A stretch of 36,496 bases of DNA from an uncultured Prevotellaceae bacterium (lineage in GTDB: Bacteria > Bacteroidota > Bacteroidia > Bacteroidales > Bacteroidaceae): assembly GCA_902800435.1 (NCBI GenBank), contig CADCEQ010000042.1, positions 1 to 36,496 on the forward strand. The letters are read 5' to 3'. The notes beneath the pieces were generated by a model that made no database searches, had not been told where the DNA came from, and saw only the letters and a list, made by a program, of their open reading frames with translations. Both the position numbers and the translations under genes were made by a program. This document shows positions 1-36,496 of this stretch, in pieces. Numbering within the stretch: the first letter of the stretch is position 1; the number at the start of each line of letters is the position of its first letter.

Positions 1-422
1 TCAGGGTTCTTACAGCACATGAACCACATCTCCTGCTTAGTATTGATGCGAATACGTACATTCTTGCTCTTCTGTCCGTTGTTAGTCACCACCTTCAGGT
101 CGAATAGTTCTGTACTGCCTGGCTGCAGGTGCATATACTGATACGACAAAGGCTCATCTGCGCGGAAACCGATGGATATGGCCCACAGGTCTTCTTTTTT
201 GCAGGTGAATGGCACGATGCGTACACTTGACTCAATAAGACCTGTTTCAGGATTTTTGGTAACGGACGTTGTTTCGCTTCCCTCTTTAGCATAAAATGCG
301 ATGATACCTTCCAGACTCTGGATGACACTCTTTGCCTTCTTCTGCGGGGTAGCCGTAGAATCGGCACTGGCGGTTGTTATGGCGCTGCATGCGATGAGCA
401 GCATGATAATGATTCGTTTCAT
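1..422 (-). CDS. Exported protein of unknown function, last visible gene of first ECF operon (partial)
   Basis: About 140 codons are visible and the frame is still open at the left edge, so the C-terminus is missing. The N-terminus is a signal peptide: basic MKR, then a hydrophobic run IIIMLLIACSAITTASA with cleavage likely after the ASA. The mature part is polar and beta-rich, with no catalytic motif I recognise. It resembles small Bacteroidales exported proteins of the DUF5024 type, but that is from memory. It is the third gene of a sigma/anti-sigma operon. The start is 12 nt after the stop the anti-sigma gene would use without its duplication, but about 100 nt after the stop it now uses. 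A role as a product of the sigma regulon is inference only. Confidence 0.75.
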   Translation of the reverse strand, partial: MKRIIIMLLIACSAITTASADSTATPQKKAKSVIQSLEGIIAFYAKEGSETTSVTKNPETGLIESSVRIVPFTCKKEDLWAISIGFRADEPLSYQYMHLQPGSTELFDLKVVTNNGQKSKNVRIRINTKQEMWFMCCKNP

Positions 423-508
423 ATTGTTGTTTTTTTATTGTTGCGCTGTTTGTTCTAAATGATGTTTTGCTATTTCGAGTTCCAGCTCCACCCACTTCAA
501 GTAAGCTT

Positions 509-596
509 CGTCGGCCTGCTTTTTCAGGAGTGCAATTTCCTCGGGGGTGTACCGTCGGCCTGCTTTTTCAGGAGTGCAATTTCCTCGGGGGTGTAC
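509..596. repeat. 44-bp perfect tandem duplication
   Basis: Two identical adjacent 44-nt units lie at 509-552 and 553-596. They sit in the 3' part of the anti-sigma gene on the minus strand. Because 44 is not a multiple of three, the extra copy shifts the reading frame and gives an early stop at 524-526. Confidence 0.97.
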
Positions 597-1186
597 TTGT
601 AGTTCTCGGGTCGTGTGATGGGGATGTCGCGCTCCGTCAGCGTCATGGGCTTGGCATCCTGAGTTACGGCCTGCGCCAACTCCGGCTTTGCCTCCTCCTC
701 CTCAGCTTTCACTTCAGACGTTACAGGTTCTGTAGCCGTCGTTTCCTGTGCTATGAGAGCCACGTCGCGCTTGACAACATTGGTTCGCGCCTTCGCTTTC
801 TTAGCCTTGGTCGGAGCAGCAGCAGGCTGCGCTGCTTCCATCTCCACTTCGGCTATCATCGGCTTCTCCGCCATGAGCGTTTCAGAAGTAACCACTCCCC
901 TCTCCTTTGCGAGAGGGGCTGGGGGTGAGGCTTTTTGCGGGAATGGGTTTGGCGTTGAGCCTTTTGGCGGCATGATATTGACGATGACAAATGCGGCGAC
1001 GCAGGCGGCAGCCACCCACGGCCAAAGCCTTCTTGTCTTGGCCACCGGCTTCTGTTGTGCCATCCGCTTCATCAGTCGGGCGTTGAGGTTGGCGGGCATC
1101 TGCGGCAGCTCGGCCTCGTCCTGTCTGAGGGCTTCGAGCAGGGCGTTGTCCTGCTGGCGTAGGGCGTTGAGTTGTTCCTCCTTCAT
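524..1186 (-). CDS. Anti-sigma factor-like single-pass membrane protein, C-terminus frameshifted
   Basis: A 220-residue protein. The N-terminal ~50 residues are cytoplasmic, charged and helical, as in anti-sigma domains; one TM helix spans about residues 54-71 (WPWVAAACVAAFVIVN); the rest is a low-complexity Ala/Lys/Glu-rich periplasmic tail. Its start overlaps the sigma stop (ATGA), the usual translational coupling of such pairs. Residues ~85-99 are encoded by a dispersed GC-rich stem-loop repeat (894-930). The 44-bp duplication makes the protein end in ADGTPPRKLHS. With one copy removed it would continue as ADEAYLKWVELELEIAKHH and stop at 435-437. I infer that it sequesters the adjacent sigma factor; no named anti-sigma domain was confirmed. 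Confidence 0.8.
   Translation of the reverse strand: MKEEQLNALRQQDNALLEALRQDEAELPQMPANLNARLMKRMAQQKPVAKTRRLWPWVAAACVAAFVIVNIMPPKGSTPNPFPQKASPPAPLAKERGVVTSETLMAEKPMIAEVEMEAAQPAAAPTKAKKAKARTNVVKRDVALIAQETTATEPVTSEVKAEEEEAKPELAQAVTQDAKPMTLTERDIPITRPENYKYTPEEIALLKKQADGTPPRKLHS
894..930 (-). repeat. Dispersed GC-rich stem-loop repeat, copy A (intragenic)
   Basis: On the minus strand this reads CACCCCCAGCCCCTCTCGC, then AAAGGAGAGGGGAGT. The CCCCTCTC/GAGAGGGG arms can pair. It closely matches copy B at 14301-14335. It lies in frame in the linker of the anti-sigma gene. Confidence 0.75.
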
Positions 1187-1734
1187 GACTGTAACATTTT
1201 TATGATTCTACAAAGTTTCTTTCTCGTTCGGCTCAGGCGCGAGGCCACCGTTGTGGGTATCGACTCCGTGATGTCGGCAATCTCCTTCAGACTCCGTTCC
1301 TCGTAGTAGAACATCGTCACCAGCGCCCGTTCCTCAGGCGGCAGGTGTTTCAGGGCTGCACGTATCAGCTGTACCGTCTCGGCATTGGCGTGCCCCAGCG
1401 TCTCGTCCACCTCGGCGTCCGACAGCTTGTCGGCCTCATGGCCACGGTCCTCGAAGTAAACGACGGGCAAGCGCTTGCGACGCAGGAAACTGATGGCCTC
1501 GTTGTAGGCTATGCGCGAAATCCACGTGCGGAGCGATGACCGCCCGGCATCGTGTTGCCCGATGTTACTGAACACCTTCATGAAGACATCCTGATACACT
1601 TCCTCGGCATTCTCGGTGACGGCGACGAGCCGCACCACCTGCGCGAAGACCTCGCGGCCGTAGCGGTCGATGGTCTCTTGTTGTGCCTTGGGACTTTGTT
1701 TGCGCAGTCCCGCTATCAGGTCTGTCTCGGTCAT
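1183..1734 (-). CDS. ECF-type RNA polymerase sigma factor (first operon)
   Basis: A 183-residue sigma-70-family protein of ECF length. Region 2 is visible at residues ~25-90 (EEVYQDVFMKVF, then LRTWISRIAYNEAISFLRRKR). Region 4 is at ~125-180 (LPPEERALVTMFYYEERSLKEIA, with a helix-turn-helix ending SRLSRTRKKL). It directs RNA polymerase to a small regulon and is presumably held by the membrane protein encoded just downstream, whose start codon overlaps its stop. The ATG lies about 20 nt below a TGCGTATATATA element shared with the other two sigma genes of the window. Family is certain; the inducing signal cannot be read from the sequence. Confidence 0.95.
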   Translation of the reverse strand: MTETDLIAGLRKQSPKAQQETIDRYGREVFAQVVRLVAVTENAEEVYQDVFMKVFSNIGQHDAGRSSLRTWISRIAYNEAISFLRRKRLPVVYFEDRGHEADKLSDAEVDETLGHANAETVQLIRAALKHLPPEERALVTMFYYEERSLKEIADITESIPTTVASRLSRTRKKLCRIIKMLQS

Positions 1735-1753
1735 GCTGTTTTCTGTCTCTGTT

Positions 1754-1768
1754 TATATATACGCAGAA
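1754..1768 (-). promoter_or_regulatory. Shared ECF-operon upstream motif, copy 1
   Basis: TTCTGCGTATATATA on the minus strand, about 20 nt before the sigma ATG. Near-identical motifs precede the other two ECF genes (4142-4153 and 6301-6313). It probably includes the -10/-7 element of an autoregulated or common promoter. Confidence 0.55.
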
Positions 1769-1794
1769 AGTAGTGGAAACATTGCAGTCGGGGA

Positions 1795-1823
1795 GAAATA
1801 AAATTCCGGGTTGAGCCCCGGAA
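1795..1823 (-). terminator. Rho-independent terminator of second ECF operon
   Basis: Stem TTCCGGG/CCCGGAA (1804-1810 with 1817-1823), 6-nt loop, followed on the minus strand by TTTTATTT. It lies 37 nt after the stop of the beta-barrel gene. The plus strand also has a T run after the stem (CCTTTTTTT), so it could act in both directions. Confidence 0.8.
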
Positions 1824-1859
1824 CCTTTTTTTATTGTGTATGTGATCTACATGCGCACT

Positions 1860-2738
1860 TTACAGATAAAGCCCGAACGAGAGCGAGCGGAACTTCACGC
1901 CGCCGTCCTTCAGCACGTTGTCGCCAGAGTACTTCAGATAGAGGGGGACACCCATGATGCCCACGCGGAGCATCCAGTCGATGGTGATGGGGCGCTGGCG
2001 GATGTGGCGCTCCAGTCTCTCGATGTCGTCGCCATACAGGGAATACTCCGTCAGCATGCTGCCGTAGACATTGAAGTTCACCACGGGACCGAAGCCAATC
2101 CAGAAGTCCTCGTCGAACTCATGGGTATAGCCCAGGTTGGCCGTCAGCGAGAAGACCTTGATGCGCGAGAAGTCGGGCGACACCTGCAAGGGGTACGTGT
2201 CAAGGGCAATGTTGCCGTCGGGTGCTTTCACGAACCGTGTGTCGCCGGTCATGCGGTAGTTCTTCCAGTCGATGCCGACGCCTAACGACACGGAGTTGCG
2301 GTGGCGGCGCTCGAAATAGTGGTCCCACTGCACGATGGTGGCAAAAATCTCCCACGACTTGAAGGTAGAGAAGTCGGTGCGCGCGTCGGCTTTGGTGGGA
2401 GCCGTGAAGCCGATGCCCAGATGGGCTGAGATAGCGTTTTCGTAGGTGCGGCCCTCCGCGCCGTCCTTCTTCTTGCCCACCTTCACGCTGGGTATCAGCT
2501 CCCAGCGGTCGCGGCCGATGCGGGTGGTGCTGACGTAGTTGGAGTCCACCAGCCGGATGGTGTTCTGGTACGTGAACCTGTCGTCGCCCTCCTTGCCGCT
2601 GACGATGATGCGTTGCAGCGAGTCGCCCGTGACGATGGTCACTTTCCTGGGGTTATGGATGACGACGGTGTCGTTTTCTTGCGCGCCGGCCGCCAACGTC
2701 AGGGCAGCCAGCGCCATGATGGTCATGAGTTTCTTCAT
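1860..2738 (-). CDS. Probable outer-membrane beta-barrel protein of unknown function
   Basis: 292 residues with a clear signal peptide (MKKLMTIMALAALTLAAGAQ, cut after AQ). The mature chain has many alternating aromatic/polar stretches (ISAHLGIGF, SVSLGVGIDW, VFSLTANLGYTHEF, FWIGFGPVVNFNVYG) and ends with an aromatic/hydrophobic strand SLSFGLYL, typical of an outer-membrane barrel. No enzyme motif is seen. It is the last gene of the second ECF operon, 3 nt after the preceding stop and just before a terminator, so it is a likely cell-envelope target of that sigma factor. Barrel topology is inference from strand pattern and the C-terminal residues. Confidence 0.75.
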   Translation of the reverse strand: MKKLMTIMALAALTLAAGAQENDTVVIHNPRKVTIVTGDSLQRIIVSGKEGDDRFTYQNTIRLVDSNYVSTTRIGRDRWELIPSVKVGKKKDGAEGRTYENAISAHLGIGFTAPTKADARTDFSTFKSWEIFATIVQWDHYFERRHRNSVSLGVGIDWKNYRMTGDTRFVKAPDGNIALDTYPLQVSPDFSRIKVFSLTANLGYTHEFDEDFWIGFGPVVNFNVYGSMLTEYSLYGDDIERLERHIRQRPITIDWMLRVGIMGVPLYLKYSGDNVLKDGGVKFRSLSFGLYL

Positions 2739-2741
2739 ATC

Positions 2742-3206
2742 TTAGTCGTTGTTTAATAGTTCCTCTAATTGTTCCAGACTCTTGACGCTGCCCTCCATGT
2801 AGATGACGGTCACCTCGCGCTCCGACGTGTTGCCCCGCCACCAAGCCTGATAGCAGAGGAAGCAGTTGCGGTCGCCCTGCCGGCCCACTTGCGTCTTATA
2901 GTTGACGCTGTGCTCCTTGCCGAACACCGTCTTGCGCGACTTGCCGCCGGTAGCAAAGTGGCCCTTGCTGTCGTCCTCCACCATTTTCAGCACCCGGTCG
3001 GCCTCGCTCTCGCCGACGGTGAACCGCACGCTGCGGTAGTAGCTCAGCTGATACTTGGCCAGCGTCTTGCCCCGCACGCGGGTCTCGATCATCCGCTCCT
3101 GCGGAATGATGCGCCCCTCAAAGAGGTCGTTAATCTTCAGCCCTGTCTGCGCTTCGGCCAGTGTGGCTGACAGCAATAGGGTCATCATCATAAGGAATCG
3201 CTTCAT
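2742..3206 (-). CDS. Small exported protein of unknown function
   Basis: About 154 residues from the ATG at 3206. I prefer this start to an in-frame ATG nine codons upstream because it gives a compact signal peptide, MKRFLMMMTLLLSATLAEAQ. The mature part carries a YYRSVRFTVGESEADRVLKM segment and two cysteines (CFLC). It resembles small Bacteroidales exported proteins that follow sigma/anti-sigma pairs (DUF6108-like, from memory). It sits 10 nt after the anti-sigma gene and 3 nt before the barrel gene, so the four genes form one operon. Function unknown. Confidence 0.7.
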   Translation of the reverse strand: MKRFLMMMTLLLSATLAEAQTGLKINDLFEGRIIPQERMIETRVRGKTLAKYQLSYYRSVRFTVGESEADRVLKMVEDDSKGHFATGGKSRKTVFGKEHSVNYKTQVGRQGDRNCFLCYQAWWRGNTSEREVTVIYMEGSVKSLEQLEELLNND

Positions 3207-3216
3207 ATCTTCATGC

Positions 3217-3666
3217 TTATTGATCGTTGCCAAACATCATCTTCAGTTGCTCCTCCACCTCGTTGCTGCCGTCGTCGGCCACGGCGGCCATCGTCTTCTG
3301 CATCTCGCCGAGCACCACGTCGCGGTCGGTGGTGCGCTCGCCGTAGATATAGGCCACACACTCGTCGTCGCCCTGCTGACCGCTGTTCAGCCACACCGCC
3401 GCGCCTGCGGCTATCGTCAGGGCGGCGCAGGCAGCAACAGCCCAGCCAATCCAGCGACGCCGTTTGTTGACGTTAGCGTTCACCGCCTGCTCATCAGCGA
3501 ACTGGACGGCGGCAAAATCCAGGAACAGCTGGCGCAGCTGAGCGAGGTCGGTGGGCAGTGCCTGCTCGCGCCGGTAGTAGTCGTACAGTTCGTGCTCCTC
3601 TTCGAGCGTGGTCGTGCCGTCGAAGAAGCGGTCTGTCAGCGTGCGTATTCTAAGGATGCTACTCAT
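3217..3666 (-). CDS. Anti-sigma factor-like membrane protein (second operon)
   Basis: 149 residues. The N-terminal segment LTDRFFDGTTTLEEEHEL closely parallels LTDRYLAGETTPAEERQL in the third operon's anti-sigma protein, indicating homology. One TM helix lies at about residues 72-92 (WIGWAVAACAALTIAAGAAV), followed by a ~55-residue periplasmic tail. The start overlaps the sigma stop by 8 nt, implying translational coupling. The expected role is to bind and silence the sigma factor until an envelope signal releases it. Function is inferred from architecture and context. Confidence 0.82.
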   Translation of the reverse strand: MSSILRIRTLTDRFFDGTTTLEEEHELYDYYRREQALPTDLAQLRQLFLDFAAVQFADEQAVNANVNKRRRWIGWAVAACAALTIAAGAAVWLNSGQQGDDECVAYIYGERTTDRDVVLGEMQKTMAAVADDGSNEVEEQLKMMFGNDQ

Positions 3667-4123
3667 ATTGCTTCATGTATTTTTGTCTTACTGCCTGTCG
3701 GGCGCGGCTCAGGGCTTTGCGTACGGCCACTTCGCTGCTGCCTGTCAGGTCGGCTATTTCGTTCATTTCCATTCCCTCAAGGTGGCGCAGGCGGAGGATG
3801 GTCTGCTGCAGGTCGGGCAGGGTACTGACGACGGCCATCATGCGCTCTATGCGCTCGTCGTCGCCTGTTTCGTCCGTCCCGCCGCTGTCGGTCAGCATCA
3901 CCGTGGGCTTTCTGCGGCGCACCTGGTCGATGCAGAGGTTGCGGGTCAGACGCAGGGCCAGCGCGTCGAGGGGCTGCCGCAGTTCGCCAACCATCTGCCA
4001 CAGCCGCAGCAGGGCGTCCTGCACCGTGTCTTCGGCATCGTCGTCACCCAGATAGCGGCGCGCCGTCAGCATCAGCCGGGGCCGCAGTCGCTGGGCTTCC
4101 TCCTTGAATTCCTCTTGCGTCAT
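3659..4123 (-). CDS. ECF-type RNA polymerase sigma factor (second operon)
   Basis: 154 residues. Region 2 is at ~20-75 (DDAEDTVQDALLRLWQMV, then ALALRLTRNLCIDQVRRRKP). Region 4 is at ~100-150 (LPDLQQTILRLRHLEGMEMNEIADLTGSSEVAVRKALSRARQ is split by the turn after ADLTG), with a typical DNA-recognition helix. The ATG follows TGCGTATATAG by 18 nt. It heads a four-gene operon (sigma, anti-sigma, small exported protein, barrel protein). The promoter motif directly abuts the terminator of the operon upstream. Confidence 0.94.
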   Translation of the reverse strand: MTQEEFKEEAQRLRPRLMLTARRYLGDDDAEDTVQDALLRLWQMVGELRQPLDALALRLTRNLCIDQVRRRKPTVMLTDSGGTDETGDDERIERMMAVVSTLPDLQQTILRLRHLEGMEMNEIADLTGSSEVAVRKALSRARQAVRQKYMKQYE

Positions 4124-4141
4124 TCTTGGGCGTTGTTTACT

Positions 4142-4153
4142 CTATATACGCAA
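4142..4153 (-). promoter_or_regulatory. Shared ECF-operon upstream motif, copy 2
   Basis: TTGCGTATATAG on the minus strand, 18 nt before the sigma ATG. It begins inside the T run of the upstream terminator, so termination and re-initiation signals are packed together. Confidence 0.55.
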
Positions 4154-4182
4154 AAAAGTCCGTTTTGTGACATCCAAAACGG
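4152..4182 (-). terminator. Rho-independent terminator of third ECF operon
   Basis: Perfect 8-bp stem CCGTTTTG/CAAAACGG (4160-4167 with 4175-4182), 7-nt loop, then ACTTTTTT on the minus strand. It lies 40 nt past the stop of the lipoprotein gene. Confidence 0.88.
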
Positions 4183-4222
4183 AAAAAAGATGAAACTTCT
4201 CTCTAACAAATCTCTATTCTGC

Positions 4223-5359
4223 CTATTTTCGCTTCCTCTGATAGAACCAGCTGCCGACGGCGAGGACGATGACGAGCAGCGTCACGATGAAGGCCCAGAC
4301 GTTGGCGGCGCGCGAGGTGGCGCTGATGGTGTAGGCACCGGGGATGAGCCGCTCGCCACCAAGCTGATAATGAATCACCCGGCCGTCGTATTCGCCCATG
4401 CCGGCATCAGTCACCGTGCCTGGCATCACGAGGTCGTAGGGCATACCGAACGACAGGAGGTCCGTGTACTGGCCGGGTCCGCCTTCGTACGACTTGAGGA
4501 ACGATGAATAGGCATCCGACTGGAAGAACTCTCCGAGCTCACCACTGAAGACCGGCGCCCCCCATTCCTTCTCCGACATATTGAGCACGCGGGGATGCAT
4601 GGCCAGCGAGTCGCGCATGCTGATGAAGCGTTCCCTGCTGACGGGCGGATTCTTGATGCTGTCGTAGTTCTCGATAATAATGTTGCAGATTTCGGTAAAC
4701 CAGTTGGCGTTGGCCCACTGGCTGACCTTCGCCTCGATCTTGTCGAGCCTGTCCTTCACCTCGGCGCCGCTGAGGTTGCGCATCAGGTCGGGCTGGCCCG
4801 TGAACCAGTAGGCGACGGTGTCGGCACCGAGGAATCGGCTGATGGGCACGGGGAACACGGGCTCGCCGTCGTAGGTAAACGTCTCGCTGAAGCGATAGTC
4901 GGTATAGAACCACTTGAAGCGCTTCTCCAACTTGCTGCTGGCCTTGATGCCCCTGACCTCTACAAGATGCGACCTGTCGGCACGGTACAGGTGGGCGCTC
5001 ATTTCCTCGACGCTTCCGTACGTCTTCCTACAGTGGACCATCAGCATGTTGCCTAACGGGCGGCTGTTATCAAGCGCCTGCATGTTGTCTAACTGGGCCT
5101 CGGTCAGGGGCACCGGGTAGCGTACGGAGTCGGCACCGAGCACCGACCAGCTGCGCTCCCAGCTCTTGTCGACAATGCTGTCGTAGTCCTCGTCGGGCGC
5201 TGCTGCCAGCCATTGCTGCGAGGTGTGAAAGGTGTACTCGCGGCTGCACGTGCCATCTTCGTTGACGATGGTGAGCATGCGGTCGTCCTTGTTTCCGCAT
5301 GATGCGGCAAGCAGCGCCAGCATCATCGCCATGATTATCATTTTACTGTTTGTTTTCAT
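4223..5359 (-). CDS. Lipoprotein with C-terminal membrane helix, unknown function
   Basis: 378 residues. The N-terminus is a lipoprotein signal (hydrophobic MIIMAMMLALLAASC, lipidated Cys about residue 21). Near the C-terminus a second hydrophobic helix (VWAFIVTLLVIVLAVGSWFY) is followed by the basic tail QRKRK, a stop-transfer signature. The ~330-residue middle is acidic and aromatic with no motif I recognise. A protein anchored by lipid at one end and a TM helix at the other, with the bulk in the periplasm, fits a sensor or scaffold in signal transduction. It is the third gene of the ECF operon; its start overlaps the anti-sigma gene by 17 nt. Confidence 0.8.
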   Translation of the reverse strand: MKTNSKMIIMAMMLALLAASCGNKDDRMLTIVNEDGTCSREYTFHTSQQWLAAAPDEDYDSIVDKSWERSWSVLGADSVRYPVPLTEAQLDNMQALDNSRPLGNMLMVHCRKTYGSVEEMSAHLYRADRSHLVEVRGIKASSKLEKRFKWFYTDYRFSETFTYDGEPVFPVPISRFLGADTVAYWFTGQPDLMRNLSGAEVKDRLDKIEAKVSQWANANWFTEICNIIIENYDSIKNPPVSRERFISMRDSLAMHPRVLNMSEKEWGAPVFSGELGEFFQSDAYSSFLKSYEGGPGQYTDLLSFGMPYDLVMPGTVTDAGMGEYDGRVIHYQLGGERLIPGAYTISATSRAANVWAFIVTLLVIVLAVGSWFYQRKRK

Positions 5360-5810
5360 AAAGCGTTTGTCTGATTAAACTATAAGTATTCGGCCGAGTT
5401 TCTCTTTGTTCAAAATAGCACATGATGATTTCGTCGGGCGTCCCCTCTGTACAGGGGATTGCTGGCTGTTGGGTGATGGGTGATGGGTGTTGGGTGTCGG
5501 CCAGCCGAACAGGCTCCGTCGGCTCCTGCTGCAGCCAGAGGAACAGCCCCACGAGATAGACGGCTGCCGCAGTGAGCATGATGCGCAGGGCGACGACGAC
5601 TGCCGACGGCCTGGCTCTGCGCCCGGCCATGATGGCGTCGTATTCGGCCTCGCCTGCCGCCAGTTCTCCCAGCATCAGGCTCACCGCCTGCCACTCCTCG
5701 CTCAGCTTGCCGCGCTGCCGCAGGGCCAGGGCCAGCTGGCGCTCCTCGGCCGGCGTTGTCTCGCCTGCCAGGTATCGGTCTGTGAGTCGTTGTATGTCCT
5801 TGTCTGTCAT
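5343..5810 (-). CDS. Anti-sigma factor-like membrane protein (third operon)
   Basis: 155 residues. The N-terminal motif LTDRYLAGETTPAEERQL matches the paralogue at 3217-3666. The TM helix is at about residues 70-92 (VVVALRIMLTAAAVYLVGLF). The periplasmic part includes the stretch TQHPSPITQQP, encoded by a GGGTGATGGGTGAT-type microrepeat. Its start overlaps the sigma stop by 4 nt and its end overlaps the lipoprotein start by 17 nt, so all three genes are translationally coupled. Role inferred as for the paralogue. Confidence 0.82.
   Translation of the reverse strand: MTDKDIQRLTDRYLAGETTPAEERQLALALRQRGKLSEEWQAVSLMLGELAAGEAEYDAIMAGRRARPSAVVVALRIMLTAAAVYLVGLFLWLQQEPTEPVRLADTQHPSPITQQPAIPCTEGTPDEIIMCYFEQRETRPNTYSLIRQTLYENKQ
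5469..5497. repeat. Short GGGTGAT/GGGTGTT tandem repeat in coding sequence
   Basis: Four imperfect 7-nt units (TGGGTGA, TGGGTGA, TGGGTGT, TGGGTGT) on the plus strand. They encode the Pro/Gln/Thr-rich linker of the third anti-sigma protein. Confidence 0.8.
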
Positions 5811-6295
5811 TGTTTCATCCTCCTTCTGAGTTCAGTAAATACTTTCTTGCGTGCTGCCGAGACCATCGCCGTGACCGAGGGCTTCGCGATGCCCGTCTGC
5901 TGCGTAATCTCGTCTATCGAGAGACCCATCAGGGCGCGCATGTCGAAGAGCTGGCGCTCGCGGGGCTTCAGCAGGCTGAGCGTCTCGTCGAGCATTCGCT
6001 GTGTGTCCTTGGCTTCCAACTGCTCCTGCGGCGAAGCCTCCCCCTGCCCCTCCAGTAGAGGGGTGACGGTTTGCCGCTTGCGGTAGATGCTGACGCAGCA
6101 GTTCTTGGCCACCCTGACGGCCAGCGCCTCCACGTTGCGCCGCGTGTCGATATGCTCCAGATAGCGCCACAGCTGCACCATCGTGTCCTGCGCAGCGTCC
6201 TCGGCGTCCTCTTTGTTACCAAAGAAGTCGAGGCCTGTCTTCAGCACCTTCTGGCGCAGCTGCGCGGCTATCTGTTCAAATTCTGAGCGTGTCAT
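5807..6295 (-). CDS. ECF-type RNA polymerase sigma factor (third operon)
   Basis: 162 residues. Region 2 is at ~20-75 (NKEDAEDAAQDTMVQLWRYL, then VAKNCCVSIYRKRQ). Region 4 is at ~105-160 (LKPRERQLFDMRALMGLSID and the helix-turn-helix that follows, ending AARKKVF). The linker between them (VTPLLEGQGEASP) is encoded by a copy of the dispersed GC-rich stem-loop repeat. The N-terminus MTRSEFEQIAAQLR aligns with MTQEEFKEEAQRLR of the second sigma factor, supporting this start although it lies only 5 nt below the TATTATA of its upstream motif. Confidence 0.94.
   Translation of the reverse strand: MTRSEFEQIAAQLRQKVLKTGLDFFGNKEDAEDAAQDTMVQLWRYLEHIDTRRNVEALAVRVAKNCCVSIYRKRQTVTPLLEGQGEASPQEQLEAKDTQRMLDETLSLLKPRERQLFDMRALMGLSIDEITQQTGIAKPSVTAMVSAARKKVFTELRRRMKQ
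6034..6066 (+). repeat. Dispersed GC-rich stem-loop repeat, copy C (intragenic)
   Basis: AGCCTCCCCCTGCCCCTCCA followed by GTAGAGGGGTGAC. The CCCCTC/GAGGGG arms pair. It resembles copies A and B and sits in frame in the sigma-factor linker. Confidence 0.6.
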
Positions 6296-6300
6296 ACAAC

Positions 6301-6313
6301 TATAATACGCAGA
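6301..6313 (-). promoter_or_regulatory. Shared ECF-operon upstream motif, copy 3
   Basis: TTCTGCGTATTATA on the minus strand. Only 5 nt separate it from the sigma ATG, so if it is the -10/-7 element the transcript is leaderless or nearly so. Confidence 0.5.
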
Positions 6314-6356
6314 AGCCGCGAGAATGTTAAGTTGGAAAGTTAGAAAAAACTTGCTT

Positions 6357-8780
6357 TTATTTCATCCGCTCCAGCAGCATGGCGAGGTTTTCGAGGTCGC
6401 GCGGGTCGACATTCAGGTCGAGCAGGTTGCCGTTGCGGTCGAAGAGCTTGTAGGTGGGCCAGCTGTGGACGTCAAGGTGGCGCTCGATGGCGCTCTGCTG
6501 TTCGGCGGGCAGGTTATAGTGAGCCACGTTGGGGCCGCTGACGTTATACTCCTTGATGACGTTCTCCCACGACGTCTGCGGGCTGCTGTTGGCCAGGTAG
6601 AGGAACTCGATGTCGAAGTCCTTCAGCCGGGCGTACTCCTCGGTGGAGTGGCTGAGTGCCTCCTTGCAGGGGCCGCACCACGTGCCCCAGATGTCCAAGA
6701 GCACGAACTTGCCCTTGTAAGGCTCAATAATCTTCTTCAGCAGCGCCTCGCCCTCGCTGAGGTCGGCCAGATTGTCGGACGATTTGAGCACCAGCTTGTC
6801 GAACTCGCGGTTCTCGATGGCGAGGTATCGGTCGTTCAGCTTCTCTATCTGCGCAATGGCAAGGGGATTGGCGGTCATGGCCCTCAGCGTGTCGATGATG
6901 GCGGGCGACAAGGCCGTGCGGCTGTGGTCAATCTCGTCGTAAACCATCTTGGAGAGGTAGATGTCCTTGATGAATGGAGAGGCATGGAGCGAGTCGAGCG
7001 TCTTCCGGCCGTCTTTCAGCCGGAGATTCAGCAGATGTCCCCTTACCAGCTTTGAGGCTTTCGGCGTGTTGAGAATCTTCTCGGCACTCTTTATCAGGTC
7101 GGCATTCTTCTCGTTCAGTTCCTCGGCTATCTTCTGTTTCTCCTCATCGGTGGGAGCAGCCATCACCTTGGCCTGGGCGTCGGTGAGCCAGTCCTTCCAG
7201 CGGTTGAGCAGTGCCAGCTCTTCGTCGTTCGAGGCTATCTCGTCCACAAGGTCCAGATAGCTGACGGTGAACGTAGAATTGCGTCCACGTTCGGCATCGT
7301 CCAAGTAGTCGCGGACAAACGTCCGCACGTCGCGGTAGAGCGTGAAGGGGAATGAGCCGTCGAGCTTCGTCCAGAACGTGTCGTGGGCATAGCTTCGGGC
7401 ACTGGCTGACAGTTGGAAGTCCTTTGTCATGAAACGGGCCTGTCCCAGTTCGCGCGCCTGATTCCAGAACATACTGCCCTTCACATAGCTGATGAAGCGC
7501 GTCGAGAGCGTGGGCTGTGCCTGGCTGTGGGCATCGACGTCGGCATTATACGACTTGAGCAGGCTGTCAACGGATGCGACGTAGCGGTCGAGGCGTTCCG
7601 GCGTGACTCTTTCTTCCGAGCGCAACTCGTCAAGCATTTGGTTTCCCTGAAACATCGCTCCGCCACGCCAGTCGTAGATACTCTTGGCCAGCTCGTTCTG
7701 CAGGCGGCAGTCGTCGCCCATGAAGTAGCGGCGGCCCTCCTTGTAGTCGCAGAGCATGAAGTAGGTCTTGCCCGCCTCGAGTATGGTGTTGATGTAGCTG
7801 CGGCCCCAGTCGCAGTAGAACTCCGAACTGTTGAGCACGGGAATCTTCGCTGTGAAGCGGCCCAGGGAGTCCAAGTCGGCATAGACCGACTGCTCGTCGT
7901 CGGTGAAGAAGTTCTGAACGCTGAACTCAAAGGTTTTCTGGCGCTTCAGCTCCTCGGGCATATCCTTCAGCCAGCCCACCACGGTCACGGTGTCCTCCCT
8001 GTAGCCCGTGTCGGCGAAGCTGGTGCGCGTGTCCTTCGTGGGGTAGTCGGGCACGTAGCGGCTGTTCATCATCGCGAGCACCGCCTTGCGGCCGCCAATC
8101 ACTATCGTACGCGTACCTTTCTTATTCTTGCCCACCGTGACCTTCAGCTCGTCTGCGCCGCTGGTCAGCAGCAGCTCGGCCTCGCCCGTCTTGGGGTTCA
8201 CGTCGCGCTGCTTGTACGTCCAGAAGCGGCAGTCGTAGATGGCGCACTCGTCTGTGAATGCTATCACCCAGTCGCCCGTCTGCGGGTCGCGCCAGTACGA
8301 GGGGAACAGCAGCTTCCAGCGCTCCTCAACGGGCTTGACGCCCCTGAACTGGAAGGCCCGGTCGCCGTCGCCCTCGATGAAGTCGAACGAGCGGGTGCCC
8401 TTCGGCAGCGGCTGGAAGTGGAAGACCATGTCGCGCTTGCAGTCCTTGCCGGTATAGGTTTCTGTGTCGAGCTCTATGCCGTCGGCCTTTGTGAGGGCAT
8501 AGCGGCGGTCCCCCGCCTTCAGGTAGGTGTCGCCGGCAAACCGGAACCAGTTGCCGCGCCCGGGAAACGATATTTGTCGCGCCGTGATGTACACCACCGT
8601 CTCCGTGTCCTTCAGCTCCACCTTTGTGATGTCGAGCGAGAGGCTGGTGGCTCCGTCGCCGTAAGCATTTCCATACTCCGTAGTGGGCTGTTCCCACACG
8701 ATTGTTTTCTCTTTTGCCCAGCCCGTCGTTGCGACAAGTGCAAGCAGCAGGGCCATCATGGTTGATTTCATCTTCATCAT
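6357..8780 (-). CDS. Large secreted thioredoxin-fold (TlpA/AhpC-TSA-like) protein
   Basis: 807 residues with a signal peptide (MMKMKSTMMALLLALVATTGWA). The first ~600 residues are a beta-rich then helical region without a motif I know. The C-terminal ~130 residues are a TlpA-like thioredoxin domain with LLDIWGTWCGPCKEAL; the CGPC site is at about 702-705 and the cis-Pro loop at SWPTYKLF. Such proteins reduce disulfides in the Bacteroidetes periplasm. It is transcribed from its own promoter at 8816-8846. The next gene downstream, the third sigma factor, starts 61 nt after its stop with no convincing terminator, so read-through is possible. Confidence 0.88.
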   Translation of the reverse strand: MMKMKSTMMALLLALVATTGWAKEKTIVWEQPTTEYGNAYGDGATSLSLDITKVELKDTETVVYITARQISFPGRGNWFRFAGDTYLKAGDRRYALTKADGIELDTETYTGKDCKRDMVFHFQPLPKGTRSFDFIEGDGDRAFQFRGVKPVEERWKLLFPSYWRDPQTGDWVIAFTDECAIYDCRFWTYKQRDVNPKTGEAELLLTSGADELKVTVGKNKKGTRTIVIGGRKAVLAMMNSRYVPDYPTKDTRTSFADTGYREDTVTVVGWLKDMPEELKRQKTFEFSVQNFFTDDEQSVYADLDSLGRFTAKIPVLNSSEFYCDWGRSYINTILEAGKTYFMLCDYKEGRRYFMGDDCRLQNELAKSIYDWRGGAMFQGNQMLDELRSEERVTPERLDRYVASVDSLLKSYNADVDAHSQAQPTLSTRFISYVKGSMFWNQARELGQARFMTKDFQLSASARSYAHDTFWTKLDGSFPFTLYRDVRTFVRDYLDDAERGRNSTFTVSYLDLVDEIASNDEELALLNRWKDWLTDAQAKVMAAPTDEEKQKIAEELNEKNADLIKSAEKILNTPKASKLVRGHLLNLRLKDGRKTLDSLHASPFIKDIYLSKMVYDEIDHSRTALSPAIIDTLRAMTANPLAIAQIEKLNDRYLAIENREFDKLVLKSSDNLADLSEGEALLKKIIEPYKGKFVLLDIWGTWCGPCKEALSHSTEEYARLKDFDIEFLYLANSSPQTSWENVIKEYNVSGPNVAHYNLPAEQQSAIERHLDVHSWPTYKLFDRNGNLLDLNVDPRDLENLAMLLERMK

Positions 8781-8815
8781 TTAGTCTTTTCGGTAAGGTC
8801 TTTCAAAATACGCTG

Positions 8816-8846
8816 CAAAGATACGACATTTTGCTGATAGCAGCAA
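8816..8846 (-). promoter_or_regulatory. Bacteroidetes-type promoter for thioredoxin-fold gene
   Basis: -33 TTGC (8846-8843), 19-nt spacer and -7 TATCTTTG (8823-8816) on the minus strand, 36 nt before the ATG. It fits the TTTG / TAnnTTTG consensus. Confidence 0.75.
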
Positions 8847-8895
8847 GCAATCGCTGTTTTTCTTTGGTTAAGAAAACGAAAAGGATAATAATTAC

Positions 8896-8949
8896 TTTGC
8901 TCCGTCCAAACCCCTCATTTACTCCGAGCAAACGCCGCGTTTGCTCCGG
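8896..8949. repeat. 54-bp intergenic repeat, copy 1
   Basis: Aligns without gaps to 28237-28290 with 42 of 54 positions identical by my count. It contains an inverted repeat GAGCAAAC-GCCGC-GTTTGCTC. It lies between two divergent genes. Confidence 0.8.
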
Positions 8950-9030
8950 CTAAAAGCCCCGCTAACCGGATTCCGGCGGCGTAGCGAAAAAAAACATGGA
9001 TTGCAGGTATGGAAATTGGTAAAAAAGATG

Positions 9031-9038
9031 TATCTTTG
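9031..9038 (+). promoter_or_regulatory. -7 box for GH43 gene
   Basis: TATCTTTG followed by CACCC, 28 nt before the ATG at 9067. No good -33 box at the usual spacing. Confidence 0.6.
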
Positions 9039-9066
9039 CACCCAGAAACCGAAACCTGAAAAAACG

Positions 9067-10752
9067 ATGAAGAAGAAAATCTTTCTTGCAGCAGCCCTCA
9101 CGGCAGCTTGCATACAGACCAACGCACAGACTCTGGGCACCGACTACAAGGGTGCCAGCAATGCCAACCCCATCAGCGCCAGCGTGTTCTGCGCCGACCC
9201 GACGGCCATCGACTACAACGGGCGGCTCTACGTCTACGGCACCAACGACCACCAGCAGTTTATCATCAACAAGAAGTCGGGCTCAAACGGCTACGGCAAC
9301 ATCAAATCGCTGGTCGTATTCTCGACCGACGACATGGTAAACTGGACATTTCACGGCACCATCGACGTGGGAAAGGTCTGCACGTGGGCCGGGCAGTCAT
9401 GGGCTCCGTCGGCCGTGTGGCGCACGACGGCTGCGGGCAACGATGAATTCTTCATCTATTTCGCCAACGGCGGCGGCAGCGTGGGCGTCATGAAGAGCAC
9501 GGTATCGCCGGTAGGGCCCTACAAGTCGCCAAGATCGAGCGCCATGATTACTCAAGACACACCAGGCGTAAGGCCCTGCAACTGGGTGTTCGACCCGGGT
9601 GCCGTCATCGACTCCACCGGTCAGGGCTGGATAGCCTTCGGCGGCGGCGACCCGCAGTCGTCGGGCTCGAAGTTGTGGCCGGGCAATTCGCGTATTGCCA
9701 AGCTGAAGCCCTCGATGACCGCCATCGACGGTTCGGCTGTCAACATGCCTGCTCCCTACCTGTTTGAGGCCAGCGAGCTGAACATCATCGGCGGCCGCTT
9801 CGTCTATACCTACAACACGTCGTGGAGCGACCGCAACGACTGGTCGAAGTTTGCCGGGCGCAACGGTCAGGCAGCCCCGTCGTCGTGCAGCATGTGCTAT
9901 ATGGTAAGCGACACCCCACTCGAGCCCGAGTCGTGGGAGTATCGCGGCGAATACGTACCCAACGAGGGCAACTTCAACATGGGCTGGGGCAACAACCACA
10001 CCCACCTGCACAAGTTCCAAGGCAACTACTATCTGTTCTACCACTCCACCGTGCTGGAGTCGGCCATGAACACCGGCGCCTCGGGATTCCGCTCCATCGG
10101 CGTGAACAAGGCTACGGTGAACGAGACGAAGCAGAACATCACCAAGATGACGCTGAACAAGACGGGCGTCACCGCCATCAAGAACCTCGACCCCTACATT
10201 CTGCAGCAGGCCGAGACAATGGCAACCAGCGGCGGCATCGCCTACGAGGACTTCAGCAACATATCGAAGAACACCAGCATCAGCAGCCTGGGCAACGACG
10301 CCTCGCGCGAGCTGCAGGTAAAGATGAAGGCCGGCTCGTGGACTCAGCTGCGCAAGGTTGACTTCGGCAGTCAGGGTGCCGTCAGCCTCAAAATCCGCAC
10401 CAAGGGCACGGGAACCATCGAGGTACGCCTCGGCACCAGAACGGCAAAGGCTGCCGCTACCCTTGAATGCTCGTCGACCGTCTTCGAGGAAAAGACCGTT
10501 GATGTCGACCCGTCGGTATTCACGGGCGTCAAGAACGTCTTCTTCGTCTGCACCGACGGCACCAGCCTCTACTTCGACAACTGGCAGTTCAGCGACACAC
10601 AGCCCGACGCCGTAACCGCCCCCGCCGCAGCCACGAAGGCTCCCGACGGCACCTACCGCCTCGACGGCTCCACCGTCAACGCCGGCACCCAGCCCCGCGG
10701 CCTCGTCATCGAGCGCAAGGCCGGACAAAGCCGCAAGCGGATAGTCAGATAA
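9067..10752 (+). CDS. Secreted GH43 family glycosidase with CBM6-like domain
   Basis: 561 residues from the ATG at 9067, which lies below the promoter and gives the signal peptide MKKKIFLAAALTAACIQTNA. A frame open further upstream is not coding. The GH43 beta-propeller spans ~25-370. I assign the catalytic base to Asp44 (FCADPTAI), the pKa modulator to Asp176 (VFDPGAVID) and the acid to Glu234 (YLFEASEL). A CBM6-like beta-sandwich follows at ~380-525 (QAETMA at the start, SLYFDNWQF at the end). The tail TYRLDGSTVNAGTQPRGLV resembles a degenerate Bacteroidetes C-terminal sorting tail. The likely substrate is arabinoxylan or a related hemicellulose. It stands alone, with no SusC/D beside it. 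Confidence 0.92.
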   Translation: MKKKIFLAAALTAACIQTNAQTLGTDYKGASNANPISASVFCADPTAIDYNGRLYVYGTNDHQQFIINKKSGSNGYGNIKSLVVFSTDDMVNWTFHGTIDVGKVCTWAGQSWAPSAVWRTTAAGNDEFFIYFANGGGSVGVMKSTVSPVGPYKSPRSSAMITQDTPGVRPCNWVFDPGAVIDSTGQGWIAFGGGDPQSSGSKLWPGNSRIAKLKPSMTAIDGSAVNMPAPYLFEASELNIIGGRFVYTYNTSWSDRNDWSKFAGRNGQAAPSSCSMCYMVSDTPLEPESWEYRGEYVPNEGNFNMGWGNNHTHLHKFQGNYYLFYHSTVLESAMNTGASGFRSIGVNKATVNETKQNITKMTLNKTGVTAIKNLDPYILQQAETMATSGGIAYEDFSNISKNTSISSLGNDASRELQVKMKAGSWTQLRKVDFGSQGAVSLKIRTKGTGTIEVRLGTRTAKAAATLECSSTVFEEKTVDVDPSVFTGVKNVFFVCTDGTSLYFDNWQFSDTQPDAVTAPAAATKAPDGTYRLDGSTVNAGTQPRGLVIERKAGQSRKRIVR

Positions 10753-10774
10753 AAGAGACAACGACTCGGAATGA

Positions 10775-10810
10775 CGAGGCGGCGCCTGACGATTGTGAGG
10801 CGCCGCCTCG
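10775..10810. repeat. Perfect 13-bp inverted repeat
   Basis: Arms CGAGGCGGCGCCT (10775-10787) and AGGCGCCGCCTCG (10798-10810) flank a 10-nt loop. No T run follows. An outer GGAATGA/TCATTCC pair (about 10768 and 10859) brackets it. Confidence 0.9.
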
Positions 10811-10952
10811 CGTTTATGAGGAGGCACTTCATCTCCACGAGAAGCACCTGGAAGAATATCATTCCAAAAAGAGCGGCTACAGGGAGCCGTTTTAGAACAA
10901 ACGCTCACCAGACGCTTCGCATTTAGTGGTTTTTTCTGATATTTAACCGAAA

Positions 10953-10984
10953 TTTGGGAGAAATCGCCAAACATCGTACCTTTG
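10953..10984 (+). promoter_or_regulatory. Promoter of the sulfur/encapsulin operon
   Basis: -33 TTTG (10953-10956), 20-nt spacer and -7 TACCTTTG (10977-10984), 21 nt before the first ATG. Strong match to the Bacteroidetes consensus. No other clear promoter is seen before 17873, so it probably serves nine genes. Confidence 0.82.
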
Positions 10985-11005
10985 CACCCGGAAACCCACA
11001 TAAAG

Positions 11006-12178
11006 ATGAAGAAGCAGACAACAGCCATACATACGCCATACGTCCGGCCCGATGCTTACGGGTCGCTGGCGGTCCCCATATATAATAATGTGTCGTTCGA
11101 GTTCGACGATGCACAGACGATGAGCGATGCCTTCTGCAACCGCATCAAGGCTCCCGACTACGCCCGTATAGCCAACCCCACGGTGACACAGTTCGAACAG
11201 CGGGTGAAGGCGCTGACGGAGGCTGAGCACGTAACGGCACTGAACTCAGGCATGGCAGCCATCAGCACCGTGCTCCTGGCTGTGGCTGCTCAGAGTAAGA
11301 ACATCGTCACCTCGCGCCACCTGTTTGGCAACACGCTAGCACTCATCAGCGGTACGCTGCTGCGCCTCGGCGTCAAGCCACGCCTGCGCGACCTGACCGA
11401 CCTGGAAGCCGTAGAGGCTGCCGTCGACGAGCAGACTGCCTGCGTGTACTTAGAGACGGTCACTAATCCGCAGTTAGAGGTGGCCGACCTGAAGGGCATC
11501 GCCGACATTGCCCACAGGAAGGGCGTGCCCGTGATTGCCGACTCTACCGTGATTCCCTTTACGGAGACCTCGCTGAAGGATCTGGGTGTTGACGTCGAAG
11601 TGGTGTCGAGCACGAAATATATCTCGGGCGGCGGCACGTCGTTAGGCGGTCTGATTATCGACTACGGCACCTTCCCGCTCATCAACAAGCTGGTGAAGTA
11701 CGACCTGCTCATCAACCTCGGCGTCTACATGACGCCGCAGACGGCCTACATGCAGACACTCGGCCTGGAGACGCTCGACGTGCGCTACCAGCGGCAGGCA
11801 GCCAATACGCTGTGGCTGGCCGAGGCGCTCAGAGAGCTGCCCGCCATTACCGGCGTCAACTACGTGGGACTGAAGGATAATCCCTTTCACGAGCTGGCCG
11901 TCAGACAGTTCGGGCCGACGGCGGGAGCCATGCTCACCATCGACCTGCAGTCGAAGGAGGCATGCTTCGGATTCCTTAACCGTCTGCAGCTGATTCACAG
12001 GGCCACTAACCTCTTCGACAGTCGCACGCTGGCCATCCATCCCGCCTCGACTATCTTCGGCCTGTTCCCTGAAAGGCAATTGCAACAGATGGACGTGCGG
12101 CAGACCACCATCCGTCTCTCCGTCGGACTTGAAGCCCCCGAAGATCTCCTGCAAGACATTCAACAAGCCCTCTCATAA
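11006..12178 (+). CDS. PLP-dependent Cys/Met-metabolism enzyme (MetY / cystathionine gamma-synthase-like)
   Basis: 390 residues from the ATG at 11006. An upstream TTG in frame lies inside the promoter and is not used. The fold-type I PLP signature is complete: substrate/PLP loop YARIANPTVTQFEQRV (~52-67), LNSGMAAIS (~79-87) for phosphate binding, ADSTVIPF (~178-185) with the ring-contacting Asp, and the Schiff-base lysine in SSTKYISGGGTSLGG (Lys204). This family attaches sulfur to O-acylated homoserine or serine, or makes cystathionine. Here it sits with a thiocarboxylate carrier, its activating enzyme and a JAMM protease, as MetY does in the homocysteine pathway of Wolinella succinogenes, so I favour O-acetylhomoserine sulfhydrylase using carrier-bound sulfur. 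Exact substrate is inference. First gene of the operon, 12 nt before the next. Confidence 0.88.
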   Translation: MKKQTTAIHTPYVRPDAYGSLAVPIYNNVSFEFDDAQTMSDAFCNRIKAPDYARIANPTVTQFEQRVKALTEAEHVTALNSGMAAISTVLLAVAAQSKNIVTSRHLFGNTLALISGTLLRLGVKPRLRDLTDLEAVEAAVDEQTACVYLETVTNPQLEVADLKGIADIAHRKGVPVIADSTVIPFTETSLKDLGVDVEVVSSTKYISGGGTSLGGLIIDYGTFPLINKLVKYDLLINLGVYMTPQTAYMQTLGLETLDVRYQRQAANTLWLAEALRELPAITGVNYVGLKDNPFHELAVRQFGPTAGAMLTIDLQSKEACFGFLNRLQLIHRATNLFDSRTLAIHPASTIFGLFPERQLQQMDVRQTTIRLSVGLEAPEDLLQDIQQALS

Positions 12179-12190
12179 AACAGATAAGAA

Positions 12191-12667
12191 ATGGAACAGA
12201 AGAAACTAAGCATCATCGCCTTCAGTGGCGATTTCGACAAGCTGACCGCCGTATTTACATTAGGTACGGGCGCAGCAGCCGTAGGCTACGAGGTGAACAT
12301 CTTCTTCACCTTCTGGGGACTCGACGCCATCAAGCAGAAGCAGGGGCGCTCGTTCACAGGCGGCAATTGGCTGACGAAGATTTTCGGCTTCATGATGGGC
12401 GGACTGAAGGTCACTCCCACGAGCCGTTTCAACTTCCTCGGCGCAGGCCCGAAGATATTCCGCTACCTGATGCGCAAGAACAACGTGGCAACGCTCGAAG
12501 AGCTCGTCGAGGCTGCCAAGGCGCTCGGCATCAACCTCTACGCCTGCGAGATGGCGATGCATGTGCTCGGCCTGAAGAAGGAGGACTTTATTCCCGAGGT
12601 GAAGGACGTGCTCGGCGTGGCTTCGTTTCTGAACCTGAGCGAAGGGGGACAGACGTTATTCATCTAA
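12191..12667 (+). CDS. DsrE/DsrF-like sulfur-carrier family protein
   Basis: 158 residues. The sequence follows the DsrE2-type pattern: KLSIIAFSGDFDKLTAVFTL at the start, YEVNIFFTFWGL (~33-44), FGFMMGG (~65-71), and the conserved cysteine in LYACEMAMHVLGL (Cys119), the likely persulfide site. DsrE proteins pass sulfane sulfur to TusA-type partners, and a TusA-like gene follows 13 nt downstream. It is probably cytoplasmic; two hydrophobic stretches could hint at membrane contact. Role in the operon: relay of persulfide sulfur. Family call is firm, direction of transfer unknown. Confidence 0.88.
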   Translation: MEQKKLSIIAFSGDFDKLTAVFTLGTGAAAVGYEVNIFFTFWGLDAIKQKQGRSFTGGNWLTKIFGFMMGGLKVTPTSRFNFLGAGPKIFRYLMRKNNVATLEELVEAAKALGINLYACEMAMHVLGLKKEDFIPEVKDVLGVASFLNLSEGGQTLFI

Positions 12668-12680
12668 AAAAGCTACAGAT

Positions 12681-12905
12681 ATGGCAACAAAAGTATTAGA
12701 CATCACGAAGGAGCACTGCCCGATGACCTTCGTCAAGACCAAGATTGAGCTGTCGAAGCTTAGTGAGGGCGACATCCTGGAAGTGCTGCTCGCCGAGGGC
12801 GAACCGCTCGACAACGTGCCGCGCAACGCCAAGGAGCAAGGCTACAACGTGCTCTCCGTTGAGCATGTGGAAGGTACGACACATAAGGTAACGATTAAAA
12901 AGTAA
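12681..12905 (+). CDS. TusA-like sulfurtransferase
   Basis: 74 residues, the normal TusA length. The active-site motif near the N-terminus is HCPMTFVKTKIELSKL, with Cys13 as the expected persulfide carrier; classical TusA has CPxP, here CPMT. The fold pattern beta-alpha-beta-alpha-beta-beta is visible, ending in EGTTHKVTIKK. Its partner DsrE is just upstream. I infer that the pair moves sulfane sulfur to or from the cysteine desulfurase and the thiocarboxylate carrier encoded downstream. A spacer of 53 nt made of GTAAAA repeats separates it from the shell gene. Confidence 0.88.
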   Translation: MATKVLDITKEHCPMTFVKTKIELSKLSEGDILEVLLAEGEPLDNVPRNAKEQGYNVLSVEHVEGTTHKVTIKK

Positions 12906-12951
12906 AAAGGTAAAAGGGTAAAAAAGTAAAAAGGTAAAAACATAAAAACTA
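12902..12951 (+). repeat. A-rich GTAAAA repeat tract
   Basis: Imperfect units such as AAAAGGTAAAAGGGTAAAAA in tandem between the tusA-like stop and the encapsulin start. A similar tract lies on the minus strand at 22018-22057. Confidence 0.8.
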
Positions 12952-12958
12952 AACGATT

Positions 12959-14278
12959 ATGGCAGATTCTAATTTACAGCGCAGTGTGACCACTGCTACC
13001 GCCAGAAGACTGGCGACCACCACCAAGACCGCCCCGCAGATGGGCAGTATCACCCCGAGACTATTGCTGAAACTCCTGCCTTGGGTGCAGGTCAGCGGCG
13101 GCACATTCCGCGTAAACCGCACGAAGGTGGAACTCCGCAAGAACGACCGACTGCCCATTCAGTACGTGAACGGCGTGCCCTCGTTTACGGCGAAGAACCT
13201 GAAGGCTATTCCCCTGTTCTCTGAGTTCGACGACGAGATCCTGAATCGTCTGGTTAGCTCGTTCGAGACCAAGGAGGTTGACGTAGACCAGCTCTTCGTC
13301 GAGGAGGGCAAGGACAAGCAGCGCTTCTTCATCGTGGCCAGCGGTCAGGCTGAGGTCATCAGCAAGGGACCTCACGGAGAGGACCTGCGGATTGCCCTGC
13401 TGGGCGACGGTGAGTACTTTGGCGAGGCCGACTTGCTCGACGAGCAGGAGTCGACGGTCAGCGTTCGCGCCATCACGCCGACTGTGTTCCTCGGACTGAA
13501 GCTGAAGGAACTGATCAAGTTTATCAAGGAGGTGCCCGACTTCCGTGAGACGTTCAACAAGGCCGTCGACAAGCAACTGCGCCTGAAGGCATCGGTGAAC
13601 GACAACGGCGAGAAGCACATCGACCTGGTCTCGGGTCACGAGGAGGACAACATTATTCCCGAGACCTACATCGACTACGAGGAGAACCCCACCGAATATG
13701 CACTGAACACGCTGCAGACCGTTGTTCGTGTGCATACCCGCGTCAGCGACCTCTACAATAATCCCTACAACCAGCTGGAAGAGCAGCTGCGCCTGTCAAT
13801 CGAAAGCATCAAGGAGCGCCAGGAGTGGGAGCTCATCAACAACAAGCAGTTCGGACTGCTGGCCGCTACCAACCCCGCCTACCGCATCACGACGCGCTAC
13901 GGTGCCCCCACCCCCGACGACCTCGACGAGCTGCTGTCGCTGGTTTGGAAGGAGCCTGCCTTCTTCATGAAGGTCATTCTGTGGCGCGGCGTGCCCCTGA
14001 TTCCTTCCGACAAGGTGGAGGTAGAAGGCCAGTATCTGACGGGCCGCGGCGTTGGCACGACGAAGATTATCCTCGTGCGCGTCGGCGAAAAGAATCAGGG
14101 TGTAGTCGGTCTGCACCAGAGCGGCATTCCCGGCGAGATTGCCCCCAGCCTGAGCGCCCGTCTGATGGGACTCGACAAGTTTGGCGTGGCCTCGTATCTG
14201 CTCACGAAGTACTTCTCACTGGCCTCACTGACTGACGATGCCATCGCCGGAGAATGTCGAGGTGGGCTATTATCATGA
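12959..14278 (+). CDS. Family 2B encapsulin nanocompartment shell protein with cNMP-binding-like insertion (frameshifted C-terminus)
   Basis: 439 residues. HK97-type Family 2 encapsulin segments: N-arm ARRLATTTKTAPQMGSITPR (~15-34); LLKLLPWVQVSGGTFRVNR (~36-54); spine region YALNTLQTVVRVHTRVSDLY (~247-266); GAPTPDDLDELLSLVWKEPAFF (~315-336, written here in part); LWRGVPLIPSDKVEV; GVVGLHQSGIPGE; MGLDKFGVASYLLTKYFSLA. Between E-loop and spine, residues ~80-205, is a cyclic-nucleotide-binding-like domain (FFIVASGQAEV, GEYFGEADLL), which defines subtype 2B. The usual phosphate-binding arginine is absent (DEQESTVSV). Two oddities: about 35 residues normally lying between KEPAFF and WRGVP appear deleted, and the C-terminus ENVEVGYYHDYQHRK is in the +1 frame at 14250-14297 while this frame ends GECRGGLLS. 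The gene may be degenerating, or the sequence may contain errors. Confidence 0.9.
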   Translation: MADSNLQRSVTTATARRLATTTKTAPQMGSITPRLLLKLLPWVQVSGGTFRVNRTKVELRKNDRLPIQYVNGVPSFTAKNLKAIPLFSEFDDEILNRLVSSFETKEVDVDQLFVEEGKDKQRFFIVASGQAEVISKGPHGEDLRIALLGDGEYFGEADLLDEQESTVSVRAITPTVFLGLKLKELIKFIKEVPDFRETFNKAVDKQLRLKASVNDNGEKHIDLVSGHEEDNIIPETYIDYEENPTEYALNTLQTVVRVHTRVSDLYNNPYNQLEEQLRLSIESIKERQEWELINNKQFGLLAATNPAYRITTRYGAPTPDDLDELLSLVWKEPAFFMKVILWRGVPLIPSDKVEVEGQYLTGRGVGTTKIILVRVGEKNQGVVGLHQSGIPGEIAPSLSARLMGLDKFGVASYLLTKYFSLASLTDDAIAGECRGGLLS

Positions 14279-14297
14279 CTATCAGCATAGGAAATAG
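14250..14297 (+). pseudogene. Out-of-frame conserved C-terminus of the encapsulin
   Basis: In the +1 frame relative to the shell gene this stretch encodes ENVEVGYYHDYQHRK and then TAG. It resembles the conserved end of Family 2 shells. The in-frame sequence DDAIA lies directly before it, so a small indel near 14246-14250 separated the two. Confidence 0.75.
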
Positions 14298-14300
14298 AAG

Positions 14301-14335
14301 ACCCACCCCCAACCCCTCCCTGTATGGAGGGGAGT
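14301..14335 (+). repeat. Dispersed GC-rich stem-loop repeat, copy B (intergenic)
   Basis: CACCCCCAACCCCTCCCTGT followed by ATGGAGGGGAGT. The stem is CCCCTCC/GGAGGGG with a 6-nt loop. No T run follows, so I do not call it a terminator. It lies between the shell and cargo genes. Confidence 0.8.
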
Positions 14336-14350
14336 AAATAGATTTAGCGT

Positions 14351-15796
14351 ATGATTGATATACAGAACATAAGCGGCTACGGACTGGAAGACCCTGGCTT
14401 CGCGCTGCTCCGTGAGGTGGCGCAGAAGTACTGCCCGGAGGAGTTTCAGGAACAGCGGAAAGAATATTTTCCGCTGCCTGAAGACGAGCCGCTGAATCTT
14501 TCAGCCATTCAGACCGATGAGCCTTTCGGCATTGGCATTCCTGAAACGCAGAAGTTACAGGACTTGCACTATGCTGAAGTGGACACGCTGAACTCCGAAC
14601 AGATCAAGAAGGACTTCCCCGTGCTCAACCAGAAGGTGAACGGCCACGACCTCGTATGGCTCGACAACGGGGCGACGACGCAGAAGCCGAATCAGGTCAT
14701 CGACAAGATTTCGGATTATTATCGCACGTACAACTCGAACATCCATCGCGGAGCGCACACATTGGCAGCCCGTGCGACGGATGCCTACGAGGAGGCCCGC
14801 GAGAAGGTGCAGCGGTTCATCAACGCCGCTACGAGCGAGGAGATCATCTTCGTTCGAGGCACCACCGAGGGCATCAACCTCGTGGCGCAGACCTACGGCC
14901 GACAGTTCCTGACGCCAGGCGACGAGGTCATCGTCTCGGAACTCGACCACCACGCCAACATCGTTCCTTGGCAGCGCGTCTGCCAGGAGCGCGGGGCCAC
15001 GTTGCGTGCCATTCCGACCGACCAGAACGGCGACCTGATACTCTCAGAGTTCGAACGGCTCATCACGCCCCGCACGCGGTTTGTTTCGGTAGGCCATGTG
15101 AACAATACGTTTGGCACCATCAACGACGTGCAGCGCATCATCGACATTGCCCATTCGCACCAGATTCCCGTGCTGATAGACGGCGCACAGTCCATCGCCC
15201 ACACGCCAGTTGATGTGCAGCAGCTGGGTACCGACTTCTTCGTCTTCTCTGGCCACAAAATCTATGGGCCAAACGGCATCGGCGTGGTGTACGGCCGCAA
15301 GGAACTGCTCGACAAGATGCAGCCTTGGCAGGGTGGCGGCAACATGATCAAGGACGTGACGATTGAGCGCACAGAGTACAACGTGCCTCCCGCCCGCTTC
15401 GAGGCTGGGACGCCCAACGTGGCCGATGCCATCGGACTGGGTGCAGCCCTCGACTACGTTGCCCATCTTGGCATCCGCAATATCGAGGCGCATGAGCACA
15501 AGCTGACGGAGTATGCCCGCGAGCAGCTTGGCCAGATTCCCGGTCTGACGCTCATCGGCAATCCAAAGAACCGCGTATCGGTGGTGAGCTTCGTGCTCGA
15601 CGGCATCCCCGTGCCCGAGGTCGGAACCCTGCTCGACAAGGAGGGCATCGCCGTACGTGCGGGCCACCACTGTGCCCAGCCAGCCCTGCGCGCCTTAGGC
15701 TACGAGATGAGCGTCCGTCCCACCTTCGCCCTCTACAACACCCGCGAGGACGTGGACAAATTAGTAATTGCAGTAAAAAAGATTATAGGAAGATAG
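14351..15796 (+). CDS. SufS-type cysteine desulfurase with N-terminal extension, probable encapsulin cargo
   Basis: 481 residues. The catalytic part begins near residue 85 (IKKDFPVLNQKVNGHDLVWL) and matches SufS/CsdA class II desulfurases: PLP lysine Lys303 in FSGHKIYGPNGIG, ring-contacting Asp in LIDGAQSIAHTPV, and the sulfur-accepting Cys441 in VRAGHHCAQPALRALGY. The ~85-residue extension before it is acidic and Pro-containing (YFPLPEDEPLNL). Housekeeping SufS lacks this. Cysteine desulfurases with N-terminal targeting extensions are the characteristic cargo of Family 2 encapsulins. No sufBCD genes are nearby, arguing against a housekeeping Fe-S role. Expected reaction: L-cysteine to alanine plus enzyme persulfide, feeding stored sulfur or the carrier proteins. 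The downstream carrier gene starts 3 nt later. Confidence 0.92.
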   Translation: MIDIQNISGYGLEDPGFALLREVAQKYCPEEFQEQRKEYFPLPEDEPLNLSAIQTDEPFGIGIPETQKLQDLHYAEVDTLNSEQIKKDFPVLNQKVNGHDLVWLDNGATTQKPNQVIDKISDYYRTYNSNIHRGAHTLAARATDAYEEAREKVQRFINAATSEEIIFVRGTTEGINLVAQTYGRQFLTPGDEVIVSELDHHANIVPWQRVCQERGATLRAIPTDQNGDLILSEFERLITPRTRFVSVGHVNNTFGTINDVQRIIDIAHSHQIPVLIDGAQSIAHTPVDVQQLGTDFFVFSGHKIYGPNGIGVVYGRKELLDKMQPWQGGGNMIKDVTIERTEYNVPPARFEAGTPNVADAIGLGAALDYVAHLGIRNIEAHEHKLTEYAREQLGQIPGLTLIGNPKNRVSVVSFVLDGIPVPEVGTLLDKEGIAVRAGHHCAQPALRALGYEMSVRPTFALYNTREDVDKLVIAVKKIIGR

Positions 15797-15799
15797 ACT

Positions 15800-16012
15800 A
15801 TGGCAAAAGTAACAGTAAACGGAGAGCCGCAGGAGGTGCAGTTGCCTCTCAGCCTCACAGAGCTAATCAGGCAGAACGACGTGCAGCAGCCCGAAATGGT
15901 CAGCGTGCAGTTGAACGACGACTTCGTCGACCGCAACGAGTGGGACGCCCTGCTGATCAAGGAGGGTGACTCAGTAGATTTTCTGTACTTCATGGGAGGA
16001 GGCTCACTATGA
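15800..16012 (+). CDS. ThiS/MoaD-like sulfur carrier with extended C-terminus (GGGSL)
   Basis: 70 residues, a beta-grasp ubiquitin-like protein: MAKVTVNGEPQEVQLP (beta hairpin), SLTELIRQND (helix), MVSVQLNDDFVDRNEWDALL and EGDSVDFLYFMGGGSL. ThiS and MoaD end in an exposed Gly-Gly. Here the glycines (66-68) are followed by Ser-Leu, so the tail must be trimmed before adenylation and thiocarboxylation. In Wolinella succinogenes HcyS carries one extra residue that its partner JAMM protease HcyD removes; a JAMM gene is two genes downstream here. Its stop overlaps the start of the activating-enzyme gene by 4 nt, typical of such pairs. Function by family and context. Confidence 0.9.
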   Translation: MAKVTVNGEPQEVQLPLSLTELIRQNDVQQPEMVSVQLNDDFVDRNEWDALLIKEGDSVDFLYFMGGGSL

Positions 16013-16818
16013 TTGACTTCACAGAAGAACAGATACAGCGCTACTCACGGCACATCCTGCTGCAGGATGTCGGCGTCGAGGGACAGGAGAAGATCATGAG
16101 CGCCCGCGTGCTCGTGGTGGGCGCCGGCGGACTGGGAGCTCCCGTGTCGCTCTACCTCGCTGCGGCAGGCATCGGCACCATCGGTATCATCGATGCCGAC
16201 GTGGTCGACCTGAGCAACCTCCAGCGCCAGGTCATTCACTTCACCAAGGACGTGGGCGTGCCGAAGGTGCAGAGTGCGAAGGAGAAGATCGAGGCCATCA
16301 ACCCCGACGTGAAGGTGGACACCTACTACGAGTTTCTCGACTCGTCGAACGCCCTCGACATCATCAAGCAGTACGACTTCATCGTCGACGGCACGGACAA
16401 CTTCCCCGTGAAGTTCCTCATCAACGATGCATGCGTGATGGCGGGCAAGCCGTTCTCACACGGCGGCATCCTGCGCTTCAACGGCCAGACGTTTACCCAT
16501 CTGCCCGGCACGGCCTGCTACCGCTGCATGTTCAAGGAGCCGCCTCCCGTTGGCGCTGTGCCCACCTGCTCGCAGGCAGGCGTCTTAGGCGCCATCGCCG
16601 GTATGCTGGGCACCATCCAGGCCGCCGAGACGCTGAAGTACTTCACGGGCATCGGCCAGCTGCTGACAAACCGTCTGCTTACCTTCGATGCCAAGACCAT
16701 GCAGTTCCGCACCGTTCCCGTCCGTCATCGTGACTCATGCGCCATCTGCGGCACCCACCCCACAATCGACCACCTGATAGACTACCAACAGGCCGCCTGC
16801 GACCTCAAGAACCACTAA
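16009..16818 (+). CDS. E1-like adenylyltransferase (ThiF/MoeB/HcyF type)
   Basis: 269 residues. Nucleotide-binding Rossmann motif VLVVGAGGLGAPVSLYLAA (~34-52), IIDADVVDLSNLQRQ (~60-74) with the conserved Asp and Arg, and VDGTDNFPVKFLIND (~126-140). Two CxxC pairs (Cys170/Cys173 and Cys244/Cys247) form the structural zinc site. Cys187 (VPTCSQAG) is at the usual position of the mobile cysteine. It adenylates the C-terminal glycine of the partner carrier so that sulfur can be added as a thiocarboxylate. No moa, moe or thi genes are near, so neither molybdopterin nor thiamine synthesis is suggested. It overlaps the carrier gene by 4 nt and precedes the protease by 4 nt. Confidence 0.93.
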   Translation: MIDFTEEQIQRYSRHILLQDVGVEGQEKIMSARVLVVGAGGLGAPVSLYLAAAGIGTIGIIDADVVDLSNLQRQVIHFTKDVGVPKVQSAKEKIEAINPDVKVDTYYEFLDSSNALDIIKQYDFIVDGTDNFPVKFLINDACVMAGKPFSHGGILRFNGQTFTHLPGTACYRCMFKEPPPVGAVPTCSQAGVLGAIAGMLGTIQAAETLKYFTGIGQLLTNRLLTFDAKTMQFRTVPVRHRDSCAICGTHPTIDHLIDYQQAACDLKNH

Positions 16819-16822
16819 GCAA

Positions 16823-17224
16823 ATGGAGATACCACAGAATATCATTGATGAATTGATCAGCCAGGCCCGGCAGGACGCGCCCAACGAGACGTGCGGCTAC
16901 CTGCTGGGCACCGGCGGGGCTGACGAGGAGGCTCTCGTGACCGAGAACTACTGGATGGAGAACATCGACCACTCGCCCGAGCACTTCTCCTTCGCACCCA
17001 AGGACCAGTTTGCCGCGCTGAAATACGCTCGGAGCAAAGGTCTGAAGATACTTGCCAACTGGCACAGTCACCCTGCGTCGCCCTCCCGTCCTTCGCAAGA
17101 GGACCTGCGTCTGGCCAACGACCCCACCATCCGCTACGCCATCCTCTCGCTTCACGAGGACGTTCACCTGAACTCCTTCAAGATCCTGAACGGCGAAGTG
17201 GTAGACAAAGAAATACACTTTTAA
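16823..17224 (+). CDS. JAMM/MPN+ metallopeptidase (Mec/HcyD type)
   Basis: 133 residues. The JAMM zinc site is intact: Glu22 (NETCGYLLG), His81 and His83 (NWHSHPASPS), and Asp94 (SQEDLRLAND). Prokaryotic JAMM proteases beside ThiS-like carriers remove residues beyond Gly-Gly and cleave amino acids off the carrier (Mec+ with CysO in mycobacteria, HcyD with HcyS in Wolinella). Both jobs fit here: trimming the SL tail and releasing the finished sulfur amino acid. It is cytoplasmic, with no signal peptide. Tightly packed in the operon (4 nt after the E1 gene, 1 nt before the regulator). Confidence 0.92.
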   Translation: MEIPQNIIDELISQARQDAPNETCGYLLGTGGADEEALVTENYWMENIDHSPEHFSFAPKDQFAALKYARSKGLKILANWHSHPASPSRPSQEDLRLANDPTIRYAILSLHEDVHLNSFKILNGEVVDKEIHF

Positions 17225-17225
17225 C

Positions 17226-17873
17226 ATGGCTAACTACATACTCGCCGACAATCAGGACTTGACACGTTTCGCCACCGAGATACTCATCCGTCAGAAAGAT
17301 GCAAGATGCACCGTCAGAAGGGCAACAGACAAAGCCGGGCTGATACAGCTGCTCAAGGAAATCGAGGGTGCCGTCGTTGTTCTCGATTTCACACTCTTCG
17401 ACTTCGTTGACGAACAGCAGCTTCTTATCATCAGCGAGCGGTTCAACATGGCTTCATGGATTCTTGTCAGCGACCATCTTACCGACAGCTTCCTGCGCCG
17501 CGTCGTCTATTCGTCAAACGCTTTTAGCATCGTCTTTAAGAGCGAGCCACTTACGTGTATGCGCGATGCCCTGCTGTCGGCAGCCAGCGGCAGGCGGTAT
17601 ATCAGCCAGCAGGCTACCGAGATTCTCTTGAAGCAACACCAGGATGAAGAGGAAGCAAATGTCGGGCTGACCACCACAGAAATTGAAATTGTGAAGGCCA
17701 TAGCCCGCGGACTGACTACAAAGGAAATAGCCGCCGAGCGCTTCTCCAGCATTCACACCATCACCACACACCGCAAGAACATATTCCGAAAGCTGAAAGT
17801 CAACACCGCACACGAGGTCATCAAGTATGCCATGCGTGCCGGCTTAGTAAACCCCAGCGAATTCTACATCTGA
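17226..17873 (+). CDS. LuxR/NarL-type response regulator
   Basis: 215 residues. The N-terminal receiver-like domain (~1-115) has acidic residues in LADNQDLT (Asp8, Asp11), the likely phosphoacceptor Asp54 in VVLDFTLFDF, and Lys105 in IVFKSEP, so it looks phosphorylatable. The C-terminal LuxR helix-turn-helix (~145-210) contains LTTTEIEIVKAIARGLTTKE and the recognition helix HTITTHRKNIFRKL. No sensor kinase is adjacent. It is co-transcribed with the sulfur genes, 1 nt after the protease gene, so it may tune their expression. Its end overlaps the convergent symporter gene by 10 nt. Confidence 0.92.
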   Translation: MANYILADNQDLTRFATEILIRQKDARCTVRRATDKAGLIQLLKEIEGAVVVLDFTLFDFVDEQQLLIISERFNMASWILVSDHLTDSFLRRVVYSSNAFSIVFKSEPLTCMRDALLSAASGRRYISQQATEILLKQHQDEEEANVGLTTTEIEIVKAIARGLTTKEIAAERFSSIHTITTHRKNIFRKLKVNTAHEVIKYAMRAGLVNPSEFYI

Positions 17874-19069
17874 TCATTCTTCAAGTCGTGGTCGACCATT
17901 GCACATACGCACGAGTCAGACCATACATTCTCTGCCGTCTCCACCATGTCGATAACGGTGTAGATGGGCAGGATGAGCCCCATGACAGCTACAGGAGCGC
18001 CAATGCCCGACATGAGCGAGAAGGTGAGGAAATAGCAGCCCATAGGTACACCGGCATTGCCGATGGCCGATATAACGCTGAGGAAGAGCCACAACAGCAC
18101 AGTGGGCACCGTAATGACAGAGCCGCCGTTTTGCATCACGAAGAGCGAGGTGACCAGGATAAAAGCCGCACAGCCATTCATGTTGATCGTGGTACAGATT
18201 GGCAACACGAAGCGTGCCACCTGTGGTCTGGCGCTCAGCCGCATTTCGGCACTGCGCATAGTGACGGGCAGCGTCGCAGCACTGCTCTTCGTAAACAGGG
18301 CCATGAGCACCGCAGGACTCATTTCCTTGAGTGCTTTCAACGGGTTAATGCCACGTGCCAGAAGGAACAGGGGCAGGACTACGAAGAACTGTATGGCGTT
18401 GCCGCCCAAAACCACTAATACGTACTTGCCCAACGATCCGGCCACAATCCCTGCCGACAGCTGGACCGACAATTGGGCGGCAAAAGCCAAGATACCAAGT
18501 GGCAGCACCTGGATGAGCCAGCCGATGAGCTGGATGAGCAATTCCTGCAACCCCTGCAGGCCTTTCACCACAACCCCTTTGTTCTCCGACTCGGGCAGCC
18601 GTGACAAAGCTATACCCACGGCGAAGGCCAGGAGCAGCAGCGAGAGTACGTTGCCTTCGAGCAGCGGTCGGACGATATTGTTGGGCACCACGCTTATCAG
18701 GTGGGTAAAGAGCGATGCCGATTCTGCACCATCCACGCCGGATGCCGGTTGCTGAGCTATCAGCTCTTCAGGCAGGTTTGACGGGGCAATGGCAAAGTAG
18801 AGAATTGCCCCCACTGCCGCAGCGCTGACGGTGGTCAGCAGCGTGTAGGTAAGTGTGTGTCGGAACAGCCGCCCCGTGTTCCTGCCCGTCCCCATCTGGG
18901 CCATCGTGTTCACAATTGCTAACACGATGGTTGGCACAGCCAGCAGTTGGAACAGTCGGGTAAAGACCGTAGCCACCACTTCGGCCACAGAGTTGACAGC
19001 CCCTATGTTTAGCCATCCTAACACGGCACCCGCGACGAGGGCTGCCATCCAAATAATCATTTGTCTCAT
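17864..19069 (-). CDS. DAACS-family sodium (or proton):amino acid/dicarboxylate symporter
   Basis: 401 residues, strongly hydrophobic with the eight-helix-plus-hairpins pattern of the GltP/DctA/TcyP family. The first re-entrant hairpin has FTKSSAATLPVT. The motif usually NMDGT reads INMNGCAAF here, with Asp to Asn and Thr to Cys; NGCA recalls the cystine transporter TcyP, from memory. Substrate therefore uncertain: acidic amino acid, serine/threonine, dicarboxylate or cystine. It follows the TonB receptor gene by 2 nt and is the last gene of a six-gene operon that otherwise encodes outer-membrane uptake. Inner-membrane uptake of whatever that operon liberates is the natural inference. Confidence 0.88.
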   Translation of the reverse strand: MRQMIIWMAALVAGAVLGWLNIGAVNSVAEVVATVFTRLFQLLAVPTIVLAIVNTMAQMGTGRNTGRLFRHTLTYTLLTTVSAAAVGAILYFAIAPSNLPEELIAQQPASGVDGAESASLFTHLISVVPNNIVRPLLEGNVLSLLLLAFAVGIALSRLPESENKGVVVKGLQGLQELLIQLIGWLIQVLPLGILAFAAQLSVQLSAGIVAGSLGKYVLVVLGGNAIQFFVVLPLFLLARGINPLKALKEMSPAVLMALFTKSSAATLPVTMRSAEMRLSARPQVARFVLPICTTINMNGCAAFILVTSLFVMQNGGSVITVPTVLLWLFLSVISAIGNAGVPMGCYFLTFSLMSGIGAPVAVMGLILPIYTVIDMVETAENVWSDSCVCAMVDHDLKNDQM

Positions 19070-19071
19070 AT

Positions 19072-21036
19072 CTATATATCTAACGATAGATTAACGAAAA
19101 TATTACGTCCCTTCTGCGGAATATGGTTCCAGTCGGCGTAGGTGGCATAGTGGCGGTCGAAGATGTTCTCCACACCGAGGCGCAGCGTGGCGAGGCGGTA
19201 AGCGTATTGAGCCGACAGGCCAACGACTGTCCATGCCTGCGCTGCCGTCTCTCCGTACTTCTCACCGTAGCTGGTCTGCCGGGCATTGCCTCGCAACTCT
19301 AAGCGAGCCTGCCAATGGCCCCGTCCGAGAGTAAGGTCGGTGGCATAGGCCAGTGGGGCTATCAGGGGCAGCGCGTCGCCGTCGGTATCACGCCCAAAGC
19401 TGTAGGTCACCGATGCGTTCCATTTCAGTTCCCCCTCGCCGAGGACGGTCTGCCGCAAGGTTGTCTTCAGCGTTGTGTTGGCGATGGTAGCGTGGTCCTG
19501 ATTGCCATACACCTTCACACCCTCTGCCCCGATGGTCATCGCACTGAGGCGCTGCTCCGTATGGCCAATGATGTAGTTGGAAAAGAAGAACACGCTGGCA
19601 TCAACGCCTACCGTCAATTGTCGTTCAATAACGGACGTTTTCGCCGCACAGTTCAGCTCCACTGCCGACTCGTTCTTAAGGTGCGGATTGCCTATGTAGT
19701 CGTACCGGTCGAAGGTGTTGTTCAGATAGTAGCCGTATGCCTCGGTCACCGTCGGAGCGCGACTGCCCCACCCGCCACCAATTGACAACTGGCAATTGCC
19801 AACCGTCAATTGATAGTTTGCAGCCAACCGACCTGTCGTCTGGTAGTAGCTGTCCTCCATGCCTGGGAAGAACACACTCAATGCATGCCAGCCCTCCTCG
19901 TTGTTGAGCCTTTGCTGCTGAACAGCCAACTTGGCCGAGAGTCGCAGGTTCTGCTGCCCGCCAAGGCTGATGTCGTCGGTCAGGGCAAGGCCCGTGCAGA
20001 GCGTGCCTACGTCGGGCCAAGTCACCATATACATCGGCTTAGCCTCGCCGGCATACATCGTCATGTCGGCAAACTGGCGGTTGTAGTAGAGGTCGTAGTT
20101 CAGGGCCGCACTGTGCCTTCCGTAGGGCATGCTGAACAGGCTGTAGAGTCCTGCCGTCTTGCTGCGCCCAGGCATGTCCATGTGTATCGCCACGTCAGGG
20201 CGATGCGTGTCGTCCATTTCATGGGTGATGTGGTTGTAGTAGACCTTCGTCTCCCAGCTTGCCTGCCTGAAGAGGTGCTTGTAGGAGAGCGAGGTGATGA
20301 AGCCTTCGGCCTTGCCAACGTCCATGTTCAGAGCAGGATAGCCCACGTCGGTGGCACGGTCGAAGATGAAGGTGCCCTCCACCACGTCAGCCCCGCCTAA
20401 ACGCAGGCCAACGTTGGTAAAGGCATTTACCTTCTGGAACTGCGAGAAGAGAAGCCGCTCGCCGCCGCCCACCCTATAGTCGTCGGCGTGGCGATAGAAT
20501 ACGCCGAAGTTGGTGTAGGCGCGGTTGGAGGAGAGTGCTACGTCGGTGCCATATACCTGCAAGTGGCCGTTGGCCTCGTAGGCTGCCGAGAGGTTCTGGC
20601 GATAGCCCTCGGCCCCGAAGCCCACCTTACGCAGTCGCATGTCAAGGCTCCCGCCGATGTTGCCCGTAGCCTGCGGGTTGCCGTCAAGTCCGCTGTTCAG
20701 GCTGATGCTCTGCAAGTTACCGCTCTCCACATACGATGTCACGGGATCCATCTTGTCGGTGCAGGCATAGAAGATTTTCATGCCGTCGATGGTGGTTGAA
20801 AGCCGCTCCGTCTGCATGTTGTTCACCACAGGTTCCCATGCATACGAGCCGCGGCGTACCAACGACACGTGGTCCAGCTGCTGCAAGTGCTCGTCGATGC
20901 TGGCCGTCTGCCCCTTGGCCGAGCGTTTGCCTCCCTGACGCGGTGACACGATGACCACCTCATCGACATTAGCCGTCTTGGTGGCCACCGTGTCTGACAT
21001 CAATATGGAAGATAGTAAAACAGATAATAGCACCAT
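19072..21036 (-). CDS. TonB-dependent copper receptor (OprC/NosA-like)
   Basis: 654 residues. A TonB box (NVDEVVIVSPR, ~23-33) is followed by a plug domain (IDGMKIFYACTDKMDPVTSY, ~83-102) and a barrel ending in the aromatic strand RNIFVNLSLDI. The plug has CTDKM directly before DPVTSY (Cys92, Met96). OprC and NosA use a CxxxM pair at this place to bind copper. Length is also right for that group and shorter than SusC. The ATG at 21036 gives a signal peptide without basic residues; the frame upstream encodes RKSKIY but has no start codon. It follows by 34 nt a Met/His-rich lipoprotein gene that could bind the same metal. Confidence 0.82.
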   Translation of the reverse strand: MVLLSVLLSSILMSDTVATKTANVDEVVIVSPRQGGKRSAKGQTASIDEHLQQLDHVSLVRRGSYAWEPVVNNMQTERLSTTIDGMKIFYACTDKMDPVTSYVESGNLQSISLNSGLDGNPQATGNIGGSLDMRLRKVGFGAEGYRQNLSAAYEANGHLQVYGTDVALSSNRAYTNFGVFYRHADDYRVGGGERLLFSQFQKVNAFTNVGLRLGGADVVEGTFIFDRATDVGYPALNMDVGKAEGFITSLSYKHLFRQASWETKVYYNHITHEMDDTHRPDVAIHMDMPGRSKTAGLYSLFSMPYGRHSAALNYDLYYNRQFADMTMYAGEAKPMYMVTWPDVGTLCTGLALTDDISLGGQQNLRLSAKLAVQQQRLNNEEGWHALSVFFPGMEDSYYQTTGRLAANYQLTVGNCQLSIGGGWGSRAPTVTEAYGYYLNNTFDRYDYIGNPHLKNESAVELNCAAKTSVIERQLTVGVDASVFFFSNYIIGHTEQRLSAMTIGAEGVKVYGNQDHATIANTTLKTTLRQTVLGEGELKWNASVTYSFGRDTDGDALPLIAPLAYATDLTLGRGHWQARLELRGNARQTSYGEKYGETAAQAWTVVGLSAQYAYRLATLRLGVENIFDRHYATYADWNHIPQKGRNIFVNLSLDI

Positions 21037-21070
21037 GTATATTTTCGATTTACGATTTTCGCTTCACGGT

Positions 21071-22012
21071 TTAAATCGTGACATCCCAATAGAGCGTGCT
21101 TGTATCAATGTCGCCACCTGCCACCACGTTGCCCTGAGCGTCCTTCACGGTGAGGAAGATGCGCCAGAGTCCGGTCATCGTCAGGTTGATGGTGCCCTGA
21201 TAGCTGCCGTCGGCCTGCAGGATGAGGGGCTCGTTGCCGGGCGAGGAGTGGTTACCCATGTCGGGCATGCGAGGGTCTATGTCAATGGTAAACTGTTCTG
21301 CTGCGAGTACGTAGGGGGTTGTCACGGGCGTGTTTTTCTTCGACACGTAAGCCGTAATCTTGTTTGTTCCTGTCTTCCAGTCGGTGGGGTTCACCAGCGA
21401 CAGGTAGTAGGTGTCGTCGCCCACCTTGAACGACTTCAGCCAGTTCTGTCCGTCAGACAATGCCGACACGCTGATGTCAGCTGCTTCGAGTGTGCCTGTC
21501 TCCTTCAGCACTTCAGCATCGTAAGCCAGTGTCCACGAGCCGCCGTCGCTGCTGCTCATGACGAACGACACCCAACCATGCTTCACGGCAGCCAGCTTCG
21601 TATCAAGGAATGTCACCTCGCCCGACACCGGAGTGCTGTGCTGCATGTTCATCTTCGTCATCAGCATCAGTGGCCTGAGGTTTGTGATGTCAACAAACTT
21701 GATAAAGTTGCCTGTCGATAACTTCGTTCCAACGAAGTAGAGGTCGTTATAGCCCGTATGAAGGGTTCCTGTACGCGAATAGACATCAATCCTATACAGG
21801 CCGCCAATCTCGAGCGAAAGCCCGTCAATGGGCTTCACCGTATGGAGGAAGTTTTGCACAGCCAAGGCCTCTTCGGCCGAGCAGCAGTCTGGATCGCTGC
21901 TGATGGTGATTTCGGCGCCATTGGAACTGCTGTTCAGTATGTCATCGTTGCTGTTGCATGACGACAACGCAAAAGCTGCTAACACAGAAATAACAAAATA
22001 TATCTTCTTCAT
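21071..22012 (-). CDS. Lipoprotein with two Met/His-containing YtkA/FixH-like domains
   Basis: 313 residues. Lipoprotein signal MKKIYFVISVLAAFALSSC, lipidated at Cys19. Two similar halves are visible. One has MLMTKMNMQHSTPVSGEV and then a beta-rich stretch. The other, near the C-terminus, has DIDPRMPDMGNHSSPGNEPL, then QGTINLTMTGLWRIFLTV. The M-x2-M/x2-H pattern followed by a FixH/YtkA-like strand pair is typical of periplasmic proteins thought to handle copper. Placed next to an OprC-like receptor, a surface or periplasmic copper-binding partner is a reasonable inference. Not tested against a profile. Confidence 0.72.
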   Translation of the reverse strand: MKKIYFVISVLAAFALSSCNSNDDILNSSSNGAEITISSDPDCCSAEEALAVQNFLHTVKPIDGLSLEIGGLYRIDVYSRTGTLHTGYNDLYFVGTKLSTGNFIKFVDITNLRPLMLMTKMNMQHSTPVSGEVTFLDTKLAAVKHGWVSFVMSSSDGGSWTLAYDAEVLKETGTLEAADISVSALSDGQNWLKSFKVGDDTYYLSLVNPTDWKTGTNKITAYVSKKNTPVTTPYVLAAEQFTIDIDPRMPDMGNHSSPGNEPLILQADGSYQGTINLTMTGLWRIFLTVKDAQGNVVAGGDIDTSTLYWDVTI

Positions 22013-22017
22013 GACCT

Positions 22018-22057
22018 TATTACTTTTTTACCTTTTTACCTTCTTACTTTTTACCTT
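22018..22057 (-). repeat. A-rich GTAAAA repeat tract
   Basis: On the minus strand AAAAGGTAAAAAGTAAGAAG and further GGTAAAAAAGTAA units, directly before the lipoprotein ATG. Same kind as 12902-12951. Confidence 0.8.
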
Positions 22058-23340
22058 TTCTTCGATTGTCCTACCACAAACTGCGTCATAGCCCCTACCC
22101 CATACTGAAGAGCATCTTCATCGAGGTCGAACTTGTCGCTATGATGCTCGGCCGTGCTGCCCATCTCAGGACTGTTCACTCCCACAAAAACAAATACTGT
22201 GGGGGCCAGCTGGCTGTAAAGGGCAAAGGTCTCTGAACCATACCACACATACTGCGGGTCTGCAATGACACGACCTGGATACAGAGCCTCCAGTTCACGC
22301 TTCGCATAGCGGGTATAGAGACTGTCGTTGACAACTGGCGGCAGGTCGACCTTCATCCTGTCGGTATACCTGACCGTACAGCCATGAGCCGCCGAAACGT
22401 GCTCCGACACGCTCTTCACCAGACTGAGTGCATGCTCACCGGCTGCCTGGTCGAAGAATCGCAGCGAACCGCCAATAAACACCTCATTGGGAATGACGTT
22501 ATACACCTTGCCACCCTCCAGCTGCGTCACACCCAGCGTCACCAGCTTCTCCAAGTCGCGCTGGTTGTTCCAAGCGATGGAGATGGAGGTCAGCACGTCT
22601 GCAGCAGCAAAAACAGGATTGACAGACCTGTCGGGGCGCGACACGTGGCCTCCGCGACCCACGATGTGATAAGCCAGCGTGGCCATACCAGCCATGATGG
22701 GACCTTCCTTCACAAACAACTGCCCGGAGGGAACGTTCGATGCCACATGATTGCCGTAGACGACGTCGAGCTTGACGCCGTCGCGCTGTAGGGCAGCTAT
22801 CATGGGCCGTATGCCAGAATTGCTCTCCTCGCCCTCCTCAAAGAGCAGCACGATGCGTCCACTCAACTCGTTGCGCAAACTGTGCAGTATGCGGGCCGTA
22901 CCAAGCAGGATGGCCATGTGTCCGTCGTGTCCGCATCCCTGCGTGACGCCCTTGTTCTGGCTGACCCATCGCTTCTGCTTTCCCCCGCCGTTGGTGGGAC
23001 TCTCCTCTATGGGCAGACCGTCGATGTCGGTACGCAGTCCGATGCTCTTCCCGCTGCGCCCCGTCTCAAGAATGGCGTAGAAACCCGTGCTCCCAGGAAC
23101 ATCGTGAATCTCGAAGCCGTCCAGTTCCTGAAGCTCTGCCTTCAGGCGCTTCACGGTTTCCATCTCCTGCCCGCTCAGTTCCGGGTGCTGATGGAAATGG
23201 CTGCGGATGCTGCGGATGTAGGAATCCTGCCCGGCAACAAGCCGGCGTACGTCGGCGACTCCCAGTCCTCCCTTGCCCCAGAGGGCAAAGGGAGAAAGGG
23301 ATAACGCCCAGATAAGCAATAGTATTTGAAGTCTGCGCAT
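22051..23340 (-). CDS. Exported M20 family amidohydrolase
   Basis: 429 residues. Signal peptide MRRLQILLLIWALSLSPFAL; its end is encoded by a GC-rich stem-loop repeat (copy D). M20 metal-site residues: GLRTDIDGLPI, QGCGHDGHMAILLG (Cys and His), LLFEEGEESNSG (Glu-Glu), the His of YGNHVASNVPSG, and the C-terminal His in STAEHHSDKFDLDE. The lid/dimerisation domain is at ~205-320 (GRGGHVSRPD). Family members remove acyl groups from amino acids or hydrolyse amide bonds. Secreted form plus neighbouring SusC/SusD and symporter genes suggest processing of an imported acyl-amino acid or peptide in the periplasm. Substrate unknown. Confidence 0.88.
   Translation of the reverse strand: MRRLQILLLIWALSLSPFALWGKGGLGVADVRRLVAGQDSYIRSIRSHFHQHPELSGQEMETVKRLKAELQELDGFEIHDVPGSTGFYAILETGRSGKSIGLRTDIDGLPIEESPTNGGGKQKRWVSQNKGVTQGCGHDGHMAILLGTARILHSLRNELSGRIVLLFEEGEESNSGIRPMIAALQRDGVKLDVVYGNHVASNVPSGQLFVKEGPIMAGMATLAYHIVGRGGHVSRPDRSVNPVFAAADVLTSISIAWNNQRDLEKLVTLGVTQLEGGKVYNVIPNEVFIGGSLRFFDQAAGEHALSLVKSVSEHVSAAHGCTVRYTDRMKVDLPPVVNDSLYTRYAKRELEALYPGRVIADPQYVWYGSETFALYSQLAPTVFVFVGVNSPEMGSTAEHHSDKFDLDEDALQYGVGAMTQFVVGQSKKR
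23257..23294 (-). repeat. GC-rich stem-loop repeat, copy D (intragenic, divergent)
   Basis: On the minus strand CTCCCTTTGCCCTCTGGGGC followed by AAGGGAGGACTGGGAGTC. Arms CTCCCTTTGCCC/GGGCAAGGGAG pair apart from one bulged base. It encodes SPFALWGKGGLGV at the signal-peptide end of the M20 enzyme. Confidence 0.5.
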
Positions 23341-23385
23341 AACGTTTACGTTGGGAGTTCAGTGTACTGTGAGCTTCGAACGGAC

Positions 23386-24996
23386 TTAATAGCCGGGATT
23401 CTGGTCGATGCCCAGCTCCTCGTTGTTCGAGCCGAAGGGGATGGGGAAGCGATAGAAGTGGCCGTTGATGTTCTGGTGCTTCGACTTCAGGAAGCGGTGA
23501 ATGCGGGCAAAGAAGGCGTTCACCACACTGCCGTCCTTGGCTGTAGCACCAACCGTTGCGTACGAGTCATCGTAGTGCTGGAAGTTCTCAACGGTGAGCA
23601 CTGTGCTGATGAGGTTGCGCCAGCGCGTCAGGTTCTGCCAGTGGCGCTGCTCGTAGATGAACTCATACTCCCACTCCTTCTGAATGTCGCTCAGCGTCGG
23701 CGAAGCAATGTCGTGAGCCTTGTCGCCGAAACCGCGTTCACGTATCTTGTTGAGCGGAGTGGCAGCCTCAGCCGAACGTCCCAGCTGTACCAGTGCCTCG
23801 GCCTTGTTGAGCAGCACCTCGGCATAGCGCAGTTCGATGCGGTCTACATAGTTGTACTGGATGCTGGTGTAGACGCTGGTGTTGGTGCTGCGGTCCACGC
23901 CCTTGCCATAGACGGGCAGGGTGACCGGCGGCAGATAGGTATGGACGCTGCCGTCGCGCGGGTCGGTGATGCTGGTGACGATGCTGAACTGCTTGCGCGG
24001 GTCGTCGTCAGGCCAGTTCTTGAAGGTGTGGATGGGCTGTATGTGCACAATCTCCGTCTGCTCCTCGAAAGGATAGGTCCATGCGCAGTGGTCCTGATGG
24101 TTGCCCTGCTGGTCGATGCCGTCGCCCTCATGGTAGATGGTGAATATCTGCTCGGGGCCCCTGCTCTCGTTGGCAATGCCGAAGAGGTCCTTGAACTGAG
24201 GCTGCAGCGAGTAGACGCCCAGCTGATCCAACTTGTCGGCATACTCCACAACCTTTTGCAGGCGCGCCGTGTTCCAGCTCTTGGGTGCAGGGTCAACACG
24301 CGAGGTCTTGATAGCCTCGACCTCTGCCAGCGTCAGCGGATTGCTGGCCCACTGCAGGTACACACGCGACAGCAGAGCGTAGGCGGCACCCTTCGAGGGG
24401 TTGTACTTGGCCGACGGCGTGACGGGCAGTGCCTCGGCAGCCTCGGTCAGGTCCTTTACTATTTGTGTGTAGACGGCATCAATAGGCTGGCGCGCTGTGC
24501 TGACGTCGGCGGTGGTCAGGCGGATGGGCACCTCGCCCCACAACACGACGAGCCATGAGTAGAACAGGCCGCGCGAGAACTTGGCACGGGCTATGGGCTC
24601 AGCCTTCTGGGCCGCCGTCAGCGACTTCGATGCCTCGGTCTTCTCAATGGCATCGTTGACGATGCCGATGCCTGTATAGAGGGCGTTGAACGTCTTCTTG
24701 GCATACGAGCTGGTCTTGTCGTATTTCAATTCCACCATCTTGGTGACGTCGTCTTCCTCGTTGCCCAGATACGAGGTGCCCAGTTCCGTAGGCGTGTCGA
24801 CCATCGAGGTGAAGGTCGAGCTGAGGGTCTGGTACGGGCGATAGGCGCCATTGATCAGTGCATACACGTCATCCTGCGTCTTGATCACATCTTCTTCACC
24901 AATGACGTTGTTGTCGTCATCATTGCTACTGCACGATGTCTGCCCCAGCGTAATGGCGGCAGCAAGCAGTGCTGAATACAGATAGTTCTTTTTCAT
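23386..24996 (-). CDS. SusD/RagB-type surface nutrient-binding lipoprotein
   Basis: 536 residues. Lipoprotein signal MKKNYLYSALLAAAITLGQTSC with acidic residues after the Cys (SSNDDDNN), as in Bacteroidetes surface-exported lipoproteins. SusD-type helical repeats are visible: NALYTGIGIVNDAIEK, IARAKFSRGLFYSWLVVLWG, KGAAYALLSRVYLQWA, ELRYAEVLLNKAEALVQLGR, and the C-terminal YEFIYEQRHWQNLTRWR. It captures ligand and lids the SusC transporter encoded 57 nt upstream. The ligand cannot be named; the operon has no glycosidase, so a peptide or amino-acid derivative is as likely as a glycan. Confidence 0.95.
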   Translation of the reverse strand: MKKNYLYSALLAAAITLGQTSCSSNDDDNNVIGEEDVIKTQDDVYALINGAYRPYQTLSSTFTSMVDTPTELGTSYLGNEEDDVTKMVELKYDKTSSYAKKTFNALYTGIGIVNDAIEKTEASKSLTAAQKAEPIARAKFSRGLFYSWLVVLWGEVPIRLTTADVSTARQPIDAVYTQIVKDLTEAAEALPVTPSAKYNPSKGAAYALLSRVYLQWASNPLTLAEVEAIKTSRVDPAPKSWNTARLQKVVEYADKLDQLGVYSLQPQFKDLFGIANESRGPEQIFTIYHEGDGIDQQGNHQDHCAWTYPFEEQTEIVHIQPIHTFKNWPDDDPRKQFSIVTSITDPRDGSVHTYLPPVTLPVYGKGVDRSTNTSVYTSIQYNYVDRIELRYAEVLLNKAEALVQLGRSAEAATPLNKIRERGFGDKAHDIASPTLSDIQKEWEYEFIYEQRHWQNLTRWRNLISTVLTVENFQHYDDSYATVGATAKDGSVVNAFFARIHRFLKSKHQNINGHFYRFPIPFGSNNEELGIDQNPGY

Positions 24997-25053
24997 GTTA
25001 CAATCTCCTTTTTTACTTTAATTGTTAATACTATAATTGTTTGTTATATGGTC

Positions 25054-28023
25054 TTAGAAATTGATTTCTGCTCCTACCGAGAAGGTGCGGCTCTTGGGGT
25101 AGGCCCCGCGGTCGATGCCCGTCTCCAGTTCAGGGTCGTAGCCCTTATAGCCGGTGATGGTGAGCAGGTTCTGCCCGCTGACGGTCAGCCGTACGCTCTT
25201 TGCCGCCCGCCGCAGGGGCAGGGTGTAGCCTATCGTCACGTTTTGCAGTTTCAGATAGCTGGCATCCTCAACATAGCGGCCGTCCAAATAGCTCGTAGCC
25301 CACGAGCCTGTGATGGCAGGCACGTCCGTACTGGGGTTGGCGGGCGTCCAGCTGTCGCTGACGTAGGCCAGAGCGTTATAGCTGCCCAGCGGCGTGTCCA
25401 GGGCCCGGCGCAGCAGGTTCACGTTCTGCGCACCGTGCGAGCCTTTCAGCGACAGGGCTGCGTCCCAGCGCTCCCAGTGCAGGGAGGTAGAAATGCCGTA
25501 GAAGAAGTCGGGCTGGTGGCTGCCCAGGATGGTCTGCTCGCCCAGCAGCACCTTGCCGTTCTGAGGGTCGATGCCGAGGAATTCGTAGCCGTAGAAGGAG
25601 CCCACGGGCTCGCCCTCGCGGAGTATGCTCTCGCGCAACTCGCCGCTGTAGAGCGACTTGACGTCCGACGACATCTTGACCAGCTCGTTGTGGTTATGGG
25701 TGATGTTGCCGTTCACAGTCCACAGCAGATTGCTGCGCTGCAGCAAGACGGCGTCAACGCTCAGCTCAATGCCCCGGTTGACCACGTTGCCGGCGTTCAT
25801 GAGCTGCGTGGTGAGTCCCGTCGACGAATTGACGGGCAGGTAGAGCAGCAGGTCGCTGGTCTTCTTGTAGTAGTAGTCGACCACCACATTGAGGCGGCCC
25901 TGCCAGAAGCCTGCAACCAGGCCGGCGTTCCAGCTGACGGTGGTCTCCCATTTCAGGTTCGAGTTGCCCAGGTTGCCTTTCGAGTAGGCCGTCTGCCCGC
26001 CATAGCTGCTGGCCGTGTAGCTCGCTGCATACTCGTAGTCGCCTATCTCTTGGTTGCCCACACTTCCCACGCTGGCGCGCAGCTTGAGGGTGGTGAGCGG
26101 CTCAGCCTCCGAGAGGAAGGGCTCGCGGTCAACGTTCCACGACAAGCCCAACGAGGGGAAGTAGCCCCAGCGGTTGGCCTTCGAGAACCGGCTGGAGTGG
26201 TCGGCTCGGAAGGTGGCTGTGGCGTTGTAGCGGCCCGCCAGCGTATAGTTCACGCGGCTTATCAGCGAGTTCAGCGTAGCTTTGGTCTGCCCGGAGCTCG
26301 GCGTATAGACGTGCGAGCCGTCGCCAAGGTTGTTATACCCCAAGTCCTCGTTCGTATAGCGCGACGTGGTGCTCAGGTTGAAGTTGGTCTGCGTGGTCTG
26401 AATGGTGTAGCCCACCAAGCCGCTCAGATAGTGACTGTCGCCCAGCTGCTTCTCGTAGTCGAGGGTCAGCTCGCCCTGCACCACCTGGTTCTGCCTGTGG
26501 CCGATGGAGCCAACGCCTCCTTCGTTCAGTCCCAATGCGGTGTACGAGGGTGCGAAATAGTTCTGCGTTATGTCGGTCTGATTGGCACCGGCAGCCGCCT
26601 TGGCCGTCAGTCCCTCAGCCACCTGGTAGCGCAGCGCGGCGTTTACCAGAGCATAGTTGGTCAGCGTCTCGGCCGTCGTGTTCTCCAGGTCCGACACGGG
26701 GTTGGCTGCCGTACCGTTCAGCTTGAAGTAGGCGTTCTCGTAGGGGTTGGTGTAATTATAGTTACCGTCAGCCGTCCGCACGGGCACCACCGGCGGCATG
26801 AAGAGCGCGTAGGTCAGCGAGTTGGTGATGCCTGCCGAGTAGGGCGAAGAGAAGTAGTTCACGGGCTCCGTAGTGCTCAGGGCGTGCTGCTTCGTCTTTC
26901 CCAGCGTCGACGACAGCGTCACGCGGAAACACTCCGACAATTGGTGCTCGATGTTCGCACGCAGGTTGTAGCGCTGGAAGTCTGAGTTGAGCACGATGCC
27001 CTGCTGGTCGGTGTAGTTGCCCGAAAGCAGGAAGCGCGTCTTCTCGCTGCCGCCGCTGATGCTCAGCTCGTGAATCTGGCTGACTCCTGAGCGCAGCACC
27101 TCCGACTGCCAGTCGGTGCCCTCGCCCAGTGAGGCTATGTCGGCGTCGGAATAGCCGCCGCGATTGCCGAAGTAGCCCTTCTCCATACGGGCCCATTCCG
27201 CAGCGTTCAGCAGGTCGAGCTTCTTGGCCGCAGTACTGACCGAAACGGTGGCCTTATAGCGCACGGCTGTCTCGTCGCGGCGCCCCTTCTTGGTAGAGAT
27301 GATGATGACGCCATTGGCCCCGCGCGAACCGTAGATGGCGGTGGCCGACACGTCCTTCAGCACCTCAATGCGCTCAATGTCGCTCGGATTGATGAACGAC
27401 AGCGGGTCGAGCGTGCTCTCAATGCTGCCGATGCCCGTCTTCTGCGAACTGCCGTCCACCTGATAGATAAAGCCGTCGATAACATACAGCGGATTGTTGC
27501 TCGCGTTGACAGAGTTTCCGCCACGTATGCGGATGGTGCTGCCGGCGCCGGGCTGACCGCTCGCCGTCACGTCAAGCCCCGCCACAATGCCGCCGATGGC
27601 AGCGTCAAGAGTGGGCGCGGGGGCAATCTCAATCTTCTCACTGCCTATCGTCGCCACACTGCCCGTCAGCTGCGTGCGCTGCTGGGTGCCGTAGCCCACA
27701 ACCACCAGCTCGTTCAGGCGCCGCGTCTGCTCGTGCAGGCTGATGCTCACCACCGAGTCGCGCTCGCCTATCTTCACCTCCTGGCTCTCGTAGCCCATAT
27801 ACCTCACGCTGATGTCTGAGGGGAACGAGGCAATGTCAATATGGAAGCGACACTCCGCGTCGGTCACGGCCTCCACCTTATTATTACGTAGAACAGACGC
27901 CCCCACTATAGCCTCGCCCGTCCTGGCATCGGCCACCCGTCCGTTAACAGGTGAAGCCGATGCCCAGTCCGTTACAACAATGACAAAAGCGAGTGTGGCT
28001 GATATCCTCTCAATAATCTTCAT
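25054..28023 (-). CDS. SusC/RagA-type TonB-linked outer-membrane transporter
   Basis: 989 residues. Signal peptide (~1-23), an N-terminal carboxypeptidase-D-like domain (VNGRVADARTGEAIVGASVL, ~26-45, through ISLHEQ), TonB box region LNELVVVGYGTQQRTQLTGSV written in part (~108-125), a plug with IRIRGGNSVNASNNPLYVID and DIERIEVLKDVSATAIYGSR, then a long barrel ending FSVGAEINF. It forms the energised channel of the SusCD pair. First gene of a six-gene minus-strand operon with its own promoter at 28074-28104. Confidence 0.96.
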   Translation of the reverse strand: MKIIERISATLAFVIVVTDWASASPVNGRVADARTGEAIVGASVLRNNKVEAVTDAECRFHIDIASFPSDISVRYMGYESQEVKIGERDSVVSISLHEQTRRLNELVVVGYGTQQRTQLTGSVATIGSEKIEIAPAPTLDAAIGGIVAGLDVTASGQPGAGSTIRIRGGNSVNASNNPLYVIDGFIYQVDGSSQKTGIGSIESTLDPLSFINPSDIERIEVLKDVSATAIYGSRGANGVIIISTKKGRRDETAVRYKATVSVSTAAKKLDLLNAAEWARMEKGYFGNRGGYSDADIASLGEGTDWQSEVLRSGVSQIHELSISGGSEKTRFLLSGNYTDQQGIVLNSDFQRYNLRANIEHQLSECFRVTLSSTLGKTKQHALSTTEPVNYFSSPYSAGITNSLTYALFMPPVVPVRTADGNYNYTNPYENAYFKLNGTAANPVSDLENTTAETLTNYALVNAALRYQVAEGLTAKAAAGANQTDITQNYFAPSYTALGLNEGGVGSIGHRQNQVVQGELTLDYEKQLGDSHYLSGLVGYTIQTTQTNFNLSTTSRYTNEDLGYNNLGDGSHVYTPSSGQTKATLNSLISRVNYTLAGRYNATATFRADHSSRFSKANRWGYFPSLGLSWNVDREPFLSEAEPLTTLKLRASVGSVGNQEIGDYEYAASYTASSYGGQTAYSKGNLGNSNLKWETTVSWNAGLVAGFWQGRLNVVVDYYYKKTSDLLLYLPVNSSTGLTTQLMNAGNVVNRGIELSVDAVLLQRSNLLWTVNGNITHNHNELVKMSSDVKSLYSGELRESILREGEPVGSFYGYEFLGIDPQNGKVLLGEQTILGSHQPDFFYGISTSLHWERWDAALSLKGSHGAQNVNLLRRALDTPLGSYNALAYVSDSWTPANPSTDVPAITGSWATSYLDGRYVEDASYLKLQNVTIGYTLPLRRAAKSVRLTVSGQNLLTITGYKGYDPELETGIDRGAYPKSRTFSVGAEINF

Positions 28024-28073
28024 ACCTTTATCTGAATATACTTCTTTTTTATTCGTCTTTCGTTTCGACGGTG

Positions 28074-28104
28074 CAAAGGTACGGCGGTTTCTTCACTCCC
28101 ACAA
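28074..28104 (-). promoter_or_regulatory. Promoter of SusCD operon
   Basis: -33 TTGT (28104-28101), 19-nt spacer and -7 TACCTTTG (28081-28074) on the minus strand, about 50 nt before the ATG. Confidence 0.75.
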
Positions 28105-28236
28105 TAACCCTTCTGCGGCATTTCGCATACCAAACATTTAGGATGCGAAGCCTCCTAACATTCACATCCACTTGAATGTTAAGCAATTACAAAAAAAGAA
28201 AGAACAATTCCTAACAGCTTGACTGATAACATAAAA

Positions 28237-28290
28237 TTTGCGCCGACCAAACTCCCGGTCTGCTCCGAGCAGACTCTGCGTTTGCTCCGA
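28237..28290. repeat. 54-bp intergenic repeat, copy 2
   Basis: Ungapped match to 8896-8949 (42/54 by my count). Shared core CTCCGAGCA and GCGTTTGCTCCG. It contains GTCTGCT-CCG-AGCAGAC. Also between divergent genes. Confidence 0.8.
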
Positions 28291-28376
28291 ATACCTTCGG
28301 CCTGAATCAACCTGAAAGAAAGCAAAGCTGTCAACCAAAATCAGTACACCTCATTTTAAAGAAAATCCCAGAATCG

Positions 28377-28408
28377 TTTGTCGGTTCGGGGATTTTTGCG
28401 TATATTTG
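28377..28408 (+). promoter_or_regulatory. Promoter of antitoxin-like gene
   Basis: -33 TTTG (28377-28380), 20-nt spacer, -7 TATATTTG (28401-28408), 27 nt before the ATG at 28436. Confidence 0.8.
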
Positions 28409-28435
28409 CAGCCGAAAGAACAAAAAGACAAAAAT

Positions 28436-28699
28436 ATGAATGCTGTATCACTCAACAATTTATGGAGTTACCTCGAAGGGTTGTCGCTTACGGCCAGTAA
28501 CCGCCGTTGGCTGGGCGAAAGACTCATTGAGGCATCTGCAACTCAAGCTTCTTCTTCCTCAGAAGAGATGAAGCAAAAGAAGCTCGATTCTCTTTTTGGC
28601 ATCTGGGCTGACAGCCCTGACGGCGAAAAAATTGAGCGTACAATTATGGAAAGTCGCAAGGCTGATTATGAACGCGAATTGGTTTCAATGGACGAATAG
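28436..28699 (+). CDS. VapB-like antitoxin of a degraded toxin-antitoxin pair
   Basis: 87 residues from the ATG at 28436, which follows the promoter by a normal distance. The sequence is helical and charged: LWSYLEGLSLTASNRRWLGE, then KKLDSLFGIWADSPDGEKIE and a tail RKADYERELVSMDE. Short proteins of this kind, with the LFGIW and Glu/Asp-rich tail, precede PIN-domain toxins in Bacteroidales. The next frame, 9 nt downstream, starts MAKKYLLDTNICVFCMR, the beginning of a VapC-like toxin that is now frameshifted. The antitoxin itself appears intact. Assignment rests mainly on context. Confidence 0.75.
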   Translation: MNAVSLNNLWSYLEGLSLTASNRRWLGERLIEASATQASSSSEEMKQKKLDSLFGIWADSPDGEKIERTIMESRKADYERELVSMDE

Positions 28700-28708
28700 A
28701 CGCGACCT

Positions 28709-29134
28709 ATGGCAAAGAAATATCTGCTTGACACAAACATTTGTGTATTCTGCATGCGGGTAAGTTTGAGATGAACCGCAAGATTAAGCTTGTAGGTATT
28801 AACAATTGTTACCTGTCGGAAATCACGGTAGCGGAACCATATTATGGAGCAGAAAACAGCGACAATCCTATGAAGACTATGCGAGAAACGGAAGATTTTG
28901 TCAGTTTGTTCCATGTTATCCCCCTTTGGTAAATCGCTTCACGTATTTGGCAAGGAAAAGGCCTACTTGACTTCTATAGGTAAAAAGATAGAGAACTTTG
29001 ATATGGCTATTGGCTCCACCGCTTTACAGAATAAGATGGTGATGGTGTCAGACAATACAGATCATCTTGGCCGCATTCGTGGCATTGAGATAGAAAATTG
29101 GAAAATTGAAGAACCCAAGGTGGAGACAAATTAG
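28709..29134 (+). pseudogene. VapC-like PIN-domain toxin, two compensating frameshifts
   Basis: Reading through two shifts gives MAKKYLLDTNICVFCMR / GKFEMNRKIKLVGINNCYLS ... ITVAEPYYGAENSDNP ... LFHVIP / FGKSLHVFGKEKAYLTSIGK ... NFDMAIGSTALQNKMVMVSD ... IRGIEIENW. This is a complete ~141-residue VapC: first Asp in LLDTN, Glu in VAEPYYG, Asp in NFDMAIG and SDN. A missing base near 28757-28760 (GGG run) breaks the frame after CMR, and an extra C in a five-C run near 28917-28921 restores the original frame. As sequenced, no full toxin is made. Both indels lie in short homopolymers, so sequencing error is possible. Confidence 0.85.
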
Positions 29135-29140
29135 TGACAT

Positions 29141-29305
29141 AATACCGACGGTGTGGTGAACATTGTTGACGCGGCCAACCTCATCAGCCACTTGGCAGGA
29201 CATGCCCCCGATGGCTTCAATCTTAAGGCTGCCAACGTGAACAATGACGAGGCGGTTGACTCTGCCGATGTTGAAGAGCTTAAAAAGCTGATTTTGAATA
29301 AGTAA
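29141..29305 (+). pseudogene. Dockerin-like C-terminal fragment without a parent gene
   Basis: An open stretch ending in TAA encodes NTDGVVNIVDAANLISHLAG, then FNLKAANVNNDEAVDSADVE and ELKKLILNK. It has the two EF-hand-like halves of a type I dockerin (NTDGVVNIVD and NVNNDEAVDSAD, each followed by a helix). No start codon or upstream coding sequence of the same protein exists; the preceding bases belong to the VapC remnant. It is therefore the orphaned end of a secreted protein, left by deletion or insertion. Confidence 0.75.
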
Positions 29306-29312
29306 TCCGACG

Positions 29313-30620
29313 TCAGATATTGCGCATGCGCTCCACCTGCTGGCGCACGACCTCGAGGGTGGTGGTGTCGGTAGCGAAGACGGAGTTCAGGCCCTGGGCC
29401 TCCTGGGCGGGGTCGCCGGTGTAGTCGTCGCCAACCTGCCACTGCTCGTGACTGGGCTGGGCAAAACCGCCCCAACCCCAGAAGTTGCAGCCGGCGAACT
29501 TTCCGCCCTGCTCGGCATTGTCGGCCACGAGCGAGAAGACATAACGATAGTAGCCGTCGCGCCCGACGGTGGGCGTGCCCTGTGCGAACTTGAAACCGTC
29601 GCGGGGATAGCCGAACTCCTCCATCACGAGGGGCTTTCCGATGCGTTCGCAGATGGCGAGGTGGCGGTCGATGTAGTCCTTGGTGTTGCTGCAGGCAATG
29701 GGCAGCATCTCGACGAGCGAGTCGGGCTTCACCCAGCTCCAGTTGTAGGGCCATAGGTGGACGTTGCAGTAGTCGACATTCGCGTCGGCACAGATGCGCT
29801 CCCACGTGCCGTAGTCGTTCTCGCAGCCCCATGCGCCCTCGCTTCCGATGGAGATGAGGTGGTTCTGGTCGAGGTGGCGTATAAGGGCTGCTGCCTCGCC
29901 AATCCAGTGCTCGAAGGCGGGCAGAGCGTCGCGCGAGAAGGCGCGCGGCTCGTTGCCTATCTGCCACGACATGATGGCTGGGTCGTCGGTGTACTTCAGG
30001 CCGGTGTAGCGGTTGGTCCGGCCGACGATGAATTGCACGTAGTCGTAGAATAGCTGGTGGGCGCGCTCGTTGGTGGCATACTTGCTCATGGCCTGCATGA
30101 AGGCCGGATAGCCAGCGTCGTCAGGGCGCGGCTGGGGCCCCTCGCCGGCATGCTCGAGATAGAAACCGTAGCCCCCACTCCACTCCCACGAGTTGTTCAG
30201 GTAGAGCACGGCCACCATGCCCCGCTTGCCCATCTCCATGAGCAGGAAGTCGAGTCCGGCAAGGATGGTGTCGTTGTAGACGCCGGGACTGACCTGCAGC
30301 GTAGGCTCAACCTTGGTCTTGACGCCTCGCTGGCCGTCGCTGCCTACGAGTATGCGCAGGTTGTCGATGCCCATGCGCTTCATCTCGTCGAGCTCGCGGG
30401 TGAGGCGTTCCTGGTTGCCTCCCTGCCCCGTGGAGCCGAGGATGGCGCCGTACCAGAAGTTGGTGCCTACGTAGTAATAAGGCTTGCCGTCGCGCTCGAA
30501 GTGGCCGTCCTTGACGGTGACGAAGGGCGACTGCTTGGCAGCCGTACAGGCGGTGAGGGCTGCGGTGGCGCCGCAACACAGCAGACAGGTGGTGATGAGG
30601 GTTAGTAGCTTGGTTTTCAT
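29313..30620 (-). CDS. GH5 (probably subfamily 7) beta-mannanase-like lipoprotein
   Basis: 435 residues. Signal peptide with lipobox LTAC near Cys25 (an earlier CC also exists). The (beta/alpha)8 barrel shows VGTNFWYGAIL (~51-61), LRILVGSDG, YLNNSWEWSGGYGFY, the acid/base Glu224 in SWQIGNEPR, VHLWPYNWSW, and the nucleophile Glu335 in VMEEFGYPRD, then CNFWGWGG. These motifs match endo-1,4-beta-mannosidases of GH5_7. It would cut mannan or glucomannan outside the cell or in the periplasm. The sugar-kinase gene lies 25 nt upstream on the same strand, so the two are probably co-transcribed. Confidence 0.92.
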   Translation of the reverse strand: MKTKLLTLITTCLLCCGATAALTACTAAKQSPFVTVKDGHFERDGKPYYYVGTNFWYGAILGSTGQGGNQERLTRELDEMKRMGIDNLRILVGSDGQRGVKTKVEPTLQVSPGVYNDTILAGLDFLLMEMGKRGMVAVLYLNNSWEWSGGYGFYLEHAGEGPQPRPDDAGYPAFMQAMSKYATNERAHQLFYDYVQFIVGRTNRYTGLKYTDDPAIMSWQIGNEPRAFSRDALPAFEHWIGEAAALIRHLDQNHLISIGSEGAWGCENDYGTWERICADANVDYCNVHLWPYNWSWVKPDSLVEMLPIACSNTKDYIDRHLAICERIGKPLVMEEFGYPRDGFKFAQGTPTVGRDGYYRYVFSLVADNAEQGGKFAGCNFWGWGGFAQPSHEQWQVGDDYTGDPAQEAQGLNSVFATDTTTLEVVRQQVERMRNI

Positions 30621-30645
30621 AGAGTTTGCTATTTGTTGTTTATTG

Positions 30646-31485
30646 TTATGACTGATGATAGGCTACAAGGCCGTCGATGGGGCTGCGCAGGATGGTTCCG
30701 ATGGTGAAGCCCTCGGCGGTAGCAGCCTGCGAGAGCTGCTCGCGGAAGTGGTGGGCAATGCTGCCGACGAAGCCGACGGGCAGGTCTGTTCGCTGATACT
30801 GAGCGACATTGCGGCTAAAGAAGTCGCGGAAGCAGCCGACGACCATCTGGCTCAGTTCGGGCACGTCAAGATGCTCATGGATGAAGGGCGACAGCGAGGC
30901 CAGGAAACGGTTGGCCATAGGCTGGCGGTAAACGCGGCTGATGACGTCGGACATCTGGAGTCCCGTCTGCTGCTCAAAGGTCTCGCGCAGGGCTACGGGC
31001 AGCAGTCCTTTGTAGAGTGCATTGAGCAGATGGCGGCCCAGTACGGCTCCGCTGCCCTCATCGCCCAGAATGTAGCCCAGCGGCGGCGTGTTCTGCACTA
31101 TCTGGAGGCCGTCGTAGAGGCCAGAGTTGGCTCCCGTGCCTATGATGCAGGCAATGCCCTCGGAGCCCCCGCAGACGGCTCGTGCAGCCCCAAGGAGGTC
31201 GCCGTGAGCCTCGACTGCGGCTTGGGGAAACACTTGTTGCAGCAGACTGGTCATGAGCGGCTCGAGTTCGGGCCGTACGCCGCTGCCGTAGAAATGGAGC
31301 CGGGAAACGGGAGCCGGGAGGCCCGTCAGTTGCGGCAACAGTTCTACGCGGAGGATGGCCAGAATGTCGTCCTCCGATTGGTGAAATGGATTGATGCCCT
31401 GCGTCTGCAGGCGTGCCCTGACGTCGGCACCGTCGGCCAGCACCCAGTCGGTCTTGGTGCTGCCGCTGTCAGCAATGAGTTTCAT
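30646..31485 (-). CDS. N-acetylglucosamine kinase-type sugar kinase (BadF/BcrAD ATPase fold)
   Basis: 279 residues from the ATG at 31485. An in-frame ATG six codons upstream lies inside the -7 box and is rejected. ASKHA-fold motifs: phosphate-1 loop LIADSGSTKTDWVL (~3-16), IACIIGTGANSGLY (phosphate-2), and GYILGDEGSGAVLGRHLLN. This group phosphorylates N-acetylglucosamine or related amino sugars in the cytoplasm. The neighbouring mannanase gene suggests a sugar-salvage unit, but substrate is not readable. Confidence 0.88.
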   Translation of the reverse strand: MKLIADSGSTKTDWVLADGADVRARLQTQGINPFHQSEDDILAILRVELLPQLTGLPAPVSRLHFYGSGVRPELEPLMTSLLQQVFPQAAVEAHGDLLGAARAVCGGSEGIACIIGTGANSGLYDGLQIVQNTPPLGYILGDEGSGAVLGRHLLNALYKGLLPVALRETFEQQTGLQMSDVISRVYRQPMANRFLASLSPFIHEHLDVPELSQMVVGCFRDFFSRNVAQYQRTDLPVGFVGSIAHHFREQLSQAATAEGFTIGTILRSPIDGLVAYHQS

Positions 31486-31490
31486 GGGCA

Positions 31491-31498
31491 CAAAAGTA
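31491..31498 (-). promoter_or_regulatory. -7 box of the sugar kinase/mannanase operon
   Basis: TACTTTTG on the minus strand, ending 5 nt before the ATG at 31485. It decides the start codon and predicts a very short or leaderless transcript. Confidence 0.6.
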
Positions 31499-31528
31499 CG
31501 CAAATAAAATTAAAAAACGGCATTTTGC

Positions 31529-31559
31529 TTTGATATTTTTGCATTTTTAGTTACCTTTG
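31529..31559 (+). promoter_or_regulatory. Promoter of MscS-like gene
   Basis: -33 TTTG (31529-31532), 19-nt spacer, -7 TACCTTTG (31552-31559), 25 nt before the ATG. Divergent from the kinase promoter. Confidence 0.82.
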
Positions 31560-31584
31560 CGCCTACAAAAGACTAAGGAATGCA

Positions 31585-33915
31585 ATGAAGAGACTGATAT
31601 TCTTACTGACGATGCTGGTCGTTGCACTGGCCGACACCCACGCCGTGCTGAAAGAGCGCGATCTGGAGAAGACGCTCGAGATTCTGCGGCAGGAGCTGAC
31701 TGAGTTCCACCACGACCTCTCGGACATGACCTCGGAGCGCAAGCAGCAGAACGAACAAATCTTCGGACAGCTCATGGAGACGATGAAGCAGTCGGGGCAG
31801 AACGCGCTGATGCTCTACTCGCAGAAGCAGAACTACGTATTCGACCTGACCTACGCCTGCCATCAGGCTACTGAGCAGTACAACGCATTCCGCCGCTCAC
31901 AGCTGCCCTTCCTCGACTTCCTGGCCACGACCGAGGCCGACATTGCCAAGTACGACAGCCTGGTCAGCAGCCTCTCGTCGATGCACGCTAACATGCTCAG
32001 CGACCGCGGGCGCGTGAACCGTAACGTATGTCTGACGCTGGCCACGAACATTCGCAACACGCTGACAGAGAACCGCCAACAGATAAACGACTACATCCAC
32101 TACTACGAGGTGACGGAGAACAGGCTGAAAAACCTGAACGACTATGCCAACAAGCGCTACAACGAAATTCAGACCGGCATCTTCAGTAACGGCGGCCACA
32201 ACTACTTCACGATTCTCAAGAGCCTGCAGCACAGCCTTAGGGAGACGCGCGAGACGATTGCCGACAAGTACAAGTCGAGCGAGCGAGGGTCGCAATGGGA
32301 CAGCAGCGTCATCTTCGGACTGTTCGGCATCATCGTCGTCTACGTGCTGATAGCCATCGGACTCAACCTGCTCGTGTTCAGATTCCTGATGCCCAAACGG
32401 TTCCGGACGGAGGAGTTCCTCAAGAAGCGCACCTGCATCATTCTGGCTACTACCACCATTACCTTTGCGCTCATCATGGGAATCCTGCGGGCTACGCTGG
32501 AGCAGAACTTCTTCATCATGGCCAGCGACCTGCTGATAGAGTACGCGTGGCTGCTGGGCGTCATCCTGATTTCGCTGCTGCTGCGCGTGGGCGGCGACCA
32601 GATCAGGAGTGCCTTCTACATCTACGCGCCGCTGGTGTTCATCGGGTTTATCGTCATCTCGTTCCGCATCATCCTCATACCCAACCAGCTGGTGAACCTC
32701 ATCTTCCCGCCCGTGCTGCTGGCCTGCACCGTCTGGCAATGGGTGGTCATTCGCCGACACAACAAGCGCGTGCCGCGCTCCGACATGTTCTACACTTACA
32801 TCTCGCTGCTGGTGTTCATTGCGTCGGTGGTGCTCTCATGGACGGGCTACACGCTGCTCAGCGTTCAGATTCTCATCTGGTGGATTATGCAGCTCACATG
32901 TATCCTCACCATTACCTGCGTCGCACAGTACGTTCACCTTTACGGCCACAGGCACGGTCTCGACGAGGCTCCCATCACCCGCAGCTGGCTCTACAGGCTG
33001 CTCTCGGGCGTACTGCTGCCCGTCATGGGCGTGCTCTCGGTGATGCTCAGTATCTGGTGGGCAGCCGACGTGTTCAACCTCAGCGACATCTGCATGGACC
33101 TCTTCCGCCGTAAGTTCATCGACACCAAGAACCTGACCGTCAGCATCACTAAGCTCACGATGGTTGTCTGCCTGTGGTTCCTGTTCAGATACATCGCTGC
33201 TGCCGTGCTCGACCTGCTACGACTGCACTATAACAGACAAGACCCGACAACGGCCCAGAGCCGCGAGGTCATGGGGCGCAACGTCATCCAGGTCATCGTC
33301 TGGGGACTCTGGCTGCTCATCTCGCTCAGCATCCTCGACATCAGCGTCACCTGGCTCGTCGCCATCTCAGGCGGACTGTCAACGGGTATCGGTTTCGCCT
33401 CGAAGGACATCATCGAGAACATCTATTACGGTGCCTCGCTCATGGCTGGGCGCGTGAAGGTGGGCGACTGGATTGAGGTCGACGGCACGATGGGCCGCGT
33501 GGCCAGCATCAGCTACACATCGACCGTCGTCGAGTCGCTCTATGGCGAGGTCATCACGTTCCAGAACTCGCAGCTCTTCACCAAGAACTATAAGAACCTG
33601 ACCAAGAACCACGGATACGTGCTGGCTGTTGTGCCATTCGGCGTGGCCTACGGCTCGAACCTCAAACAGGTGTCGCAGGTCGTCGAGGAGGCTGTCAACC
33701 AGCTTCACCACCCCTGGATGGACCCCGAAAAGCAGGTCAAGTCGGTCGTAGCACAGATGAACGACTCAAGCGTCGACTTCAAGCTCTTCGTCTGGGCCGA
33801 CGCACCGAAGAAGTCATACGTCGTCAGCGACGTCCTGAAGTGCGTCTACGATACCCTCGACAAGAACGGCATCGCTATCCCATTCCCACAGCGCGACATT
33901 CATATCATTCAATAA
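31585..33915 (+). CDS. Large MscS-type mechanosensitive channel
   Basis: 776 residues. A signal-like N-terminus, a ~220-residue periplasmic coiled-coil region (KERDLEKTLEILRQELTEFH onwards), then many TM helices (~240-600) and the MscS core. The pore-lining helix region is WLVAISGGLSTGIGFASKDI, then the beta-domain GRVKVGDWIEVDGTMGRVAS and the C-terminal alpha/beta domain to the end. Long MscS proteins with an N-terminal periplasmic domain resemble MscK/YbiO-type channels. It would release solutes on hypo-osmotic shock. The SDR gene follows 11 nt later, so the genes to 35721 may be one operon. Confidence 0.92.
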   Translation: MKRLIFLLTMLVVALADTHAVLKERDLEKTLEILRQELTEFHHDLSDMTSERKQQNEQIFGQLMETMKQSGQNALMLYSQKQNYVFDLTYACHQATEQYNAFRRSQLPFLDFLATTEADIAKYDSLVSSLSSMHANMLSDRGRVNRNVCLTLATNIRNTLTENRQQINDYIHYYEVTENRLKNLNDYANKRYNEIQTGIFSNGGHNYFTILKSLQHSLRETRETIADKYKSSERGSQWDSSVIFGLFGIIVVYVLIAIGLNLLVFRFLMPKRFRTEEFLKKRTCIILATTTITFALIMGILRATLEQNFFIMASDLLIEYAWLLGVILISLLLRVGGDQIRSAFYIYAPLVFIGFIVISFRIILIPNQLVNLIFPPVLLACTVWQWVVIRRHNKRVPRSDMFYTYISLLVFIASVVLSWTGYTLLSVQILIWWIMQLTCILTITCVAQYVHLYGHRHGLDEAPITRSWLYRLLSGVLLPVMGVLSVMLSIWWAADVFNLSDICMDLFRRKFIDTKNLTVSITKLTMVVCLWFLFRYIAAAVLDLLRLHYNRQDPTTAQSREVMGRNVIQVIVWGLWLLISLSILDISVTWLVAISGGLSTGIGFASKDIIENIYYGASLMAGRVKVGDWIEVDGTMGRVASISYTSTVVESLYGEVITFQNSQLFTKNYKNLTKNHGYVLAVVPFGVAYGSNLKQVSQVVEEAVNQLHHPWMDPEKQVKSVVAQMNDSSVDFKLFVWADAPKKSYVVSDVLKCVYDTLDKNGIAIPFPQRDIHIIQ

Positions 33916-33926
33916 GGAGTTAACGT

Positions 33927-34700
33927 ATGAGACAGAAACTGATACTGATTACGGGGGCATCATCGGGCATCGGCGAGGCCTGCGCCTGGAAGTTTGCAGA
34001 AAACGGCTGCCGACTGATTCTTAACGCCAGAAGCGAAGACAAACTGCTGGAAATCAAGGAGAAACTACAATCGGAGTACGGAACGGAGGTACTGCTGATG
34101 GCTTGTGACGTCAGAGACGGCGAAGCAGTCAAGAAGGCCATCGACTCGCTGCCCGAACAGTGGCGCGACATCGATGTGCTGGTCAACAATGCCGGGCTGG
34201 CTTTGGGTACCGACAAGGAGCACGAGCTGGACTTGGAGGAGGCGTTCACAATGATTGACACGAACGTGAAGGCTCTGCTGCGGATGACGCGACTCGTAGT
34301 GCCCGGTATGGTGAAACGCAACAAGGGGCACGTCATCAACATTGGCTCAATTGCCGGCGATGGTGCCTATCCTGGCGGCAGCGTCTACTGCGCCACAAAG
34401 GCTGCGGTAAAGGTGCTCAGCGACGGGCTGCGCATCGACCTCTACGACACGCCCATCCGCGTGACCAACGTCAAGCCGGGGCTCGTCGAGACAAACTTCT
34501 CGAATGTCCGACTGCATGGTGATAAGGCGAAGGCCAAGAAGTTGTACACAGGCATTAAGCCGCTGACTGGCAAGGACATAGCCGAAGTCGTCTATTTCGC
34601 AGCATCGGCTCCTGAACACGTTCAGATTGCCGAGGTCAGGGTTCTGGCTACGCATCAGGCATCTGCCCAAATGGTTTGGAGGGAGCAGAATGAGAAGTAA
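33927..34700 (+). CDS. SDR family NAD(P)-dependent oxidoreductase (YdfG-like)
   Basis: 257 residues, classical short-chain dehydrogenase. Cofactor loop ITGASSGIGEA (~8-18), NNAG (~87-90), catalytic Ser141 (NIGSIAG), Tyr154 and Lys158 (YCATK), and VKPGLVETNFSN. The Arg in LNARSEDKL after beta-2 suggests NADPH preference. Closest in feel to YdfG, the 3-hydroxy acid / serine dehydrogenase, which fits the downstream amino-acid hydrolase. It overlaps the asparaginase start by 11 nt. Confidence 0.93.
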   Translation: MRQKLILITGASSGIGEACAWKFAENGCRLILNARSEDKLLEIKEKLQSEYGTEVLLMACDVRDGEAVKKAIDSLPEQWRDIDVLVNNAGLALGTDKEHELDLEEAFTMIDTNVKALLRMTRLVVPGMVKRNKGHVINIGSIAGDGAYPGGSVYCATKAAVKVLSDGLRIDLYDTPIRVTNVKPGLVETNFSNVRLHGDKAKAKKLYTGIKPLTGKDIAEVVYFAASAPEHVQIAEVRVLATHQASAQMVWREQNEK

Positions 34701-35721
34701 GGTTCTTCTGATATATACCGGCGGCACCATCGGCATGAACCGCAACCCCTCAACTGGTGCCCTCGAGCCGTTCGACTTCGAGCATCTGCTCAGCAGTGTG
34801 CCCGAGCTGAAGCAGTTCGACACGCTGATTGACACCTACCAGTTCCAGCCGCCTATCGACTCAAGCGACATGTCGCCGGCTCGGTGGACGGACATCAGCC
34901 ACACCATAGCCGACCGCTACGACCAGTACGACGGCTTCGTCGTGCTTCACGGCACTGACACAATGGCCTACACGGCATCCGCCCTGAGCTACATGCTGGA
35001 GAACCTGACGAAACCCGTCATCTTCACCGGCTCACAGCTGCCCATCGGACAACTGCGTACCGACGGCAAGGAGAACCTTATCACATCGATTGAGATGGCG
35101 GCGGCAAAGGATGCTGACGGGCATGCCGTCGTGCCTGAGGTGGGCATCTACTTCAACGCCCGACTGCTGCGCGGTAACCGCACTACAAAGCAGAGCGCCG
35201 AGGAGTTTAATGCCTTCGAGTCGTTCAACTACCCGCATCTGGCCGAGGCTGGCGTCAACATCAGCTACCACCGCGAGCGGATGTTACGTCCCGACTGGGA
35301 CAAGCCCATGATTCCTCATTTCCGTCTGGACAATAATGTGATTATCTTCTCACTGTTTCCAGGCATCCGCGAAGACCTTATACGTCATATCATTCACACG
35401 CCGAATCTGAAGGCCATCGTCATGCGCACCTTTGGATCGGGCAACGCCCCTCAGAGTCCGTGGCTGCTTAATGCATTAAAAGAAGGTACGCGCGCGGGGA
35501 AGGTCATCGTCAATATCAGCCAATGCATGCAGGGCGCCGTCGAGATGTCGCGCTACGGCTGTGGCTACCATCTGCAGGAAGCGGGCGTCATAAGTGGCTG
35601 CGACTCTACGGTCGAGGCCGCCGTTACCAAACTGATGTTCCTGCAAAGCCACTACGACAATCCCGACGAGGTGCGCCGCTTGATGCAGCAGAGCATCCGC
35701 GGCGAAATCACACTTCCTTAA
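34690..35721 (+). CDS. ansA: Type I (cytoplasmic) L-asparaginase
   Basis: 343 residues from the ATG at 34690, which gives MRSKVLLIYTGGTIGM; earlier in-frame ATGs fall within the SDR gene and precede non-homologous sequence. Catalytic motifs: first Thr in YTGGTIG (Thr13), second in VVLHGTDTMAYTASAL (Thr89-Asp90), and the lysine in RGNRTTKQSAEEFNAF. There is no signal peptide, so it is the cytosolic type. It hydrolyses asparagine to aspartate and ammonia. It overlaps the upstream SDR gene by 11 nt and is followed by 74 nt to the rubrerythrin gene. Confidence 0.95.
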   Translation: MRSKVLLIYTGGTIGMNRNPSTGALEPFDFEHLLSSVPELKQFDTLIDTYQFQPPIDSSDMSPARWTDISHTIADRYDQYDGFVVLHGTDTMAYTASALSYMLENLTKPVIFTGSQLPIGQLRTDGKENLITSIEMAAAKDADGHAVVPEVGIYFNARLLRGNRTTKQSAEEFNAFESFNYPHLAEAGVNISYHRERMLRPDWDKPMIPHFRLDNNVIIFSLFPGIREDLIRHIIHTPNLKAIVMRTFGSGNAPQSPWLLNALKEGTRAGKVIVNISQCMQGAVEMSRYGCGYHLQEAGVISGCDSTVEAAVTKLMFLQSHYDNPDEVRRLMQQSIRGEITLP

Positions 35722-35795
35722 ACCCACGCATAAATTGCCCATATTGCCACATAGCCCATAACCCCCATAATAATAATAACTAAACAAACAACTTT

Positions 35796-36338
35796 ATGAA
35801 AGAACTAAAAGGAACAAAAACCGAGAAAAACCTGCAGGAAGCATTTGCAGGAGAGTCAATGGCACGCAACAAGTACACCTACTGGGCATCGAAAGCCAAG
35901 AAGGACGGCTACGTACAGATAGCTGCCATCTTTGAGGAAACAGCTGCCAACGAGAAGGAACACGCCAAGATGTGGTTCAAACTCCTTGAGGGCGGTGCCA
36001 TCAAGTCAACCCCAGAGAACCTCGAGGCTGCCGCTGGTGGCGAGAACTTCGAGTGGACTGACATGTACGCCCGCATGGCTCGTGAGGCCCGCGAAGAAGG
36101 CTTCGACGAGATTGCCGAGAAGTTCGAGGGAGTCGCTGCCATCGAGAAGGAGCACGAGGAGCGCTATCGCAAGCTGCTGGACAACATCCGCAAGGAGCGC
36201 GTATTCTCAAAAGATGGCGATGTCATCTGGCAATGCTCAAACTGCGGCCACATCGTCATCGGTAAGAAGGCCCCCGGGGAGTGTCCCGTCTGCAACCATC
36301 CCCAGTCCTACTTCCAGGTAAAGGCCGAGAACTACTAA
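35796..36338 (+). CDS. rbr: Rubrerythrin
   Basis: 180 residues. Ferritin-like di-iron domain (~1-135) with helices [35 protein letters not shown] and [20 protein letters not shown], holding the expected Glu and ExxH ligands. The C-terminal rubredoxin-like domain has Cys147/Cys150 (CSNC) and Cys163/Cys166 (CPVC) for the Fe(Cys)4 centre. It reduces hydrogen peroxide in the cytoplasm of anaerobes. The 74-nt leader is A-rich just before the ATG. I could not pick out a confident promoter. Confidence 0.97.
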
Positions 36339-36357
36339 GCAGCTACTGCTACCAACG

Positions 36358-36393
36358 AAAAGAAGCCCTGAATCATTGCTGACTCAGGGCTTC
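36358..36393 (-). terminator. Terminator of the rRNA operon
   Basis: Minus-strand stem GAAGCCCTGA/TCAGGGCTTC (36393-36384 with 36371-36362), 12-nt loop, then TTTT. It lies just past the 5S 3' end. The plus strand lacks a T run, so it is weaker for the rubrerythrin gene. Confidence 0.8.
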
Positions 36394-36401
36394 GCTCTAT
36401 A

Positions 36402-36496
<95 letters not shown>

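Follow-up and report, generated by a model that had tools for sequence, protein, structure and literature searches.

Within the window, the whole 36,496-nucleotide stretch of DNA from an uncultured Prevotellaceae bacterium analysed here, nine genes follow one another on the + strand behind a promoter-like site. Profile matches place all nine in the families and the order first stated in the original prediction. Neighbouring genes overlap by 4 bases at the closest and lie 72 bases apart at the widest, which agrees with its description of a tightly packed operon.

10953..10984, + strand: promoter-like site of the Bacteroidetes -33/-7 type (TTTG at 10953-10956, 20 nt, TACCTTTG at 10977-10984)
11006..12178, + strand: MetY-like PLP enzyme of the Wolinella thiocarboxylate type (PF01053, 301 bits)
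12191..12667, + strand: stand-alone DsrE2 sulfur relay protein (PF13686, 138 bits)
12681..12905, + strand: TusA sulfur relay protein, with its Cys in HCPMT (PF01206, 72 bits)
12959..14278, + strand: Family 2B encapsulin shell gene, damaged here (NF041163, 474.5 bits, cut-off 400)
14351..15796, + strand: SufS-type cysteine desulfurase with an N-terminal extension of about 80 residues, putative shell cargo (PF00266, 502 bits)
15800..16012, + strand: ThiS-like sulfur carrier with a masked C-terminus, GGG-SL (PF02597, TIGR01683)
16009..16818, + strand: E1-like (MoeB/ThiF) carrier-activating enzyme (PF00899; NF004281, 279 bits, cut-off 266)
16823..17224, + strand: JAMM protease, HcyD/Mec-like (PF14464)
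17226..17873, + strand: LuxR/NarL-type regulator, loosely associated (PF00196)

The upstream site matches what we take to be the Bacteroidetes -33/-7 consensus. In 13 of the 20 relatives with the same gene order, such a site falls no more than 300 bases upstream of metY, as against 0.5% in controls made by base shuffling. For loci of the divergent order A, the counts are 3 of 47 upstream of thiS and 0 of 47 upstream of dsrE. The "one good promoter" initially predicted stands as a presumed -33/-7 site but not as a sigma-70 promoter, for which the scan gave no match ahead of the operon. The sigma-70 and terminator scans performed no better than on shuffled sequence, and the sole Rfam match at gathering thresholds is a 5S rRNA, located where the window ends. 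The LuxR-type gene is located elsewhere or was not found in many relatives, and for this reason it was dropped from the core of the operon.

The damaged shell gene and its putative cargo

The shell protein carries an SrpI-like HK97 domain with a cyclic-nucleotide-type insertion (PF19307 and PF00027). Its assignment as an encapsulin is upheld, with NF041163 placing it in Family 2B, but two deletions in the gene had been overlooked. Comparison with the relative L021 revealed an 84-base in-frame loss (28 residues) between 13968 and 13969 and a 5-base loss near 14248 that shifts the C-terminal frame, so that the window has no intact shell reading frame. Neither deletion occurs in 138 relative loci, which carry 111 distinct shell sequences. 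At 135 of these loci, both stretches fit strict patterns, and the remaining three shells miss one pattern yet keep an open frame over 480–489 codons. A comparison with L021 over 336 codons shows 29 silent differences and 3 that change the residue, and any loss would therefore be recent. The present data do not separate a true lesion from an error of assembly.

The desulfurase contains a SufS domain with the active-site Cys (TIGR01979, 566 against a cut-off of 475.1), and the active-site pattern R[AT]GHHCAQP occurs in 93 of 98 rows. It scores 725.5 bits against NF041166 (NCBIfam f2_encap_cargo1), under the cut-off of 800, with profile positions 1-214 unmatched. Two loading motifs are reported for Family 2 desulfurase cargo, LARLANEFFS (motif 1, PMC8049743) and AASPYYFLDG (motif 2). 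The window desulfurase carries LREVAQKYC, which loosely resembles motif 1. A loose pattern of our own for motif 1 matched 90 of 97 desulfurases compared with 10 of 1940 shuffled sequences, and was present in all four f45-type cargos tried and in none of four green sulfur cargos. Motif 2 was found in none of the 97 desulfurases. The desulfurase is a putative cargo that may be loaded into the shell, where sulfur may be stored.

The carrier system, the relay proteins and MetY

The relay and carrier proteins retain their characteristic residues: the TusA motif [EK]HCPMT is present in 96 of 96 rows and the JAMM active site HSHP-x6-S-x2-D in 74 of 74, the window included in both. Among 251 genomes of the family, stand-alone DsrE2 occurs in 32 of the 33 shell genomes versus 0 of the 218 others. 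Of 76 carriers (72 distinct), 75 (71 distinct) have extra residues after the GGG, whereas thiamin ThiS ends in GG at all eight loci of related genomes. The operon carrier has neither this C-terminal GG nor the linkage to ThiG expected of a thiamin ThiS; by its sequence, it is supported as a masked carrier of the non-thiamin kind. Querying proteins broadly with the carrier sequence gave 1633 matches. The carrier, E1 and JAMM genes also occur without a shell (G128, G139, G334) or away from it (G123, G149, G166, G270, G298). At L278 and L279, where the similarity to JAMM is weaker, E1 and JAMM genes are present and no MetY was matched.

The best match of MetY among solved structures is 3ri6 (324 bits, versus 249 for the next), whose source organism is Wolinella according to the text of PMC11568248. 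Its score against the NCBIfam O-acetylhomoserine enzyme is under the cut-off (308 versus 495). In the MetY tree, the operon enzymes form one clade with Wolinella MetY (support 100/99), and the ordinary MetY of related genomes falls outside. On this phylogenetic footing, the operon MetY is a dedicated enzyme of the Wolinella type. Each of 11 shell genomes checked has one or more additional PF01053 enzymes, so the predicted carrier-MetY route need not be the only one. Kin of the operon MetY adjoin a PatB/MalY-like gene (named by eye), with no carrier, in two shell-less genomes (G156, G025). A homoserine O-acyltransferase family is represented in 16 of 16 genomes.

Conservation of the gene set and matched MetY-carrier types

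Unrelated neighbours of the shell gene in other genomes had been named beforehand as evidence against a joint system. The search instead matched all eight core genes, in several gene orders, at 68 of 99 related loci (64 of 95 distinct, four loci being duplicates of others), and all eight were nearly whole at 63 (59 of 95 distinct). Among the 251 genomes, 31 have both shell and JAMM genes, 2 the shell only, 4 JAMM only and 214 neither; these counts are uncorrected for relatedness and assume one common genome set across the searches, with which the listed handles agree. The data support the view that the shell and desulfurase genes form one conserved set with those for the carrier, E1, JAMM, MetY, TusA and DsrE2.

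A sulfite/nitrite reductase gene (PF01077) was found within 1.5 kb of the operon at none of the 99 loci, and was absent from 8 of 11 shell genomes. Such a gene begins the shell-less f56 modules (L276, L277), in which it is followed by TusA, carrier, MetY, E1, DsrE2, TusA and JAMM genes, with MetY between carrier and E1. The original proposal, in which two joined systems store sulfur and pass it on to homocysteine or cysteine, is partly supported, namely by the conserved set, the masked carrier and the Wolinella-type MetY; it had missed this shell-less carrier module and the further PF01053 enzymes.

MetY and the carrier co-vary closely. Their residual distance correlation is 0.83, compared with -0.02 to 0.18 for the other five pairs (61 of the 99 loci, after incomplete genes were dropped), and the type of one matches that of the other in every one of 62 rows, 58 of them different. 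At least seven type changes were counted on a tree of the other six genes, a quick LG+G4 tree with no bootstrap and a long-branch warning for L177, and four independent contrasts fall on well-supported branches. In these changes, MetY and the carrier switched type together while the four genes between them kept theirs. The sign test on the four contrasts stops at p 0.125, the lowest value reachable; the argument for co-exchange rests on the repetition and on the intervening genes. Each matched type is also tied to a gene order (62 of 62 rows), so that the matching could equally have arisen by recombination between two ancient forms of the locus.

A proposed sulfur relay and its alternatives

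Family 2 encapsulins with cysteine desulfurase cargo are known from the texts of PMC8049743 and PMC8346489, the latter counting 199 Family 2B operons with a desulfurase. The operon resembles them in its genes for a shell and a SufS-type desulfurase with an N-terminal extension. The accessories named in these texts for desulfurase encapsulins are serine O-acetyltransferase and rhodanese, and the usual Family 2B neighbours are terpenoid genes; carrier, E1, JAMM and MetY go unmentioned in the passages compared from the two papers.

The other half of the operon has its own precedents. Krishnamoorthy and Begley reportedly described in 2011 a protein-thiocarboxylate homocysteine pathway in Wolinella succinogenes (HcyS/HcyF/HcyD/MetY). 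The operon shares with it the masked carrier, the E1, the JAMM protease and a MetY that groups with 3ri6. It differs in linking these to an encapsulin, desulfurase, TusA and DsrE2 in place of the sulfite reductase that supplies sulfide in Wolinella, no such gene having been found within 1.5 kb at the 99 loci. The f56 module shares TusA, carrier, MetY, E1, DsrE2 and JAMM, but has the reductase in place of shell and desulfurase. The mycobacterial CysO/CysM/Mec system is a carrier and JAMM route to cysteine; there too a carrier and a JAMM protease give sulfur to a PLP enzyme, which is CysM instead of a fold-type I MetY. Open-literature searches found no account of a shell combined with the carrier/MetY pathway, in line with the initial impression that the full combination was undescribed. 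The operon is a new combination of two known systems, in Prevotella-type gut bacteria.

We consider it probable, at roughly 0.6, that the operon encodes a sulfur relay from cysteine to homocysteine via a carrier thiocarboxylate, with the shell as a sulfur gate or store. The desulfurase, inside the shell where the shell gene is intact, would remove sulfur from cysteine, and TusA and DsrE2 would pass it on. The JAMM protease would cut the carrier to its GG end, after which the E1 would adenylate it and the relay sulfur would convert it to the thiocarboxylate. MetY would then attach the sulfur of the carrier to an O-acyl-homoserine; in the last step, JAMM would release homocysteine and the carrier. 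The net reaction would be trans-sulfuration without cystathionine or free sulfide. We infer the direction of flow, the thiocarboxylate chemistry and the homocysteine product from the eight-gene linkage, the co-occurrence, the masked carriers, the MetY clade and its matching with the carrier, the presence of the homoserine O-acyltransferase family in all 16 genomes, and the distribution of the PF01077 reductase, seen in f56 as opposed to the shell loci. Counted against it are the damaged shell in the window, the missing motif 2, the desulfurase score under the cargo cut-off, the further PF01053 enzymes, the MetY kin that have no carrier, and the carrier, E1 and JAMM genes without or away from a shell. 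With slightly more doubt than belief, we also put forward that the nanocompartment replaces sulfite reductase as the source for the carrier pathway, that rumen bacteria thereby perform cystathionine- and sulfide-free trans-sulfuration, and that carrier and MetY, as a matched pair, can be exchanged together while the relay stays the same. Desulfurase encapsulins are widespread, and here the same operon encodes a concrete, testable acceptor chain downstream of the desulfurase. If the relay operates as proposed, it would provide a route from cysteine sulfur to methionine, of which homocysteine is a precursor, in common rumen bacteria. The two matched types on one relay background represent a natural partner-exchange experiment for protein-thiocarboxylate enzymes.

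The relay might feed cysteine instead, with CysK or a bifunctional MetY returning stored sulfur to O-acetylserine and the shell acting as a cysteine-sulfur buffer. Two kinds of neighbour were counted up to 1.5 kb from any of the nine matches at the 99 loci: a presumed SAT, which is a hexapeptide transferase (PF00132, named by eye), at 15, and a CysK-like PALP gene (PF00291, named by eye) at 11; CysK-like genes sit inside operons such as L161 and L167, and SAT-like and CysK-like genes adjoin the shell in L186 and L194. These neighbours point to cysteine too, as a possible product. Such a role is nevertheless unlikely, given that 88 loci have no CysK-like gene nearby, MetY groups with an O-acetylhomoserine enzyme, and MetY types go with carrier types. 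It is less probable still that MetY is an ordinary sulfide-using or cystathionine-forming enzyme, that another target, such as the thiolation of a cofactor or of tRNA, is what carrier, E1 and JAMM act on, and that the genes cluster only because all are sulfur-related. The MetY kin beside PatB/MalY-like genes, a PatB-like gene near the operon at 5 of 99 loci, and the E1-JAMM pairs with no MetY match would fit this arrangement, but not the joint type changes of MetY and carrier across four unchanged genes or the position of MetY in f56.

That the carrier and E1 are thiamin genes adjoining the shell operon by chance is very improbable, even though the carrier scores above the TIGR01683 thiS cut-off and, in the green sulfur bacterium L186, the neighbours of the shell gene include ThiS, ThiG and a ThiH-like radical-SAM gene. 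Among 11 shell genomes, four (G251, G204, G282, G117) have no strong ThiG match and keep the carrier, and in the remaining seven ThiG is accompanied by a separate ThiS that ends in GG; this survey and the carrier tails largely refute the thiamin reading. A carrier and an E1 also adjoin the shell of green sulfur bacteria, but they were discounted as support because a ThiG separates them. A more serious contender, though one we doubt, is that this one strain has lost its shell, leaving the other genes of the operon to act as a relay without enclosure. The two deletions and the frames of the other eight genes, as long as those of relatives, agree with such a loss; the closeness to L021, which would make it recent, and the possible assembly error weigh against it. 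An unenclosed relay in this strain would be compatible with the homocysteine relay proposed for its relatives.

A conserved operon joining a shell to a carrier pathway

Searches with Pfam and NCBIfam profiles recovered all nine genes predicted at 11006–17873, in family and position: metY, dsrE (DsrE2), tusA, the Family 2B encapsulin shell gene, csd (a SufS-type cysteine desulfurase), thiS (a ThiS-like carrier), E1, jamm, and luxR. The single good promoter of the original prediction holds in a qualified form, as a plus-strand site fitting the Bacteroidetes consensus. The features flanking the operon are as follows.

10953–10984 (+), promoter of the Bacteroidetes kind
17864–19069 (−), SDF-family symporter gene, adjoining the 3′ end of the operon

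The SDF gene is convergent with luxR and overlaps its end by 10 bases; in 6 of the 99 relatives, too, an SDF gene lies no more than 1.5 kb from an operon match. A 5S rRNA cut by the window end occupies 36403–36496 (−). The best relatives of the window shell gene belong to Prevotella-type bacteria of the ruminant gut (rumen and other).

The 99 relative loci (80 named contigs and 19 regions, with 95 distinct shells) match all eight core genes, which exclude luxR, in 68 cases (64 distinct), a few of them cut at a contig end; the genes are nearly whole in 63 (59 distinct). Order A is divergent (43 loci), with jamm, E1, and thiS running one way and dsrE, tusA, shell, csd, and metY the other. Order B, that of the window, occurs in 20 loci, order C (metY, thiS, E1, dsrE, tusA, jamm, shell, csd) in three, and other orders in two. 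The loci lacking the full set are mostly cut by contig ends; in five (L045, L057, L061, L079, and L171), carrier genes are wholly or partly absent despite about 8 kb or more on each side. The carrier genes and shell lie on different contigs in four genomes (G123, G149, G166, and G270), and on one contig but farther apart in G298. In locus L089, a 430-residue opposite-strand reading frame (8430–9722), perhaps an inserted mobile gene, separates tusA from the shell gene. Locus L093 is a contig labelled Alistipes with a shell gene 92% like that of the window, possibly a binning error.

The predicted co-occurrence of the shell with the carrier set was borne out among 251 family genomes, where, in counts that ignore relatedness, the shell is found in 33 and a close JAMM in 35: both in 31, the shell only in two, JAMM only in four, and neither in 214. 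The contigs of the two shell-only genomes (G307 and G328) stop within csd or about 0.4 kb past it. In three of the JAMM-only group (G128, G139, and G334), the carrier, E1, and JAMM genes stand side by side with no shell, and the fourth (G315) has JAMM pieces at contig ends. Stand-alone DsrE2 is present in 32 of 33 shell genomes versus 0 of 218 others, in which all DsrE2 matches fall in frames of at least 693 residues; the shell contig of the one exception, G001, begins just before TusA. Of 60 genomes belonging to the genus of G001, 10 have a shell scoring above the cut-off, versus 0 of 40 from the order's other families. This is a real, conserved operon joining two known systems. No description of the full combination was found in the open-access literature searched (encapsulin with thiocarboxylate, Prevotella, or TusA; carrier gene names); encapsulin and Prevotella are both mentioned in two papers, each word once or twice.

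The carrier and MetY as probable partners

A stop codon is present in 76 operon carriers, of which 75 end in FMGG(G) followed by at least one residue (71 of 72 without duplicates), the motif not being found in L069. The tail has two residues in 43 of the 75; tails of 23 and 40 are perhaps misread ends. In eight loci, seven from shell genomes and one from G133, the ThiS adjoining ThiG ends exactly in GG. Among 11 shell genomes, four lack a strong ThiG match (two of them with weak partial matches) yet keep the operon carrier. Identity of this carrier as the thiamin ThiS is largely ruled out by the tail beyond GG and by this retention.

Among solved structures, the window MetY best matches 3ri6 (324 bits; next 249), as does an order A MetY from L046 (347 versus 247 bits). 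PMC11568248 describes 3ri6 as the Wolinella enzyme. Prevotella-type MetY and 3ri6 form a 26-row group in the tree (support 100/99); the two enzymes of family f56 branch next to it, and the ordinary MetY found in related genomes lies beyond both (100/100). The group includes three enzymes of shell-less Prevotella, two of which adjoin, with no carrier, a class I/II aminotransferase-type gene that by eye we take to be PatB/MalY-like; this weakens the claim that this MetY needs a carrier. In L293 and L294, from genomes without a shell or JAMM match, kin of the operon MetY stand beside a PatB/MalY-like gene, possibly as an ordinary cystathionine pair.

Orders A and B were compared across 61 complete loci and the window, a set of 58 different rows. 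Their median identity is 57% in MetY and 69% in the carrier, versus 85–96% in the six other genes. The MetY–carrier distance correlation is 0.83 after removal of the part explained by dsrE, tusA, shell, and csd, while the other five pairs give −0.02 to 0.18 under the same correction. MetY class equals carrier class in 62 of 62 rows. In a quick tree built from the six remaining genes, the A/B type changes at least seven times, and well-supported branches supply four independent contrasts. The A/B pattern would also follow from recombination between two old locus types, and under that explanation too the pair stays matched. In both orders dsrE, tusA, shell, and csd stand between metY and thiS, and E1 adjoins thiS yet does not follow the type change. 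Together, there is good evidence that MetY and the carrier are partners.

The putative desulfurase cargo and the window shell gene

One desulfurase encapsulin is said to store elemental sulfur. PMC12407261 describes desulfurase cargos as involved in sulfur storage and reports that no cyclic nucleotide binding was found for the domain inserted into Family 2B shells. The N-terminal extension of the desulfurase carries L..[ILVM]A..[FYLW][FCYLM] in 90 of 97 sequences versus 10 of 1940 shuffles, a loose pattern made after inspecting the sequences to fit the first loading motif described in PMC8049743. The pattern occurs in 4 of 4 f45-type cargos and in 0 of 4 green sulfur cargos tried. The second motif is found in 0 of 97 desulfurases, and the window desulfurase scores under the NCBIfam cargo cut-off. 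By analogy, the desulfurase would likely be loaded into the shell.

Relative to its nearest relative, L021, the window shell gene lacks 84 bases in frame between 13968 and 13969, and a further loss of 5 bases near 14248 puts the C-terminal part out of frame; the product has 439 residues versus 475–479 in seven aligned relatives. Among 138 loci of relatives, with 111 distinct shell sequences between them, 135 match strict patterns in both affected stretches, and the other three (L004, L125, and L126) miss one pattern yet remain open over 480–489 codons. The missing internal stretch is also readable in a Family 2A-like shell (L194) and a green sulfur shell (L186). Since 336 codons compared with L021 show 29 silent and three changing differences, any loss of shell function would be recent. 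A real lesion and an assembly error are indistinguishable here.

Possible origin and outlets of the proposed sulfur relay

Two genomes of another family, f56 (loci L276 and L277), encode, in order, a sulfite/nitrite reductase (PF01077), TusA, carrier, MetY, E1, DsrE2, TusA, and JAMM; in one of the two (G535), a CysK-like and another gene lie between TusA and the carrier. These modules, with no shell or desulfurase match within 17 kb, gave the strongest JAMM hits found beyond the family; the weaker L278 and L279 have E1 and JAMM only. Their order of carrier, E1, dsrE, tusA, and jamm recurs in order C, followed there by shell and csd. We infer that the shell and desulfurase joined an older carrier module as its sulfur source. 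PF01077 is missing from 8 of 11 shell genomes and from all five shell-less relatives examined; in G123 (C24) and G149 (C7) the reductase lies 10–12 kb from the carrier, E1, and JAMM genes, with the shell on another contig. Sulfur flow from the shell through TusA/DsrE2 and the carrier to homocysteine is the best, though unproven, reading.

Cysteine may also be an outlet of the relay, since SAT-like and CysK-like genes lie within 1.5 kb of any of the nine matches in 15 and 11 of 99 Prevotella-type loci, respectively. Green sulfur bacteria, all six of those tested having the FMO protein, also pair a Family 2B shell with a desulfurase, matched in 14 of 15 shell loci (L179–L193). One of these, L186, has hexapeptide transferase (SAT-like), CysK-like, and MetY-type enzymes and a LuxR regulator akin to that of the window, with ThiS and ThiG alongside. 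In L194, from f45, another family of the class, an SrpI-like shell without the insertion accompanies desulfurase, SAT-like, and CysK-like genes.
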